DNA of 64,000 bases from Paraglaciecola sp. L3A3 (GTDB lineage: Bacteria; Pseudomonadota; Gammaproteobacteria; Enterobacterales; Alteromonadaceae): NCBI RefSeq assembly GCF_009796765.1, contig NZ_CP047023.1, positions 3,207,501 to 3,271,500 of the forward strand, given 5' to 3'. Within the stretch, counting starts at the first letter, position 1. Each line of letters opens with the position of its first letter. The notes under the pieces are model-generated. The model had not been told where the DNA came from. It searched no databases and saw only the letters and a program-made list of their open reading frames with translations. Position numbers and translations under genes: made by a program. Positions 1 to 64,000 of the stretch are shown here, piece after piece.

Positions 1-1629
1 CGCCACTTCACATGAGTTTTGTTGTGGATATAGATAATACCGTCCGACCGCTTCAAGGCGCACCTTAGAGCCATCTTGACGAACAATGGTTAATGCCACA
101 TCTTTACTTTGATCAACACTGACAAGATCACATGACTTCTCGCGAGTCATGGGACCAGGTACAAAGTTATAACGTAAATTGATAGTTTCTTTGGTGTGGG
201 AATAAAAAAACTCTTGCAAACGACGTTCATCAGAAGGATTGAGAGGACGTAAATAAAACCGTTGATTTTGAATTTGAATACGAGAAATTTGCATTTCACC
301 TAACTCAGGGATATCGGTCGGCGTTTGTTTTTGGTAATTAGGTACCCAGAACTGCTTACGGATCTGTGCAAGAAGTCCATCTCTAAATTTAGGATGTGCC
401 ACCCGAATTAATTCAAGGGCTCGCTCACGCACACTTTTACCTTGTAAACTGGCAATACCAAACTCAGTCACTACAAAGTGCACATTACCTCGCGAGGTAA
501 CCACACCCGCGCCTTCCGATAACGTTGCCACTATGCGTGATACTTCACCATTTTTGGCCGTCGAAGGTAAGGCTATGACAGGTTTACCGTTTTTACTTTT
601 CGACGCCCCCGTGACAAAATCAACTTGCCCACCAATACCGCTGTAAAATCGATATCCAATAGAATCGGCCACCACTTGACCACTTAAATCCACTTCAAGA
701 GCACTATTAATGGCCACCATATTGTCGTTTTTAGCAATATTGGTGGGTTTATTCACATAGGCAGAAGGATAAAATTCAACATGTGGATTCATATCAACAA
801 AATCATACAGTTTTTGTGAGCCAAAACAAAAGCTGACCACAGTTTTACCTGGATGAAAAGTCTTGTATCTATTGTTCACAATGCCACGTTGAATTAGCTC
901 TACCAAACCATCACTGATCATTTCAGAATGGATGCCTAAGTTTTTATGTTGATATAAATAACGGGTAACGGCATCGGGAATTTTGCCTATGCCCAATTGC
1001 AAGGTAGCGCCGTCATCTATCAACATAGCTGAATATTGACCAATACGATCAACAATTTTAGTTGCTTCTGGCAAACTGACTTCAGGTAATTTTTGCTCGC
1101 ATTCGATAAATGCACTAAATTCACTGATATGTAAAAATGAATGTCCACATGTTCTTGGCATGAGTGGGTTCACTTGGGCAATAATATGCTTGGCAGCACG
1201 TGCCGCAGACATCACAACATCCACCGAGACTCCCAAGGAGCAATAGCCTAATTCGTCGGGTGGCGAGACCATAATTAAAGCCGCATCCAGAGGTAAGGTG
1301 TCATCAGTAAACAAACCTGATATTTCTGATAAAAAACACGGTGTATAGTCTGCGCGGCCTTCTTCAACCGCTTTCCTTATCAGGTCGCCGTAAATAAAAA
1401 AAGTATTTACTTTAAACTTTGCAGCATATTCAGGCAAAGCCCATTTATTATCTGACAATGTACTTATATGAGTTAGTTCAATATCGTTTAAGTGTTTACC
1501 ATCTTCAATAAGGCTATCAATTAGTGCATTAGGGACGCCTGCATTTGAGCCAATAAACACGCGGCTACCTGAATTGAGCATGCTATGCCAATCAACTTTA
1601 TTTGTGCATCGATATTTGGTCAACTGCAT
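1..1629 (-). CDS. Acetyl-CoA hydrolase/CoA-transferase family protein fused to a GNAT domain (3' end cut off)
   Basis: The frame opens with ATG at 1629 and stays open to base 1, giving 543 codons without a stop, so the C terminus lies outside the window. Residues 1 to about 430 resemble the acetyl-CoA hydrolase / 4-hydroxybutyrate CoA-transferase family. The conserved NSALEVDLSGQV segment should carry the catalytic glutamate, and a glycine-rich SGIGGQVDFVTGA stretch follows. From about residue 465 (ISRIQIQNQRFYLRPLNPSD) the sequence turns into the start of a GNAT acetyltransferase-like domain. The family moves or hydrolyses acyl-CoA thioesters. Divergent from the sensor kinase and near acs, it probably belongs to acetate or acyl-CoA metabolism; that role is inferred from context. 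Confidence 0.85.
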   Translation of the reverse strand, partial: MQLTKYRCTNKVDWHSMLNSGSRVFIGSNAGVPNALIDSLIEDGKHLNDIELTHISTLSDNKWALPEYAAKFKVNTFFIYGDLIRKAVEEGRADYTPCFLSEISGLFTDDTLPLDAALIMVSPPDELGYCSLGVSVDVVMSAARAAKHIIAQVNPLMPRTCGHSFLHISEFSAFIECEQKLPEVSLPEATKIVDRIGQYSAMLIDDGATLQLGIGKIPDAVTRYLYQHKNLGIHSEMISDGLVELIQRGIVNNRYKTFHPGKTVVSFCFGSQKLYDFVDMNPHVEFYPSAYVNKPTNIAKNDNMVAINSALEVDLSGQVVADSIGYRFYSGIGGQVDFVTGASKSKNGKPVIALPSTAKNGEVSRIVATLSEGAGVVTSRGNVHFVVTEFGIASLQGKSVRERALELIRVAHPKFRDGLLAQIRKQFWVPNYQKQTPTDIPELGEMQISRIQIQNQRFYLRPLNPSDERRLQEFFYSHTKETINLRYNFVPGPMTREKSCDLVSVDQSKDVALTIVRQDGSKVRLEAVGRYYLYPQQNSCEVA

Positions 1630-1996
1630 GAAACACCACTCTAGAAAAATGTTTAGTGATTATCTTATCAATAATAACGGCGAATTTATTAGAACCAGAG
1701 CCGTTTTTTTATATATTCTAGTTTGAGAATATCCAGTGATAAGCGCGAAGCTAATTTATTTGGAATTCAAGCCACGTATCTGTATTAATCGTCTCTTTGT
1801 GGATGTTGCTGACAATAAAATCTAACCATAATAGTTACGTTATAGCAGCGTTTAGTCAACACAGTGACGTAATGAATTTAAAGTCGATATTAGGGGCAGT
1901 CAATGTCGAAGTAAACGAGACCATGGTCTTAGTAAGATTTTGAATCAAGCTATGTTAAAGTCATAAACATTAGTATTTAATTGTTGGAAGAAGAGT
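1630..1996. other. Divergent intergenic region between the CoA-transferase and crbS genes
   Basis: This A+T-rich gap must hold the start signals of both divergent genes. A GGAAGAAG ribosome-binding site stands just before the ATG at 1997. I saw no convincing hairpin, small gene or strong sigma-70 promoter. Confidence 0.5.
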
Positions 1997-4900
1997 ATGG
2001 TCATAGGTTGGGTGATACTGGCAATTGGCTATTTGGCCGCTTTGTTTTGGATCGCCAGATGGGGTGACGGACATTCTGGCTTGGCCAAAATAATCACTTC
2101 ACACCCAGTGATCTATTCTTTAGCATTAGCTATTTATTGCACTGCTTGGACTTTTTTTGGTTCAGTAGGAGAAGCATCTCGTAATACATGGAACTACCTG
2201 CCTATATTACTTGGCCCTACCTTGTTGTATTTATTTGCTTATCGATTTCTACTTAAGCTGACCGGAGTCAGTAAAAAACAACATATCACAACTATCGCCG
2301 ATTTTATCTCGTCACGCTACGGCAAGCGACAACTTGTTGCACTACTCGTTACTATCATCGCATTACTGGCCACCATTCCTTATATCGCTTTGCAGTTAAA
2401 GGCCATAGGCTCAGCGTTTTTATTAGTCTCTGAACTGCACAATGCCAATGGTATTGTGCTTGGTGTGACTTTATTTATAGCCATTTTCTCTATTTACTTT
2501 GGTACCCAACGCACTGATGTGACCGAATATCGCCGGGGATTGATGTTGGCGATTAGCTTTGAATCTTTGGTCAAACTTTTCGCGCTTATTGTTGTAGCCG
2601 CTTATGGCTTTTTCTGGTGGCAACAAGCAAATAAAGGAGCGATTTTAACCTCATTTAGCACTGAACAAGCCATAAATAACTTTATGACAGTTCCTTTTTG
2701 GGCACAAACCTTTATGGCGGCTGCTGCAGTGATCTGTTTACCTCGACAATTTCATGTAGCAGTAGTCGATAACTTAAGCCTGTCTCATTTAAAAACCGCA
2801 CGCTGGTTATTTCCCTTGTATTTGTCTCTTATTGCTATAGTTATTCCTTTGATTGCGGTTGCTGGGAAAGCCATGCTGGGCGCAGAAAGTGAGCCTGATA
2901 CTTATGTACTGGGTATCGCCATTATGTCCGATTCTTTGCTGCTCAAAATGTTAGTTTTTTTAGGTGGCTTATCTGCTGCTACTGCCATGATAGTTGTTGC
3001 CACTCTGACTCTAAGTACTATGTTGACCAATGATGTCATCCTCCCAACATTACTATCTGCCAGCAAGCCTCATCAGTCTGCGCCAGATTACACTCGGCCC
3101 ATTTTGTTTATCCGCAGAGGAGTCATAGCAGGGATACTTTTACTAGCTTACCTATATCAACAGCAAATGACGGGAAGTCGTTCTCTGGCTTCCATAGGTT
3201 TGATTGCTTTTTCATTAGTTATCCAATTACTCCCTGCGATTGTTGGTGGCTTGTATTGGAAGCGTGGGCACGCTCATGGCGTATATGCTGGACTCATTGT
3301 GGGTGTTGTCGTGTGGGTGCTTTGGCTGATATTACCCATGATCAATGGCGAGGCAGATCTAATATTGCAAAATACAGCCATTAGCGAAGGAGCAATACTC
3401 AGTTTGATGGCTAACGGCATTGCATATATTGCATTTTCTATTTTGTCCGAACCACGATTGATTGATCGTGTTCAGGCTGAAGCCTTTGTTACCCCGTTGA
3501 ATGGGCGAAGTGAGAATATTAATAAACAAAACCATACCACTACCATAGGTGATCTTGGTACTTTATTGTCGAGATTTTTAGGCGAAAATCGCAGCCAACA
3601 ATTACTGCAGGACTATCAACTGCAACACAAAGTCACTCTCGAATTAACTGACAGTCCTGATGAAATATTCTTAGTCTTTTGCGAACGCGCCTTGGGCGGA
3701 GGTATTGGTGCGTCCAGCGCTAAAGTACTTATTGACAGTATATTAAGTGGTAAACGTATGAACTTTGAAGAGGTGGTTAACTTCTTCGACGACACTACTC
3801 AAGCAATTCAATTTAACATTAGCGCTTTATTTACTTCTTTAGAAAGTTTGGAACAAGGTATAAGTGTAATTGATAAAGACCTCAATCTGGTCGCTTGGAA
3901 CAAAAGTTACCTTGATTTATTTGATTATCCAAGGGAATTGATTAGTGTCGGTACACCAATAGAAACCCTGATACGTTATAATGCCGATCACGGTGAGTGT
4001 GGCGTTGGAGATATAGAGTTACTAGTACAAAAACGTTTACAACATATGAAAGTGGGCACCAGTCATCGCTTTTTACGCCAACGAAGTGATGGAAAAATGA
4101 TTGAAATGGTGGGCAATCCCCTCCCTGGTGGAGGTTTTGTCACCAGTTTTAATGATGTGACTGAACACATAGAGATCCAACATGCGCTAAAGGAAGCGAA
4201 TATTGATCTTGAAAACAGAATTCAAAAACGCTCCCAAGAAGTACAAACTATTAATGCAGAGTTACATACAGAAATCGCTCGACGTGGTGAAGCAGAAAAG
4301 AAACTGGTTAATGCTCGTAAAGTAGCTGAGCAAGCTAATGCCAGCAAGACCCGTTTTTTGGCGTCAGCCAGTCACGACATATTACAACCTCTAAATGCCG
4401 CCAAATTATATTTAAGTGCTATACAAGAAACACAGTTAACAGGGGATGTTAATAAACTTGTAAAAAAACTAGGTGATAGTTTAAATGCTAGTGAAGTGTT
4501 GATCGGTACTTTATTAGATATCGCTCGGCTTGACCAAGGAGAGATGCAACCTAAAATGAGCTCCATAGCGTTACTGCCTTTAATTAGGCCGCTTATGGAA
4601 GAATTCAATATGTGCGCACAAGCAAAGGGACTAAATTTACATGGCCGACTACAAGACCTATGGGTGCAGAGCGATCGTACCTACTTGTACCGAATACTGC
4701 AAAATTTACTGTCCAATGCCATTAAATATACTCATAAGGGCAAAGTTTTACTTAGCGTACGTAAACGTCAGACGAGTGTTCTGATCCAAGTCTGGGATAC
4801 TGGATGTGGAATTGACGATATTGAGCAAGACAAAATATTTGCAGATTTTTACCGTATAAAAGACCATTCCGAACAGGGAGTTGGCTTAGGGCTTGGTGTT

Positions 4901-5425
4901 GTTGCTAGGCTAAGTGAACAGCTAGATGTCCCCTTAACGGTAAGATCTGTGCTGGGTAAAGGAAGTTGTTTTTCTATTCTATTACCCCGTATTAATGCAC
5001 AAACATCACAGATGCTTGAACAAAAGCCTAAATCGTCTCAGGCCTTAGCAAGCCTTAGGGTACTTTGTGTAGATGATAAACTAGAAAACCTTGACGGGAT
5101 GAATGCTTTATTAAGCAAGTGGTCGGTAAATTTTACGGGAGCCCGTGGTACTCAGGAAGCTTTTAAAACTCTTGATAATTCCATCCCCCAAGTATTAATA
5201 ATGGATTATCATTTGCAGGAGGATTACAACGGTTTGCAATTAATCGAACTTATTCGTGAAAAATTGGATTATGCTATTCCAGCGATACTGGTCACAGCAA
5301 ATGAACAGGAAGATATCCACACTCGTTGTACTGAAGCCAATTGTGCTTATCTAAATAAACCAGTTAAACCGGCTAAGTTGAGAGCTCTGTTACAGGCGGC
5401 GCTAATTCAAGTTGCGAAGCAATAA
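1997..5425 (+). CDS. crbS: CrbS-like hybrid sensor histidine kinase with sodium:solute symporter-like sensor domain
   Basis: This 1142-residue protein begins with a multi-helix membrane region (about 1-480) resembling sodium:solute symporters. A PAS-like segment follows (about 620-745), then a coiled linker and a HisKA domain with the phospho-accepting histidine in SASHD (His793). The ATPase domain shows the N-box NLLSNAIKY and the DTGCGI motif near 934. A C-terminal receiver (about 1022-1138) has Asp1070 as likely phosphate acceptor. In Vibrio and relatives CrbS with CrbR switches on acs to scavenge acetate; the symporter fold may sense or carry the signal. The LuxR-type regulator gene and acs lie immediately downstream on the opposite strand, which supports the name. 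The last 53 bases overlap the 3' end of the regulator gene. Confidence 0.85.
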   Translation: MVIGWVILAIGYLAALFWIARWGDGHSGLAKIITSHPVIYSLALAIYCTAWTFFGSVGEASRNTWNYLPILLGPTLLYLFAYRFLLKLTGVSKKQHITTIADFISSRYGKRQLVALLVTIIALLATIPYIALQLKAIGSAFLLVSELHNANGIVLGVTLFIAIFSIYFGTQRTDVTEYRRGLMLAISFESLVKLFALIVVAAYGFFWWQQANKGAILTSFSTEQAINNFMTVPFWAQTFMAAAAVICLPRQFHVAVVDNLSLSHLKTARWLFPLYLSLIAIVIPLIAVAGKAMLGAESEPDTYVLGIAIMSDSLLLKMLVFLGGLSAATAMIVVATLTLSTMLTNDVILPTLLSASKPHQSAPDYTRPILFIRRGVIAGILLLAYLYQQQMTGSRSLASIGLIAFSLVIQLLPAIVGGLYWKRGHAHGVYAGLIVGVVVWVLWLILPMINGEADLILQNTAISEGAILSLMANGIAYIAFSILSEPRLIDRVQAEAFVTPLNGRSENINKQNHTTTIGDLGTLLSRFLGENRSQQLLQDYQLQHKVTLELTDSPDEIFLVFCERALGGGIGASSAKVLIDSILSGKRMNFEEVVNFFDDTTQAIQFNISALFTSLESLEQGISVIDKDLNLVAWNKSYLDLFDYPRELISVGTPIETLIRYNADHGECGVGDIELLVQKRLQHMKVGTSHRFLRQRSDGKMIEMVGNPLPGGGFVTSFNDVTEHIEIQHALKEANIDLENRIQKRSQEVQTINAELHTEIARRGEAEKKLVNARKVAEQANASKTRFLASASHDILQPLNAAKLYLSAIQETQLTGDVNKLVKKLGDSLNASEVLIGTLLDIARLDQGEMQPKMSSIALLPLIRPLMEEFNMCAQAKGLNLHGRLQDLWVQSDRTYLYRILQNLLSNAIKYTHKGKVLLSVRKRQTSVLIQVWDTGCGIDDIEQDKIFADFYRIKDHSEQGVGLGLGVVARLSEQLDVPLTVRSVLGKGSCFSILLPRINAQTSQMLEQKPKSSQALASLRVLCVDDKLENLDGMNALLSKWSVNFTGARGTQEAFKTLDNSIPQVLIMDYHLQEDYNGLQLIELIREKLDYAIPAILVTANEQEDIHTRCTEANCAYLNKPVKPAKLRALLQAALIQVAKQ

Positions 5426-6032
5426 GCACAGCTTGAGTCCGGTTATTGATATGTAATTTTTTGAAAATTGCGGTGACATGGGCTTTAACTGTTGCCGTAG
5501 CAATATTCAGATTGTAGCCAATTTGTTTATTTAATAATCCGTCACGCATATAACATAGCACTTTATACTGGGCTGGGGTCAGGCTGGATACCTTATCAGC
5601 CAACTCGGTAAATTCACTGTCTAATTCAACTTCGCTTGCCGCAAAACTTTCTGGCAACCACACATCACCTTCAAGCATAGTATTAACTGCTTCGGCAATT
5701 TGTGCCGCGCCGGTTGTTTTTGGTATAAAACCCAATGCCCCTAGATTAATAACTTTAGACACAATATTTTTGTCTTCTATACCTGATATCACGGTAACTG
5801 GGAGGTCTGCAAATAGTTTGCGTATGTGAATTAAACCGAACAAGTCGCCACTGCCCGGCATATGTAGGTCGAGTAGCAATAAATCAATATCTAGATCTTG
5901 TTGAAGAAGGCTGACAGTCTCGGTCAGATCGCTCGCTTCTATTATCTCTAAGGGGTCAAAATGGGACGCTAAGGCACTACTAAGAGCGTCACGATATAAT
6001 GGATGATCATCAGCAATTAGTAGCCTTAGCAT
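5373..6032 (-). CDS. crbR: CrbR-like LuxR-family response regulator
   Basis: The 219-residue protein has an N-terminal receiver with acidic pair DD at 8-9 and likely phosphorylated Asp55 in LLLLDLHMP. A LuxR/NarL-type helix-turn-helix follows at about 150-210 (LTPAQYKVLCYMRDGLLNKQ, then ATATVKAHV). It starts 26 bases after the acs stop on the same strand, so acs and this gene probably share a transcript. Its 3' end overlaps the convergent sensor-kinase gene by 53 bases. By analogy with the CrbS/CrbR acetate switch it should activate acs once phosphorylated by the neighbouring kinase. The pairing rests on gene context and domain type, not on direct evidence. Confidence 0.85.
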   Translation of the reverse strand: MLRLLIADDHPLYRDALSSALASHFDPLEIIEASDLTETVSLLQQDLDIDLLLLDLHMPGSGDLFGLIHIRKLFADLPVTVISGIEDKNIVSKVINLGALGFIPKTTGAAQIAEAVNTMLEGDVWLPESFAASEVELDSEFTELADKVSSLTPAQYKVLCYMRDGLLNKQIGYNLNIATATVKAHVTAIFKKLHINNRTQAVLIASQLELAPPVTELST

Positions 6033-6058
6033 AGTGTTCCCATAAAGTTATCGTTTTA

Positions 6059-7999
6059 TTATTTATTCAACCTTTGTTGGATCAGTGTATCAACAACTGA
6101 TGGGTCTGCCAATGTCGATGTATCACCTAATTGTTCATATTCGTTAGCAGCAATTTTACGCAAAATTCTGCGCATGATTTTCCCCGATCGGGTTTTGGGT
6201 AATGCATGAGTCCACTGAATCAAATCAGGTGTGGCAATTGGACTAAGTTCTTTACGGACCCAATTGATCACATCTTTGGTAAGCGCATCATCACATACTA
6301 CGCCCTCAATTGGCGTGACATAAACGTAGATCCCTTGGCCTTTTATATTATGGGGATAACCCACAACAGCTGCTTCTGCAATGGCTTCATGTGAAACTAA
6401 AGCACTTTCAATTTCAGCCGTACCTAGACGGTGGCCAGAGACATTCAGAACATCGTCTACTCGTCCAGTAATCCAATAGTAGCCATCTTCATCTCGCCTA
6501 GCCCCATCCCCAGTGAAATAGTTACCTTTATAAGTGGTGAAATAAGTTTGAATAAAACGTTGGTGATCACCATAAACAGTTCGCGCTTGTCCAGGCCAGC
6601 TATCTTTTATTATCAAATTACCTTCTGTCGCTCCTTCTAGTTCTGTGCCCTCACTGTCAACCAATGCAGGTTGAATACCAAACAATGGACGTGTTGCAGA
6701 ACCAGGTTTTAAAGGGGTGATACTTGGTAAAGGTGAAATCATCAATCCACCTGTTTCAGTTTGCCACCAAGTATCAACAATAGGACATCGTCCTTTGCCA
6801 ATTTTTTCGTAATACCAATTCCATGCTTCAGGGTTAATCGGCTCACCAACGGTTCCCAATAAACGCAGAGATTCTCCGCTGATCCCCTGTGCCGCACGAT
6901 CACCTTGGGCCATCAATGCTCGAATAGCAGTGGGAGCCGTATATAAAATATTAACTTTGTGTTTATCGACAATTTGCCCTATCCGGCGAACATCCGGATA
7001 GGTAGGCACACCTTCAAATAGTAAAGTTGTTGCTCCATTTGCCAATGGCCCGTAAATCATATAACTATGACCTGTTATCCATCCAACATCAGCTGCGGAC
7101 CAAAAAACTTCACCTTTGTGATAGTCGAATACATATTCGTGTGTCATGGCTGCGTATAACAAATAACCACCTGTCGTATGCACCACCCCTTTAGGCTGCC
7201 CGGTTGAACCTGAGGTATACAGAATAAATAAAGGATCTTCAGCATTCATGACTTCTGGTTCACACTCAGCGGGACAATCTGCTACAAGTTCATGCCACCA
7301 GAAATCTTTTGCATGCCAATCTACCTCTGAACCAACATGTTTAAACACAACAACATGTTCCAAAGTTGCGCATTCATGCTCTTCAAGTGCCACATCAACA
7401 TTCGCTTTTAATGGTACCGTTTTGCCTGCACGCATACCTTGATCGGCGGTTATTAAGACTTTTGCGCCACAGTTTTCGATACGATCTGCAATTGAGTTTG
7501 GGGAAAACCCACCAAAAATAACTGAATGCACCGCCCCTATTCTTGCACATGCCAGCATTGCATAAGCAGCTTGAGGAACCATAGGCATATAAATAGCCAC
7601 ACGATCGCCCTTTACTACGCCTAATTTTTTTAGTCCATTTGCTAGTTTTGACACTTCGTCGTGTAAGCTTTGGTAACTAATTAACTCACAGGACTGAGGA
7701 TCATCTCCTTCCCAAATGATGGCAGTAACATGACTGCGGTTTTCAAGATGACGGTCAATGCAGTTATAAGATACATTAAGCTGACCATCCTCGAACCATT
7801 TGATAGATAAGTTATTTGGGTCGAAAGAAGTGTTTTTAATAATAGAGGGGGCTTTGTACCAGTCTAATCTTTTCGCTTGTTCAGCCCAAAATTCATCTGG
7901 TGATTTCACCGACTGTTTATAGAGTTCAAGATAAGCTTGTTCGGTTAAATGACTATTTATTTTTGCCTGTTCAGGCACCGGATATATTTTTTCTACCAT
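6059..7999 (-). CDS. acs: Acetyl-CoA synthetase (AMP-forming)
   Basis: At 646 residues this is full length for acetate:CoA ligase, which makes acetyl-CoA from acetate, ATP and CoA through an acetyl-adenylate. The P-loop-like motif [14 protein letters not shown] is at 261-274. The conserved TWWQTETGG follows, and the C-terminal domain ends with [11 protein letters not shown], where Lys607 is the catalytic lysine that is acetylated in the family. The gene is divergent from a DcaP-type porin and directly upstream of the crbR-like regulator. Together with the CrbS-like kinase this forms a compact acetate-scavenging unit. The start at [11 protein letters not shown] is normal for the family. Confidence 0.97.
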
Positions 8000-8067
8000 G
8001 TCTACATTCCATATTCTGTATAAATTTCATTGAGATACTTTATTCTCATCAGAAAACATGGAAATGG

Positions 8068-8077
8068 GACTTTAGTC
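8068..8077. promoter_or_regulatory. Candidate palindromic operator between acs and the DcaP-type porin
   Basis: The sequence gactttagtc has the inverted repeat GACT-N2-AGTC, and it sits near the middle of the 156-base divergent region between acs and the porin. It could be a binding site for the CrbR-like regulator or another factor acting on both genes. This is pattern reading only; no consensus was matched. Confidence 0.25.
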
Positions 8078-8155
8078 TTATAGACCATGAGCTTATATGC
8101 AATTTGATAATTCTGGTTCAAAGTTTACAAAGATTTAACACTCTAGGACAAACAC

Positions 8156-9274
8156 ATGAATAACATCATAAAGAAAAGCACAGCACTTGGTCTATTGCTT
8201 GTGGGTACTCAGCTCATTAGTTCAACGGCCAATGCAGCGCCATTCGAAATAGACTTCAAAAATGGTAACAAGATCAAGTTTGGCGGCTATTTAAAAGCTG
8301 ATGCACGATATGTCAGTGGAGATTTAAATTACCAGGATTATTGGATAGGCAATAATCCTGGGGCAGTAGATACTTCTAAACTGGGATTAAATATAAAAGA
8401 AAGCCGCTTCAACATTTCTTATATTCATGGTGATTGGACTGGCTTTGTTGAAATGGATTTTTACGGTGGCGGCGGGAACGAAATTATTAGTAATTCTGTG
8501 AACCCACGTTTACGTCATGCTTTCGTAAAAAACAAAAACTGGTTAATCGGTCAAACATGGTCAACTTTTATGCCTCTAGCTGCTTTGGTTGAATCTTTAG
8601 ATTTTGGTGGACCAATGGTTGCAGAAGGATTTATAAGACAAGTGCAGATCCGATATTCCGTTGGGAATTGGCAATTTGCTTTAGAAAACTCACAGACCTT
8701 TGGAGACAATGACGGCAATGGAGTATCGGGCAATGTTGGCGTAACTGGCAGCAATAATGATCCAGATAGTAAGATGCCAGATTTTGTAGCCAGATATAAC
8801 TTTCAAGGTGATTGGGGACAAGCGAGCGTAGCAGGATTATTAAGAAAAGTAGACCAAGGTGGAATCGATGCCACAGCGACAGCGATTAGCCTTTCCGGTA
8901 AAATAAACTCAATTGGTAAAGACGATATTCGTTTTCAGTTAACACTTGGCGAATCAGGTCGTTACGCCGGAATCACGTTAGCTACAGATATTGTTGTTGA
9001 CCCAATAAGCAATGAAACAAAAACAGAGGACACAACGGCTTGGTATGTTGGATATAGAAGAATGTGGAGCGATGAGTATCGCAGTACAATTTTTTACGGT
9101 AATGGTGAAACCGATATTCTAGGACATGACCGTTCTCATTACGCTGTTAACCTTATCAGGCAATACACGCCTAACATGATAATTGGTGTTGAGCTTGGTA
9201 AATATGTTGTCGATGACGGAGGTTTAGATCTTGATTCGAGCTATCTGCAAACTTCAGTGAAGTTCACCTTATAG
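8156..9274 (+). CDS. DcaP-family trimeric outer-membrane porin
   Basis: The 372-residue product has a clear signal peptide ending ANA at residue 27. Alternating beta-barrel sequence follows, ending in the typical aromatic outer-membrane terminus (SVKFTL). The start KFGGYLKADARYV and the later EVSRF-like strand KESRFNIS are characteristic of DcaP-like proteins, which pass small carboxylates and similar solutes. It is divergent from acs across 156 bases, which suggests that it supplies organic acids such as acetate; that substrate is inferred. The next gene, pnp, is convergent, and a shared terminator stands between them. Confidence 0.8.
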   Translation: MNNIIKKSTALGLLLVGTQLISSTANAAPFEIDFKNGNKIKFGGYLKADARYVSGDLNYQDYWIGNNPGAVDTSKLGLNIKESRFNISYIHGDWTGFVEMDFYGGGGNEIISNSVNPRLRHAFVKNKNWLIGQTWSTFMPLAALVESLDFGGPMVAEGFIRQVQIRYSVGNWQFALENSQTFGDNDGNGVSGNVGVTGSNNDPDSKMPDFVARYNFQGDWGQASVAGLLRKVDQGGIDATATAISLSGKINSIGKDDIRFQLTLGESGRYAGITLATDIVVDPISNETKTEDTTAWYVGYRRMWSDEYRSTIFYGNGETDILGHDRSHYAVNLIRQYTPNMIIGVELGKYVVDDGGLDLDSSYLQTSVKFTL

Positions 9275-9327
9275 GTTTAAGACTTGTTAGCCCCAATCCG
9301 GCAATAAATCTTAATGGATATAAAATA

Positions 9328-9384
9328 ATACCAACTCCAATAAATGTACACTCAGCGAGAATTTAATGGAATTGGTAGTATTCA
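9328..9384. repeat. Dispersed short repeat, copy 1
   Basis: This element holds ataccaa followed 21 bases later by cactcagcgagaatttaa (9349-9366), then a partial inverted copy of the start (ggaattggtagtat). The same 18-base core recurs at 53880-53897, again preceded by ataccaa. It looks like a small interspersed repeat with imperfect inverted ends. Confidence 0.5.
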
Positions 9385-9404
9385 GTTTGATGTGTAATAC
9401 CAAT

Positions 9405-9432
9405 AAAAAAGGAGCCTTGCGGCTCCTTTTTA
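9405..9432 (-). terminator. Bidirectional intrinsic terminator between the porin and pnp
   Basis: An 11-base perfect stem (aaaaaggagcc / ggctccttttt) encloses a 4-base loop. Runs of A and T on either side let it end transcripts from both convergent genes. Confidence 0.85.
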
Positions 9433-9457
9433 GGTTTTAACTTAACTCAGCGATAAC

Positions 9458-11578
9458 TTATTCGTTACCTTCAGCAGGCGCTTCTGCTGGTGCTGGTTTT
9501 TCGATTAAGTCTTTTATGCTTAAACGAACACGGTTTTGACGGTCAATTTCAACTACTTTCACGTCTAGGATTTGGCCTTCTTCTAAGAAGTCAGATACCT
9601 TGTTAACACGTTCGTGAGCGATTTGAGAAATATGCACTAACCCTTCTTTACCAGGTAATATTTCAACAAATGCACCGAAATCTACGATACGAGTCACTTT
9701 ACCTGAGTAAGTTTTGCCGGCTTCAACTTCAGCAGTCACTTGCTCAATTTTAGAGATGGCAATTTCAGCTTTAGCTAGTTCAGTAGCGAAGATCTTAATA
9801 GTACCGTCATCTTCGATTTCGATATTACATTCAGAAGCTTCGGTGATAGCACGGATCATCGCGCCACCTTTACCAATTACGTCACGGATTTTATCTGTTT
9901 CTACTTTCATTGTATAAATACGTGGAGCAAACTCAGACATTTCTTCACGGTGACCAGCAATCGCTTGGTCCATTACACCTAAAATATGCAAACGTGCTTC
10001 TTTCGCTTGTTTAAGCGCGACTTGCATGATTTCTTTAGTGATACCTTCAATCTTGATATCCATTTGTAGAGCAGTAATACCACCAGTAGTACCGGCTACT
10101 TTAAAGTCCATGTCACCTAAGTGATCTTCGTCACCAAGAATGTCAGAAAGAACCACAAAATTTTCATCATTTTTCACAAGGCCCATTGCAATACCAGCAA
10201 CAGATGCCTTGATAGGTACACCAGCATCCATCAATGCTAAAGAAGTACCACAAACAGAGGCCATTGAAGACGAACCATTTGATTCAGTGATTTCAGATAC
10301 AACACGTACTACGTATGGGAAATCTTTCTCAGACGGCATTACCGCTTGAATACCACGTTTTGCTAAACGACCATGGCCGATTTCGCGACGCTTAGGTGAA
10401 CCAACAAAACCAGTCTCGCCCACACAGTATGGAGGGAAGTTATAATGCAACATGAAACGGCTATCAGTTTTACCGTTTAAGCCATCAATCATTTGTGCGT
10501 CACGTTCTGTACCTAAGGTAGCAGCTACGATTGCTTGAGTTTCACCACGAGTGAACAAAGCAGAACCGTGAGTACGTGGTAACAAACCAGTGGCGACGTC
10601 TAGAGCACGGATCATCGCAGGATCACGACCATCAATACGCGGTTGACCAGCAAGAATACGTGAACGTACAACATCACTTTCTAGTTCGTGAACTAATTCA
10701 GATACTTCTTTAGCACTTTGCTCTTCATCAGCAGCAGTTATTTCAGCAACTGTTTTTTCTGTTAACGCAACGATAGCGTCTTTACGCTCCATCTTGTCAG
10801 AAATTTGGTAAGCTTCAGTGATACCTGCTTCTGCAAGTTCTTTGATTTTAGCTTTAAGAGCAGTGTTTTCTTCAACAGCTTGCCAATTCCAAGAAGGAGT
10901 ATTGACTTCAGCAGCAAACTCACTTACCGCGCCAATGACTGTTTGTAATTGCTCATGGCCGTACATTACCGCACCAAGCATCACTTCTTCAGATAAAATA
11001 TCGGCTTCAGATTCAACCATCAATACTGCACCTTCAGTACCAGCAACGACTAGGTCTAACTGGCTATCTTCAAGTTCAGAAGTACGAGTGTTTAATACAT
11101 ATTGTTCATCTTTATAACCAACACGTGCTGCACCGATAGGACCATTAAAAGGCATACCAGAAATAGCAAGAGCGGCAGAAGTACCAATAAGAGAGATAAT
11201 ATCGGTAGGAATTTCTGGGTTAGCAGAAACTACAGTTACAATAATTTGTACTTCGTTCATAAACCCATTTGGGAATAAAGGACGAATTGGACGGTCAATC
11301 AAACGCGAAGTTAATGTTTCGTACTCAGAAGGACGACCTTCACGTTTGAAGAATCCACCAGGAATTTTACCTGCAGCGTAAGTACGCTCTTGATAATTCA
11401 CTGTTAGTGGGAAGAAATCTTGACCAGGTTTAGTGTCTTTTTTACCAACCACAGAAACTAATACACTTGTATCGTCCATGCTTGCTAATACAGCGGCTGT
11501 AGCTTGACGAGCAATTACGCCAGTTTCAAGAGTGACAGTATGCTGACCATACTGAAAAGATTTAGTAATAGGAGTCAT
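9458..11578 (-). CDS. pnp: Polyribonucleotide nucleotidyltransferase (PNPase)
   Basis: The 706-residue protein is a standard-length PNPase, the trimeric phosphorolytic 3'-5' exoribonuclease of the RNA degradosome. Two RNase PH-like halves fill about residues 1-550. A KH domain follows from about 552, with VIGKGG near 567-572. An S1 domain starts at about 621 ([20 protein letters not shown]), and a short acidic tail ends the protein. The usual partner rpsO is not upstream: the 300 bases before the start contain no S15 frame and the next gene is divergent. A small leader hairpin lies just ahead of the start. Confidence 0.98.
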
Positions 11579-11885
11579 TTTTTTCCTTTAAATTAATGTC
11601 GAGTAGCACATATGGAACTACTCATTTTGCTTTTTCTATATCGCTTCTAAATGCGGCGCATAGTATAGCGGCTCAAGCCGAGTAAAAACAGTCATTTGAG
11701 AATATTCTAAAAACTTAATTATGAGATATGTGACCAGTAGCACTTAAAGGTTTATTATTTTACCAAACTCAATGCTTTTATATTTTTTCTAACTTGTGAT
11801 TTCAAGGTGTTTTCAAATTAGTCGAACCCATTATTCTGTGCTATTTTCGTTATTTATGGCTGATTAACCCAAAAAAAGGAAAAAT
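11579..11885. other. Divergent intergenic region upstream of pnp
   Basis: It holds the pnp leader hairpin and a TATACT -10-like hexamer for pnp at 11662-11667 (minus strand). Beside that lies a small palindrome, cggctcaagccg, at 11669-11680. AGGA stands before the GTG start at 11886. No rpsO or other small gene was found. Confidence 0.5.
11601..11623 (-). promoter_or_regulatory. pnp leader hairpin
   Basis: In the pnp 5' leader the arms gagtag and ctactc can pair around an 11-base loop, about 20 bases before the start codon. In enteric bacteria a leader stem-loop of pnp is cut by RNase III for self-regulation. This one is short, so an equivalent role is only possible. Confidence 0.35.
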
Positions 11886-13007
11886 GTGTCTTTGAAGGAT
11901 CAACAAATTGAAGATTTACAACGGGAATTAGAACTCACTCGCGTAGACTTTTCTACTCGCCTGCATAAATTAGAACAAAAGATTGGTTTACTGAAAAATA
12001 CTGCTGATCTCAACAGCCAAAACACAGTTACAAGCGATAGACAACAAATTGCTCCACAGTCATTAAAGTCCCACAACAAAGATATCTCTCCTGAAATACA
12101 TCTAGCCGCAATCCTGGAGGAATCGCATAAGACTCATACCCCTTCATATATTGCCTATTTTATGAGAGAAGCCAATCAACAACTCTCCAGTTTATTAGCT
12201 CCTTGTGTTCAATTTGCTTCGCCTGTGATCAATTTATATAAACATTATCAAGCAAAAAACCAAGCTCCCATTTTTGTCTTTATGTTAATTGGCATAGTAT
12301 TATTAGTTGCTGGATTTGGTTATTTAACTCAACTTTTGGTAGCTGAATTAGGCGCGGGCAGTAAAACATTACTACTGTTTATCGTCGCTTTGGCTACCAC
12401 TTTATTCGGAGCCTATTTTGCAAAACGTAACCAGTACCCAGAATTTAATTCCGTTATTATTGCCTTGGGTTTATTGCTTAACTATATAACCGTTTATATG
12501 GCTGGCAGTTTTTACCAACTTCTCCCTGATTGGTTGGTATTACTAAGCTATTTTATTATTGCCATTATGGGATTTATTTTATCCAACAAATTCGACACTA
12601 AGATTGTCAGCAGCTTATCTATAATAGGCGGGGCAGCTATTCCCTTGATATCCCAATTAGATCAGCTAGGTACTATTTATTATTTAATTGGTTTAGGCTT
12701 TATAGTGCTAACCAGTCTCTATCAAGCCAATCAGAAAAATTGGCCGTGGTTAAGTTATACCAGTATTTTTGTTACCTATTCTTGCCTAGAGTTTTTACTG
12801 CTATTTGCTTCTCACTCCACTTTTATCGCTTTATTCAGTCAAGGTTTTTACTGCTTATTTTTATATTATTTGTGTCGTTTGTTTACTTCTCAGAACAGTT
12901 TTAGTAAAGACTTTATCTTATTATCTGTGATTACCTTATTCGCCAATATTGGTATTTTATATCAAACTGAATTCAACAATCTGTGGATACTGCCTAGCCT
13001 AGCCTAG
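11886..13007 (+). CDS. DUF2339 membrane protein, N-terminal part (frameshifted)
   Basis: GTG start preceded by AGGA; the overlapping ATG at 11884 stops after three codons. The 373 residues have an N-terminal coiled coil (about 1-40) and then many hydrophobic helices, as in DUF2339 proteins, large inner-membrane proteins of unknown function. The frame ends at a TAG inside a run of the 5-base unit GCCTA. Removing one unit joins this frame exactly to the one read from 13011 on, with a continuous hydrophobic sequence (LPSLAFINLSISAYLAIHA). The joined product would be about 946 residues, normal for the family. Here the gene is either switched off, decayed or affected by a sequencing error. Confidence 0.8.
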   Translation: MSLKDQQIEDLQRELELTRVDFSTRLHKLEQKIGLLKNTADLNSQNTVTSDRQQIAPQSLKSHNKDISPEIHLAAILEESHKTHTPSYIAYFMREANQQLSSLLAPCVQFASPVINLYKHYQAKNQAPIFVFMLIGIVLLVAGFGYLTQLLVAELGAGSKTLLLFIVALATTLFGAYFAKRNQYPEFNSVIIALGLLLNYITVYMAGSFYQLLPDWLVLLSYFIIAIMGFILSNKFDTKIVSSLSIIGGAAIPLISQLDQLGTIYYLIGLGFIVLTSLYQANQKNWPWLSYTSIFVTYSCLEFLLLFASHSTFIALFSQGFYCLFLYYLCRLFTSQNSFSKDFILLSVITLFANIGILYQTEFNNLWILPSLA

Positions 13008-13010
13008 CCT
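12992..13010 (+). repeat. Pentanucleotide tandem repeat (GCCTA)3 + GCCT inside a coding region
   Basis: Three full GCCTA units plus four bases of a fourth lie inside the DUF2339 gene. The unit is not a multiple of three, so gain or loss of one copy shifts the frame. With one copy fewer the two halves of the gene read through. This is the arrangement expected of a slippage hot spot. Confidence 0.85.
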
Positions 13011-14731
13011 TTATCAATCTAAGCATTAGTGCTTACCTAGCTATCCATGCAAAGAAACAAAACTCTTATACCTGTAATTTACATATTATGTATGCCAGCA
13101 CTTGGCTGTTAGTCGCTATTATTAGCTGTTTAGTCCCCGACTATTGGGGCTTTGCTATTGCCCTAGAAGGCTTATTTATTTTATACCTAGCCTTAAAAGA
13201 AAATTACTACTCAGTGCGTATTGAAGCTTATTCATTATTGGTGTTTTCTCTGGCCCATGGGATATTTGCCATTTTTCCCTATTTTCCCGATCCCGCACTA
13301 CTCACACTACAAGGTAACTTAGTGGTTGCCAGTATTGGCGGAATAATATTTGCGAGTAGAAAAATATTAAATATTGATGCAAACAAAACTGGCTGGGAAA
13401 TTCAACTTAAGCAAAAATTAAGACCTATTGAATCAATCTGGCTGAGCCTATTCATATTATCCCTACTATGGCTTCAATTGGCTGAATGGATGGCAATAGC
13501 CCTATTACCATTACAAGTTTTGTTACTGTCTAAATCTTATAGAAAAGTCTGTAAAGTCTCAGAAGTAATGGTTTATTTAACTGGTTTAACTGTCATAGCG
13601 ATTAGCATTTTAGGGATCATAGAGGTGCAATCACTGTCGTTTAGAGATTTACCTAATTACGCTAAAACATCATTAGTTTTTGTTTTCCTAGAGTGTTGGT
13701 TATTAGCAGAATTTTACCGCCGAACTGGACGAACGGGCACACTAGCACATATAGCAGAAACTCTCAGATTGGCGTTTTATCTTATTTTACCTCTGACATT
13801 TTTACCTTCTGCTTTCAAACACTATAGCGAATTATCGGCTATTGCTGTGTGGTGTTCAGCATTGATAAGTTACCTATTAGGGCAACAAATTCAACATAGA
13901 TTGCTAAGAATTCAAGCTTTGCTTATTTTTATTCTCGCGGCAGTATATAACCTTGTTTTTACCATCGACTTTTACCAGAGTCAGTTGTTATTAAGTGTTT
14001 TAGCTAACGTAATGGGATTGACACTATTCAGTTACTTTTTAATCAAAATTCACAAGCGTCATCTTCCATTATTAGACAAAAAAATTGCATCCATTAGCCT
14101 ATATTACCTAGCCGGATGTATCGCTATCTATATGCAAGAATGGACGAATATTGTTTGGGCTGGAATAGCGACCAGTAGTTATATATTTGCTCTAACCTTA
14201 TATTTATTAAGTCATAAAATTTTAATTCGAAATCGACGTACATTGGGTTATATCAATTTCTTTAATATCTTACTGTCGTGGTTATGTAGTTCAGTCACTG
14301 GCATTGGGCAAGACATCAGTAGCAGTATATGGCTGGCTCTAAGTTTAGCTGTTTTGCTTACCTTTTTAATTAAAGCCCAATTACTTAGTCGCCTACACTT
14401 AAAATTCATCAGTAATAGTAAAATTAGCTACACTTTACTGCATATTTTATTATCTATAAATTTTGCATTTTTATTGGCTAAATGGGAGCTGGCTTTATTA
14501 ATTACCCCCTGCTTAATTTTGCAAGGAAGTTATTTATTCTTTACCCACAAACACAGTAAGTTTATTGCCAAACTTGCCCTAGCCTTTATGGCTGCAGGAT
14601 TATTAAAATTAGGAATACTTGACACTGTAAATGCCCTGTTATGGCAAAAAGTAGTACTTATGATCAGTATTGGTATATTTATGTTAGCCGCGGCATTTAT
14701 TTATCAAAAACGCATGAATCAAACAATTTAA
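13011..14731 (+). CDS. DUF2339 membrane protein, C-terminal part (frameshifted)
   Basis: This frame is open from the repeat tract at 13010 to a stop at 14731. The first internal ATG is at 13088, but no good ribosome-binding site precedes it, and the 26 codons between 13011 and 13088 continue the hydrophobic sequence of the upstream half. It contributes about 570 residues made almost wholly of transmembrane helices. It should be read as the second half of one gene broken by the GCCTA tract. Whether this half is translated by itself cannot be told. Confidence 0.7.
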
Positions 14732-14828
14732 ATACATGTCAAAAACAACAAACATCACACGTTTATATTATTTAAATGTTTCTCTGTTATACTCGAAATA
14801 TTCTTTTATATAGTGAGTTTTTGCCCGA

Positions 14829-15824
14829 ATGAAACATAAATTAAACTTACCACTTCTAATCCAAACGACACTATCTGTTTGCTTGTGCTTAATATCGACA
14901 AATAATTACGCTACAGATACACAACCATTTAATACCAGCGCTAACGAAGTCTGGCAGTTAGATCCTAGCCGTTCTGACGAATTTAATAGTCCATTTATAG
15001 ATTACGATAAGTGGATAAAAAATCCTAAGCATGTTCAAACTTGGAGCTGGGATAATGAAAATAACGCCTATCAAAAAGACGGAAACTTAACCATTCAGAT
15101 GGTGTACAACCCACATAACAGAAACATCAGTAATGCCTGCTCTCAAGGTAACTCAATTCCCAATTCTGCCTTATATTTCAAATCAGCTATGTTACAAAGT
15201 AAAGCCGCAGGTACTATCGGTTATTACGAAGCGCGAATTTTAGGCTCGAAAAAATTTCCCGGCTTTTCACCAGCCTTTTGGATGTATAGTAATTTTGATG
15301 ATACTCAATTAACTGAAGGGGCCGTCAGATACAGTGAAATTGATGTAGTCGAAATGCAACAAAGGCAAAATTTTAAGGCTGGCAACGAAAAAATAACCGA
15401 CCATAATTTACATGCAGCTTTAACCAAAAAAGATGCCAAGGCCAATTCAACAGGCCGGGATTGGCGTAGACCAGGCAAATATCATGAACAAGAAAACGTC
15501 AATGTGTTAACTGCAGATCCCGGCAAACAATTTCACGTGTATGGCGCTAAAGTGACTGAACAAGAAATTATTTGGTATGTTGATCATACAGAAGTAGGCC
15601 GTGCTGAAAATAAGTATTGGCACCAAAGACCTATGCAAGTTGCTTTATCGCTAGGTTTAAGAAAACCCTATACTGAATTTAAATGTAATGGTTTTATTCC
15701 TATTAACCCTACTTCCGATATTAAAGGTTTTCATCCAAAAGATTTCAACCAAGATCCGCCGAGTATGACGGTTGACTACGTCAGAGTATGGACAAAAAAA
15801 GAACTAAGACAAAATAATCTGTAA
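14829..15824 (+). CDS. Secreted glycoside hydrolase family 16 enzyme, probably carrageenase- or agarase-type
   Basis: The 331-residue protein has a signal peptide (about 1-28, ending NNYA) and a single GH16 domain. The catalytic signature SEIDVVEMQ places the nucleophile at Glu170, the assisting Asp172 and the acid/base Glu175. The EIDxxE spacing is the beta-bulge form seen in bacterial carrageenases, agarases and laminarinases. FSPAFWMYSN and the C-terminal SMTVDYVRVW strand are also family features. EIDVVE most recalls kappa-carrageenases, which cut the galactan chains of red algae, but the substrate cannot be fixed by reading. It stands alone here; a sulfatase that could act on the same polymers is 14 kb away. 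Confidence 0.85.
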   Translation: MKHKLNLPLLIQTTLSVCLCLISTNNYATDTQPFNTSANEVWQLDPSRSDEFNSPFIDYDKWIKNPKHVQTWSWDNENNAYQKDGNLTIQMVYNPHNRNISNACSQGNSIPNSALYFKSAMLQSKAAGTIGYYEARILGSKKFPGFSPAFWMYSNFDDTQLTEGAVRYSEIDVVEMQQRQNFKAGNEKITDHNLHAALTKKDAKANSTGRDWRRPGKYHEQENVNVLTADPGKQFHVYGAKVTEQEIIWYVDHTEVGRAENKYWHQRPMQVALSLGLRKPYTEFKCNGFIPINPTSDIKGFHPKDFNQDPPSMTVDYVRVWTKKELRQNNL

Positions 15825-15836
15825 TCTCTAAATAGT

Positions 15837-15871
15837 GCTTTTAAGCTCAATCTAAAACCGAGCTTAAAAGC
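15837..15871. terminator. Hairpin between convergent GH16 and lipoprotein genes
   Basis: A 12-base perfect stem (gcttttaagctc / gagcttaaaagc) with an 11-base loop sits between two convergent stop codons. It lacks a strong U run, but its position suggests a shared transcription end. Confidence 0.6.
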
Positions 15872-15876
15872 GAATA

Positions 15877-16200
15877 TTATCTAGCTCTACAAGTTATCGC
15901 TGCCATACGGCCTATTTCTAAGGTAAGTTCATTACCTTTACCACGAATACTCACTTTCATATTTGTATAATAATAACCTGAAGCAGAAGGTTCTTGTTTT
16001 AGCTCAGTCACTTGTCCTTCACGTATTAATTCAGCTAATTCTTGCTCTTTATAAAAATGAACTAAAATAGGCTGACCTCGTTCGCAATCATAAGTCACCT
16101 CGTAATACTCTTGCTCGCTGGTCATTTCTGTAGACTGACCACAAGCAGTCAAAACCATCGAAACTATCAACAAAATATATTTTTTATGAAAACGAAACAT
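15877..16200 (-). CDS. MliC-like lipoprotein (putative C-type lysozyme inhibitor)
   Basis: The 107-residue product has a lipoprotein signal peptide with lipobox LTAC and lipidated Cys20. The mature part resembles the MliC family: a YDCERG start, a central PSASGYYYTN segment (the SASG loop that enters the lysozyme active site in MliC) and a C-terminal cysteine (ITCRAR) that could bridge to the first one. MliC proteins protect Gram-negative cells from lysozyme. The usual tryptophan of the WxKG motif is replaced (IRGKG), so the match is good but not perfect. Confidence 0.65.
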   Translation of the reverse strand: MFRFHKKYILLIVSMVLTACGQSTEMTSEQEYYEVTYDCERGQPILVHFYKEQELAELIREGQVTELKQEPSASGYYYTNMKVSIRGKGNELTLEIGRMAAITCRAR

Positions 16201-16366
16201 TAATTTTCCTGTTTTTAGATAGGTGTATCAGCTTACATTATTCAGATTTTACACATTACCAATAGCGAGTTGCCAACAATATCAATTTTATTAATTCTTG
16301 AATAAGTCAACAAAACTGTGCTCAGATAGCACCTATACCAGCCAATAGTACAAAAAAGGACTAAAC

Positions 16367-18169
16367 TTGAGCGATCCCATTATTTTGTTAGTAGCAGTAG
16401 GGCTTATCTCTATCGCTTGCCAATTTTTTGCATACAAAGTTAAACTGCCAGCCATATTACCCCTTTTAATTGCCGGTTTATTGGTTGGCCCAGTCGCTGG
16501 GTTCATTGATCCAGACTTGTTATTGGGGGATTTATTGTTCCCCATTGTGTCTTTGTCTGTGGCTATTATCTTATTTGAAGGGGCACTGACCCTAAAAATG
16601 GGTGATCTCAGTGGACATGGCTCTATGGTGCGTAATATGTGTACCATAGGAGCTTTAGTGACTTGGGTTATTGTCGCTCCCCTAGCCCATTTTGCTTTGG
16701 GCATGTCTTGGCAAATGGCGTTTTTATTTGGAGCAATAGTTACTGTCACTGGGCCTACCGTTATCGTCCCTATGCTTCGCACCGTCAGACCAAACAGTAA
16801 AATATCCAATATTTTACGCTGGGAAGGGATAATAATCGATCCTGTTGGGGCATTACTGGCTGTATTAGTATTTGAATATATTATTTCTACTCAAGATGCT
16901 TTAAGCCATACCTTATTTGCTTTTGCCTTAACGGTTTCTGTAGGGGTCGGGTTTGGCGCGTTTTTTGGTTATGTTATGGGACTATTATTGAGAAATAATG
17001 TGATCCCTCATTATCTTATTAATACAGCTGTGCTTACCATAATGTTAGGTGCCTTTGAAGGATCTAATATGATTGCTCACGAATCAGGTTTATTGACTGT
17101 GACCATAATGGGTATGTGGTTAGCCAATATGAAAAGAGTTGATGTTGAAGGTATATTAGAGTTCAAAGAAACATTGAGTGTCTTATTAATATCGGGCTTG
17201 TTTATTCTGTTAGCATCACGTATTGAACTCAGTGCAATTTTAAATTTGGGATGGGGCTCAATACTGGTATTAATTGGGATTGTTTTTATAGCCCGCCCTA
17301 TTTCAGTCATCATCTCATCCTTAGGCACAGGTTTAAAATGGCAAGAAATAGCATTGCTTAGCTGGATAGCACCAAGAGGAATTGTTGCTGCAGCTGTGTC
17401 GGCATTATTTGCTTTAAAGCTTGAAGCATTAAATTATGCACAAGTTGACCTACTCGTACCTATGGTATTTTTAGTGATTATTTGTACCGTAGTATTACAA
17501 AGCTTAACGGCCGTGCAGGTAACAAAATATTTAGGTCTTCGAGCTCCCCCACCTTATGGCTTTTTAATGTTTGGTGGCGGTATTTTTGCTCGTAAATTTG
17601 CCAAAGAGTTACTTAAGCAAGAGGTGACAGTATGTATTGCCGATACTAACTGGGAAAGTATAAGCATTGCCCGCATGGAGGGTATTCCTAATTATTTTGG
17701 TAATCCTATATCAGATCATGCTTCTCGTACTATGGATTTATCTTTATACGGCACAGTGTTGGTTATGTCGCCTTACAAACAACTTAATCCACTAGTGACT
17801 TATCATTTTGAGCATCAACTAGGCAAAGGTTCAGTGTTAGGGTTAAGTAACAATGAAACCAAAAAACTCACTAGCCATCAAGTCTCTGAGTCCTATGCGA
17901 AAAAGTTAGGACTGTTTGCTGAAAATATCAGTTATGGCAAACTCACCGGCTATCTAACAAAAGGAGCCATAATTAAAACCACGCGTATTTCAGATGAGTT
18001 TTCTTTCGAAGATTACCTAGAAGAATATAATGGCCAACTATTACCTTTGTGTGCCATCGACCCCAAAGGGCGAGTAAACATGTATACCACTTCGAATAAA
18101 ATTATTCCAAAAGCAGATTGGCGGATAGTCAGTTTGATTAAAGCCAATAACGAAGAAGATAAAAATTAA
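16367..18169 (+). CDS. CPA1-family sodium:proton antiporter with a C-terminal TrkA_N-like domain
   Basis: The 600-residue protein has about twelve transmembrane helices (residues 1-385) with family features: the early LPAILPLLIAGLLVGP and the ion-site region around GAIVTVTGPTVIVPML. A C-terminal cytoplasmic part (about 395-520) looks like a Rossmann-type TrkA_N domain (PYGFLMFGGGIFARKFAKEL). It should exchange Na+ or K+ for protons across the inner membrane. The start is a TTG codon with AAAAAAGGA seven bases upstream. A clear intrinsic terminator follows the stop. Confidence 0.88.
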   Translation: MSDPIILLVAVGLISIACQFFAYKVKLPAILPLLIAGLLVGPVAGFIDPDLLLGDLLFPIVSLSVAIILFEGALTLKMGDLSGHGSMVRNMCTIGALVTWVIVAPLAHFALGMSWQMAFLFGAIVTVTGPTVIVPMLRTVRPNSKISNILRWEGIIIDPVGALLAVLVFEYIISTQDALSHTLFAFALTVSVGVGFGAFFGYVMGLLLRNNVIPHYLINTAVLTIMLGAFEGSNMIAHESGLLTVTIMGMWLANMKRVDVEGILEFKETLSVLLISGLFILLASRIELSAILNLGWGSILVLIGIVFIARPISVIISSLGTGLKWQEIALLSWIAPRGIVAAAVSALFALKLEALNYAQVDLLVPMVFLVIICTVVLQSLTAVQVTKYLGLRAPPPYGFLMFGGGIFARKFAKELLKQEVTVCIADTNWESISIARMEGIPNYFGNPISDHASRTMDLSLYGTVLVMSPYKQLNPLVTYHFEHQLGKGSVLGLSNNETKKLTSHQVSESYAKKLGLFAENISYGKLTGYLTKGAIIKTTRISDEFSFEDYLEEYNGQLLPLCAIDPKGRVNMYTTSNKIIPKADWRIVSLIKANNEEDKN

Positions 18170-18175
18170 CAGGGT

Positions 18176-18205
18176 AGGCTCACATCATGTGCTGTGAGCC
18201 TTTTT
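18176..18205 (+). terminator. Intrinsic terminator of the antiporter gene
   Basis: A 9-base perfect stem (aggctcaca / tgtgagcct) with an 8-base loop is followed by a run of five T, seven bases after the antiporter stop. Confidence 0.9.
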
Positions 18206-18228
18206 CTAAACATGGCTAAGTTACGAAT

Positions 18229-18798
18229 TTACCAGTTCAAATCATCTGGAATTTCATAATCACCATACCAATCGTCTTCTTCACTGCTTTTTTGATCTTC
18301 AGCACTGATATTATCGGCTCGATAAACCACACTAGATTCGTCTCTCTCAGCAATTTTATTAGCTACAGGCATAGGCACTAATTCATAACCAGCGCCTAAC
18401 TTAACCACAGCCAACTTACCTTGAGTAATTTGTTTTTGTACCGCAGGGCTAACATACATACGTTTAATCAATGTGCCATCGGTGAAGTTACACACCACAT
18501 CTTCTTGGCCTTTTGAACCGCCAGTTTTACGTTGTTTATTGGCTTCAATGAGTTGTTTTATTTGCGCAACAATAGCCTTTTTTTCAGCTTCTAGCTTAGC
18601 TTGTTGGTTTAATTCTCTGTCTTTAGCTTTTTTTGCTTCAGCCACTTTTTCAGCCGCTAATTTAGCTTCATTGGTTTCAACAAGATTGTGTTTTTGTTTG
18701 GCTTTGGCCTGCTTATGCTTTTGTTGCCTAACTTGTTTAGCTTTTTTCTTATCCGCTAAACCCGCTTTAAGTAATTGTTCTTGAAGAGAAAGTGCCAT
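18229..18798 (-). CDS. DUF2058 family protein (YaiL-like)
   Basis: The 189-residue cytoplasmic protein has a very basic, lysine- and alanine-rich coiled N-terminal half (about 10-95), a conserved globular segment (CNFTDGTLIKRMYVSP to GAGYELVPMPVA) and an acidic tail ending DDLNW. This is the pattern of the DUF2058 (YaiL) family, often annotated as nucleoid-associated. Its exact role is unknown. It is downstream of topA on the same strand, with a hairpin in between. Confidence 0.85.
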   Translation of the reverse strand: MALSLQEQLLKAGLADKKKAKQVRQQKHKQAKAKQKHNLVETNEAKLAAEKVAEAKKAKDRELNQQAKLEAEKKAIVAQIKQLIEANKQRKTGGSKGQEDVVCNFTDGTLIKRMYVSPAVQKQITQGKLAVVKLGAGYELVPMPVANKIAERDESSVVYRADNISAEDQKSSEEDDWYGDYEIPDDLNW

Positions 18799-18844
18799 AG
18801 TTTTATGCCATATTAAAATTGAAATTTTTTAAATTTAAATAAAT

Positions 18845-18864
18845 ACGGCAGCGTTAGCTGCCGT
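18845..18864 (-). terminator. Hairpin after topA
   Basis: An 8-base perfect stem (acggcagc / gctgccgt) with a GTTA loop lies 22 bases beyond the topA stop, followed on the minus strand by AT-rich sequence (ATTTATTT). It is probably the topA terminator, though the U run is interrupted. Confidence 0.65.
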
Positions 18865-18886
18865 TATGAGAGGATAAATAAAATCT

Positions 18887-21529
18887 TTATTCTTTAGGTT
18901 TTTTACGTTTATCTTCTGCTTTCCATTTTCCGTCGGTATACCAAGCAGACCAACCAGATGCTTTACCATCTTCTTTTTCTGACATCACATATTGTTGTTT
19001 GGTTTTACGACTATAACGAACAATAGTGGGACTACCGTCTGGATCCGCAGCAGGGGCATCTGCTAAGTAATAAAACTTAGGCGAAATACGATCCCTAAAA
19101 CGGGCGAGCTCCTCTACTTTTGGCGCACGAGTTTCTCTAGATTTAGGGAAATTATGTGCAGCTAAGAAAATACCAGAAGCACCATCGCGCAATACAAAGT
19201 GGGCATCAGACTTAACACATTCTAATTCAGGTAAATCAGTAGGATCCTCTTTCGGTGGTGCAGCTTCACCATTTCTCAGTAACTTACGAGTATTTTTACA
19301 TTCTTCGTTAGTACAACCAAAATATTTACCAAAACGACCGCTTTTAAGTTCCATATCAGATTGGCACTTATCACACTCGATAATGGGACCTTCATAACCT
19401 TTAATTTTAAACGTTCCCTCTTCAACCTCTACACCTTCACATGTAGGAGTGTTACCACAAACATGCAGTTTACGGTTTTCGTCAACAAGGTAACTATCCA
19501 TAGCAGTACCACAGATACCACAACGACGTTTAGAGCGTAACAATTCTGTTTCTAACTCTTCTTCATCATCGACCTTAATAACTTCGTCACCAGAGGTTAA
19601 ATTCATGGTACCGGTACAACGCTCTTTCGGCGGTAAACTATAACCAGAACAACCTAAAAATACCCCAGTACTAGCAGTACGAACATTCATTGGACGTCCA
19701 CATTTAGGACATTTAATATCAGTTGGTACGGCTTGATTCAAACGCATACCACCTTCTTCAGGTGGTTTTTCAGCAAGTGCTAATTTTTGTTCAAAATCAG
19801 TGTAAAACTCATTTAGTACTTCTTTCCACAACACATTACCTTCAGCTACATCATCGAGCTTTTGTTCCATGTTGGCAGTAAAGTCATAACTAATGAGATC
19901 ATCAAAATTTTCTAACAAACGATCGTTAACTATTTCGCCCATTTTTTCTGCATAAAAACGTTTGTTTTCAATACGAGCGTAACCTCTATCTTGAATAGTA
20001 GAGATAATACTAGCGTAAGTTGAAGGTCGACCAATTCCTCGTTTTTCCAGTTCTTTAACCAAAGATGCTTCATTAAATCTAGCCACAGGCTTAGTAAAAT
20101 GTTGTTTCGGATCAAGTTCTTTTAGTGCTAAGTTTTCACCTTCTTTGACATCGGGTAACAACAAATCTTCATCGCCTTTTTTACGTTGAGGATTTTGCAC
20201 TTTTGTCCAACCATCGAATTTTAATACACGACCTTTAGCAGTTAATTCAAAATCCCCTGCTTTCACTCGAATAGTACTCGCATCATATTTAGCGTTGGTC
20301 ATTTGACAAGCCACAAATTGACGCCAAATTAGCTCATATAATCGCTGCGCATCGCGCTCAACTTCAGTTATGGCTTCAGACTTAAGTAACACATTTGAAG
20401 GACGTATCGCTTCATGAGCCTCTTGTGCACCTTCTTTGCTACCATATTTGATTGGGTTCTCTGGGAAATATTTAGCACCGAAGTTTTCAGATATATATTC
20501 ACGACAACTTTCAACTGCTTCAGTACTTAAATTAGTTGAATCTGTACGCATATACGTGATGTGACCCGCTTCGTATAAACGCTGAGCCATCATCATGGTT
20601 TTTTTCACACCAAAGCCTAAACGGGTACTTGCCGCTTGTTGCAAGGTAGAGGTGATAAATGGCGCAGAAGGTTTACTTTGTGTAGGTCTAGATTCACGAC
20701 TCACCACTTGGTAATCTGCACCTTGTAAAAAGTTAACCGCCTTTTCAGATTGTTGTTTATTTACCGGTTTAAAAGCATTACCGTTTTCTTTAGCAACCAA
20801 CATACGTAAATTGGTTTTATCAGCGGTATTTAAATCAGCATGAATGTCCCAAAACTCTTCAGGAACAAACGCCTTAATTTCTCTTTCACGCTCAACTACA
20901 AGCCTAGCAGCAACCGATTGCACACGACCTGCTGATAATCCTCGAGCTACCTTTTTCCACAATAAAGGCGAGACCATAAAACCCACAACGCGATCAAGAA
21001 AACGCCTAGCCTGCTGAGCATTGACCATTTCTATATTCAGCTCGGTTGGCGCTGCAAATGCTTCTTGAATCGCATTTTGGGTGATTTCGTTAAACACAAC
21101 ACGCTGGAAATCTTTACCAGGTTCGTCAATGAGTTCTCTGAGGTGCCAAGCAATAGCTTCCCCCTCCCTATCCAAATCCGTTGCGAGATAGACGGTATCT
21201 GCGTTTTTGGCTAGCTTTTTCAGTTCATTAACGACTTTTTCTTTACCCTCGAGCACATCATAATGAGCTTGCCAATCGTTCTTAGGATCAATCCCCATAC
21301 GATCAACTAACTTTTTATATTCATACTCTTTTAAGTAATTTTCGCGTTTTTTATCGGATAAAAGTTTTAGTTCTTTTGCTGGTTTTTTAGGCGCAACTTT
21401 GCCCACAGCTTTATGAGGAAGATCTCTTACGTGACCCACACTCGATTTAACTATAAAGTTTTTGCCGAGATACTTATTGATTGTTTTTGCCTTTGCCGGT
21501 GACTCGACAATGACTAGAGATTTGGCCAT
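18887..21529 (-). CDS. topA: DNA topoisomerase I
   Basis: The 880-residue type IA topoisomerase, close to the usual length, relaxes negative supercoils. A TOPRIM domain opens the protein ([17 protein letters not shown]) with the acidic motif TDLDREGE at about 117-124. The catalytic tyrosine is Tyr326 in ITYMRTDST. The C-terminal third carries three cysteine zinc-ribbon modules: CPKC...C...C near 615, CGIC...C...C near 670, and CDKC...C...C near 725. A basic tail ends the protein. The gene seems to be transcribed alone from the AT-rich region upstream. Confidence 0.98.
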
Positions 21530-22113
21530 AAATTGGTTTTAACCTTTGATTTAAATAGGTTTTTATCAAATGAGTAGTTAACACTAAGTTTTTACTCATC
21601 AAAAATGCTTTTTAACATATATCGACAAAATGAAGAGAAAACAAGTGCTTATTTATACTTATCTTATATTCTTTTTTTAACGAACTCCGATTCTGTATAT
21701 TTTTTAAACCACAAAAATTCAAATCTAATCCACTAAATTTCAAACATAAAATTTGTCAAAATTAGCCTCATTGTCCACAGTGTTAAGTTGGCTAAATAAT
21801 AGTTAACAAAAAACGTTATACCAGTTTATTAAGAAGCTTCACTTATTTACCTTCTGCTATTTAACCATATTACTTTTTCGTTTGATTAAAATGCAAAAAT
21901 CTCCAATCGACTCTAAACAAGCTGCTAAGCAATATTTTAATAAAGTAACCCCTAGGTTAACCTAGGCCTGAAATAAAGCTGCATCGCCACACATAGAGAC
22001 TCTGACGTCACTTATGTAGCTAGCTAAATATGATTTTTTAAATCAATATATAAAATACTCACTTTTTTTGATTTGTGCTACACCTTGAATTAAAAAATCC
22101 TTACACAAAAAAC
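21530..22113. other. Long AT-rich intergenic region upstream of topA
   Basis: About 580 bases without a credible gene. It contains the topA promoter region, a 16-base perfect palindrome at 21951-21966, and a 24-codon frame (21890-21964, starting MQKSPIDSKQAAKQYFNK) that ends inside the palindrome and may be a gene remnant. No RNA gene was recognised. Confidence 0.4.
21951..21966. repeat. 16-base perfect palindrome
   Basis: cctaggttaacctagg is its own reverse complement and is followed by a half copy (cctg). It could be an operator or the scar of a lost element. Its role is unknown. Confidence 0.5.
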
Positions 22114-22128
22114 CCCGGTAAAACCGGG
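22114..22128 (-). terminator. Intrinsic terminator of the Ig-like lipoprotein gene
   Basis: A 6-base GC-rich stem (cccggt / accggg) is followed on the minus strand by GTTTTTTG, nine bases beyond the stop codon. Confidence 0.85.
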
Positions 22129-22136
22129 CTAATTAT

Positions 22137-24350
22137 TTAGTTAGTATCGGTACAGTTTGCACTTGAACCATAAGGACTGTGAGGAGGTGGTGAACCTTCT
22201 TCTTTTAAATCAGCTGCCAACACAGATAGAGAAAATCTTTGACTTTCTTTTGACTCACTGCCCGCTGACTCGGCTTTTGCCGCTATATCTACCTCTACCC
22301 AACCGCCAAACTGTTTGGCATATAAAATATTAATTAATTTTTGGCCGTTTGCATCTGTCGTACCATTAGCAGGGATAGAGACCACATTACCTGGCGTAAG
22401 CAAACCATCACCATTTTCGTCTTCTCCTGCATCTAATATACCGTTTCCATTAATGTCTTCATTGTTGCAAAATGCAGTAATATTTTGATACCAAATATCC
22501 TCTATATCGTCCCAAAGCCAATTACCTTTTCGGTACACGCCGCCGTCAATAAATTTAACAGGAGGAGCTGAAAAAGTAATTGTCGCATTGGGTACTGGAT
22601 TAGAATCAGGATCTGTTACAAAAATACTAAATTCTTTTGCGTAAGAAGATTGCTCAGGCGCTTCAATTAAGCGCCCCGTTCCTATAGATATATCAAAAGC
22701 TCGATCACCGACAGAGAGTAAAGTATATCCGCTAACCGATGGTGTATCAGCCACCGTGGCATGCACCTTTACAGCTTCAAAACTACTCACCGCATTCGAG
22801 GTATACACCACAGAAGCAATACCACTTCTGTCTGTGGTCGCTTGACTAGGCGAAATGTTACCTCCACTTACGTCGTCTACAACAAAATTGACGACTTTGC
22901 CTTTCACTAAATTACCATTTGGATCTCTGACAACAGCAGTAATTGTGCTTGTTTGACCACTAGGCCCAATTGAATCAGGGGTACCATCCACTATGATATT
23001 ATCGGCTTCAGTGGCAACAAATTCTATCTGTGTTCTTGCCGTCACTTGTTCGCCATTGCCATCTACCCCAGTGGCTGATACAGAGGCAAAACCAGCATTA
23101 TCTGATTGAATGGTAAAACTCACCACCCCGTTGATATCTGTCACTGAATTGGGTGTTATCACTACCCCACGAGACGAAGACAAGGTCACGTCTCCATTGA
23201 CAAATGCAGCATTGTCTTTCAGCCAAGTGATAGATAATACGGCATCATCGCCTAAATAAACCACATCGTCAGGTTCTGAAGTAAATGAAAAATCATCTTG
23301 CTGCACTACTAATTCAAAAATACCCGTGGCGTTTAATGCTGTTGCGCTAATGGTATCTTGTCCAGCGATACTAGCGGTATAATCCACCGAAATTTGACCA
23401 GTTTCAGAGGTCGTGGCAATCACATCACTTAATATGCCATTTTGGGCTGAAATATTAACAGTTTCATTCGCAATACCTTTACCATCAGAGTCAACCAAAT
23501 TAATTGTGATTGGCGCAGAATCATTAATAATCAACGAAGTCGCCCCATTAATATTAATTTCGGTGCCTACTACTTGAATATCAAGAGTTTGAGACTCAGG
23601 TAAACCTGCAGCTGTTGCAATAACTCTTATCGTTCTATTTTCGGGTTGATTTAAAGTATTTAAAAATGCTCTCGCAATCCCATCTTTTCCAGTCACAGCT
23701 ACACTGCCACCTTCTGGCAATTCTAAATTAGCTCCTTCGTCAGCTGAGAAAATCACATTGATATTCTCAATTAATACATTATTTTCATCTTTTACCAAAG
23801 CAAGTAGTTCTATTTCGTCAGAACCACTTGATGCTAGCTGTATAGAACTAGAAAATAGCTGTAATGAAGCAGGCTCTGGTTCTTCATTAACCTGGATAGT
23901 ACCAGCCGACTCAAAAGTGGTTGTGGCCGTTTCTCCAGAACTTAAACTCGCAGTAATCTCGCCCGCTCCTGAATCGTCCCCTACTAAAATATTAAGTACC
24001 GCCACACCGGCACTATTAGTGCGAGAAGTGCCAGAATCATTGGCAAAAATAGCTAAGCCTTCGGGTTGAAAAGTATAGGTAATTAACGTATCGGCCACCG
24101 CATTACCATTAGAATCAGTGGCAGTCGCTGTTAGGCTTAACGGTGTTTCCCCACTCAATTGGCTAGAAACTTCTCCCGTAGTAGTATTAGTAAAAGCTAA
24201 ATTGATAGTACGAGTCACAGTAGTAGAATCACCTGTGCCAGTGCCACCACCAGTCGTTCCTCCATCACGTTCTATGCTGCCTCCACCACCACAAGCAACT
24301 AAACCGAACAGAATAAATATTCCTAACAGAGTCTTAAACCGTAAAATCAT
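22137..24350 (-). CDS. Surface lipoprotein with repeated bacterial Ig-like domains
   Basis: I chose the ATG at 24350, the tenth codon of the longer open frame, because AAGGAAGG stands eight bases before it and it gives a clean lipoprotein signal (MILRFKTLLGIFILFGLVAC, lipidated Cys20). About 737 residues follow. After a glycine-rich linker come five or six Big-1-like domains, each with the recurring type of motif DSNGNAVADTLITYTF, DKDG or TDINGVVSFTI. Near the C terminus an aspartate-rich stretch (NGNGILDAGEDENGDG) looks like calcium-binding loops. Such proteins are surface adhesins or cell-envelope proteins; the binding partner is unknown. It has its own terminator. Confidence 0.8.
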   Translation of the reverse strand: MILRFKTLLGIFILFGLVACGGGGSIERDGGTTGGGTGTGDSTTVTRTINLAFTNTTTGEVSSQLSGETPLSLTATATDSNGNAVADTLITYTFQPEGLAIFANDSGTSRTNSAGVAVLNILVGDDSGAGEITASLSSGETATTTFESAGTIQVNEEPEPASLQLFSSSIQLASSGSDEIELLALVKDENNVLIENINVIFSADEGANLELPEGGSVAVTGKDGIARAFLNTLNQPENRTIRVIATAAGLPESQTLDIQVVGTEININGATSLIINDSAPITINLVDSDGKGIANETVNISAQNGILSDVIATTSETGQISVDYTASIAGQDTISATALNATGIFELVVQQDDFSFTSEPDDVVYLGDDAVLSITWLKDNAAFVNGDVTLSSSRGVVITPNSVTDINGVVSFTIQSDNAGFASVSATGVDGNGEQVTARTQIEFVATEADNIIVDGTPDSIGPSGQTSTITAVVRDPNGNLVKGKVVNFVVDDVSGGNISPSQATTDRSGIASVVYTSNAVSSFEAVKVHATVADTPSVSGYTLLSVGDRAFDISIGTGRLIEAPEQSSYAKEFSIFVTDPDSNPVPNATITFSAPPVKFIDGGVYRKGNWLWDDIEDIWYQNITAFCNNEDINGNGILDAGEDENGDGLLTPGNVVSIPANGTTDANGQKLINILYAKQFGGWVEVDIAAKAESAGSESKESQRFSLSVLAADLKEEGSPPPHSPYGSSANCTDTN

Positions 24351-24502
24351 ATACCTTCCTTTACTTACTTGAGCCAATCTTTCGTGACTAATTCACTTAA
24401 TATAGTTCAGCTTAATAGACAATCTTGCTAATCTAGTGTCAGATTAGTTTAATAAACCAATTTCAATAGCAATTTAAATCAATAACAAAGCTTAGGATTT
24501 TC

Positions 24503-25858
24503 ATGACTAAAAGCAATCATTCCCATAAACCTTCAACTCACACATTCGGTCTAACCGCTAGGATCTTTATCGGTATGATCTCCGGGATCCTGATTGGCAC
24601 TTTGTTACAATTGTCATTTGATGATAGCGGAGATTTATCTTTTAGTGTATTCGGGATGCACATATCAACGTATGCACTTTTAGTCGAAGGTATATTTAAT
24701 GTTGGGGGTGAAATTTTTGTTGCTAGCTTAAAAATGTTAGTTGTGCCCTTAGTCTTTGTTTCATTAGTGTGTGGTACCTCAAGTTTATCAGACCCGTCTA
24801 AATTAGGCCGTTTAGGTGGAAAATCAATTGTTCTATATATAGGTACTACCGCAATTGCCATCAGCTTAGCTATCTTTTTAGCCTTATTAGTTGCTCCTGG
24901 CGAAGGGTTAAATCTAACATCTCAGGCAGTATACGAAGCTAAACAAGCCCCATCATTAGGTCAAGTTATCATCAATATGATGCCAACTAACCCGATCAAT
25001 GCCATGGCTGAAGGCAATATGTTACAGATCATAGTGTTTTCAGTATTATTCGGAATTGCTATGTCTATGTGTGGAGAAGCAGGCAAAAGGTTAACTAACG
25101 TTTTTGAAGATTTAAGCGAAGTTGTCATGAAGTTAGTCGCTATTTTAATGAATTTAGCCCCTTACGGCGTATTTGTATTAATGGCTAAATTATTCTCTAC
25201 TATCGGCTTTGAAACCATTTTCAGTCTATTTAAATATTTTTTATTAGTGTTAGTTGCTTTATTTATTCATGGACTAGTGACCTATCCTATATTACTCAAG
25301 TTATTGAGCGGCTTAAATCCATTAATATTGCTGTACAAAATGCGCGATGCCGCCCTGTTTGCGTTTAGTACATCAAGTAGCAGCGCCACCTTACCTATTA
25401 CGATGGAAACAGCGACCAAAAAGCTAGGAGTAAAATCTTCTGTGGCATCATTTACCGTTCCACTAGGATCAACTATCAATATGGATGGCACCGCCATCAT
25501 GCAAGGTGTCGCCACTGTATTTATCGCTCAGGTTTATGTTGTAGATCTAGCTCTAAGCGATTATATGATGGTAATTATCACAGCGACTCTGGCTTCAATT
25601 GGCACTGCTGGTGTACCTGGTGTTGGTTTAATTATGTTGGCAATGGTCCTGACTCAAGTGGGACTGCCAGTTGAAGGTATTGCTTTGATTATTGGTGTCG
25701 ATCGCTTATTAGATATGACACGTACCGCAGTAAATGTAACGGGTGATTGTATGGTGGCTTGCATTGTAGCCAAAAGTGAAGGTGAACTAGATCTTAAAGT
25801 ATATAACGACCCAGAAGCTGGAATTAAAGACGAAGAAATAAATTTCGAAAAGAGTTAG
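24503..25858 (+). CDS. Dicarboxylate/amino acid:cation symporter (DAACS family)
   Basis: The 451-residue inner-membrane protein shows the hallmarks of the GltP/DctA family: the serine-rich hairpin loop FSTSSSSATLPITME, the helix-7 motif NMDGTA, and the helix-8 substrate motif RLLDMTRTAVNVTGD. It should import glutamate, aspartate or a C4-dicarboxylate with Na+ or H+. The substrate is not certain from sequence; the arginine in helix 8 (DMTRT) is compatible with acidic amino acids or dicarboxylates. TAGGA precedes the ATG. It is divergent from the Ig-like lipoprotein. Confidence 0.92.
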   Translation: MTKSNHSHKPSTHTFGLTARIFIGMISGILIGTLLQLSFDDSGDLSFSVFGMHISTYALLVEGIFNVGGEIFVASLKMLVVPLVFVSLVCGTSSLSDPSKLGRLGGKSIVLYIGTTAIAISLAIFLALLVAPGEGLNLTSQAVYEAKQAPSLGQVIINMMPTNPINAMAEGNMLQIIVFSVLFGIAMSMCGEAGKRLTNVFEDLSEVVMKLVAILMNLAPYGVFVLMAKLFSTIGFETIFSLFKYFLLVLVALFIHGLVTYPILLKLLSGLNPLILLYKMRDAALFAFSTSSSSATLPITMETATKKLGVKSSVASFTVPLGSTINMDGTAIMQGVATVFIAQVYVVDLALSDYMMVIITATLASIGTAGVPGVGLIMLAMVLTQVGLPVEGIALIIGVDRLLDMTRTAVNVTGDCMVACIVAKSEGELDLKVYNDPEAGIKDEEINFEKS

Positions 25859-25930
25859 AGCCGGATGCAAAATACGAGGTGCTAGCTATGATATAAGTTG
25901 GCTCTCTCGTATTAAAATGACTTTTGATTA

Positions 25931-25960
25931 AATATTAAAAAGCCTGCTGTTTTTAATATT
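25931..25960. terminator. Hairpin between the symporter and lolE
   Basis: An 11-base perfect stem (aatattaaaaa / tttttaatatt) with an 8-base loop lies between convergent genes. A and T tracts within the arms allow termination in either direction. Confidence 0.6.
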
Positions 25961-26001
25961 CATGCAGCTCTAAGCTAGTAGCTCCTGCTTATCATTATCA
26001 C

Positions 26002-27237
26002 CTAGTGGCCCAATACTTTAGCGGGATTGATTTTAGCCGCTTTAAATGCCGGATATAAAGTCGCAAGTATGCTCAGAACAACAGCGATAAAGGCGGTCAT
26101 ATACACTTCATGCCAACGTAACTCTGATGGTAAAAAGTCAATGAAATAGATATCGCCCGATAGAAACTGAACCCCTAATAACTGTTCAACCATACTGGCA
26201 ATATCAGCTAAATTCATTGCCATTAACACTCCCAGAAACACCCCAAGCGCGGTGCCAATTAAACCGTTAAAAGTACCTTGTAACATAAACACCAAAACTA
26301 TTAGACCGTTTTTAGCCCCCATGCTTTTTAACATAGCTATCTCACTTTGTTTTTCATTCACTGCCATCACTAAAGTAGAGACTATATTGAAACAAGCCAC
26401 TGCTATCACCAAGCTCAAAGCAATATAAACCACGGCTCTGACAAGTTGGATATCTTGATATAAGTTACCATCACTAATAGTCCAATTAGACATATATACT
26501 TCAGGTTTTAAATTAAAGCCTATTTCTCTGGTTAAGGAAGACGCCATAAAAGGGTCTCGGTAACGTAACCTGATACCCTGAGCACCAAAATCAATATTTT
26601 GAGCTTCAGCCGCCAAAGACATATGAATAAAACCAATATGATTACTTAATTCACCTCTAAAATCTAAACTACCTAACACATCTAAATTCAGTGTTTTAGG
26701 GGCACTTAAACTAAGATCACTAGATAACTGTGGAAGCAATATTTGTACTCTGTCGCCTACCTTTAAGCCAAGCTTAGCCATCACACCACTACCTAGCAGT
26801 ATTGCGTTTTTGTCTTTTACAAACCTTTGCCATTGCGCTGCAGGTAACAAGCTAGGCAAAATACCTTTATTAGCAAATTCCATATCTAGACCAGTGATCT
26901 CAACAGCCTTCATTTTATTGCCTTTTTGCAACATACCCGTCGCTTTAATATAAGGTTCAACAAAGGTCACTTCAGGATGTGATTGTAATAAGCTCACTTC
27001 TTGTTGCCAATTTTCTATACCTTGGGGATGCACTGATTTAAATTCAGCATGAGGGATCACAGATAATAATTTGTCTTTTAACTCACTTTCGAAACCATTC
27101 ATCACAGAAAGCAAAATAATCAACACAAAACAACCTAAGCCAATACCAAAGGTAGATGACGCAGATATAAATGAAATAAATCCGTTTTGTCGTTTGTCAG
27201 AGCGAAAACGCCAAGCTAATAACCAGATTAAATGCAT
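26002..27237 (-). CDS. lolE: Lipoprotein-releasing ABC transporter permease LolE
   Basis: The 411-residue protein has the MacB/FtsX-like layout: one N-terminal helix (about 25-45), a large periplasmic domain (about 50-265) and three C-terminal helices. The C-terminal block, with VACFNIVSTLVMAV and FLSGDIYFIDFLPSELRWHE, matches LolE better than LolC. With LolD it extracts mature lipoproteins from the inner membrane for hand-over to LolA. Its ATG overlaps the lolD stop codon (TAATG), which implies coupled translation. No lolC lies next to it. Confidence 0.88.
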   Translation of the reverse strand: MHLIWLLAWRFRSDKRQNGFISFISASSTFGIGLGCFVLIILLSVMNGFESELKDKLLSVIPHAEFKSVHPQGIENWQQEVSLLQSHPEVTFVEPYIKATGMLQKGNKMKAVEITGLDMEFANKGILPSLLPAAQWQRFVKDKNAILLGSGVMAKLGLKVGDRVQILLPQLSSDLSLSAPKTLNLDVLGSLDFRGELSNHIGFIHMSLAAEAQNIDFGAQGIRLRYRDPFMASSLTREIGFNLKPEVYMSNWTISDGNLYQDIQLVRAVVYIALSLVIAVACFNIVSTLVMAVNEKQSEIAMLKSMGAKNGLIVLVFMLQGTFNGLIGTALGVFLGVLMAMNLADIASMVEQLLGVQFLSGDIYFIDFLPSELRWHEVYMTAFIAVVLSILATLYPAFKAAKINPAKVLGH

Positions 27238-27929
27238 TAAGCGACACCCAGTGTCGTTTCAGTCAACTCACCATCAACTAAGTTTAAGCTTCGATCTAAT
27301 CGATTGGCTAATTGAATATCATGGGTTACCACCACAAAACTTGTTTGCGTTTGTTCCCGCAATTCATTCAACAACTGATAAATATTTTCACCGGTTTTTT
27401 GATCCAAATTTCCAGTGGGTTCATCAGCCAAGATCAATTTAGGTTGAGATACCAAGGCTCTGGCAATCGCGACTCTTTGTCGCTCTCCGCCCGATAATTC
27501 GCTAGGTTTATGATTTGAACGGTGCGAAAGGCCTACTTTTTCTAACATAGCCAAAGCTAAAGAGTTAGCTTGTTTTATCGGCTTTTTAGCAATAAATAAA
27601 GGCATAGCCACATTTTCTAAAGCACTAAACTCAGGTAATAAATGATGAAACTGATAAACAAATCCTAGAGATTGATTACGAAATTGCGCTTGTTGATTTT
27701 CATTAAATTGGAATATATTTTGTTGTTCAAATATCACTTCACCAGAAGTGGGTTTATCTAAAGCGCCAAGTAAATGTAATAACGTACTTTTTCCTGACCC
27801 TGAACTGCCGACAATTGCCACTTGTTCACCACGGCGAATAGTAAAATTAATGCCTTTCAGTACTTTTACACTATTCTCACCTTCGTGATATTCCTTACTT
27901 AACTCAGTACATTTGAGTAATTCACTCAT
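27237..27929 (-). CDS. lolD: Lipoprotein-releasing ABC transporter ATPase LolD
   Basis: The 230-residue ATPase carries Walker [10 protein letters not shown], signature [15 protein letters not shown], Walker [13 protein letters not shown] and a switch histidine in VVTHD. It powers the LolCDE lipoprotein sorting complex at the inner membrane. Its stop codon overlaps the start of the permease gene by one base. The gene upstream (CNNM/CBS protein) ends 24 bases before it, so all three genes may be cotranscribed. Confidence 0.95.
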
Positions 27930-27953
27930 AGTTAACGTCTATTCCTGATTTCA

Positions 27954-29018
27954 TTAAAAGTCTGTGGAGCGGGTTAATTTACTTAAACGTTTTTTGTTTC
28001 TACGTTTGGCTAAAATCTTTGCCAGTTTACGCATACTAATCACTTGATCACTCTCGTCAATGATATCTATACCAAACAAGCTTTCAACCAAATCTTCTAA
28101 AGTCAATATACCTTCTAAGCCGCCGTATTCATCGACTATCAACAACATGTTTCCACGTTTTGTATGTAAAGGTTCAAAAGCCTTAGTTAAAGACATACTG
28201 CTTAAAATTGTCACCATATCCTTTCGAAAAGCAGATAATGGTTTATCTATTTGTCCTTTGGCATGAGCTAACAACAAATCGGTACGTAGTACATAACCAC
28301 TAATATTTTCAATTTCATTACCTTCATAAACAGGTATCCGCGAAAATGATATATCAATATGTTTTTGCATGAATTCAGATAGCAACATATCTTCTGAAAC
28401 TGAAAATACCACTGTTCTGTGGGTCATACATTCTTTGACTTTTATTTGATTTAAATTTAGCAAATTTTGCATAACCGTCGCTTCACGGGCGGCTAATTGG
28501 CCTTCTTCTAAAGATAAGGTAGCCATAGCCGCCAACTCTTCTCTATTCAGACCTTTAAGAGGTGATTCATCATGCAGCTTAGATGTTAATTTTCCAGCCA
28601 GTTTGACCAAAGGATACAAAACAAAAATAAGATACTTTAAGAAGTAAGCAGTATAAGGCGCTAATTGCCGCCAATAACTGGCCCCTAAGGTTTTGGGAAT
28701 GATTTCAGAAAAAATCAAAATCAATAAGGTTAATATTGCTGACGCCAAACCTAAATATGCATCGCCAAATACCACAGCAGCCTGTGCCCCGGCGCCTGCA
28801 GCCCCCATAGTATGAGCAATAGTATTTAAACTTAAAATGGCAGATAGGGGCTGATTAATATCTTTTATTTGGCTAGCCAACAACTTACCAGCTGCATGCT
28901 TATTTTTCTTTAAAACAGAAATATAGGCGGGCGATACACTAAGAATGACAGCTTCAGCAATAGAACAAATGAAAGAAAAGCCTAAGGCGATAAAGATATA
29001 AAGTAATAACAGAAACAT
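27954..29018 (-). CDS. CNNM-domain membrane protein with CBS pair (HlyC/CorB-like)
   Basis: The 354-residue protein has an N-terminal DUF21/CNNM membrane domain (about 1-165, four hydrophobic segments) and a cytoplasmic CBS pair (about 190-320, including DEYGGLEGILTLEDLVESLFG). It ends in a short basic tail rather than the CorC/HlyC domain found in longer relatives. Family members are linked to Mg2+/Co2+ efflux or homeostasis. The gene lies 24 bases upstream of lolD on the same strand; no functional link to lipoprotein sorting is known. Confidence 0.85.
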   Translation of the reverse strand: MFLLLLYIFIALGFSFICSIAEAVILSVSPAYISVLKKNKHAAGKLLASQIKDINQPLSAILSLNTIAHTMGAAGAGAQAAVVFGDAYLGLASAILTLLILIFSEIIPKTLGASYWRQLAPYTAYFLKYLIFVLYPLVKLAGKLTSKLHDESPLKGLNREELAAMATLSLEEGQLAAREATVMQNLLNLNQIKVKECMTHRTVVFSVSEDMLLSEFMQKHIDISFSRIPVYEGNEIENISGYVLRTDLLLAHAKGQIDKPLSAFRKDMVTILSSMSLTKAFEPLHTKRGNMLLIVDEYGGLEGILTLEDLVESLFGIDIIDESDQVISMRKLAKILAKRRNKKRLSKLTRSTDF

Positions 29019-29103
29019 TTAGATGTTGACTCAGTATTCACATAAACATATTTTTCAGAATAGTCTTCAAGCATAGCAAAAACTGACCGAATAACGTAGC
29101 AAT

Positions 29104-29134
29104 AAAAAGGCTAGATTGTTTCAATCTACCCTTT
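29104..29134 (-). terminator. Intrinsic terminator after the sulfatase gene
   Basis: The stem tagattg / caatcta with a TTT loop extends outward through aaagg / ccttt after one mismatch. On the minus strand it is followed by CCTTTTTATT. Confidence 0.75.
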
Positions 29135-29193
29135 GCCTGGTATCTTATATTTTAGAGTTAACATCCATCACATAAACAACAATACCCAATATA

Positions 29194-30639
29194 TTATTCG
29201 ATAATGTCAATCTTAGTTTCCTTAGCTTGCTGTAAGTTTTTCTTGTGTAACTCATCATAAAAATCATTACGGGCTTTTTTATACTCCCAAGACTGATACA
29301 ACACGCTATTGGTGTTTTTACTATTCCATTCATTCCATAAGCTGGCTAATTTGGCTTGTTTAGCAGGAAATTGATCAACCAAATTATTGTTTTCTGTTGG
29401 ATCAGCTAACATATCAAAATAACTTCTACCTACTCCAGGTAATCCTTGCTTCATGTATTTTGCCTCAGGTGTTCGAACAGCGTAAATATTTGGGCCTTCT
29501 TCTAAGCGCCAAAATAAGGCTTGATGCGGGTTACCTGTTTTATTACCTGTCATATAAGGAACAAGATTAACTCCATCTAATTCATTATTTCCATCTTTAG
29601 CGCCCGCTAAGGCAACAGCGGTTGCAGCAATATCTAATGATGAAATTAACCCTTTAAATTTACTCCCTTTAGCAATTTTATCTGGCCAATGTGCAATAAA
29701 AGGTACATGTATGCCTCCTTCTAATAGCGCAACCTTACCCCGTCGAAAAGGTGAATTATCCGCCCAATCCAAAGTCGGCAACCATTCTTCAGGATAAACG
29801 CCCCCATTATCCGATAAGAAAAATATTAGCGTGTTATCAAACTCACCTGCATCTTTAAGTGCAGTGACAACACGGCCTACACCTTCATCCATGGCATCAA
29901 CCATAGCGGCATATATACGACGGTTTTTATCTTTTATGTGAGCATATTTATCAATAAAGTTTTGCGGAGCTTGTAACGGCGCATGAGGGGCATTATAAGA
30001 CAAATACATTAAAAACGGCTTGTCCTTAGATCTCGCTATATACCTAGCTGCATCATTGCTCAGAGCTGTAGTCAAATATTCATCAAATTCAGCAACCTTT
30101 GTATTACGCATTATGGGTAGAAAGTATCCTTCGCCTCCGACTGTAACTTCTCCAGGCATATAATTATGTCCACCATCCAAAAAGCCATAAAAATAATCAA
30201 AACCTCTATTATTCGGTTGAAAATGAGGAGCCCCGCCTAAGTGCCATTTACCAAAAACAGAAGTTTGATAACCTACTTCTTGTAACCTGTTAGCGAAGTT
30301 TTTTTGTTCTAAAGGTAATCCCATGTATTTATCATAGGGGGAATAAGAAACATTATTTTCCATCCCAAAACGAGCCTGGTAACGCCCAGTAATGAGGCCC
30401 GCCCTACTGGGTCCACAATAAGGGTGTGTAACATAAGCATTTTCGAAAATAATGCCATCAGCGGCTAATTTGTCTAAATTTGGGGTGTTAATTTCAGTTT
30501 TACCGGTAAAACCAACATCGTTGTAACCCAAGTCATCAGCCAGGATCACAATAATATTGGGACGTTCGTCCTTTGCAGTAACAGAAGTAGTCACTAAAAC
30601 TAATAAAAATAAACTAGAAAATAACGATGAAAAATTCAT
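29194..30639 (-). CDS. Secreted S1-family sulfatase (formylglycine type)
   Basis: The 481-residue protein starts with a signal peptide (about 1-22, ending VTA). It shows the metal-site start IIVILADDLGYNDVG and the sulfatase signature CGPSRAGLITG, in which Cys75 should be converted to formylglycine. GKWHLGG and DNGG metal/active-site motifs follow. Such enzymes remove sulfate esters from polysaccharides or small esters; marine relatives work on carrageenan, porphyran or fucoidan. A PAS-AraC regulator gene lies just upstream on the same strand, and a membrane-bound AraC gene is divergent beyond it. The maturation enzyme is not in the window. Confidence 0.9.
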   Translation of the reverse strand: MNFSSLFSSLFLLVLVTTSVTAKDERPNIIVILADDLGYNDVGFTGKTEINTPNLDKLAADGIIFENAYVTHPYCGPSRAGLITGRYQARFGMENNVSYSPYDKYMGLPLEQKNFANRLQEVGYQTSVFGKWHLGGAPHFQPNNRGFDYFYGFLDGGHNYMPGEVTVGGEGYFLPIMRNTKVAEFDEYLTTALSNDAARYIARSKDKPFLMYLSYNAPHAPLQAPQNFIDKYAHIKDKNRRIYAAMVDAMDEGVGRVVTALKDAGEFDNTLIFFLSDNGGVYPEEWLPTLDWADNSPFRRGKVALLEGGIHVPFIAHWPDKIAKGSKFKGLISSLDIAATAVALAGAKDGNNELDGVNLVPYMTGNKTGNPHQALFWRLEEGPNIYAVRTPEAKYMKQGLPGVGRSYFDMLADPTENNNLVDQFPAKQAKLASLWNEWNSKNTNSVLYQSWEYKKARNDFYDELHKKNLQQAKETKIDIIE

Positions 30640-30750
30640 TTAACGATCCATTCAAGTAGTGAACATCAGACTCTTAATTTTATTATCAAACTATAACTCT
30701 GAGCCTAATGATGAGTGTTTAACATAGTGGTGTTTTTACAAAATATTTTA

Positions 30751-31500
30751 TCAAACCAATAATGTTTGATACTTCTCTCTATATTCAGAAGGTAACATAT
30801 TAAAATAGCGCCTAAACTGTCTATTAAAATAGCTATGGTCTGAAAAACCGCTTGCATAACCCACATCAGCAATGGTTAATTTTGTCTCAATAAGCAATGC
30901 TTTCGCATGATCCATACGCACTTCTGCAATCAACTGAGAAGCGGTTTTATTGACTATTTTTTTAAAATTACGTTGAAACGCACTAACAGATAAATGCACG
31001 AGATCCGCTAACCTTTCAATGTTTATATTTTGTTTAAAATTGGCTGTAATATAATCAATAGCAGCTTGCATATTATTAGCCCTGAATAAGTTGATGTGCC
31101 CATTTGCAATGATTCTGGAAACACCATATGAGCCAATAGTTTGAAAATTTCGGTTATACATAGGTTTGATTGAAGTTAAAATCCAAGCATAAGTTCTATC
31201 AGCTTTACTTCTCACTTCTACCCTTTCTATTAAAGATTGCCCCTGCAAAATTTTTTTGTCATCAGATCTAAGCTGGATCGCTGTTTCTTTAGGCTCTATA
31301 TCAAAATCATTTTTGCCTAACAAACTATCAATATTTTTAAGTTTATTTGTTTGCAAAAACTTTTTGTTAGCAAATATAAACCTATGCTCTATGTCCTTTA
31401 CCCAAAACATGACTTCAGGCACTAAGTTATACATATTAAAAACATGCATAACCTCAGCATCTCGGACAAATTCACTTTGCAAAATATGCGTTTTGTTCAT
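30751..31500 (-). CDS. PAS-domain AraC-family transcriptional regulator
   Basis: The 249-residue protein has an N-terminal PAS domain (about 20-130, with VMFWVKDIEHRFIFANKKFL and a KNDFDIEP segment). A C-terminal AraC double helix-turn-helix follows (about 145-245), with NIERLADLVHLSVSAFQRNF and the family signature IADVGYASGFSDHSYFNRQF. It probably senses a small ligand through PAS and controls nearby genes. The sulfatase gene begins 111 bases downstream on the same strand and is the obvious candidate target; that is inference. Confidence 0.88.
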   Translation of the reverse strand: MNKTHILQSEFVRDAEVMHVFNMYNLVPEVMFWVKDIEHRFIFANKKFLQTNKLKNIDSLLGKNDFDIEPKETAIQLRSDDKKILQGQSLIERVEVRSKADRTYAWILTSIKPMYNRNFQTIGSYGVSRIIANGHINLFRANNMQAAIDYITANFKQNINIERLADLVHLSVSAFQRNFKKIVNKTASQLIAEVRMDHAKALLIETKLTIADVGYASGFSDHSYFNRQFRRYFNMLPSEYREKYQTLLV

Positions 31501-31844
31501 AATAAATTTAGTTTAATAACATGAATAAATTGGAGTGACAGAAGAATAAATTGCAGTCTAAAGATAAGCATTCAAAATACTCCAAAATAATTTCAAATAA
31601 AGTATTTATCATTAATTAACAGTAACTTAAAAGACACTGAAAATGTAAAAATTGTTAAAAACTTGAATTAAGAATGTACATAAATTATAGCTTTCGATAT
31701 TTTGCTAATTTAGATATTGTCAAAATAAGACTGAAAAATACTTGTTTAACTATATAACCAAACAAGCAGTTGATTTTATTACCTAGAGCGACCTATAGTG
31801 GCAGCCAATGTTAAATTAACAGACAAAAATTGACAGGCGGACAT
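31501..31844. other. Divergent intergenic region between the two AraC-type regulators
   Basis: About 340 very AT-rich bases serve as the start region for both regulators. The only strong local signal is the ribosome-binding site CAGGCGG before the GTG at 31845. No hairpin or small gene was seen. Confidence 0.4.
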
Positions 31845-33290
31845 GTGTATACAGAGATAAATTGGGATCTTTTTTTACGCACCATAATCCCTTTTTGCGC
31901 AGCAAATATATTCGCCATGGTGCTGGCATATTTTACACTTGTTAGACATAGAGTCGGTCCTGCTTATGCTTTTTACGCCACTTTCATTTGCTGTTTTATT
32001 TTATTTTTATGTGGCCCTTTGATTAATGTGATCCCAATCGATGAAACAAAACGTTGGTATGACATTATCCGCAGCGTGTTATTATTTAGTATTGGTATGC
32101 CTGCATTATTATTTGGTATTCTGCTGCAAGCTGAGATAAAAATATCACGCTATGTGTTAGCCATCCCAGTAATATTAGGTCTGTCGTGGTCAATATTTTT
32201 CTTATCGGCTCCTCCATTACATTTTTATTCGGGGAATAAAATCCCTTGGTTAGTGTTTCTCTCAACAGGCATCCAGCATAAGCATATTTTTTATTCTCAA
32301 ATTGTATTAGTCACCTTACAGTTGTTGATCCCATGTTTACTACTGTTAAGAAAAAATCTAAAAACGAATGTAGTGGTACATATTTATGGAGTCTTAGCTT
32401 TATGTATATTCATCATCATAGGCAATGCCACTAGACAATGGGTGCTTTATTATGCAGGCTCTAGTTTAACTGCATTAATTTGGGCATGGGCTGTATACCA
32501 AGACATTCAGCGAACCAATAAAAAAATCAAACAACACCAACAACATCAAAAATCTCTAGCGATAGCCCAATATGCGGCACCATCCAAAACCGACTTTACT
32601 GAATTCTATCCGGCCAAATTAAATGAAGCCTACCCCTTCAAAGAACGAGAAGCTCTACTCGAAGTAGTCAACACAGCTAGCCTCGGTTTAGTCAAACAAA
32701 ATTTTTATGAGCTATTTACGGCACTTAAAACCTTCTCTCAAGAAAATTTAGATATATACAGAATACGAGCGAAAGAAATACTGTTTATGTTATTTGACTC
32801 AGTGATATACAAATCAGGTAATGCTGCCAGCTTAATTGGCCGCCTAGAAGAAAAAGGTAAACTAGTTGATCAATCTGCTTCAATTAATGAAATTGACAGC
32901 ATAGTGTTGCAAGAAGCCGAGCACTTAGCATTAATAGAAGAAGAAATACCAGAGTCTTTAGCTGATCTAGCCCTTGTAGAGCGTATCAAAGCCTTTGTGC
33001 TATCTCATTACGATAAAGACATATCTATTAATGATGTGGTAGAAAAAGTCGGAGCTAGCCGCTCACATCTGATGAAAACATTTAAAAATGTCACTGCACA
33101 AACTATCAACCATTATTTAGTTGAAGTCAGAATCCATAAAGCGCAGAACCTATTATTATCAAAGACGGTGACAGAAACAGCATATGAAGTAGGATTTAAT
33201 AACTCAGCTTATTTTTCTACTGTATTTAAAAAACAAACTGGCATGACACCAAAAGAGTTTCAACAAAAAGCAAAATCAGCAGAGGTATAA
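31845..33290 (+). CDS. Membrane-embedded AraC-family regulator with seven predicted helices
   Basis: I chose the GTG at 31845 (VYTEINWDLF) because AGGCGG lies seven bases before it; a TTG at 31830 has no such site. The 481-residue product has seven hydrophobic helices in residues 10-220. A cytoplasmic linker follows, with charged and helical sections (about 225-375), then a C-terminal AraC DNA-binding domain (about 380-478; DISINDVVEKVGASRSHLMK and TETAYEVGFNNSAYFSTVF). A regulator anchored this way can pass a membrane or periplasmic signal straight to DNA without a kinase. Its neighbours suggest control of sulfated-polysaccharide genes, but targets are unknown. Confidence 0.85.
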   Translation: MYTEINWDLFLRTIIPFCAANIFAMVLAYFTLVRHRVGPAYAFYATFICCFILFLCGPLINVIPIDETKRWYDIIRSVLLFSIGMPALLFGILLQAEIKISRYVLAIPVILGLSWSIFFLSAPPLHFYSGNKIPWLVFLSTGIQHKHIFYSQIVLVTLQLLIPCLLLLRKNLKTNVVVHIYGVLALCIFIIIGNATRQWVLYYAGSSLTALIWAWAVYQDIQRTNKKIKQHQQHQKSLAIAQYAAPSKTDFTEFYPAKLNEAYPFKEREALLEVVNTASLGLVKQNFYELFTALKTFSQENLDIYRIRAKEILFMLFDSVIYKSGNAASLIGRLEEKGKLVDQSASINEIDSIVLQEAEHLALIEEEIPESLADLALVERIKAFVLSHYDKDISINDVVEKVGASRSHLMKTFKNVTAQTINHYLVEVRIHKAQNLLLSKTVTETAYEVGFNNSAYFSTVFKKQTGMTPKEFQQKAKSAEV

Positions 33291-33325
33291 TATCTTTTTA
33301 GGCATCCCCTCTGCCATAATCAATT

Positions 33326-33778
33326 TTATTTATCTGTGGCAGCAAGACTTAAGGTATTCAAAACTTTAGTAATTTTACTGATGACCTTGTCACAGCCTTG
33401 AATATTATGACGTATTTTAATGTATTCAGGGTTGTTATAGGAGAACCACACTTTTTTATCCGCATCTTCACTGATAAGTATCTTTTGTGGTAAATCAATT
33501 GCCGCATTTTGGGCACATTGCATGAGTGGCGTACCTACTTTAGGGTTACCAAAAATGAACACCTCTGTAGCCCTTAACGTTAAGTTAACTCCGGCAGCAT
33601 TTTTTTGGTGGTCAATTCTAGCAAATAAGGTCAGCCCTTTATTGACAAGAATCGATTCAAACCTGTCTGCTGTTTCTTTCACTGAATAATGACTTTCAAC
33701 TGTGATCAAGCTTTGTGGCGAGCTAAACGATAAAGAAGTAAATAAAACTGAAACTGTGAAGTAGAGTTTGCTAAGCAT
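33326..33778 (-). CDS. Exported DUF302 protein
   Basis: The 150-residue product has a signal peptide (about 1-19) and a single DUF302 domain. The conserved VKETADRFESILVNKGLTLF segment is followed by EVFIFGNPKVGTPLM and LPQKILISED. DUF302 proteins are small proteins of unknown function, sometimes linked to stress or metal response. It converges on the AraC gene and seems to stand alone. Confidence 0.85.
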   Translation of the reverse strand: MLSKLYFTVSVLFTSLSFSSPQSLITVESHYSVKETADRFESILVNKGLTLFARIDHQKNAAGVNLTLRATEVFIFGNPKVGTPLMQCAQNAAIDLPQKILISEDADKKVWFSYNNPEYIKIRHNIQGCDKVISKITKVLNTLSLAATDK

Positions 33779-33913
33779 AAATAAACCTATTAGTAACGTT
33801 TCAAGATTGAATGAGTAAACAATACCATCCTGAGAAACTAACAGAAAATTATTTTAAAAAAATGAGATGAAAAATGAATGGGGCAATACGCAGAAATTAA
33901 TATGTGAATTTAA

Positions 33914-33990
33914 TGGCGGAGTGGACGAGACTCGAACTCGCGACCCCCGGCGTGACAGGCCGGTATTCTAACCAACTGAACTACCACTCC
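33914..33990 (-). tRNA. tRNA-Asp (GTC), copy 3 of 3 in transcript order
   Basis: The 77-base cloverleaf begins GGAGTGG and ends CCACTCCG plus an encoded CCA. The anticodon loop CTGTCAC gives GTC. It is the last gene of a tandem set, identical in sequence to the two upstream copies. Confidence 0.97.
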
Positions 33991-34021
33991 CCGCATTTAA
34001 ATCACATTGTTGTTTTGATGT

Positions 34022-34098
34022 TGGCGGAGTGGACGAGACTCGAACTCGCGACCCCCGGCGTGACAGGCCGGTATTCTAACCAACTGAACTACCACTCC
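34022..34098 (-). tRNA. tRNA-Asp (GTC), copy 2 of 3
   Basis: Same 77-base sequence with GTC anticodon and encoded CCA. It is 31 bases from the downstream copy and 69 from the upstream copy; the spacers are unrelated. Confidence 0.97.
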
Positions 34099-34167
34099 AG
34101 CCGTAATCAAAACTTTATTTATTTAACACTTATAAATAAGCCTTAAATAAATCGATACTGTTAAAGT

Positions 34168-34244
34168 TGGCGGAGTGGACGAGACTCGAACTCGCGACCC
34201 CCGGCGTGACAGGCCGGTATTCTAACCAACTGAACTACCACTCC
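34168..34244 (-). tRNA. tRNA-Asp (GTC), copy 1 of 3, promoter-proximal
   Basis: Same 77-base sequence with GTC anticodon and encoded CCA. It lies about 60 bases downstream of a strong promoter that should drive all three copies. Confidence 0.97.
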
Positions 34245-34311
34245 ACAATCTTTAATAATATCAAACAGTTAATGAAGAAACTCTATGAACCCCTCCTCAA
34301 CCGCGGCGCAG

Positions 34312-34340
34312 ATAATACGGCTTACCTAAGGTTGAGTCAA
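34312..34340 (-). promoter_or_regulatory. Strong sigma-70 promoter of the tRNA-Asp array
   Basis: On the minus strand TTGACT (34335-34340) and TATTAT (34312-34317) are exactly 17 bases apart. A GC-rich discriminator (ctgcgccgcgg) follows, typical of promoters under stringent control. Confidence 0.85.
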
Positions 34341-34400
34341 TAGCTTTTTTTACGAAAAGTGAGTAAATTAGTTTGATTGCTTGAGTATTGACCAATTAGC

Positions 34401-35960
34401 CTATTCCTTAGGCATTGCTAAATCGACAAATCCACTATCTGTTGCATCCTTCGGCGCTGGCGATTCTTTATTGTTATCTTCGGTAGGCTTAGTTTCTTTT
34501 GTTTTTTTAGTAAATAACCTAGTGAATAAACCTGGTTTTTTCTCATCTTGCTTTTTAGCTTGTTCTTTTGTCGATTTTTTAAATAAAGCAAAACTTAATT
34601 TTTTATCGCTGGCGATAAACCAAATTAATCCTCCTCCAATAATCAGTAAAAATAAATTAAGGCCGACGATCCAAGAAACTAAAGCTGTCGTTGTCATTTT
34701 TTCTTCAACAATTAATGGCTCTGCAGCTGTACTTCCGATATTCGGGTCTATGCTCTGTCCATCCATAGGATTGATTGCGGGATCTGTCGTACCTGCCGCA
34801 GGAGGGATAACCTCAGGTTGAGGCTCTTCTACTAAAAACGAATATTCAGGTACGTCTAAAATAAACTCTCGGCCTTCTAAGGTATTACCAAAAGCCGTCA
34901 ACTTGACCCTATGCAGACCAAAATCAAAATTCACAATTTCATGTAATCGAACATCATCAGACATTTCCGTAATAGAGAAATTCTGGATATCACCGTTTGG
35001 ATAACGTACTTTGCCATCAATTAACAAACTCGATATATCCACATATTCACGGTCTGCATCCACTTTAAGAATATGATATCCAGCTTTACCATCATCTATG
35101 TCTACCTCCACTGAAATTGGGTTAGGTAACAACATGATAGTAGGATCGACTTGTTCTCTAGAATACATGGGGGTAGAAACGTTAAAAGTAGGGATCCACT
35201 CACCATCAGCAATCGACAAATTAAATTGTCCGGTGAATACTCCGTCTAATGGCACCTCATCCATGCCTTTACCATTATCTTGAAAAGTAGCCACTATATG
35301 TGAGCCTGCGCCAAAATTATTGTAATTAGGATTATTGGTACTTGCTAAAGAAATAGTTAACTCCACCACGTCTCGAAATGCGGTGTAATCAATTGGCTCA
35401 CCTGAGTTAGTCAAATAAGCAGTTTGCTTAAGAATTTCCCCAGAAAATATCAGTTCGGGTAAATGCTCTGCATGTAAAGCCAAATCACTGATCACCATCA
35501 CTCGGCTGCCAGGCACGATATTACCGATTGCTTGCCATGGCCCAAGTTTAGGTTTTTTAATACTGATCATGTCGTAAGTGCTAGTATCAAACCAAAAGAT
35601 ATTTTCGCCATCAGCCGCAGACTGAAATATTTTTGAACCGTCAGGCTGGACTAATATAATTGGAACAGAACCATACTCACGGAAGAAAACCATAGTAATT
35701 TCATCAACTTCATAATCAATCCTGAAGCGATTCTGTAACAACTCAATACTATTGTGAAACTCATTACCTAATTGAGTTAATGGAGAGACTTCTTTTTTCG
35801 GTTTTAACGCCATATCTTGTGATGTTAAGTCATTACTACCTAATTCAAGATTGGCAGCGCTAGACTGTGAGGCAAGTGGAATGGCACTGAATCCATAACT
35901 AAAGCCGCTACAAATCAATAAATTGATAAGTATAAATGCAGTTTTTAGTCTTCTAATCAT
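34401..35960 (-). CDS. TIGR03503-type membrane-anchored protein of unknown function
   Basis: The 519-residue protein has a signal peptide (about 1-24) and a long periplasmic region (to about 400) containing a Ca-dependent-looking segment (VMVISDLALHAEHLPELIFSG and DNGKGMDEVPLDGVFTG). A proline-rich linker leads to one transmembrane helix (about 428-452) and a basic, lysine-rich cytoplasmic tail. The layout and the position beside dnaQ match the TIGR03503 family of Alteromonadales and Vibrionales. The function is not known. It begins 24 bases after dnaQ ends on the same strand, so the two are probably cotranscribed. Confidence 0.7.
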   Translation of the reverse strand: MIRRLKTAFILINLLICSGFSYGFSAIPLASQSSAANLELGSNDLTSQDMALKPKKEVSPLTQLGNEFHNSIELLQNRFRIDYEVDEITMVFFREYGSVPIILVQPDGSKIFQSAADGENIFWFDTSTYDMISIKKPKLGPWQAIGNIVPGSRVMVISDLALHAEHLPELIFSGEILKQTAYLTNSGEPIDYTAFRDVVELTISLASTNNPNYNNFGAGSHIVATFQDNGKGMDEVPLDGVFTGQFNLSIADGEWIPTFNVSTPMYSREQVDPTIMLLPNPISVEVDIDDGKAGYHILKVDADREYVDISSLLIDGKVRYPNGDIQNFSITEMSDDVRLHEIVNFDFGLHRVKLTAFGNTLEGREFILDVPEYSFLVEEPQPEVIPPAAGTTDPAINPMDGQSIDPNIGSTAAEPLIVEEKMTTTALVSWIVGLNLFLLIIGGGLIWFIASDKKLSFALFKKSTKEQAKKQDEKKPGLFTRLFTKKTKETKPTEDNNKESPAPKDATDSGFVDLAMPKE

Positions 35961-35984
35961 GCCTTTCCACCCGTTTGTTATTTA

Positions 35985-36692
35985 TTATTGTCGCCAAAGA
36001 CAACTACCGCCTTCTTTTAAAACTAAGTCAAGACGAGATTCGTGCTGTTCTAATTCATCGGCTGTAGCAAACACAACCTTTAATGGTTTTCTCTCTGCAG
36101 GTAATCTACGAATAGTTTCCATTTGTACTCCGCCCTCGCCGCTCGCCTTGCCACTTAGGTTTAGATCCGTTTGCCCACCTGTCATCATCAGGTAAACATC
36201 AGCTAATATTTCGGCGTCTAATAATGCCCCATGTTTTTCTCGGTGGGAGTTATCGATACCGTAACGTTTACACAAAGCATCAAGATTATTCTTTTGACCT
36301 GGGTGTAATTGCCTTGCCAATCCGAGCGTGTCAAGTACAGTACACATATTCTCGGTTTTGTTTTCAGCTAGTCCGGTTAATCTAGCAAACTCATGGTCCA
36401 TAAACCCCACATCAAAGGGAGCATTGTGGATGACTAACTGGCCGCCTCGAATAAAATCAATAAACTCTTGCGCTATGTTTCTAAATACAGGTTTATCAAC
36501 TAAATATTCGTTAGTGATGCCATGTACTTCAATAGCTTCTTGCTCGACTAATCGCTCAGGGTTGATGTAAACATGAAAAGTATTTCCGGTTAATCGACGA
36601 TTAATTAACTCAACACAACCAATTTCTATGATCCGGTGCCCTTGTTTAGGGTCAATGCCCGTGGTTTCTGTGTCTAATACAATTTGTCTCAT
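35985..36692 (-). CDS. dnaQ: DNA polymerase III epsilon subunit (proofreading exonuclease)
   Basis: The 235-residue 3'-5' exonuclease has ExoI VLDTETTGIDP (Asp7, Glu9), ExoII HNAPFDVGFM and ExoIII HGALLDAEILADVY. The short C-terminal part binds the alpha subunit in the family. It is divergent from rnhA, the same arrangement as in Escherichia coli. On the minus strand a perfect TATAAT -10 element lies at 36738-36743 upstream of it. Confidence 0.97.
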   Translation of the reverse strand: MRQIVLDTETTGIDPKQGHRIIEIGCVELINRRLTGNTFHVYINPERLVEQEAIEVHGITNEYLVDKPVFRNIAQEFIDFIRGGQLVIHNAPFDVGFMDHEFARLTGLAENKTENMCTVLDTLGLARQLHPGQKNNLDALCKRYGIDNSHREKHGALLDAEILADVYLMMTGGQTDLNLSGKASGEGGVQMETIRRLPAERKPLKVVFATADELEQHESRLDLVLKEGGSCLWRQ

Positions 36693-36785
36693 TACTCACT
36701 CGTTTCGATTGAATTGATGTCATTATTAATAAACGACATTATACTGCCCTTAATTATAAACATTTGCATTTAATATAAAAAACAT

Positions 36786-37250
36786 ATGAAAAAAATAGAT
36801 ATTTATACCGATGGTTCTTGTTTAGGCAATCCTGGACCGGGAGGATACGGCGCGGTACTCATTTTTGATAAACATCGAAAAGAGCTGAGCCAAGGCTTTA
36901 AACACACTACCAATAATAGGATGGAATTATTAGCCACCATTGAAGCGTTAGCCTGTTTAAACGAAACCTGTGAGGCCAACCTAACCACAGATAGCCAATA
37001 TGTAAAAAACGGCATTAACCAATGGATTAAAGGCTGGAAAAAAAATGGCTGGAAAACCTCAGCCAAAAAACCAGTCAAGAATGTGGATCTGTGGAAACGT
37101 TTAGATGAGCAAGTCAACCGCCATAAAGTTCAGTGGTTTTGGGTCAAAGGTCATTCAGGCCACCCAGAAAACGAAGCCTGTGATCAATTAGCTCGGCAAG
37201 GGGCTGAAAGTAAAAACCAGTTAGAAGACACTGGATTTAGCGGCGAATAA
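36786..37250 (+). CDS. rnhA: Ribonuclease HI
   Basis: The 154-residue enzyme degrades the RNA strand of RNA-DNA hybrids. The four catalytic acidic residues are in recognisable motifs: [16 protein letters not shown] (Asp9), [18 protein letters not shown] and [15 protein letters not shown]. The basic loop [16 protein letters not shown] for substrate binding is present. It is divergent from dnaQ. Confidence 0.98.
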
Positions 37251-37284
37251 TAAAAGGTTCGAGCTACGAGGGATAAACATTCGA

Positions 37285-37329
37285 CTCGTTGCTCGTTGCT
37301 CGTTGCTCGTTGCTCGTTGCTCGTTGCTC
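37285..37329. repeat. Heptanucleotide tandem repeat (CTCGTTG)6
   Basis: Six perfect copies of ctcgttg plus ctc lie between the convergent ends of rnhA and the VOC gene. Short ttcgagct sequences flank it on both sides. The tract is outside coding sequence, so copy-number change would not shift a frame. Confidence 0.9.
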
Positions 37330-37350
37330 AAAATGATTTCGAGCTCCGTC

Positions 37351-37704
37351 TTACTTGTCACTCCACATAGCATATTCGTTACCGTTTCTGTCACAAAAAT
37401 GGAATCGACGTCCACCAGGAAACTCAAAAGTAGGCACTTTAACCTTACCACCAGCAGCTTCAATTTCAGCTTGGCTTTTGACTAAATCATCACTGTATAA
37501 AACCACTAACACACTGCCATTTTCAACAGCCACGTAGTTTTCAGAAACAAATAACCCCCCTTCTATTCCTGCACCTTTGATTGCGGCATAGTCATCACCA
37601 TAATCAACAAAGTCCCAGCCAAAAGCCTTCCTAAAAAAAGCCTTGCTAGAAGCCATCGCTTTGACAGGAATTTCAATATAATTAATTTTATGATGTTGGT
37701 TCAT
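37351..37704 (-). CDS. VOC-family (glyoxalase-like) protein
   Basis: The 117-residue protein forms one vicinal-oxygen-chelate unit pair: an N-terminal INYIEIPVKAMASSKAFFRKAF module and a C-terminal GGRRFHFCDRNGNEYAMW module typical of glyoxalase/dioxygenase relatives. The substrate is unknown. It converges on rnhA across the heptanucleotide repeat. Confidence 0.85.
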   Translation of the reverse strand: MNQHHKINYIEIPVKAMASSKAFFRKAFGWDFVDYGDDYAAIKGAGIEGGLFVSENYVAVENGSVLVVLYSDDLVKSQAEIEAAGGKVKVPTFEFPGGRRFHFCDRNGNEYAMWSDK

Positions 37705-37757
37705 ATATTCACCTGTTATACATTTTTAATAAAAGTAACACTGCATAGTCATTATTT

Positions 37758-39779
37758 CTAATGCTCAGAAATAATGAAACGATCTGACTCTTCAATTTTA
37801 TACATTTTAACAACGTTCAATAATGATAAAGTCACATCAGAAAGTTGGCTAGCTGAACGTCCTATTTTTTGTGCACCTTGCATATTATCGCGAGACATAA
37901 TCCCAATTTCACTTACACTTTGACTCACTCCTTGAGTGACCAATATCTGTTGTTCTGTAGTGCTGCTAATTGAATTACTAGTCTGTTCAACTTTTTGTAT
38001 ACTCAGTAAGATCTGATTAAAGACTTGATCAATCGAACTCGATAATTGAACCGCTTCCCGTGATTTTTCTTGCCCTTCTTGAATATCCTGCATCGCTTTA
38101 TTAGAATCAATTTGCAGTGAGTTTATAATTATCGCAATTTCTTCGGTTGAAGTATGCACACTCTTAGCTAATGCTCTGACTTCGTCAGCCACAACAGCAA
38201 ATCCTCTACCCTGCTCCCCAGCTCTTGCGGCTTCAATTGCCGCGTTTAAGGCAAGCAAATTTGTTTGATCAGCAACAGATTGAATCACAACCAATACTGA
38301 AGATATATTAACCACGCCTTCGTTTAAAGCATTAATAACGTCTTTTAAATTATCGATTTCAGAAGCGACACTTTGGATACTATTCAAAGCCTTTTTCACC
38401 GACAATCGGCCAGCATCACAATCGGAAACCACTAAAGAAACGGAGTTGGCTGAGTCTTTAATTTGGCAGCCTATATCTGCCACACTAACTGAAATTTCTT
38501 CCACTGCTGTAGATGCGCTTTCTGTGGCCATTAATTGTTTTTCAATACTATCGTCATTTTCAGCAACTGAGCTAATAGTTGCACGGGTAGATGTGACTGC
38601 GTTAAAGGCCACTTCAGCTATTTTGACTAAATCGCCTCTCACCATTTCTAATAATCGATTGAAATTAGCCGCTGATTGGCCAAGATGATCTTGTGATAAA
38701 ACAGGGATTTGTAAAGTTAAATTACGATTTTTTTGGATCTCATTTACAGTTTGACTAATCAAATCTGCTTGTTTACGCATTAGCTTCACCGAGGCAAAGA
38801 TTAAATAGGTCAAAAACAGCACAAACAACATTAAAATGATCTCGAAACTTATTAAACTTAAGGCTTTAGAATAAATATTATTAATCTCCAAATGCATTTT
38901 TTTAAAGCCTGCTGTTTCAAGTGACTTTAATTCAGCAATTCTATTGCTTGATGCTTCAAACCATTGCTCGGCTGACACACTATATAAATCAGTCAAAGCA
39001 TCTTTAATCACCTGTTCACGTAACTTAATAATAGTTTCATTTTCTATACTATTTTTAAACTGATTAAATCCCTCAAGCCAATCACCAGTTGTAGGCATCG
39101 ATTTTAAAAAAGCATCCTGATACGCACTCTGTTGTGCTATCAATGTATACATCCTTCTTTTATTTGCTTCAGACAATGACTTTGCTGCGAGTATATTTGT
39201 CAGAACGGCTCTCTCAACCCCTGATTTTTCTTTGACTTGCATTAAATTATAGGTGGCTGTTAATCCTTGCACTAAACGAGAGCTGTTTAATAAGTCAATT
39301 AATTTTAAGGGTTGATTAATTAAAGCTAAATTTTGTTGAGTATAAAACGCCAAGGCATCTGGCAGGCTAATAGATAGATTATCTACCTGCTGCCTAATCA
39401 CAGATAATTGTTTGAGTGCAAAGATAACTTTCTGAATATTTGATTGTATAGTGTCCGCTAAATCATCCTGATTTTGCTCAGCGAATGCCTGATACTTTTT
39501 GAGTTTGTTATCAACTAATATTCTCTGCTGTTTCAACTCAGTTTTAAATTTACTGCCTTTCGCCCCTAAATAACCTGCAGACATCCCACGCTCTTTCTGT
39601 AATTCATGAACTAAATCAGCAGCATTATCAGCGACATATAATAATGTTATTCCCGCAGAAGATTGATACATATTTTTAGTAAAGGAGAATATATTAATCA
39701 ACACTAAGACCATCAGTAAAATAGAGGGTACAACAATTAACATTGAAACATTGCGAGAAACAATTTGTTTAAAACTCAT
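37758..39779 (-). CDS. Methyl-accepting chemotaxis protein with nitrate/nitrite-sensing (NIT) domain
   Basis: The 673-residue chemoreceptor has a transmembrane helix near 13-33 and a periplasmic NIT-type domain (about 40-300) with the signature [21 protein letters not shown] second helix follows (about 308-332), then a HAMP-like linker and a cytoplasmic signalling domain with the conserved tip [20 protein letters not shown] and [16 protein letters not shown] domains bind nitrate or nitrite in known receptors. The position beside nitrate transporter genes, on the same strand, supports nitrate taxis. Confidence 0.88.
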
Positions 39780-40084
39780 TTAAATTCCTATTTTGCAAAG
39801 ATTGATGAGACTGTTGGCAGTGCGCTTAGAATTGACATTCATATTCACTTTTTAGCGGCGGCGGTTGGTGAGGACTTAATCGACTAATTTAACAATCAAT
39901 AGTTTATTAATATCGACAACAAAACATATTTTTTTAGGACTTGTCAGAATTAAGTCTCTAAAAAGAAAAACCCACTTATATTAAGTGGGTTGAACATACC
40001 AATGATTTTTTTCTGATAACTATATTAATAATCACTATAGTCATAGCATCATTTAACGATTTTTTCGAATATAAATAGCTAAAA
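39780..40084. other. Intergenic region between the porin and the chemoreceptor gene
   Basis: About 305 bases hold the terminator of the upstream porin gene (39962-39991) and, closer to 39800-39960, the AT-rich start region of the chemoreceptor gene. No other element was recognised. Confidence 0.4.
39962..39991 (-). terminator. Intrinsic terminator of the nrt-porin unit
   Basis: A 10-base perfect stem (aacccactta / taagtgggtt) with a 3-base loop is followed on the minus strand by TTTTCTTTTT. It should end the transcript carrying the porin. Confidence 0.88.
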
Positions 40085-41299
40085 TTAAAACTTAGCCCCC
40101 ACCCAAACCCATAGTTTATCGGTATCAACTTTACCGCTGTCACCTGAATAAGCCGCGTATTTAATCCCTGCTGAATAATATTTGTTATAGCTTTTAACGT
40201 AAGACAAATCTAATTCACTGCCTAAATCATCCACAGTGTCACTGGCCTCATCTGCAGAAAAATCGTGATACATCACAGTCCAGCCACCACCAAAAGCTTT
40301 ACCCGCTATCGTAACATTGACATCCACTAAACCTTCGTCAGGCGTACCTAAAAATATATCAGCCCAACCATTAAATTTATGTAAGGTGGCCAAAGGTGTA
40401 GCAAAACCAACCATACCTTCATCTGAGCCTAATGACTCGTAACCTAATTTAGCTGTGATACCAGTAAAAACAGCACCAATAGACAAGTTTATATAATCAG
40501 TACTGTAATCTGTACTCGCCGTTTCATTACTTTGTGAAGCATATTCAGCAGCGTATAAAATTTTAGTTTCACCGGCAGCTGTGCTGCCAACAAAACTGAC
40601 ACCAAAGGTATCTAAACTATTTTCAGTGCCGTTATCCATTTCGAGCAAATAACTATATGCAGTTAATTTACCCACAGAGGTGTTATAAGAAGCATTAAGT
40701 AGATGATCTTTAGCATCTAAATCCGCAGCTTCAGCAAAAATACGGTTACGCTGATCAATATAAGCATAATTCAAAGTGAGATCTTTACTAGGAGCATAAG
40801 CAACACTCAAACCATCAAAGGTTTGTCTATCTTGACGCCATCCCACATGGCCGATAAAACGATGGCCATCCATAGTCATTACTTGGCGACCTAATTTGGC
40901 GGTGATCCCTTCTGCTGAATATTGAATAAAACCTTGATCAAGCTCTGTATGTTCAGGATCCGCAATCACAGAATAAATACCTGAGTTATATCCAGTAGGT
41001 CCAACGGTATAATCACCTTGCCCCATGACAATGCGAGTATCTTCCATTTCAACAGTAGCTGAAAAACCGTTTACACTACCCGTTTTGTAGGCCAAAAGAG
41101 TACGTAATGTTAATGCGCTGGCATCTTTTGCGCTATTTTCTTGTTCGACCGACTCATAACGTAGCAGCATATTGACACTAGCCTTACCAGATGTCAGAGC
41201 TTCAGTCACTGATTCTGCCATAACTGATTGGCTTGTAGCACTTGCTAACATAGCGGTTGTTAATGCTAGGGTTAATTTAGTTTTATTAAGTGTTTTCAT
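40085..41299 (-). CDS. Outer-membrane porin linked to nitrate uptake (alginate-export-like barrel)
   Basis: The 404-residue protein has a signal peptide ending VMA (residue 28) and a beta-barrel rich in aromatic and glycine residues, ending LWVWVGAKF with C-terminal Phe. Motifs such as GFIQYSAEGITAKLGRQVM and HRFIGHVGWRQDRQTFDGLS resemble alginate-export-type or OprD-like porins. It directly follows the nitrate ABC transporter ATPase gene (47 bases), so it is likely the outer-membrane entry for nitrate. The substrate is inferred from position. Confidence 0.75.
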   Translation of the reverse strand: MKTLNKTKLTLALTTAMLASATSQSVMAESVTEALTSGKASVNMLLRYESVEQENSAKDASALTLRTLLAYKTGSVNGFSATVEMEDTRIVMGQGDYTVGPTGYNSGIYSVIADPEHTELDQGFIQYSAEGITAKLGRQVMTMDGHRFIGHVGWRQDRQTFDGLSVAYAPSKDLTLNYAYIDQRNRIFAEAADLDAKDHLLNASYNTSVGKLTAYSYLLEMDNGTENSLDTFGVSFVGSTAAGETKILYAAEYASQSNETASTDYSTDYINLSIGAVFTGITAKLGYESLGSDEGMVGFATPLATLHKFNGWADIFLGTPDEGLVDVNVTIAGKAFGGGWTVMYHDFSADEASDTVDDLGSELDLSYVKSYNKYYSAGIKYAAYSGDSGKVDTDKLWVWVGAKF

Positions 41300-41346
41300 A
41301 GTCTTCTCTTAAGTTTAATAATATTGATTTTGTTGTGTATATTGGC

Positions 41347-42192
41347 CTAAGCCACGTTGGCCGACTTAGCTTTCACTTTCTTAGCTTTATGTTCACTGAC
41401 TGATTCCACTTTTCGTTGTTTCTCATATAAAAATTTGAGAACTTCACTGCGATAGTGGTTATATTTAGGATCATCAGCCAAGGCTATGCGGTTTCTTGGG
41501 CGGGCTAAATCAATAGGTAAAATTTCGCCTATTGTCGCCTCTGGGCCATTAGTCATCATGACGATGCGGTCTGATAACAACACAGCTTCGTCTACATCGT
41601 GGGTAATCATGATCACCGTATTTCCTAACTCAGCATGGATCTCCATCACAGAGTCTTGTAAATGAGCACGGGTTAAAGCGTCAAGGGCGCCAAATGGTTC
41701 ATCCATTAGTAACACCTTAGGTTCCATAGCTAATGCTCTGGCGATCCCTACTCTTTGTTTCATACCACCGGATATTTCAGCGGGTAACTTATCCGCAGCA
41801 TGAGTCATATGAACCAATTCAAGATTATGTTCCACCCACTCTTTCATCTCTTGTTTAGAGCGGCCTTTTTGCGTTTGTTTAACCGCTAGCTCTACGTTTT
41901 TATAGGCACTTAACCAAGGTAATAATGAATGATTTTGAAACACCACTGCACGCTCTGGGCCTGGTTCACTCACTTCTTTACCATCTAAAATCACCCCTCC
42001 ATGAGTCGCCTGATATAAACCTGCCACTATATTTAATACTGTGGATTTACCACAACCAGAGTGCCCAATCAGTGATATAAATTCACCTTTAGCAATCTTC
42101 AGGTTTACATCCTGTAACGCAGTGAAAGGCCCTTTAGGTGTAGGAAAATCAATGCCTACTTGCGTCAGTTCTAAATGATGTGTCGCACTCAT
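41347..42192 (-). CDS. nrtC: Nitrate ABC transporter ATPase (NrtD/NrtC-type)
   Basis: The 281-residue ATPase shows Walker A GHSGCGKST, signature ISGGMKQRVGIARAL, Walker B VLLMDEPFGALD and the switch histidine MITHD. It lacks the extra substrate-binding domain of cyanobacterial NrtC. The GGAG site before its ATG and its place directly after the permease gene fit a binding protein-permease-ATPase operon. Close relatives carry nitrate, bicarbonate or sulfonates; nitrate is indicated by the NrtA-type binding protein and the NasT-type leader. Confidence 0.9.
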   Translation of the reverse strand: MSATHHLELTQVGIDFPTPKGPFTALQDVNLKIAKGEFISLIGHSGCGKSTVLNIVAGLYQATHGGVILDGKEVSEPGPERAVVFQNHSLLPWLSAYKNVELAVKQTQKGRSKQEMKEWVEHNLELVHMTHAADKLPAEISGGMKQRVGIARALAMEPKVLLMDEPFGALDALTRAHLQDSVMEIHAELGNTVIMITHDVDEAVLLSDRIVMMTNGPEATIGEILPIDLARPRNRIALADDPKYNHYRSEVLKFLYEKQRKVESVSEHKAKKVKAKSANVA

Positions 42193-42238
42193 AATATTCT
42201 CCTGCTATTCGTAAAATTTTGTACTGGTGTTAATACTG

Positions 42239-43228
42239 CTATCTTAATACTGCATTTTTGTCCCAACTGACTTTCTTTTGCAGTGACAACATCAATCTAT
42301 CTAGTACAAATCCGATAACTCCAATGGTCAGTACCGCCACCATAATCCGAGCTAAAGATTCTGAACTACCATTTTGGAATTCATCCCAGACAAACTTTCC
42401 TAAACCAGGATTTTGCGCCAACATTTCTGCGGCAATTAGCACCATCCAGCCAATCCCCAAGGACAAGCGTAAACCGGTGAAGATGGCAGGAATTGACGAA
42501 GGAATAACAATTTTTAAAACGTGATCTAAAGCGTTTAAGCGCAAGACTTTGCTGACATTCAGTAAATCTTTATCTATGGCAGAAACACCAACAGCAGTAT
42601 TAATTAAAGTTGGCCATAAACAACAAAGTGATACGGTTACAGCTGATGTGACAAATGATTTTGAAAACATAGGATCAGTGCTCACATACACAGCACTTAC
42701 CACCATAGTCACCAGCGGTAACCATGCTAATGGAGAGACAGGTTTAAATAATTGGATCAATGGGTTAATGGCTGAATAAGCTTGTTTACTCAAGCCGCAA
42801 ATAATGCCAATAGGTATGGCTAATAAAGAGGCCACAATAAATCCAACCATTACGGTATAAAGGCTGGTCCAAATCTGTTGGAAAAAAGTAGGAGCACCTG
42901 TGAACGCTCTGGTTTTTGCCACATAGCTAGGATTTTGCGCCACACGGGCCGCATTACGCTCTTCTTGACGTGCATAAAACTTGTCTGCTTTGTCCATTTG
43001 AGCAGCATGTTCATCAATCAAACCTATGGTTTGTTCCCATACGGCGGCGGGTCCAGGGAATTTTCCTAACGAAGTATCTATGTTTTTGGCCATTACACTC
43101 CATAGGCCTAAAAACAACACAATACCAATAAGTGGCAACGCTAAATTACCCAGAACTTTTCCTATATTCGGTAAATTAGCATCTTTAACTTGATGCAATA
43201 TTGTCAGTGCCGCGACTTGTTTAGTCAT
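42239..43228 (-). CDS. nrtB: Nitrate ABC transporter permease (NrtB)
   Basis: I chose the ATG at 43228 (MTKQVAALTI), which has TGGAG nine bases upstream, rather than an ATG 33 bases earlier. The product has about 329 residues. An N-terminal helix is followed by a charged periplasmic stretch (KADKFYARQEERNAARVA) and a binding-protein-dependent permease domain of five or so helices with the ATPase-contact region near LNALDHVLKIVIPSSIPAIF. It lies between the binding-protein gene and the ATPase gene. Confidence 0.9.
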   Translation of the reverse strand: MTKQVAALTILHQVKDANLPNIGKVLGNLALPLIGIVLFLGLWSVMAKNIDTSLGKFPGPAAVWEQTIGLIDEHAAQMDKADKFYARQEERNAARVAQNPSYVAKTRAFTGAPTFFQQIWTSLYTVMVGFIVASLLAIPIGIICGLSKQAYSAINPLIQLFKPVSPLAWLPLVTMVVSAVYVSTDPMFSKSFVTSAVTVSLCCLWPTLINTAVGVSAIDKDLLNVSKVLRLNALDHVLKIVIPSSIPAIFTGLRLSLGIGWMVLIAAEMLAQNPGLGKFVWDEFQNGSSESLARIMVAVLTIGVIGFVLDRLMLSLQKKVSWDKNAVLR

Positions 43229-43319
43229 TTTAATTACTCCAGAGCAAGGGGTCTTATACATTTATGTATAAGCCCCACTTATATCTCAGTTAAAGTTGTC
43301 GTAGTTAAGGTGCGAGTAG

Positions 43320-44723
43320 TTAGAGCTTGCTATCGCTTTTAAGACCGATCGCAAATTTATCTAGGTAAGCGTTTGGCGCAGTACCGTCGTACACTATGTT
43401 GTCAATAAAATGAGTTTGCGGTGATTTAAAGCCAGTCTCAGAAGCAAACTGAGGGAAGTCTTTTGCATTTGCCTTGCCTTCTTTAATCAAGGCTTTAGCT
43501 GCTTGAGCATATATATCAGGTCGATATACTTGTTTGGCAATGTCTTTGTACCAAGAGTCAGATTTAGGCTCAGAAATTTGCCCCCATCTGCGCATTTGAG
43601 TCAAATACCAAATAGCATCACTGTAGAAAGGATAAGTCGCGTTATAACGAAAGAATACGTTGAAATCAGGTACATCTCGTTTATCACCTTTTTCATATTC
43701 AAAGGTACCAGTCATACTATTAGCAATCACTTCGTAATCAGCTCCAACGTATTGGCTTTTAGAGAGAATTTTCACAGCTTCTGGGCGGTTAGCATTGTTG
43801 TTTTCATCTAACCACATGGCCGCTCTGATCATTGCTTTGACCACTCGAATATGAGTATTTGGATACTTATCAGCCCAACCTTTGCTCACGCCAAATACTT
43901 TTTCTGGGTTGTTCTTCCAAATTTCGTAATCAGTCACTACAGGTACACCAATACCTTTAAATACAGCTTGTTGGTTCCATGGTTCACCTACGCAATATCC
44001 ATAAATAGTACCGGCTTCCATAGTGGCAGGCATTTGTGGTGGAGGCGTCACAGATAGCAAGGCATCTGCGCTAATTTGGCCACTGGTATCACCCGTTTGC
44101 GGAGAATAATAACCAGGGTGGATACCACCTGCAGCTAGCCAATAACGTAATTCATAGTTATGGGTAGACACTGGGAAAACCATACCCATTTTGAATGGTT
44201 TACCTTTACTCTTAAAATCATCTACCACTGGTTTTAAAGCATCAGCCTTAATGGGATGAACTGGCTTGCCGTCAACATGAGGCACATGTTTTTTCATTTG
44301 TTGCCAAATATCATTAGAAACGGTAATTGCATTACCATTCAGATCCATACTAAAGGCGGTAATAATATCAGCCTTAGTGCCATACCCTATGGTTGCACCA
44401 AGAGGTTGGCCTGCTAACATATGAGCCCCATCTAACTGGCCATCAATCACTCGATCTAATAGAACTTTCCAGTTAGCTTGTGCTTCTAAAGTGACATACA
44501 AGCCTTCGTCTTCGAAATATCCTTTTTCATACGCTATGGCCAAAGGCGCCATATCGGTTAATTTGATAAAACCAAATTTTAGTTCTTCTTTTTCAGCCCA
44601 GCCTAACTCTTCAGCAGACACATGAGCGGCCATAAATGAGCCGCTTAATACTGTTGAAACCACACCTATACGGAGTGATTTAACAGCAAGTTTTAATGAT
44701 TTTAATAATTGTTTGTTAGCCAT
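43320..44723 (-). CDS. nrtA: Nitrate ABC transporter substrate-binding protein (NrtA)
   Basis: The open frame runs further upstream, but the ATG at 44723 with GGAG seven bases before it is the likely start. The extra upstream codons would cover the leader terminator. About 467 residues remain: a signal sequence ([16 protein letters not shown] to AAHVSA) and a CmpA/NrtA-type binding domain beginning [20 protein letters not shown]. Conserved segments [13 protein letters not shown] and [17 protein letters not shown] follow. It binds nitrate in the periplasm for NrtBC. Expression should depend on read-through of the leader terminator. Confidence 0.92.
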
Positions 44724-44743
44724 TTTAACTCCGAATTTTTTCC

Positions 44744-44788
44744 AAAAAAAAACCCACAAATATTTATCAAAAGATAAATATTTGTGGG
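44744..44788 (-). terminator. Leader terminator (attenuator) upstream of nrtA
   Basis: A 15-base perfect stem (cccacaaatatttat / ataaatatttgtggg) with a 6-base loop is followed on the minus strand by nine T. It ends about 20 bases before the nrtA start and so must be bypassed for nrtA to be made. Almost the same hairpin precedes narK at 49053-49097. Confidence 0.92.
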
Positions 44789-44906
44789 CTACATTGCCTA
44801 ACCGGAATAAACACAACACTGTGGAATTACGGATAATATGTTAAGCACTTGAACGAAATCGTTCTGTAAAAAGCACCTATATTAAAATAGATACACAACA
44901 CTCGAG
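44787..44906 (-). promoter_or_regulatory. NasT-type (ANTAR) antiterminator leader of nrtABC
   Basis: Read on the minus strand, the leader begins with GAGTGTTGTGTATCT (44889-44903), then TTTTTACAG, a stem GAACG-ATTT-CGTTC (44851-44864) and a small hairpin GGC-AATGTA-GCC (44787-44798). That hexaloop has A at position 1 and G at position 4, as ANTAR targets do. Its last two paired bases are also the base of the terminator stem, so forming one would disfavour the other. All parts recur upstream of narK. A classical first hexaloop hairpin could not be assigned. Confidence 0.75.
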
Positions 44907-44915
44907 CAAACATAT

Positions 44916-44931
44916 TGCATCTACAATGCCA
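44916..44931 (-). promoter_or_regulatory. Candidate sigma-54 promoter of nrtABC
   Basis: TGGCATTGTAGATGCA has the invariant GG and GC exactly ten bases apart, as -24/-12 promoters require. It lies about a dozen bases before the conserved 5' end of the leader. A matching site stands at the same place before narK. Confidence 0.65.
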
Positions 44932-45143
44932 ACTTTAAAAATAACAATAATTTCAAAGAGTTAAACAAAATAACAACTATTACTAAAAATAACTTAAAAA
45001 CCAAACTTGTGCAAAGACGCACTACCACAGTGCTAGTTTCAGAATAACCTGTTGCGTTTCAACATTTTTTACATTGAAGTTTTGAAAATTTAATTAACAG
45101 TACACTGGTCTTTAGAGTTCAGTTATTTACATCAAATCATTGA

Positions 45144-45685
45144 GAGTCTCAGCTATCTAAAAATGATAAGTTAAAGGAACAAATACACTTTTTTCAAGAG
45201 AATGGTATGAAGTTTCAGAAACAGGATTTACATCTTCATTTTGATGAAACAAATAACCAATTAGTTTTCCGAACAGTGGAGCACAAATTAGCAGACAAAA
45301 TAAATACAATAAATTCAGAGGCATAGCTATTGACCTAGCAAATTTACCAGATGTCGATGCTAATAAGCTGAACAAATGGTAAGAATTTTTTGAACAACAG
45401 CATGAATTTAACCAAGATTTGAGGGCCAAACTAGAGCAAGACGTTAAAAATCGCAATCCCGAAGCCGAATTCTCACTACATCACATATATTACGGACTTG
45501 CACGAGATGAACGTTCTATGTAGTTACTTGAAACATCAGAAGCATTATTAGTTCGTGCAGCAGCTAGGGGCATCATTGAAGTCCATAACAAATTAAATAC
45601 AGACTGCCCAATATTGAAGAAAGTGGCAATAAGAATAATTAAACGCGCTAATCAACGCCTGCTCGAAGAAGCTGAGACTTCTTAA
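45144..45685 (+). pseudogene. Decayed gene between nrtA and the kinase/phosphatase gene
   Basis: On the plus strand the text reads as ordinary protein in pieces. First comes DKLKEQIHFFQENGMKFQKQ up to a stop at 45324. Then, in another frame, GIAIDLANLPDVDANKLNKW, stop, and EFFEQQHEFNQDLRAKLEQD, later GLARDERSM, stop, and LLETSEALLVRAAARGIIEV to a final stop at 45683. At least one frameshift and two in-frame stops break it, and no start codon is evident. It points against the flanking nitrate genes. The parent family was not recognised. A minus-strand frame over the first part is only its shadow. Confidence 0.6.
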
Positions 45686-45698
45686 TCCCCTTATAATA

Positions 45699-47414
45699 TT
45701 ACGTCAGTTGAATCACTAAGATAATAATCAGCACAAACTGGATCACACACAGCCCCTGATACACCAAGATAGGGTTTCGTTTGATTAAAGGTTGTTTCTG
45801 TAAGGCCCCTAACATCACCTGATTGGGTTTGTCTAAATCCATAAGCAGTTCAGAAAACGCCTCATACCTATACTTAGGATTGGGCTGTAGAGCTTTGCGT
45901 AAAGTTAAATCGACCCACAATGGTAAATCAGGTCTTAGCAACCGAATACTTTGATACTGCCATTCGTCATATGAATTAGGGATATAATCCTGATATTTAA
46001 AGTCTTTAAATGGAAGCTGGCCCGCTAACATTTCATACACCACTACGGCCACAGAAAATAAGTCACTCTGATGATCACTTTTATGTGTTAACAAATATTC
46101 TGGAGCAATATAATGCACTGACCCCACAGCTACATCTTCATCAGGCAATGAGTTCGTTTCGGCTAAGGCATTGACCAATACAGTGCCAAAATCAATTAAC
46201 TTTACTTCACCATTATGGCTAATCATTACGTTTTCAGGTTTGACATCTCTGTGCACCATATCTTTACGTTGTAATATTCGTAAAGCTGCCACCAATTGGC
46301 TAATGATCTTGCGCACTTGTTCAAGACTAGGTTGAGGATTGTCTACCATCCATTGTCTTAGCGTTTGACCTTCTATGTATTCACATAAGTGATAGATAAA
46401 CTTAGCATTGTCAGGGCGTTTATACACAGCCATCACATTATGATGTTTAATGTGCTGACCTATCCACTCTTCACGTAAAAAACCACTCAGATAAACGGGA
46501 TCATCAGCAAAATATTGGGAAGGAATTTTTAAACCATATACCTTATCATCTTCTTCATTAATAACTTTGTACAAGCTACTTCGAGTACCATTAAACAAGG
46601 TTTGTACCACTCGATAACCTTCTAGCTTCATACCAACTTCTAAAGCCGGAGGCATAGCCAAACGGCTAATTTGTCGAAAGTGTTCGTCTAAACTGGCTGT
46701 AGGTAATTCAACAACATAAACCAATAAACAAGTTACGTTATCGTCACTGCCCGCATCAAGTGCTGCTTGTACAATATTATGTGCTCGCTGCTCTAACCCG
46801 TAATCAGAGTCATGAATTAGCGCCAATAATTTTTTGTTCGTTAGAAACTCATGTACTCCATCCGAAGTGAACAGATAAATATCACCTCTTGTAAGATCGA
46901 CTGTGCTGTAATCTACGTCTAGATGAGCGTCTATTCCTACTGCACGTGTTAAGACATTTTTGCCGCCTTGTGGGAAAACATGATCCGTTGTCAGTTGTTC
47001 TAATTCATTACCTTGCACACGATAAATTCGACTATCGCCTGCATGAACAATAAACCCTGAAGTCGATTTAAATAACATGCCACTAAAAGTAGTGACCAAT
47101 TGACTATGACCGCCATTTTCATAGTCATGTTGACCGTGGCACCAACGATTAAGCCCTTGTAAGACTTGGCCGACAGCTCTTTTGACTGTCCAAGTAGGTG
47201 GGGTTTGATAATAATCTTGAATAAAATTACTGACGCAAGTATTGGCAGCTTCTTTGGCTCGTGAACAAACACTTACGCCATCAGCAATAGTGGCGACAGC
47301 CCCTTTGCTTTCCAGATCATGATCTTTGGGTAAATAAGCGGCGAAGGCATCTTGATTCTCAGCCTTCACTCCTTGACTGGAAAAACCGCCGAATTCTAAC
47401 TTTAGTTTTTCCAA
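45699..47414 (-). CDS. PP2C phosphatase / Ser-Thr protein kinase fusion with C-terminal membrane anchor
   Basis: The 571-residue protein joins two opposing enzymes. Residues 1-235 form a PP2C phosphatase with its metal aspartates in ATIADGVS, HAGDSRIYR, FTSDGVHEF and GSDDNVT. Residues 265-535 form a Hanks-type kinase with Lys296, HRDVKPEN (388-395), DFG (408-410) and APE. The glycine loop is degenerate (FNGTRSS). A single hydrophobic helix (about 548-571) ends it. The start is a TTG, 49 bases after the NarK-type transporter gene, so it should share that attenuated transcript. A kinase gene is also found beside nasA in Pseudomonas; the target is unknown. Confidence 0.88.
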   Translation of the reverse strand: MEKLKLEFGGFSSQGVKAENQDAFAAYLPKDHDLESKGAVATIADGVSVCSRAKEAANTCVSNFIQDYYQTPPTWTVKRAVGQVLQGLNRWCHGQHDYENGGHSQLVTTFSGMLFKSTSGFIVHAGDSRIYRVQGNELEQLTTDHVFPQGGKNVLTRAVGIDAHLDVDYSTVDLTRGDIYLFTSDGVHEFLTNKKLLALIHDSDYGLEQRAHNIVQAALDAGSDDNVTCLLVYVVELPTASLDEHFRQISRLAMPPALEVGMKLEGYRVVQTLFNGTRSSLYKVINEEDDKVYGLKIPSQYFADDPVYLSGFLREEWIGQHIKHHNVMAVYKRPDNAKFIYHLCEYIEGQTLRQWMVDNPQPSLEQVRKIISQLVAALRILQRKDMVHRDVKPENVMISHNGEVKLIDFGTVLVNALAETNSLPDEDVAVGSVHYIAPEYLLTHKSDHQSDLFSVAVVVYEMLAGQLPFKDFKYQDYIPNSYDEWQYQSIRLLRPDLPLWVDLTLRKALQPNPKYRYEAFSELLMDLDKPNQVMLGALQKQPLIKRNPILVYQGLCVIQFVLIIILVIQLT

Positions 47415-47463
47415 TTCAAATAACTCATAAAGTAAAAGTAAAATTAACTAACCTGAACTCCGG

Positions 47464-48930
47464 TTAAGTTACCTTGATCAATTCAACACTACCATCTTCA
47501 CGCACTTCAGTCATAGTTCCAGACGGCTCTTTCATAAACAATAAAGCAATAAAGCCAATAATCGCTGTGCCAGCTATCACCAAGAAAAAGGTTGAGGTAT
47601 CGACTAGCGAATAAACCGTAAGATAAACCACAGCCCCTACGTTACCATAAGCCCCTGTCATACCTGCAATTTGTCCAGTTAATCTACGTTTAATTAATGG
47701 TACTGCTGCAAACACCGCGCCCTCTCCTGATTGTACGAAGAACGAACATGCCATAACAGCAACAACCGCTAACCAAATAGGCCAAGTGGCATCAATTAAA
47801 CTCAAACAAAAATAGCCGAGTGCCAAACCTGCGGTTAAAATTAACAAGGTTTTTCTTCGACCAAATTTGTCAGATAAAAGCCCTCCACCAGGTCGAGACA
47901 TTAGGTTCATAAAAGCATACATACCCGCCAACAAACCTGCCGTAGCCATACTTAACTCAAAGGTTTCAGCAAAGAATGCAGGCAGCATGGATATAACGGC
48001 CAACTCAGAACCAAAAGTCGCAAAATACAAAATATTTAACACTGCGACTTGTTTGAATGAATAACGGTGGACTTCAGCTACTGGCGTAACAAAAATCTCT
48101 TTATTAACTTTATAAGTTGCAAAACAGTCATAAACATATAAAGCCGCTAAGCCAAGATAAATAGCTAATACAATATTTTCACTTAAAAGTGACACACCTT
48201 CGGGAGACAACTTCCAATTTAATAGTGCTAAGGCTAAATACATAGGGGTTTTCATTAACAGTAATAAATAGAAATCGCCGACACTGGTGACTTCCATGCC
48301 ACCTAAATTTTTAGGACGAAAATAAGTGGAACCTTTAGGTGTATCTGTGGTGTTCTTATAATAAATCACACTAAACAATAAACTCATTAAACCGGTTATA
48401 CCCACGGCATAACGCCAACCGTCATCGCCGCCAAATAAAATCGCTAAGGTAGGTAAGGTAAAAGCCGCTGCGGCAGAACCAAAGTTACCCCATCCGCCAT
48501 ATACACCTTCGGCCGTACCTAATTCTTTAGGTGGAAACCATTCACTGACCATTCTGATACCCACAACAAAACCGGCACCGATACAACCTAATGCAAATCG
48601 AGCAATCAATAATTGGGTAAAACTGTCAGCTAAGGCAAATGCAAAACAAGGAATAGAACAAATGCCCAATAAATATGAATAAACTAATCGAGGGCCAAAC
48701 TTGTCAGTTAGGGCACCAATAATGACCCTGGCAGGTATAGTTAACGCGACATTTATAATCAGCAACGTTTTCCATTCGCTAAGGGTTAAACCCACACCAT
48801 CAATAATAGCCCCTTTCAAAGGAGCCATATTAAACCACACCATAAAGGTGATAAAAAAGGCCATCCAGGAAAGGTGCAGCGTTTTCATTTTGCCAGTGAA
48901 AGAGAGTAAATTAAATTTTTCAACACTCAT
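47464..48930 (-). CDS. nasA: Nitrate/nitrite MFS transporter (NarK/NasA family)
   Basis: The 488-residue protein has twelve transmembrane helices with nitrate-nitrite porter motifs: ARVIIGALTDKFGPRLVYS in the first half (nitrate-binding Arg), the signature GGWGNFGSAAAAFTLP, and in the second half RPGGGLLSDKFGRRKTL with GAYGNVGAVVYL. It moves nitrate in and perhaps nitrite out. A long leader with an attenuator precedes it, and the kinase/phosphatase gene follows 49 bases later. Either narK or nasA naming is possible; the NasS/NasT context favours assimilation. Confidence 0.9.
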   Translation of the reverse strand: MSVEKFNLLSFTGKMKTLHLSWMAFFITFMVWFNMAPLKGAIIDGVGLTLSEWKTLLIINVALTIPARVIIGALTDKFGPRLVYSYLLGICSIPCFAFALADSFTQLLIARFALGCIGAGFVVGIRMVSEWFPPKELGTAEGVYGGWGNFGSAAAAFTLPTLAILFGGDDGWRYAVGITGLMSLLFSVIYYKNTTDTPKGSTYFRPKNLGGMEVTSVGDFYLLLLMKTPMYLALALLNWKLSPEGVSLLSENIVLAIYLGLAALYVYDCFATYKVNKEIFVTPVAEVHRYSFKQVAVLNILYFATFGSELAVISMLPAFFAETFELSMATAGLLAGMYAFMNLMSRPGGGLLSDKFGRRKTLLILTAGLALGYFCLSLIDATWPIWLAVVAVMACSFFVQSGEGAVFAAVPLIKRRLTGQIAGMTGAYGNVGAVVYLTVYSLVDTSTFFLVIAGTAIIGFIALLFMKEPSGTMTEVREDGSVELIKVT

Positions 48931-49052
48931 TAGATTTAACCTTTGTTAGTACGATTATGTTCAACCTTGGCACAAACATTTATGCGCAGATTGACAAGTC
49001 AGCTTGAAAAACTTTAGTGATTAGTTATCAACCAATTCAAACTTAATATTAC

Positions 49053-49097
49053 AAAAAAAAACCCACAAACATTTACCAAATAGTAAATGTTTGTGGG
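49053..49097 (-). terminator. Leader terminator (attenuator) upstream of the NarK/NasA gene
   Basis: A 15-base perfect stem (cccacaaacatttac / gtaaatgtttgtggg) with a 6-base loop is followed on the minus strand by nine T. It lies about 125 bases before the start codon. Differences from the nrtA copy keep the pairing. Confidence 0.92.
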
Positions 49098-49218
49098 CTA
49101 CGTTGCCTATTAGCAATCAACATACTTAAACGTTAATCACTTTTTATTTTAAGCATAATGAACAAAATTGTTCTGTAAAAAGAGCACCTAATCAAAACGA
49201 AAGGTACACAACACTCAA
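49096..49218 (-). promoter_or_regulatory. NasT-type (ANTAR) antiterminator leader of the NarK/NasA unit
   Basis: On the minus strand the leader has GAGTGTTGTGTACCT (49202-49216), TTTTTACAG, the stem GAACA-ATTT-TGTTC (49160-49173) and the hairpin GGC-AACGTA-GCC (49096-49107), whose hexaloop again has A1 and G4. Compared with the nrtA leader, G-C in the middle stem has become A-U, so pairing is kept. The hexaloop hairpin overlaps the terminator stem by two bases. Confidence 0.75.
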
Positions 49219-49227
49219 AAGTCATAA

Positions 49228-49243
49228 AGCACAATCAAGGCCA
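49228..49243 (-). promoter_or_regulatory. Candidate sigma-54 promoter of the NarK/NasA unit
   Basis: TGGCCTTGATTGTGCT keeps the GG-N10-GC spacing of -24/-12 promoters and stands at the same distance from the leader's conserved 5' end as the nrtA promoter candidate. Confidence 0.6.
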
Positions 49244-49453
49244 AGTTTTTTTATTCAACAAAGTCAACAACTTAGATTAATATATAAATAGTGTATTGAG
49301 TGTTAAAACCCAGACATGTGCAGACTTGCACTATTAAAGGGCTTAAATGAAAACAAATTAAAGTATTGAAGAGCTGTTTAATATTCACATATTTGACTAA
49401 CATTTATGCGATTAGTATTTGTTCGTTTTTTTCATTCACAATAGAGGTTAGTA

Positions 49454-49807
49454 ATGTCTTATATAGATGGTTTCGTAGCAGCAGTACCCAATATAAATAA
49501 ACAAGCATATATCGACCATGCAAAAATAATGGCTGGCGTATTTACAGAAAATGGCGCAGTACAAGTAGTGGATACATGGGGAGATGAGGTACCCGAGGGT
49601 GAAGTCACTTCTTTTTCAATGGCCGTAAAGAAGAAAGAAGATGAAACCGTTGTTTTTTCTTGGATTATTTGGCCGTCTAAAGAAGCAAGAGACTTAGGTT
49701 GGCAGTCTTCAATGAATGATCCCAGAATGCATCCTGATAGTCATCCTATGCCCTTTGATGGCAAACGTTTAATATACGGTGGATTTACCCTAATATCCGA
49801 ATTGTAA
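49454..49807 (+). CDS. DUF1428 family protein
   Basis: The 117-residue cytoplasmic protein is a compact dimeric alpha-beta type domain of the DUF1428 family, with MSYIDGFVAAVPNINKQAYI at the start, VQVVDTWGDEVPEGEVTSF in the middle and MPFDGKRLIYGGF near the end. The function is unknown. AGAGG precedes the ATG. It is the only plus-strand gene within the nitrate region, between the transporter and nasS, and may simply be a passenger. Confidence 0.88.
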   Translation: MSYIDGFVAAVPNINKQAYIDHAKIMAGVFTENGAVQVVDTWGDEVPEGEVTSFSMAVKKKEDETVVFSWIIWPSKEARDLGWQSSMNDPRMHPDSHPMPFDGKRLIYGGFTLISEL

Positions 49808-49814
49808 TTGGATA

Positions 49815-49853
49815 AAAAGCCGCAAAGCAAAATGAAAGCACTCTGCGGCTTTT
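49815..49853 (+). terminator. Intrinsic terminator after the DUF1428 gene
   Basis: A 10-base stem (aaaagccgca / tgcggctttt) with a longer loop lies just after the stop. Its A and T ends could also serve nasS coming from the other side. Confidence 0.75.
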
Positions 49854-49907
49854 ACAATTCAACATAATTTAATAGATTATGAGCCAAATTATTTTTCAGA
49901 TAAATAA

Positions 49908-50993
49908 TTAATTTTTAGCAGTAAGTAACACCCTCATTTGTTCATAGATATCTGGCCTAAATACCGTTTTAACGATATCATCTGGTACTTCAATATTATG
50001 CAATTGCCCCGCATTAAGCATTTTTGATAACAACCACTCACCTCTCACATGTTCTGGTATATTGATTAAAATATCATCTGTTCGATAAAATTGATTATAA
50101 CTAGGCACAGCCCTAGGTGGACTAGATATATCGGTTAAACAACTGCCTATTAATGAAGGGGCGATCACATCTACAGGTGCATCTAAATATTGTTGCTGGC
50201 TTAATAATCGAGCAATTTCAAAACGATTAGGCGTGTCTTCTAACCAAATACACGCTTCTTTTAATGCGCAAAGTAACGCTAAAACTGTGTTGGGTTTTTC
50301 ATCATAGAAAGCTTGTAAAATACCCAACACTTTTTCTGGCGAGTCCTGCCAAATATCATAAGAGGTTAAAGCAGTAAAACCGATTCCTGCTCTTACAGCT
50401 TGGGCATTCCAAGGGCCACCAACACAAAAACCATCGATATCATCACTGGCCAAATGCCCCACCATATTGACTGGTGGCACCACAATAATATCAACTTCAT
50501 CAGGGGTTATTTGGGCAGAAGATAACCAATCTCTAAGTTGATAAAAGTGGCAGCTATAAGGGAATACAGTGGCAAATCTTAACTTAGGCCTGTTTTGTAC
50601 TTTGCGTTTTTTAATAATACTACGCAACAAATAACCAGCTAAGGGTAAGGTTATTTGGTTGATATTATTTTCAGTTAAAATTTCATTATGCAGTTGTTGG
50701 GAAAGTGTAATGCCATTGCCATTTAAACTAAGTACTAACGGGGTGATAACTGCAGTTTTGGGACAGCCAACACCCAAAGAACTGGCAAGGGGCATAGGCG
50801 CTAACATTTGAGCTGCATCTAACACTCCTGTATGTAGTTTATCTCGTAATGTCGCCCATGAATTTTGTTTTTGTAACTTAACATCTAAGCCCCATTTTTC
50901 GAAAAATCCCATTTCTTTTGCTGCCACTAATGGCGCGGAATCAGTTAAAGGTATAAAACCTAAAGTAAACTCTGTTTGTTCTAGTTTAATCAT
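49908..50993 (-). CDS. nasS: NasS-type cytoplasmic nitrate sensor
   Basis: The 361-residue protein belongs to the NrtA/CmpA binding-protein family but has no signal peptide, starting directly at MIKLEQTEFTLGFIPLTDSA. It shares segments such as IDGFCVGGPWNAQAVRAG with the periplasmic NrtA encoded in the same region. In the NasS/NasT system NasS holds NasT inactive and releases it when nitrate or nitrite binds. The gene follows nasT by 15 bases on the same strand, the usual pairing. Confidence 0.92.
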   Translation of the reverse strand: MIKLEQTEFTLGFIPLTDSAPLVAAKEMGFFEKWGLDVKLQKQNSWATLRDKLHTGVLDAAQMLAPMPLASSLGVGCPKTAVITPLVLSLNGNGITLSQQLHNEILTENNINQITLPLAGYLLRSIIKKRKVQNRPKLRFATVFPYSCHFYQLRDWLSSAQITPDEVDIIVVPPVNMVGHLASDDIDGFCVGGPWNAQAVRAGIGFTALTSYDIWQDSPEKVLGILQAFYDEKPNTVLALLCALKEACIWLEDTPNRFEIARLLSQQQYLDAPVDVIAPSLIGSCLTDISSPPRAVPSYNQFYRTDDILINIPEHVRGEWLLSKMLNAGQLHNIEVPDDIVKTVFRPDIYEQMRVLLTAKN

Positions 50994-51008
50994 AAATTAA
51001 CCTAATTA

Positions 51009-51626
51009 TTAAAATGTATTTAATAAAGAAATAAGTGTCTTAGCAACATCTTCTAACTTTTGCCCAGTATCCATAGCGGTTTTGCGCATAGTTTTATAGG
51101 CGGCGTCTTCATCTAAGTTCTTTTTCTTCATTAATAACCGTTTCGCTTTCTCCACTAAATCACGAGAAGCTAACGCTTGTTTGGTCTCAGTTAATTCATT
51201 TTTAAGTTTTTGAAACGCTTTAAAACGAGCAACAGCTGCATCTAAGATAGGTTTTACTCTTTTGGGCTCTAAATCGCCTACTACATAAGCACTGACACCA
51301 GACTCGATTGACTGAGTGATAGTATCTGTACCTTCCTCTCCAGAAAACATCACCACGGGTTTAGGTGCATATTGTGAAATAGCAGTAAGACTCTCCAGAA
51401 TATCTCGGCTGGGTGACTCAATATCAATCACTATGATGTCGGGTTTAATCAGATCCACATGTTTTAATAAATGTGACGTAGGACTGGCCAAATGACTGAC
51501 AATATAACGAGAGTTATCTAATACGTCAGTCAACGAAGCGACACGTTGTTTATTGTCGTCTATTAATAAAATGCGTAATTTTGTAGATGCTGTTTGTTGC
51601 TTGCTAGGTGAATCGTCGTATTGCAA
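51009..51626 (-). CDS. nasT: NasT-type ANTAR antiterminator
   Basis: The 205-residue protein has a receiver-like domain (about 16-130; acidic pair in LLIDDNKQR and Asp68 in IIVIDIE). A C-terminal ANTAR RNA-binding domain follows (about 140-200; LVEKAKRLLMKKKNLDEDAA and LEDVAKTLISLL). NasT binds leader RNA and prevents termination ahead of nitrate assimilation genes. Two leaders with suitable hairpins lie in this window, before nrtA and before the NarK/NasA gene. Confidence 0.93.
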   Translation of the reverse strand: MQYDDSPSKQQTASTKLRILLIDDNKQRVASLTDVLDNSRYIVSHLASPTSHLLKHVDLIKPDIIVIDIESPSRDILESLTAISQYAPKPVVMFSGEEGTDTITQSIESGVSAYVVGDLEPKRVKPILDAAVARFKAFQKLKNELTETKQALASRDLVEKAKRLLMKKKNLDEDAAYKTMRKTAMDTGQKLEDVAKTLISLLNTF

Positions 51627-51773
51627 TTGGATTACCCAAGGGAAAATAAATAAACTAATAAATTATTAGTGCAATCACTAAGCCAAATACATAATTGTTT
51701 ATTATCAGTATGTTAAGTTCATTACTTTGACAATACTTAGCTTGCCACAGCCTATAACAGTGCTGATGCACCA

Positions 51774-52241
51774 TTATGAAGCAGGGACAGAAGTGACTTG
51801 ATAGGCCTGCGTTCCCCATAGCGGAACGGTAGACAAACTATGTTTAAAACTACCAGAGGTTTCTTTGGTTGAATATGAAACATACATCAAGGTTTGACTT
51901 TGTTGATCATAAATACGACGGATTTTCATAGTTTTAAAAAACACACTTTTAGACTTTTTAAACACTACCTCGCCTGATTTTGATTTATCAATTTGCGCAA
52001 TCATTTGTGCGGTAATTTCGCCCGTTTGGCGACAAGCAATAGAACTATCAGAAGGGTCAGAAAAACTCAAATCAGCTTCGATACTCGCTACATGACATGT
52101 GACACCAGTGACTATTGGATCAACTAAGGTATTCAATTTTATGTCTTTAGTGGTAAATACCCCTAACGAAATATCCCCGACCTCATTTTTATCACAAGCC
52201 ACTAACAATAAACATATCAGACACACTATGGATTTATTCAT
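51774..52241 (-). CDS. CreA-family lipoprotein
   Basis: The 155-residue product has a lipoprotein-like signal (MNKSIVCLICLLLVAC, Cys16) and the CreA domain with the conserved segment VTCHVASIEADLSFSDPSDS followed by SIACRQTG, where paired cysteines are likely bridged. CreA proteins are periplasmic proteins of unknown function. It ends 147 bases before nasT on the same strand. Confidence 0.85.
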   Translation of the reverse strand: MNKSIVCLICLLLVACDKNEVGDISLGVFTTKDIKLNTLVDPIVTGVTCHVASIEADLSFSDPSDSSIACRQTGEITAQMIAQIDKSKSGEVVFKKSKSVFFKTMKIRRIYDQQSQTLMYVSYSTKETSGSFKHSLSTVPLWGTQAYQVTSVPAS

Positions 52242-52432
52242 TTTCTATTTTCTCAATTTTATTGGCGATTAAACTATCAATATTGGCTAGCTGCCCTACT
52301 ATATTTCCACGAACTCTCATAATCAGACTTTTATATACATATTAGTACATAAAAAAGCCGATCTTGCTGACTTTATTCGTTAAAATACTGTATATTCCGC
52401 CATCGAATTAGCACATATACAGGATCCTCGAT

Positions 52433-53707
52433 ATGAAATTCTCCAATTTAGGTTTAGCCAACGAACTGCAACAAGCTATCGAGGCTTGTGGGTACAGTCA
52501 AATGACCCCAGTGCAAGAACAAGCCATAATACCAGCTAGACGTGGTAAAGACCTATTAGTAAACGCACAAACCGGCACAGGTAAAACTGCCGCCTTTGCT
52601 TTGCCTATTCTACAAAAATTACTGGATAATCCTCAAGCCACCCTTTCTGGCAGCCCTAGAGCATTAATTTTAACGCCCACCAGAGAGTTAGCAGAACAGT
52701 TAGCTAATACTATCGGTGCTTATGCACAGTTCACCCAGTTATCTGTAACCGCTTTATACGGTGGAGTGAAAATGGGCGGACAATCAGCTAAGCTTAAAAA
52801 TGGTGTCGATATCTTGATTTCGACACCAGGCCGTTTGTTAGAACATATCACGTTAAGTCACGTTAATTTAGCCAATGTAGAATTTGTCGTACTAGATGAA
52901 GCTGACCGTATGTTAGATATGGGCTTTGTCGCCGATGTACAAAATATTTTGCATAATGCCAGTAAGCAGCATCAAACCTTATTATTTTCAGCCACCTCAT
53001 CACCGGCATTAAACGAACTGTCGCACAAAGTATTACGTAATCATTCGGTGATCCGAGTGACTAAGATTAATACTACTGCCGAAACCGTTGCTCATGTTAT
53101 GTATCCGGTAGAGGAAGCGCGAAAAACTGACTTATTTAAAGCTTTATTAAAAGAGCAAAACTGGTATCAAGTATTAGTATTTACCAGCACTAAACAACAA
53201 GCTGATATGTTAATGGCAGCTTTAAAGAAAAGTAAAATGAATGCGGCTGTTTGCCATGGTGATAAAAGCCAAGGCGCTCGCCGCCGTGCCATTGCTGACT
53301 TTAAATCAGGCGAACTACAAGTGCTTATATCCACTGACGTAGCCGCTCGTGGTTTAGACATCCAAGGCTTAGATTATGTCGTTAATTTCAACCTTCCCTA
53401 CTTACCAGAAGACTACGTACACCGTATAGGTCGCACAGGTAGAGCGGGTAAAGAAGGTTACGCTATCTCTTTTGTGAGTCGTGAAGAAGAAAACACTGTG
53501 GCTAAAATAGAACGTTTAATTGACAGCAAAATTAAACGTATTGTGAAACCAGGATTTGAAGTAAGTAACCGAGTGAGTCTGTTAAAAAGTGTTAGCAGAA
53601 ATGCTCGTAATAGCCGATCTAACAAAGCCTCTGCGATACAAATTAGTTTCCAGAAAACTACTGGTAACAAAGCCAAAAAAGCGGCACCTAAAGGGAAAAA
53701 AGCATAA
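52433..53707 (+). CDS. rhlE: RhlE-like DEAD-box RNA helicase
   Basis: The 424-residue helicase has the Q motif (FSNLGLANELQQAIEACGY), Walker A AQTGTGKT, PTRELAEQL, DEAD in VVLDEADRMLDMGF, SAT and HRIGRTGRAG. A short basic C-terminal tail rich in Ser, Arg and Lys follows, as in the RhlE group. It unwinds short RNA duplexes, probably in RNA decay or ribosome assembly in the cold. It stands alone, followed by a hairpin. Confidence 0.92.
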   Translation: MKFSNLGLANELQQAIEACGYSQMTPVQEQAIIPARRGKDLLVNAQTGTGKTAAFALPILQKLLDNPQATLSGSPRALILTPTRELAEQLANTIGAYAQFTQLSVTALYGGVKMGGQSAKLKNGVDILISTPGRLLEHITLSHVNLANVEFVVLDEADRMLDMGFVADVQNILHNASKQHQTLLFSATSSPALNELSHKVLRNHSVIRVTKINTTAETVAHVMYPVEEARKTDLFKALLKEQNWYQVLVFTSTKQQADMLMAALKKSKMNAAVCHGDKSQGARRRAIADFKSGELQVLISTDVAARGLDIQGLDYVVNFNLPYLPEDYVHRIGRTGRAGKEGYAISFVSREEENTVAKIERLIDSKIKRIVKPGFEVSNRVSLLKSVSRNARNSRSNKASAIQISFQKTTGNKAKKAAPKGKKA

Positions 53708-53936
53708 TCCTTTAGTCGTGTAAAACAAGCCATTTATGCTTAGCCCAAGCTGGGCATAAATGCATTTATTTATGTACTTAATACACTGAGATTATTCACT
53801 TCATTCGCAAAGCACGGCTTCGCCGTAAAGCCATGAAATACGCAGACGAAAGTCATACCAATCCGTATTGATAAGTTGCCACTCAGCGAGAATTTAAATG
53901 CGCTTATTTGACTTTATTAATTTAACTTAGACACCC
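53708..53936. other. Non-coding stretch after the helicase gene
   Basis: It holds a long imperfect hairpin at 53731-53762 (catttat / ataaatg with inner gccca / tgggc), the likely rhlE transcription end. The second copy of the dispersed repeat follows, then the edge of the transposase-associated duplication. No gene was seen. Confidence 0.5.
53855..53897. repeat. Dispersed short repeat, copy 2
   Basis: ataccaa followed by the 18-base core cactcagcgagaatttaa (53880-53897), the same core as at 9349-9366. The ataccaa-to-core distance is 25 bases here and 21 there. Confidence 0.5.
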
Positions 53937-54283
53937 AATTTAACTTAGACACCCAAAGTAATAATTTCCATAAATACGAATAAATCAATAAGTACAAAAT
54001 CATATAAATATTTTTACTTGTGAGTTTATTAAAGAAAAAATTGTGATGAATTTACGTTGAGCAGTGTTTTTTTAGCTAAGCATCTGAATTAACTGAAATA
54101 TAAAACAACTAATTTAACCTAGACACCCAAAGTAATAATTTCCATAAATACGAATAAATCAATAAGTACAAAATCTTATAAATATTTTTACTTGTGAGTT
54201 TATTAAAGAAAAAATTGTGATGAATTTACGTTGAGCAGTGTTTTTTTAGCTAAGCATCTGAATTAACTGAAATATAAAACAAC
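53937..54283. repeat. Two tandem copies of a 174-base unit downstream of the transposase gene
   Basis: The stretch 53937-54109 is repeated almost unchanged at 54111-54283; I noted only two differences (ctt/cct near the start and catat/cttat in the middle). Each copy begins aatttaac followed by agacacccaaagtaataa. An extra partial start (taatttaacttagacaccca) stands just before the first copy. Confidence 0.92.
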
Positions 54284-54339
54284 AAAAGTCGCCAAGTTAG
54301 CTTGATATGTTTAATAATAAAGTATCAAATTTAATGGCT

Positions 54340-55320
54340 TTAGGCTTGTTGTAACAAAACTCTGGCCTTTGCCATGCCCCGTATTCGTTGATGATGTGTA
54401 TGCTGTTTAAATTGTTGCATCATATGCTCACCGCCCACCGCAGTATGAAAGTGTTTTTCGAACTCTGTGGTTAGGGTCAACCATTGGTCAGAATTAAGGC
54501 CTAGACGCTGAAGAATAGCGCTGTGATGGTGTTCGATATGCCCTGCTTTATCATCTCGAATACATCGACCTGTACAATCTACTAATTCACAGTAATCTAT
54601 TATGTTGAAGGGAATGCCTTTAGGCATATCTTGTCTGTGATTACCCACAAAAGGCATGAGTTTTTTGGGTTGTTCTTCTTGCAGTAAAGCCTGGATACGC
54701 TGTTGGATACTGGTGTGTTTTGAGGTTTCGGGCGTTTTTTCTATTTTGGCTCGAATTGGATTTAAATCCACATAGGCCATACAGGCTAGTACTGCTGATT
54801 CATCTAGCAAGGCTTGGGATTTGAATCGTCCTTCCCAGAATCTACCGGTACAGTCATCTTCTTTATTTGCCTCACGGGCTATGTATTCATTCAGGCTTCT
54901 CATAAACCAACTGATATCGTACAAACGTTGACGATAGATATTAACTGTCTCATGTAAGGTAAATAGCTCACTTTGACTGAGTGCCTCGTCACGCATAAAT
55001 CGTTGACTAAGTAAGGTTCCTTTATGTAATTGATGCCAACGATAAAGTACTTCTTTCAATGACCAGTTATCTGCCTCTTCTTTATCAACACACAAAACAA
55101 TATGCGTATGGTTACTCATCACTGCATAAGCACATACGTCTATGGCAAATACTGAGGCTAAAAGCAATAAACGCTCTTCTACCCAAGCACGCCTATGCTC
55201 ATAACTTTGCCCCGTAAACTTATCTTCACCGCATAAATATGAATGGCGAACACAGCGAGAAACACAATGATAATAAGGCGTATCAATAAGAGAAATTTGG
55301 GATTTACGTGACTGAGGCAT
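54340..55320 (-). CDS. IS200/RAYT-type Y1 (HUH) transposase
   Basis: The 326-residue protein has the Y1_Tnp domain in its first half. A DTPYYHCVSRCVRHSYLCGE start leads to the HUH pair His71 and His73 in MSNHTHIVL, and the helix ISWFMRSLNEYIAREANKE carries the likely catalytic tyrosine. The long C-terminal part is typical of the larger proteobacterial relatives of REP-associated transposases, which nick and join single-stranded DNA. The ends near it carry gacaccca on one side and tgggtgtc on the other. Both flanks are tandemly duplicated. The gene looks intact. Confidence 0.88.
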   Translation of the reverse strand: MPQSRKSQISLIDTPYYHCVSRCVRHSYLCGEDKFTGQSYEHRRAWVEERLLLLASVFAIDVCAYAVMSNHTHIVLCVDKEEADNWSLKEVLYRWHQLHKGTLLSQRFMRDEALSQSELFTLHETVNIYRQRLYDISWFMRSLNEYIAREANKEDDCTGRFWEGRFKSQALLDESAVLACMAYVDLNPIRAKIEKTPETSKHTSIQQRIQALLQEEQPKKLMPFVGNHRQDMPKGIPFNIIDYCELVDCTGRCIRDDKAGHIEHHHSAILQRLGLNSDQWLTLTTEFEKHFHTAVGGEHMMQQFKQHTHHQRIRGMAKARVLLQQA

Positions 55321-55667
55321 AACTCACCATCCTTGGTTGTTTGAATACTTTAAAGCTTAGAACATAAACGAACTTTTGCTAATTTTTATAATGGGTGTCA
55401 TTCTTGTGATATCAAAAGCAATAAACGCTCTTCTACCCAAGCACGCCTATGCTCATAACTTTGCCCCGTAAACTTATCTTCACCGCATAAATATGAATGG
55501 CGAACACAGCGAGAAACACAATGATAATAAGGCGTATCAATAAGAGAAATTTGGGATTTACGTGACTGAGGCATAACTCACCATCCTTGGTTGTTTGAAT
55601 ACTTTAAAGCTTAGAACATAAACGAACTTTTGCTAATTTTTATAATGGGTGTCATTCTTGTGATATC
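55160..55667. repeat. Two tandem copies of a 254-base unit covering the transposase 5' end
   Basis: The bases 55160-55413, holding the first 54 codons of the transposase gene and its upstream region, are repeated without visible change at 55414-55667. A further partial attcttgtgatat follows the second copy. Confidence 0.93.
55414..55574 (-). pseudogene. Duplicated N-terminal fragment of the transposase gene
   Basis: This is the coding part of the second 254-base copy. It encodes the same start, MPQSRKSQISLIDT, through WVEERLLLL, then runs into the upstream sequence of the intact gene and stops after a few codons. It lacks the HUH motif and cannot make a transposase. Confidence 0.88.
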
Positions 55668-55730
55668 ATTCTTGTGATATTGCAATTCCGAGTTTCTATC
55701 TAAATTTACCTTACTACACATATTATGCTG

Positions 55731-56609
55731 TTAATCACGTTGCGTACTGGCTCTATTTTTGGCTATAAACAAAGCTACTACTATCAATACCGATCCGGCG
55801 CTAAGCCTAACTAATTCTTCTATTGTTCCGCCTTTGGCTTCACCAAAAATAAACAAAGAAGCAAACATTGCCAGTGGCACCACTGCATTGTTAGCTGCGG
55901 CGAGTACACCCACTGTTGTTTGTGTGGCGCCTTTGTTCCAAAAAAAGAAACCCAGTCCAGATGCAACCAACCCCAGATAAACCAAAACTAGCCATTGGCT
56001 TGGTGTGGCGCTGATAGGAATGGGCGGTTGCTGAGAAATGAGTAACACAGCAATGCTAGTGAAAACAGCAGCGCCTAGGTATAACAAACCAAATACTGCG
56101 CTATCGCTTATATTTGGTCGGGCTCGTTTCCAGTCACGATAATATACTTGACCAAAAGCAAAGGCTAAATTGGATATTTGCATCAAGCCAAAGCCTAGCC
56201 AAATTTCCCTTGGATCTATATCGCCAATTTTTATCACTGCGGCGCCAAAAATAGAGAGGATTGCTGCCAACAAATACCAAGGGGTAAAACTACGCTGACG
56301 AAGATCGTTAATAATCACAATGTAAAGTGGCGTCAGCACACTAAATAGCGCCACCAAATGTGAGGGTAAAAAGCTAAAGGCCGAAAGGTAGCAGGTATAC
56401 ATTACGCCATACTGCACCGCACCAATGAGCGTAAGCTGCCATTTTTCCTGCCAACTGGTGTGAGCCAATTTCAGAAATGGCAAAAACACCAGCAGCGCAA
56501 TCAATAAACGAGTATCCGCTATTTGCAGAGGATCCAGACCTTTAAGCGCAGAGCCAATAAGACCAAAAGAAAAAGCCCAAATTAGCGTGGTGATCACTAA
56601 ATAGATCAT
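55731..56609 (-). CDS. EamA-family transporter (drug/metabolite superfamily)
   Basis: The 292-residue inner-membrane protein has ten predicted helices in two EamA repeats, with conserved starts (TTLIWAFSFGLIGSALKG and LVLVYLGLVASGLGFFFWNKG). It resembles the carboxylate/amino acid/amine exporters of the superfamily. The substrate is unknown. The TonB receptor gene upstream on the same strand ends 67 bases before it, so the two may be transcribed together. Confidence 0.88.
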   Translation of the reverse strand: MIYLVITTLIWAFSFGLIGSALKGLDPLQIADTRLLIALLVFLPFLKLAHTSWQEKWQLTLIGAVQYGVMYTCYLSAFSFLPSHLVALFSVLTPLYIVIINDLRQRSFTPWYLLAAILSIFGAAVIKIGDIDPREIWLGFGLMQISNLAFAFGQVYYRDWKRARPNISDSAVFGLLYLGAAVFTSIAVLLISQQPPIPISATPSQWLVLVYLGLVASGLGFFFWNKGATQTTVGVLAAANNAVVPLAMFASLFIFGEAKGGTIEELVRLSAGSVLIVVALFIAKNRASTQRD

Positions 56610-56676
56610 TAAACATAACCTCTAATAATTGATTTCAATTTGTGTATCGCCCTAAACAAAGTACTTACTTAAACCT

Positions 56677-58536
56677 TTACCAGCGGTAAGTCACAGTCAA
56701 AGTATACTGCTCCCCTCGTCCGGGTGTACCGGGAATTTCTTCAAAAGATTCGCCCCAAAGATTGTCTGCAGCAAGAACCAGTTCTAAACCTTGAACCTGT
56801 GCAGGAGAAACTTTTAATGTTAAGTGAGTGAATAAAGCCTGATCGTCACCATTGCGCAGAATATTTTCCTGCTGTTTACGCCACTCGTTATCCACACTGA
56901 TTTCAACCATATCTGTCGGATGCCAAATGGCACCGAGTGTTAGGCGATGATCTGGATAGTTCAAGGCGTAAAAACTGGCATCAATATCCGCAGAGCCATA
57001 GTCTTCAGATTTATCCAAAAAAGTGTAACTGCTGATGATCTCTGCATTGGCGAAACGTTTAGTGGCAAGTACTTCAAAGCCTAAGGTATCGATATCCACC
57101 GGATTAGCGGAACGAGCCGAGGTTGAACTTAAGCTATAGGTCCAATCGGTTAAGTCATTATCCTTACGATAAAAAATCGCAGAATCAAAGGTCCAAGATA
57201 ATCCGTCTAATACCAAGCCCAATTCCAAGTTTGTAGTCGTTTCTCGTTCAAGATCATAATTACTTCTGAATAAACCACTGCTATTACTGCCACCAATAGC
57301 AGTATAGCCCGCCACTTGACTGGCTTGTGCATAAGACAGATAAATGCTCTGGGATGTATTGTCACTGTTGAATGAGTTCCAGGTTATATCACCCAGTAAT
57401 GAAACCTCAGAATCATCGCGATTGGTATCATCAAAAGCTGCGCCTAGGCGAAACCTTAATTGCTGATCATCTTTTAGACTCATTTGGTATTCAGGCAAAA
57501 CACTCGCTTTGTAATATTGGCGAGTAGTAAAGTTATTTTCTAGCGTAGTGGATTCGATTGAGTCTTCCATAAACTGTGCTGAATAATTCAGGGCAAACGA
57601 TTGAGTTTGACTATGACGTCCAGAAAACGCCACAGATTTAACTTCTGTTTCGTGAAAGGCCTGAAATGCACTAGGGTTGTCACGAGAATAAACATAATGA
57701 TCTTTATGGCGACGGCTGTATGCGGAAACCTCAAAGCTACTATCGCTAGCGTAATACTGTTTATGATTAAGCATTAACAACTGTGTACTCAGGTCTTCAG
57801 TCTCATTAACATTAAATGGCGTATACATGTTTGGCCAGCCAAAAAACTTATCTTGGGAGCCAAAAAACAAATCAGTTTGAGATGATGGCCCTACAAGTTG
57901 CACACGGCCAGAGGCTCGATTGAAATCGTGGTCGCCATTTTCGATAGTGCCGTCACTTTCAGAAAAAGAGTATTCACCTTCAAAACCGATAAGCCAATCC
58001 TTGCTGTTTTCCAGTGGCACACTGAAACCGGCATGTACTCTGCCTAAGTTAAAGTTGTGATTACCTGCACCGAGGGAAACACTGCCTGCGGTTTTAATCG
58101 GTTTCCAGCCAAAGGAAACCGTTCCTACCGAGCTATTAACCCCATAAAGGGCATTATCTGCCCCCGTCAATATTTCTGGCCCGCTCAACATTTCTGGAGC
58201 AATAGGAATTTCAGCAAAGTAATGGCCGGTCTGCGGATCGAGTAAAGTGGCACTGCCCACCCGAAAACCGGTATTTTCAAATATCCCACCACGGATGGTC
58301 ACATCAGCTTGCGCCTCGCCCATATTTCGTGACTGTAAATCAACACGCGGATCATATTCCAAGTTTGAAACTAAGGAAACAAAGGTGCCTACAGGTTCTT
58401 TATTAGCTGTAGCGGAACTTTTAACTGTAATTTTCTCAATGCCACTATTTTCGTCATTAGTATCACTGGATGCTACTGCACAAGTTCCTGCGCTGCATAA
58501 CAAAGCAAGCAAAACACTTGGTCTAATTTGGCTCAT
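56677..58536 (-). CDS. TonB-dependent receptor
   Basis: The 619-residue protein has a signal peptide (about 1-22), a short region ending EKITVKSSA that may act as TonB box, and a plug domain (about 45-160; NMGEAQADVTIRGGIFENTG). A beta-barrel follows, ending TLTVTYRW with the usual aromatic terminus. It carries a substrate too large for porins across the outer membrane. The plug is shorter and less typical than in siderophore receptors, so a non-iron ligand such as a cofactor or sugar is possible. I looked for a cobalamin riboswitch upstream and found none. Confidence 0.82.
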   Translation of the reverse strand: MSQIRPSVLLALLCSAGTCAVASSDTNDENSGIEKITVKSSATANKEPVGTFVSLVSNLEYDPRVDLQSRNMGEAQADVTIRGGIFENTGFRVGSATLLDPQTGHYFAEIPIAPEMLSGPEILTGADNALYGVNSSVGTVSFGWKPIKTAGSVSLGAGNHNFNLGRVHAGFSVPLENSKDWLIGFEGEYSFSESDGTIENGDHDFNRASGRVQLVGPSSQTDLFFGSQDKFFGWPNMYTPFNVNETEDLSTQLLMLNHKQYYASDSSFEVSAYSRRHKDHYVYSRDNPSAFQAFHETEVKSVAFSGRHSQTQSFALNYSAQFMEDSIESTTLENNFTTRQYYKASVLPEYQMSLKDDQQLRFRLGAAFDDTNRDDSEVSLLGDITWNSFNSDNTSQSIYLSYAQASQVAGYTAIGGSNSSGLFRSNYDLERETTTNLELGLVLDGLSWTFDSAIFYRKDNDLTDWTYSLSSTSARSANPVDIDTLGFEVLATKRFANAEIISSYTFLDKSEDYGSADIDASFYALNYPDHRLTLGAIWHPTDMVEISVDNEWRKQQENILRNGDDQALFTHLTLKVSPAQVQGLELVLAADNLWGESFEEIPGTPGRGEQYTLTVTYRW

Positions 58537-58914
58537 TTAATCTTCTCTCTTTAACACAATTATGGGCAATTTCACCCAGTATGATCTAGCCATAAGCAAG
58601 AGCGATTATTTGCCACTCAACACTGGCTTTAACTAACTGGGGATGAATTTCTTCGACTGCTGCCATAAGGCAACTTTAAAGGCTGAAACAAGCAAACTGA
58701 CTTACCCTAAGATAATGTTAAGCTTGGTTGATATGTCATGATCGGCATTGTATATTACCGAGTGAAACATTTCACATGATAATGGTTCGTATTTAATTTT
58801 TTGATGTTGTAAACACCTACTACTTTGCTAGCGCCAATAGTTTTGCCAACAATCCTGCCTCTGTGCAAAAACCGGTAGCCCTTAATCTCTAATACTTTTT
58901 CAAGCAGCCTAAAC
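58537..58914. other. Divergent intergenic region between the TonB receptor and msrA
   Basis: About 380 bases. The main feature is the 14-base inverted repeat at 58762-58775. No riboswitch, small gene or clear terminator was recognised. Confidence 0.4.
58762..58775. promoter_or_regulatory. Candidate operator palindrome
   Basis: gtgaaacatttcac is an inverted repeat with 6-base arms and a 2-base centre, lying between two divergent genes. It may be a repressor site; I could not match it to a named family. Confidence 0.3.
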
Positions 58915-59430
58915 ATGAAAACAAAGCAACAAAACAAGCATACAAACTCCCAGCTTGAAATCATTTATTTTGCAGGTGGTTGCCTTTGGGGTGTGCAAGA
59001 GTTTTTTAAACACCTACCAGGAGTAACTGCAACCGAAGCTGGCAGAGCCAATGGTTTAAGCAAAACCACCCATAGCGAATATGATGGTTATGCAGAGTGC
59101 GTAAAAGTCACCTTTGATATAAACACAATCAATGTTAATCAACTAACTGGCTACTTTTTTGAAATTATTGATCCATACAGTATTAACCAACAAGGTGAGG
59201 ATGTGGGGAAAAAATACCGCACAGGCATATACAGCACGCTTGATAGTCACTTGAAATCAGCAGGGCAATATATTCAACAACGTGACGACGCAGCTAAGAT
59301 AGTGGTTGAGCTCCTACCTCTGTCTAACTATGTAAAAAGTGATGAAGAGCACCAAGAAAGATTAAGCCGCTTTCCAAACGATTACTGCCATATCCCCAAG
59401 ACAATTTTGCACAAATACAAATCCGATTAA
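58915..59430 (+). CDS. msrA: Peptide-methionine (S)-S-oxide reductase
   Basis: The 171-residue enzyme repairs oxidised methionine. The active-site motif is GGCLWGVQ with catalytic Cys23 (usually GCFWG), followed by GRANGLSKTTHSEYDGYAEC, EIIDPYSINQQGEDVGKKYR and RTGIY family segments. At this length only one catalytic domain is present, with no fused MsrB. Confidence 0.92.
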   Translation: MKTKQQNKHTNSQLEIIYFAGGCLWGVQEFFKHLPGVTATEAGRANGLSKTTHSEYDGYAECVKVTFDINTINVNQLTGYFFEIIDPYSINQQGEDVGKKYRTGIYSTLDSHLKSAGQYIQQRDDAAKIVVELLPLSNYVKSDEEHQERLSRFPNDYCHIPKTILHKYKSD

Positions 59431-59491
59431 TTACGCCTTTAGTCCAGTTTATTAATAGTTATATTGATTCAGTAGAAAATTAAACCTTAAC

Positions 59492-59510
59492 GATATTGAT
59501 TCTCATTAGG
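59492..59510 (+). promoter_or_regulatory. Fur box upstream of the TonB receptor gene
   Basis: gatattgattctcattagg agrees with the 19-base Fur consensus at most positions (the GATA, TGAT and TCATTA blocks). It lies about 50-80 bases before the receptor start, a normal operator position. Confidence 0.75.
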
Positions 59511-59572
59511 GTTAATGTTCTAATCACGACAATTAAGAATCTATAATTTAATTTGACGTGAGTATTCCAAAT

Positions 59573-61645
59573 ATGCAGACCAGACAATCTTCTCTCTCGG
59601 TAGCCATAACGCTAGCCTTAGTATCACTAAATACTGTTGCTCAGCAGAAAAGCGATGCAGTTGAAAACAAAGATAAGACCATTATGCCTACCTTAGAAGT
59701 TATTCAAGTATTAGGTAGTGCTAATTCTGTGATACTAGAACACACAGGTTCTGTTGTAGTGGTAGAAAGAAAACAAATAGAAAAAATTCAGCCTTTATCT
59801 ACCGAAGATATTCTGCGCCGCATCCCAGGGATAAACACTAAAAGTGAAGAAGAAACAGCTATAGTTGCCAACTTTGGTATCCGAGGTTTGTCTGCCAGCG
59901 AATCAAAATCCTTAATGTTAGAAGATGGTGTGCCTGTCGCTCCAGGTTTATTTATTGGCAATGATCGCTACTATAATCCTCGTATTCAACGTATAGAGCG
60001 AGTCGAAGTCCTAAAAGGATCTTCATCACTGCGCTATGGCCCTTCCACTATTGGTGGCGTAGTCAACTATCAAACTAAAACCCCTGACGATGGTGCAATG
60101 CTAACAGGTAGAGTTGGTTCATTTAATATGCAAGAAGTCAGTCTAGAAGCTGGCGGTAAAAACACATCAGGTGATGCTTTTGCCGGTATAGTGGCAACTC
60201 ATGCCTCCAGTGATGGTTTTATGGATAAAGGTTACGAAATGACCGATGTCATGGCAAAAGCAGGAGTCATTCTAAGTAATGATCAAAAGCTTGGCATTAA
60301 AATATCTCGCTATGAAAATGACGCCGATATTTCTTATCGCGGTATGTTGAAAGATGATTATTTGGCCGGAGAAAATTACAACCCTGGAGCAGACGATAAA
60401 TATTTAACAGACCGTACTGCTTTCGATATTAATCATGAGATAACACTTTCTAACCAAGCAACATTAAAAACCTTGGTATATTGGAGTGAAGTGACACGTG
60501 ATTACTGGCGTTATAATGTCGATACTGACGCTTCTAATGAAGCAGGTCGATGGGTCTTTACTGATTCATTAACCGGCAATAACCGTACATTTGATCGAGT
60601 GGGCATAGAAACCCGTTTAACCTTAGATCACAAATTCTTGGGTATGCCAGCCAATAGTGAATTTGGCGTACGTTACATGCAAGAAGAAGCAAATGATACG
60701 CGCATACGTGCAGTACGTTCTGCTGATCGTACCGGAGTAAATGATCGTCACCGTATTGATTCTGCAGACAGTTATGCAGCCCATGGTCAAACCCGTATTG
60801 AACTGAGCGAGCGTTTTGCTGTGACACCTGGTTTGCGAGTTGAATCATACGAACAAACTCGAGTCATACTGACCGATAATAATAGTACCGCTAAAACCAG
60901 TAATACTGAGTTATTACCAGGTGTAGGCGCCACTTATAATCTTAACCAATCTGCCCAGTTATATGGTGGTGTCTATCGTGCATTTTCTCCGGCCACTAAT
61001 GGTGTAGCACTCGATGGTTTAACAGATCAAGAGTTAGAAGGCGAGAACTCAACGAATTATGAATTTGGTCTACGCAGCAATCAAGGTGCATTAAGTTACG
61101 AAGTAGCGGCTTTTGCCATGAATTTTAGTAACCAAGTAGTTACTGGCAACAGCGATCCCACTTTGTCTCAGTCTAATGGCGGTAAAACTGAACACCGTGG
61201 AATGGAGTTTATGTTAGGTTATAAACTGGGTTCTGGTTTCAGTATCGATAGTAACGCCACTTGGGTGCCTATCTCAGAGTTTAAAAGTGGCGAGAACTTA
61301 GGCAATCGCTTGCCTTATACTCCAAAAATAATAGCCAACCTGTCCTTCAACTATCAACATGAAGGTATCAGCACTGCACTTACGGCTCACCATCAAGGTG
61401 AACAATTTGGCGATGCGACTAACATTGAAGTTATTCCAACTGATGCGGCAGGCGGTATTTGGGGTGGTTTGATCCCAGCTTATACTTTGCTAGATTTAAC
61501 CGCACAATATTCTTTAGCTAATAATATACGCTTGTTTGGCGCGGTGAAAAACATCACAGATAAGCGCTATATTACAGGCTTACGCCAAGGCATTTATGTT
61601 GGACCAGAACGTTCTTTTGAGATGGGTGTCAGCTATAAGTTTTAG
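59573..61645 (+). CDS. TonB-dependent siderophore receptor (FecA-like)
   Basis: The ATG at 59573 gives a normal signal peptide (MQTRQSSLSVAITLALVSLN to AQQ); a GTG at 59558 in frame is the alternative. The product has about 690 residues. A TonB-box-like LEVIQVLG is followed by a plug domain (about 50-165, with STEDILRRIPGINTKS and VEVLKGSSSLRYGPSTIGG). A 22-strand type barrel ends RSFEMGVSYKF. The plug resembles Fe(III)-citrate/siderophore receptors. The Fur box just upstream supports iron repression. A 14-base terminator stem follows. Confidence 0.9.
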   Translation: MQTRQSSLSVAITLALVSLNTVAQQKSDAVENKDKTIMPTLEVIQVLGSANSVILEHTGSVVVVERKQIEKIQPLSTEDILRRIPGINTKSEEETAIVANFGIRGLSASESKSLMLEDGVPVAPGLFIGNDRYYNPRIQRIERVEVLKGSSSLRYGPSTIGGVVNYQTKTPDDGAMLTGRVGSFNMQEVSLEAGGKNTSGDAFAGIVATHASSDGFMDKGYEMTDVMAKAGVILSNDQKLGIKISRYENDADISYRGMLKDDYLAGENYNPGADDKYLTDRTAFDINHEITLSNQATLKTLVYWSEVTRDYWRYNVDTDASNEAGRWVFTDSLTGNNRTFDRVGIETRLTLDHKFLGMPANSEFGVRYMQEEANDTRIRAVRSADRTGVNDRHRIDSADSYAAHGQTRIELSERFAVTPGLRVESYEQTRVILTDNNSTAKTSNTELLPGVGATYNLNQSAQLYGGVYRAFSPATNGVALDGLTDQELEGENSTNYEFGLRSNQGALSYEVAAFAMNFSNQVVTGNSDPTLSQSNGGKTEHRGMEFMLGYKLGSGFSIDSNATWVPISEFKSGENLGNRLPYTPKIIANLSFNYQHEGISTALTAHHQGEQFGDATNIEVIPTDAAGGIWGGLIPAYTLLDLTAQYSLANNIRLFGAVKNITDKRYITGLRQGIYVGPERSFEMGVSYKF

Positions 61646-61665
61646 AAGCTTTTTTAAAGTATATA

Positions 61666-61699
61666 AATAAAACAAAGCCCTCACAGGCTTTGTTTTATT
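61666..61699 (+). terminator. Intrinsic terminator of the siderophore receptor gene
   Basis: A 14-base perfect stem (aataaaacaaagcc / ggctttgttttatt) has a 6-base loop and a T-rich descending arm. Confidence 0.88.
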
Positions 61700-61821
61700 A
61701 ACCTTATGTTTTCACTACATTTAGCTGCTGCACTTGCCCCTGTCAGCTCAAGTCTGCATTATTCCGTTTTATTCTATTTTTTTCTTTACTGAACGAACAA
61801 TATATCAAGCTAACCGTAAAG

Positions 61822-62226
61822 TTATGCGCCCAACAAATGCAAATGTTTAAATTTTTTGTAACCTAAGGCTAAAGACAAACAATGAGCGAGTTCTTTACTG
61901 GGGATGGGTTGCCCTATAGTTAACACTATGGCGCGGTTTCCGGCATAGGTAAAAGTGTTACCGTACAGTTCTTTAAATGTATCAACTAAACGAGTTTTAC
62001 AATTAAAATACAGACAATACTCAGCAGGATTTTTGGCTTTCCAGTCAAATCGAATGGTACTGCCGCTTTTACACAAGTAGCTGGGCTCACCCCATTTTAA
62101 GGTTTCACTGATATCAGTAATTTTCTGTTGTTCAGCTACAGTAAAAATAAGGTCACGTAAATTGTGTAACAACACCGCTACCTCAGGTGGGTAAGTAGCA
62201 AATTTTTGTTGTACTCCAAGCTCCAT
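61822..62226 (-). CDS. DUF1801 family protein
   Basis: The ATG at 62226 (MELGVQQKFATYPPEV) has AAGGAAT about nine bases upstream; a longer frame would need a TTG at 62259. The 134-residue protein shows the DUF1801 pattern: LRDLIFTVAEQQ, ETLKWGEPSYLCKSGSTIRF and CYFNC-like YCLYFNCKTRLVD. The fold is iron-chaperone-like but the function is unknown. It starts 36 bases after the coiled-coil gene ends on the same strand. Confidence 0.85.
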   Translation of the reverse strand: MELGVQQKFATYPPEVAVLLHNLRDLIFTVAEQQKITDISETLKWGEPSYLCKSGSTIRFDWKAKNPAEYCLYFNCKTRLVDTFKELYGNTFTYAGNRAIVLTIGQPIPSKELAHCLSLALGYKKFKHLHLLGA

Positions 62227-62262
62227 AACAAGATTCCTTTTGAACTCTGTAAAAACCAAACA

Positions 62263-64000
62263 TTAATTTTTCAAATGAGAATATATCACCCGTAAACTAT
62301 TGTTTAGTGAACGTTTCACAGTAGGCCAAGAAATAGAGATATTGTCTACTAAACCTTGCTGACAATCTGTTTCTAATCGACTCACTACATCAGTTAAGGC
62401 TGCAGAATTTACACTTTGTGCCACAAAAGATAATTTACGGGCGCCACGTAATATACTGGTGACGTCTTCTTCGTCAATAGCTTGTTCTGTCAGTTCGATA
62501 GCTTGTTCAAATTCTTCCATTAAGGCTTTCAGTGCCACAGGTAAAGGTTCGTTACTTGTTTGTTTCTGTAGATAATGCAACAAGTCAAACCACACAGCAG
62601 GCTCACTCGGCATGGTTAATTGAGCAATAGCCTGTAACCTTTCATTTGGGCTGTCTATTTCTTGTTCTTGAGCCTGTTGTAACTCTTCTTTATGAGCTTC
62701 TAGTAATTCAGATTCTTGAGCCGCTAACATTGATTCTTTCGTTTCGAGTTGTTGTTTAGCCTCTTGTAAGGCTGATTCTTTAGAATCCAGTTGCTGTTTA
62801 CTGGTTTGTAACTCTTGCTCTAAGTTTTTTAGCTGCGCAGATAATTCAGCATGATCACTATGTTTATCATTCAGACTTTCTTTACTGTCAGCATATTCTT
62901 TTTGCACACTGGCTAATGCCTGAGTCAGTTCAGCTTGTTTGGCTTCTAAAGAATGAATATTTTGCTCACTACCCTGTAAAGAATTTTGCTGCTGCTTTAA
63001 TTGTTGTTGGAGTTTGTTCTCTTGTAGCTCTTGTTGCTTTAAACGTTCAGCTAACTGCTCTGCTTGCTTACGTGCTTCATCTAGCTCTTGTTGTAATTTT
63101 TGTTCACCTGATTGCGTTTCAGATACTTGTGACTCTGCAACTTGTAACTGTTGTAAATTACCGGCTAAGGTTTCTTGAAGTTGGGTATTTTGCTTTTCAG
63201 CGTCAAGTAAAGCTTGCTGCAATTGCTGTTTTTGTAATTCAATCTCAGCATGATGTTTACGCCATTGTTCGTCACTACCCTCAATCATTTCTTTTTGCTT
63301 ACTAGCTCTATTTTCAACATCAGACAGTTCAACAGTTAATTGTTCTAGTTTTTGTTGATGAGCTAAACGGGCTAATTTTTCGGTATCGGCTTGGCTTTGT
63401 ATCTCTGCTAACTTGCCTTGGGTGTTAGCTAATTCATGCCGTTTAGCCTGCACTTCACTCTGTAATGCTTGTTGTTGTTGTTGCCAATCTTGATCTGTTT
63501 GAGCGATTTTTTGCTTTTGCTGAGTACTGCTTTGTTCCATTTCAGACAGCTCAGTTTGTAATTTTTCTAACAAGGCCTGTTGTGTTTTTTTCTCACGTTT
63601 TTCAGCTTCAGTTTGTTGAATTGTTTTTAATAAAGCATGTTCAGTTTCTTGTAACTGCTCTTGTTTAGCTTGTAACTCTTGCATCAACTGCGTCTGTTGT
63701 TGTTGCATGTCACCTTTTTGCTGAGTCGACATTTCTTCAAACTTTTGCATTTCATTTTGCAAATGTTCAACATGACGCACTTTATTGGTTAATTCCGACT
63801 GCGCCATTTTACAAGTTTGTTCTAACTGACGACGTTGTAATTCTGCTTGTTCGCTAGCTTTACGTTGATTGATTAATGACTGTCTTAGTTTTTCACTGGT
63901 ATTATCTGAACTGGTTAACTGGGATTGTAACGAACTAATTTGACTGCCTACTTGATTGATCTGTTGATCTTTTTCTTCGATAGAATGTTGTAATTGTTCT
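62263..64000 (-). CDS. Long coiled-coil protein, C-terminal part (5' end outside the window)
   Basis: The frame is open from the stop at 62263 through the right edge, giving at least 578 residues. An ATG at 63807 is internal, since coiled-coil sequence continues upstream of it (QLQHSIEEKDQQINQVGSQI). Nearly 450 residues are Gln/Glu/Lys-rich heptads. The last 130 residues (from LTMPSEPAVWFDLLHYLQ) form a helical, Hpt-like globular end. It may be the tail of a large signalling or cell-architecture protein; I do not recognise the family. Because of the heptads, similarity to myosin-like proteins would be only compositional. Confidence 0.75.
   Translation of the reverse strand, partial: EQLQHSIEEKDQQINQVGSQISSLQSQLTSSDNTSEKLRQSLINQRKASEQAELQRRQLEQTCKMAQSELTNKVRHVEHLQNEMQKFEEMSTQQKGDMQQQQTQLMQELQAKQEQLQETEHALLKTIQQTEAEKREKKTQQALLEKLQTELSEMEQSSTQQKQKIAQTDQDWQQQQQALQSEVQAKRHELANTQGKLAEIQSQADTEKLARLAHQQKLEQLTVELSDVENRASKQKEMIEGSDEQWRKHHAEIELQKQQLQQALLDAEKQNTQLQETLAGNLQQLQVAESQVSETQSGEQKLQQELDEARKQAEQLAERLKQQELQENKLQQQLKQQQNSLQGSEQNIHSLEAKQAELTQALASVQKEYADSKESLNDKHSDHAELSAQLKNLEQELQTSKQQLDSKESALQEAKQQLETKESMLAAQESELLEAHKEELQQAQEQEIDSPNERLQAIAQLTMPSEPAVWFDLLHYLQKQTSNEPLPVALKALMEEFEQAIELTEQAIDEEDVTSILRGARKLSFVAQSVNSAALTDVVSRLETDCQQGLVDNISISWPTVKRSLNNSLRVIYSHLKN

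Follow-up and report, generated by a model that had tools for sequence, protein, structure and literature searches.

Probable ANTAR-type attenuators behind sigma-54 promoters precede two linked nitrate-transport genes of Paraglaciecola sp. L3A3

The eut/EutV attenuators of E. faecalis are described, in the portion of the report available to us (Ramesh et al. 2012, PMC3369931), as two hairpins upstream of an intrinsic terminator, the second of which (P2) overlaps it and carries an A1/G4 hexaloop. The same arrangement and the same type of P2 loop are observed here, with A1/G4 in the first hairpin (P1) of the nrtA leader only. That portion of the report also links ANTAR two-hexaloop attenuators to nitrogen genes, as here, including those for nitrate/nitrite transporters and nitrite reductase, and some of the leaders of the present family may already be listed in its Table S2. 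The eut linker is given there as 5-12 nt, whereas the leaders described below contain a long P1 whose basal helix takes up the linker. They also differ in that the P1 loop rule is broken before nasA and nirB and in having a sigma-54 site. According to the genetics presented in the same portion, both eut loops matter (PMC3369931). In the EutV-RNA structure the dimer holds one hexaloop at a time (PMC8934654), and as far as the accessible parts of these two accounts go they differ on whether one or two hexaloops are needed per ANTAR protein.

Two nitrate systems are also close. In the sections available of the work on Paracoccus denitrificans NasS-NasT (PMC3795266, PMC5424462), nasT-nasS adjoin nitrate transport genes, as here, the hairpins of the nasA leader are thought to end transcription, and a chromosomal hairpin-I mutant is reported alongside a nasT mutant for growth on nitrate. 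Unlike that system, the present one comprises a linked pair of leaders and a further one, before nirB, at a distance, and the likeness is one of description and not of hairpin sequence. The nasF leader of Klebsiella oxytoca, in the parts consulted of its descriptions, likewise involves a nitrate-controlled ANTAR protein, NasR, an A1/G4 hexaloop and control at a terminator, with NasR sensing nitrate itself via its NIT domain (PMC7496416, PMC3369931). At the locus under study it is NasT, not the NIT-ANTAR protein, that adjoins the leaders. The nasAB genes of Azotobacter vinelandii are reportedly subject to both sigma-54/NtrC and NasT, a two-step control by nitrogen limitation and nitrate; the resemblance to the present locus lies in this two-step control, by description rather than by sequence.

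The window, that is the entire stretch of 64,000 nucleotides that was analysed, contains the following genes.

40085..41299, minus strand: porin, probably the final gene of the nrt operon
41347..42192, minus strand: nrtC/D ATPase (TIGR01184, 1.8e-107)
42239..43261, minus strand: nrtB permease, downstream of nrtA (TIGR01183, 8.4e-48, under the family cut-off)
43320..44723, minus strand: nrtA, nitrate ABC transporter substrate-binding protein (ORF; Pfam PF13379, NMT1_2, 2.4e-98)
47464..48930, minus strand: nasA, a nasA/narK-type nitrate/nitrite MFS transporter (TIGR00886, 7.3e-97)
49908..50993, minus strand: nasS, nitrate-binding partner of NasT, named by position and homology (PF13379, NMT1_2, 5.5e-76)
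51009..51626, minus strand: nasT, REC-ANTAR antiterminator and proposed reader of the leaders (PF03861, 9.6e-19; PF00072, 7e-11; alignment to EutV and NasR)

The ATG codons of nrtA and nasA are at 44723 and 48930, respectively. The original prediction, made from the sequence of the window, had placed NasT some 2.4 kb from the leaders, and the positions of nasT (51009-51626) and nasS (49908-50993) bear this out; the locus has the REC-ANTAR NasT with an adjoining NasS that characterizes a NasS-NasT regulon. The genome encodes a second ANTAR protein elsewhere, a NasR-like NIT-ANTAR protein of 443 aa, so that two candidate readers accompany the leaders. By manual mapping of the alignment, NasT keeps the EutV G4-contact residues R142, E160 and Y164, plus M172. 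It has D, G and K at the EutV positions N173, R175 and R177; changing all three of these to alanine (N173A/R175A/R177A) left EutV unable to bind. In two relatives a porin homologue is preceded by a leader of the nrtA/nasA type.

The elements of the two leaders are as follows.

45000..45022, minus strand: GTGC-N6-GCAC site upstream of nrtA, resembling the nasA one; possible NtrC-like enhancer
44914..44933, minus strand: nrtA sigma-54 -24/-12 site, TTGGCA-N7-TGC
44889..44903, minus strand: nrtA leader 15-mer GAGTGTTGTGTATCT, near the predicted transcript 5' end
44873..44894, minus strand: nrtA leader 5' hairpin P0a, GUAUCUAU...AUAGGUGC, overlapping the 15-mer (folding)
44864..44872, minus strand: nrtA leader TTTTTACAG
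44851..44864, minus strand: nrtA leader hairpin P0b, GAACG-AUUU-CGUUC
44802..44832, minus strand: nrtA leader hairpin P1, weak stem, with apical CAC-AGUGUU-GUG (A1, G4) at 44812-44823
44787..44798, minus strand: nrtA leader hexaloop hairpin P2, GGC-AAUGUA-GCC
44753..44788, minus strand: nrtA leader terminator hairpin (folding)
44744..44752, minus strand: nrtA leader terminator run of nine U
49309..49331, minus strand: GTGC-N6-GCAC site upstream of nasA, resembling the nrtA one; likewise a possible enhancer
49226..49245, minus strand: nasA sigma-54 -24/-12 site, TTGGCC-N7-TGC
49202..49216, minus strand: nasA leader copy of the common 15-mer
49184..49207, minus strand: nasA leader 5' hairpin P0a, GUACCU...AGGUGC (folding)
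49173..49181, minus strand: nasA leader counterpart of TTTTTACAG
49160..49173, minus strand: nasA leader hairpin P0b, GAACA-AUUU-UGUUC
49112..49141, minus strand: nasA leader hairpin P1, 12 bp, hexaloop UUAAGU (neither A1 nor G4)
49096..49107, minus strand: nasA leader hexaloop hairpin P2, GGC-AACGUA-GCC
49062..49097, minus strand: nasA leader terminator hairpin (folding)
49053..49061, minus strand: nasA leader terminator run of nine U

All of the elements that had been noticed originally are present in both leaders. As had been claimed, two bases of P2 belong to the terminator stem as well, and the P2 hexaloops, AAUGUA for nrtA and AACGUA for nasA, have the A1 and G4 of ANTAR targets. Pairing is also kept between the leaders, both in the GAACR stem, where one pair is changed on both sides, and in the terminator stem, where two pairs are changed on both sides and one more on one side. 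Two hairpins had been overlooked. The first is P0a, GTAYCT...AGGTGC, which also pairs and changes on one side between the leaders. The second is P1, which measures 30-31 nt and lies 3-4 nt before P2 in both cases. In the nrtA leader the 13 nt between the apical P1 core and P2 are paired into a basal helix ending 3-4 nt from P2. The 22-mer TTTTTACAGAACRATTTYGTTC has two copies in the 5.3-Mb genome and none elsewhere at up to 3 mismatches, and a BLAST comparison of the two leaders gives 75% over query bases 108-259 (E = 1.2e-16); the likeness of the two leaders is therefore not due to chance. The 15-mer gives 7 matches in the 64-kb window at up to 3 mismatches, versus 2.96 expected, the exact ones being the nrtA and nasA leader copies. 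A search of Rfam over the whole window returned three tRNAs and no family match for the leaders, and one over 44600-49400 returned two weak matches far below the gathering score.

In a survey of genomes from one family (Alteromonadaceae), which are hence not independent and for which the statistics ignore kinship, P2 and a terminator precede 98 of 100 nrtA genes, as opposed to 0 of 1000 shuffles and 0 of 100 upstream flanks serving as the control. The set leaves out genome G076, in which nrtA fragments lie at contig edges. The folding-based P2 detector replaced a strict version that had missed 24 of 99 leaders in ANTAR-positive genomes; it required R at loop position 1 and G4, and the survey is thus uninformative on loop identity. 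A sigma-54 score of at least 7 was obtained for 90 of these 98 leaders versus 8 of 490 shuffles, which supports the assignment of the GG-N10-GC -24/-12 sites as putative sigma-54 promoters with a predicted start ~12 nt downstream. The terminator stem covaries in 39 aligned leaders, and RNAalifold on this alignment gave the terminator alone; row L220, which was cut ~15 nt too far upstream, is without the U run, and row L222 is a porin leader. The nasA genes of two close relatives (L124, L128) have no attenuator upstream, so it is dispensable there. The motif GUGUCC occurs in the terminator loops of 9 of the 98 relatives' leaders versus 1.5 expected; it is absent from the leaders in the window. 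In folding, the terminator is more stable than the P2 state by 8.9 kcal/mol for nrtA and 5.5 kcal/mol for nasA, indicating that something must hold P2.

Between P2 and the end of the P1 helix there are 0-5 nt in 89 of 98 nrtA leaders, 80 of which have a P1 helix of at least 8 bp; both are raw counts. The minimum free energy of P1 lies within the lowest 5% of shuffles for 41 of 52 nrtA and 12 of 27 nasA leaders; the nrtA P1 of the window is weak (z -1.99, p 0.053). When the structure was taken from folds of two alignment rows and compared with slid controls, 63.8% of the cells in a sequence-only alignment of 39 leaders pair, as against 37.0-43.4% for slid partners, and the covariation is 0.381 versus at most 0.174. 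A1G4 hexaloops with a stem of at least 5 are present in the P1 region of 36 of 90 leaders (1.1 expected), and the best hexaloop is spaced 14-16 nt from P2 in 27 of the 32 leaders from Paraglaciecola. The P1 loops of this genome are AGUGUU for nrtA (A1/G4), UUAAGU for nasA (neither) and AAUAGC for nirB (A1/A4). The P1 loop retains its G4 chiefly in nrtA leaders; most nasA and nirB leaders have lost it, as have most leaders in genomes whose only ANTAR gene is of the NIT type. Some nasA rows of the P1 comparison (L144, L153, L155) rest on doubtful P2 calls, and from that comparison only the two leaders of the window are used. What is new, then, is that P1 keeps its stem and register while the G4 of its loop varies by gene and by ANTAR type. 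Extra R1G4 hexaloops 5' of P1 were considered as NasT sites and rejected: A1G4 loops with a stem of at least 5 occur there in 11 of 72 leaders versus 2.6 expected, and A1A4 loops are enriched too (16 versus 5.2 expected), which points to general structure.

A covariance search of relatives, as the original prediction had proposed, found leaders across the genomes of the family. At E<=1e-3 the model, R1, recovers 63 of the 75 loci that were not part of its alignment, and at E<=1 it recovers 73; some of these loci are closely related to model rows or share a genome with them. Within the genome of the window it revealed a third leader (E 1.4e-11), with a match ending 24 nt before nirB and a P2 hexaloop of AAAGAA. 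A fourth match, C1:1401580 (E 1.7e-4), was rejected since by eye it contains no GGC-RNNGNN-GCC hairpin; it follows a permease gene, of the phosphate type by our reading. The next matches in this genome have E values of 0.14 and up. Of 246 genomes, 92 have both an R1 match and an ANTAR gene, 7 have R1 only, 25 have ANTAR only (no R1 match at 1e-4) and 122 have neither; one strong R1 match without an ANTAR match (E 1.2e-15) precedes a moaA-like gene in genome G016. At the level of sequence and comparison, the promoter sites, P1, P2, the overlap of P2 with the terminator, the terminator itself, the covariation, the ANTAR co-occurrence and the nirB leader appear established.

NasT is the most likely reader. 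It is rather unlikely that any of the leaders is read by the NIT-ANTAR protein encoded in this genome, whether by itself or jointly with NasT. P2 and the terminator do precede nrtA in 17 of 17 genomes of the nrtA set in which the sole ANTAR match is a protein of NIT length, and G4 is missing from most P1 loops of those 17, as it is from the nasA and nirB P1 loops here. Congeners with the REC-type protein as their only ANTAR match, however, have the same leaders, and their nasA and nirB P1 loops mostly lack G4 as well; the REC-type protein is the sole ANTAR match in 8 of 11 Paraglaciecola genomes with R1 matches (12 drawn). In addition, it is NasT that the leaders have as a neighbor.

Less probable still is an anti-P2 switch peculiar to this lineage, in which UGCUUAA, following the GAACR stem, pairs with the UUAGGCA that holds the P2 5' arm. 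This helix appears in the minimum free energy fold of the nascent nrtA leader, but folding does not predict it for the nasA leader. In 16 of 69 leaders the 5' part can form a run of at least 7 pairs with the P2 arm, versus 7.8 expected, a weak enrichment that shrinks to 4 of 69 versus 3.1 expected for at least 8 pairs.

The original prediction suggested that the 15-mer, TTTTTACAG and the GAACR stem may form an extended NasT recognition element needed besides the hexaloop, and that a two-hairpin model does not fit. We now regard the first claim as improbable, and the second is not supported, P1 being present in both leaders, even though only the nrtA loop is A1/G4. The attraction of the extended element is that it is common to the two leaders almost letter for letter, with its stem pairing kept. 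Furthermore, leaders from other genera likewise show structure in their 5' parts (mean z -2.35, with 60% of 60 segments at p<=0.05), and several further nrtA leaders of Paraglaciecola have a hairpin of different sequence in place of the GAACR stem. Yet the nirB leader, which belongs to the same genome, lacks the element, there is no space for it where the sigma-54 GG lies 58 nt from P2, and the nrtA and nasA 5' parts, which score 67 against each other here, score 14-19, within shuffles, in six other Paraglaciecola. Given this likeness in 1 of 7 genomes, together with the nirB leader and the short leaders, the 15-mer and the GAACR stem very probably do not extend the NasT recognition element. 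Among relatives the 5' element was found only in diverged form in two close species. The 20-base GAACR pattern, searched with 3 mismatches, has some match in at least 183 of 246 relatives, a figure uninformative given the reversed control, above which the per-genome counts, among the matches listed, do not rise by eye; nor did folding find an R1G4 hexaloop in the hairpins of the element. The hairpin at the GAACR position may be a real local structure outside the common core, and the common 5' part is best explained by copying within this lineage, one leader having been copied onto the other.

Plain terminators that insulate genes or end upstream transcripts without regulation are very improbable, for although these are strong intrinsic terminators with nine U, each of them follows a sigma-54 site and stands ahead of the gene which that site should serve, P1 and P2 are conserved and are found together with ANTAR genes, and the sole ANTAR-negative genome of the 100 (G047) lacks P2 and terminator before nrtA.

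Of the original prediction of NasT-controlled attenuators behind sigma-54, the ANTAR attenuator and the sigma-54 site thus stand, and the extended 5' recognition element does not. Both leaders are very probably ANTAR-type attenuators behind sigma-54 promoters that would terminate by default and be released by NasT holding P2, and P1 where its loop fits, the 5' extension being specific to the lineage. Counting against this explanation are the nasA P1 loop, with neither A1 nor G4, and the A1/A4 loop of nirB. So do the weakness of the nrtA P1, the D, G and K of NasT at the three EutV positions, the genomes in which R1 and ANTAR occur apart, the two relatives without a nasA attenuator, and the second ANTAR protein of this genome. 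RNA polymerase would start ~12 nt past the GC of the -12 site and would stop by default at the terminator, the U run of which lies upstream of the start codon by 20 nt in the case of nrtA and by ~120 nt in the case of nasA. In the nascent RNA, P1 would form first, as a 30-31-nt hairpin with its apical loop ending 16 nt before P2; P2 (GGC-ANNGNN-GCC) would form next, its 3' arm taking two bases of the terminator stem. For the remaining steps, namely release from NasS, NasT binding, antitermination and the direction of the response, we rely on the literature on relatives: nitrate or nitrite bound by NasS would free NasT, which would hold P2, plus P1 where the loop fits, and block the terminator, such that nrtABC, probably with the porin, and nasA would be transcribed.

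Switches of this kind are known; the present form is unusual in that one of the two recognition loops is often relaxed. The near-identical 5' sequence of the two leaders provides a case in which such likeness is better explained by copying than by function, and the covariance model can serve for finding nitrate-assimilation leaders in marine bacteria. About 100 leaders that preserve P2 and the P1 stem but differ in the P1 loop according to gene and reader make the question of one versus two loops testable by natural variation. As a tentative possibility, P2 may be the one true recognition loop in the family and P1 a hairpin of fixed register with a loop tuned gene by gene, its G4 kept for nrtA and replaced for nasA and nirB, such that the same NasT would release the uptake genes before the reductase; the same leader architecture might also pass from a REC-ANTAR reader (NasT) to one of the NIT-ANTAR type, the P1 loop decaying in the process.

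All of the leader elements originally predicted to precede nrtA and the NarK/NasA gene are present in the places described, on the minus strand. The genome consists of one contig of 5,308,776 bases, and the NarK protein has its nearest named relatives in Paraglaciecola species. Relevant features of the window are as follows.

33914-34244, three tandem tRNA-Asp genes
43320-44723, minus strand, nrtA
45699-47414, gene for a PP2C phosphatase fused to a kinase, located between nasA and nrtA
47464-48930, minus strand, NarK-family transporter gene (nasA)
49908-50993, minus strand, nasS
51009-51626, minus strand, nasT

The phosphatase-kinase fusion occupies the same place in several Paraglaciecola. 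Between it and nrtA, positions 45200-45690 are without a listed open reading frame of at least 100 amino acids and read like a decayed gene. Upstream of the nrtA and nasA promoters, at 45000-45022 and 49309-49331, lies a GTGC-N6-GCAC site that is followed by a similar AWGTYTGG stretch and positioned ∼65-90 nt before the -24 box; it is a candidate enhancer site.

Each leader contains a hexaloop hairpin, P2 (GGC-ANNGNN-GCC), that overlaps the terminator. Folding of the 40-48 nt located 5' of P2 revealed a second hairpin, P1, which ends 3 nt short of P2 in nrtA and 4 nt short of it in nasA. The nrtA P1, CCGUAAUUC-CACAGUGUUGUG-UUUAUUCCGG, displays a canonical hexaloop, AGUGUU, with A and G at loop bases 1 and 4 (A1 and G4) and a 3-bp core, but its folding is weak (-5.5 kcal/mol, z -1.99, p 0.053). 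That of nasA has a 12-bp stem and the hexaloop UUAAGU (-10.9 kcal/mol, z -4.2). Given P1 in both leaders, the two-hairpin layout stands without the 15-mer or the GAACR stem, the 5' sequences that they share, contrary to the original view that such a model does not fit. A hairpin upstream of P2 at or below the 5% shuffle tail was observed in 41 of 52 nrtA and 12 of 27 nasA leaders tested. In 89/98 nrtA leaders, 0-5 nt separate the end of the P1 helix from P2, and in 80 of those 89 the helix comprises at least 8 bp. When 39 leaders were aligned by sequence alone, changes on both sides were seen at every one of the 12 P1 pairs; 63.8% of cells pair, as compared to 37.0-43.4% with a slid partner, and the covariation score is 0.381 versus at most 0.174. 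The P1 structure used was derived from folds of two alignment rows, a choice that tilts these figures somewhat in its favor. P1 is a conserved structure. The two hairpins of the Enterococcus faecalis eut leaders are separated by a linker of 5-12 nt (PMC3369931), whereas here the equivalent bases are paired in the basal helix of P1.

For the family-wide analysis, 100 nrtA upstream regions were assembled (60 + 39 from 246 family genomes, and that of the window), with G076, represented by fragments at contig edges, excluded. A folding-based detector for a 3-bp P2 with an R..G.. loop overlapping a terminator was positive in 98 of the 100, 0/1000 dinucleotide shuffles, and 0/100 flanks further upstream; as it requires R and G at loop bases 1 and 4, its hits establish that the structure is present but say nothing on loop identity. 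The two negative regions belong to G206, an ANTAR-positive genome, and G047, the sole genome of the 100 without an ANTAR match. A sigma-54 site scoring at least 7 precedes 90/98 of the P2-positive leaders versus 8/490 shuffles. The motif GUGUCC recurs in the terminator region of 9/98 nrtA leaders from several genera (1.5 expected; L064, L079, L081, L082, L085, L088, L090, L096, and L097) and in nasA leaders of congeners. In P. algarum and an uncultured Paraglaciecola (L124 and L128, locus position 8001), a sigma-54-like site precedes nasA with no P2/terminator, the attenuator having apparently been either lost or never gained.

A covariance search of relatives, as originally proposed, was conducted across the family with a model of P1, P2, and the terminator. 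It located a third leader in the same genome, outside the window (C1:3314160-3314250; L238 4361-4451, minus strand; E 1.4e-11), ending 24 nt before nirB. The next gene encodes a molybdopterin oxidoreductase, by context a nitrate reductase. The nirB leader has the P1 hexaloop AAUAGC and the P2 loop AAAGAA, and contains neither the 15-mer nor the GAACR stem. Three matches were observed in 9 of 12 Paraglaciecola genomes drawn. Of 75 loci outside the model alignment, 63 were matched at E<=1e-3 and 73 at E<=1, some being close kin of model rows and the best match in L070 being a model row's own leader. Among the 246 genomes, 92 have both a model match and an ANTAR match, 7 only the former, 25 only the latter, and 122 neither (Fisher 6.9e-35, model genomes included and kinship ignored).

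In two Paraglaciecola (L222 ∼1808; L288 ∼285), a leader of the same type is found ahead of a gene homologous to the porin gene of the window (40085-41299), suggesting that the porin is part of the nitrate regulon. G094, without an ANTAR match, retains nasS and a porin, each behind a leader-like match (L292 1435-1527 and 3098-3188). The detector found no P2 in either, and by eye one stem pair is broken in each (AGC-AAUGAA-GCC and GGC-AAUGUC-ACC). Such damage in this one genome hints at decay of the kind that losing the reader should bring, but G016 points the opposite way: also without an ANTAR match, it has a leader with a sigma-54-like site, P2, and terminator (L291 ∼2571) before what we read as a moaA-like (molybdenum cofactor) gene.

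The 15-mer and GAACR stem had been proposed as an extended NasT recognition element. Their absence from the nirB leader argues against this, as does the similarity between the nrtA and nasA 5' segments, which is confined to this genome among seven Paraglaciecola (local score 67, shuffle maximum 29; 14-19 in the other six). The 15-mer occurs in both leaders here; a diverged version of it lies in the nrtA leader of P. algarum (L063) and in that of an uncultured Paraglaciecola (L220). In other leaders the sigma-54 GG lies as close as 58 nt to P2, so that ∼34 nt remain after the predicted start, enough for P1 but little else. The most plausible reading of the shared 5' element is thus that one leader received it from the other in the lineage of Paraglaciecola sp. 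L3A3. At the GAACR position, a hairpin of different sequence is seen in several other Paraglaciecola nrtA leaders, and 4 of 13 Paraglaciecola 5' segments reach p<=0.05; a hairpin at this site may serve stability or spacing in the genus. In the nrtA leader, UGCUUAA following the GAACR stem (44841-44847) can pair with UUAGGCA (44795-44801), a stretch that includes the 5' arm of P2. This possible anti-P2 pairing is present in the folded nascent leader and weakly enriched family-wide.

With regard to the P1 loop, A1/G4 hexaloops on stems of at least 5 bp occur in 36 of 90 P1 regions (1.1 expected), and G1/G4 hexaloops in 5 (0.5 expected); other kinds tested were near or below expectation. The nrtA P1 has G4 in 52/77 genomes whose sole ANTAR match is of REC length (NasT type) versus 2/17 with a sole NIT-length match (Fisher 5e-5), unframed loops being counted as misses, one genus supplying 8 of the 17, and type being assigned by open-frame length with a Pfam check limited to the window genome's two proteins. 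Within one genus the values are 4/4 and 0/3 (p 0.029). A P1 helix of at least 8 bp ending no more than 5 nt from P2 is present in 65/77 and 11/17, respectively (p 0.087). The second ANTAR protein of the genome, a NasR-like NIT-ANTAR (L240:1622-2953, C1 ∼1706121-1707452), is encoded far from the nas genes. Within Paraglaciecola, G4 occurs in the best P1 hexaloop of 9/13 nrtA or porin, 2/10 nasA, and 1/9 nirB leaders (9/13 versus 3/19, p 0.0035), and A1 in that of 2/13, 2/10, and 8/9, the true weight of these counts being smaller given several near-identical species. The loop thus tends toward G4 without A1 before nrtA and A1 without G4 before nirB. The lone nirB G4 call (L287) reads AAUAGCG; in two further nirB leaders, these letters fold into the hexaloop AAUAGC. 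Two further Paraglaciecola nasA genes have no attenuator. Since a REC-type protein is the only ANTAR match in 8 of the 11 Paraglaciecola genomes with model matches, a NIT protein alone does not explain loops without G4.

NasT matches Rv1626 (1s8n), EutV (6wsh), and, in the ANTAR part only, NasR (4akk). By our mapping, the EutV G4-contact residues Arg 142, Glu 160, and Tyr 164, along with Met 172 and Lys 147, are kept in NasT, and Lys 143, Asn 173, Arg 175, and Arg 177 are not identical. In EutV, a change of Met 172 alone abolished binding, as did a triple change of Asn 173/Arg 175/Arg 177 (PMC8934654); the non-identity at these three positions counts against simple transfer from EutV to NasT. 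The receiver lysine is missing (VGD where EutV has VKP), as might be expected if NasS, not phosphorylation, controls the protein. In Paracoccus denitrificans, the NasS-NasT complex comes apart on nitrate or nitrite, and the nasA leader is bound by NasT (PMC3795266). By folding alone, the terminator is favored over the P2 state by 8.9 kcal/mol (nrtA) and 5.5 kcal/mol (nasA), and thus the leaders would be off by default. NasT would then have to hold P2 during its emergence, with P1 predicted to emerge just before, 3-4 nt away. The comparisons show the layout of the leaders and their conservation; we infer the binding of NasT, the direction of the response, and its dependence on nitrate.

The ANTAR attenuator is already known as a kind of leader, since hits ahead of nitrate/nitrite transporter and nitrite reductase genes have been reported from diverse bacteria (Ramesh et al., PMC3369931). 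Among the matches listed from a literature mostly outside subscription journals, no paper on these leaders was found for Alteromonas, Paraglaciecola, Alteromonadales, or Pseudoalteromonas. The features that mark the variant described here are the long P1 abutting P2 and a P1 loop that depends upon both the gene and the reader.
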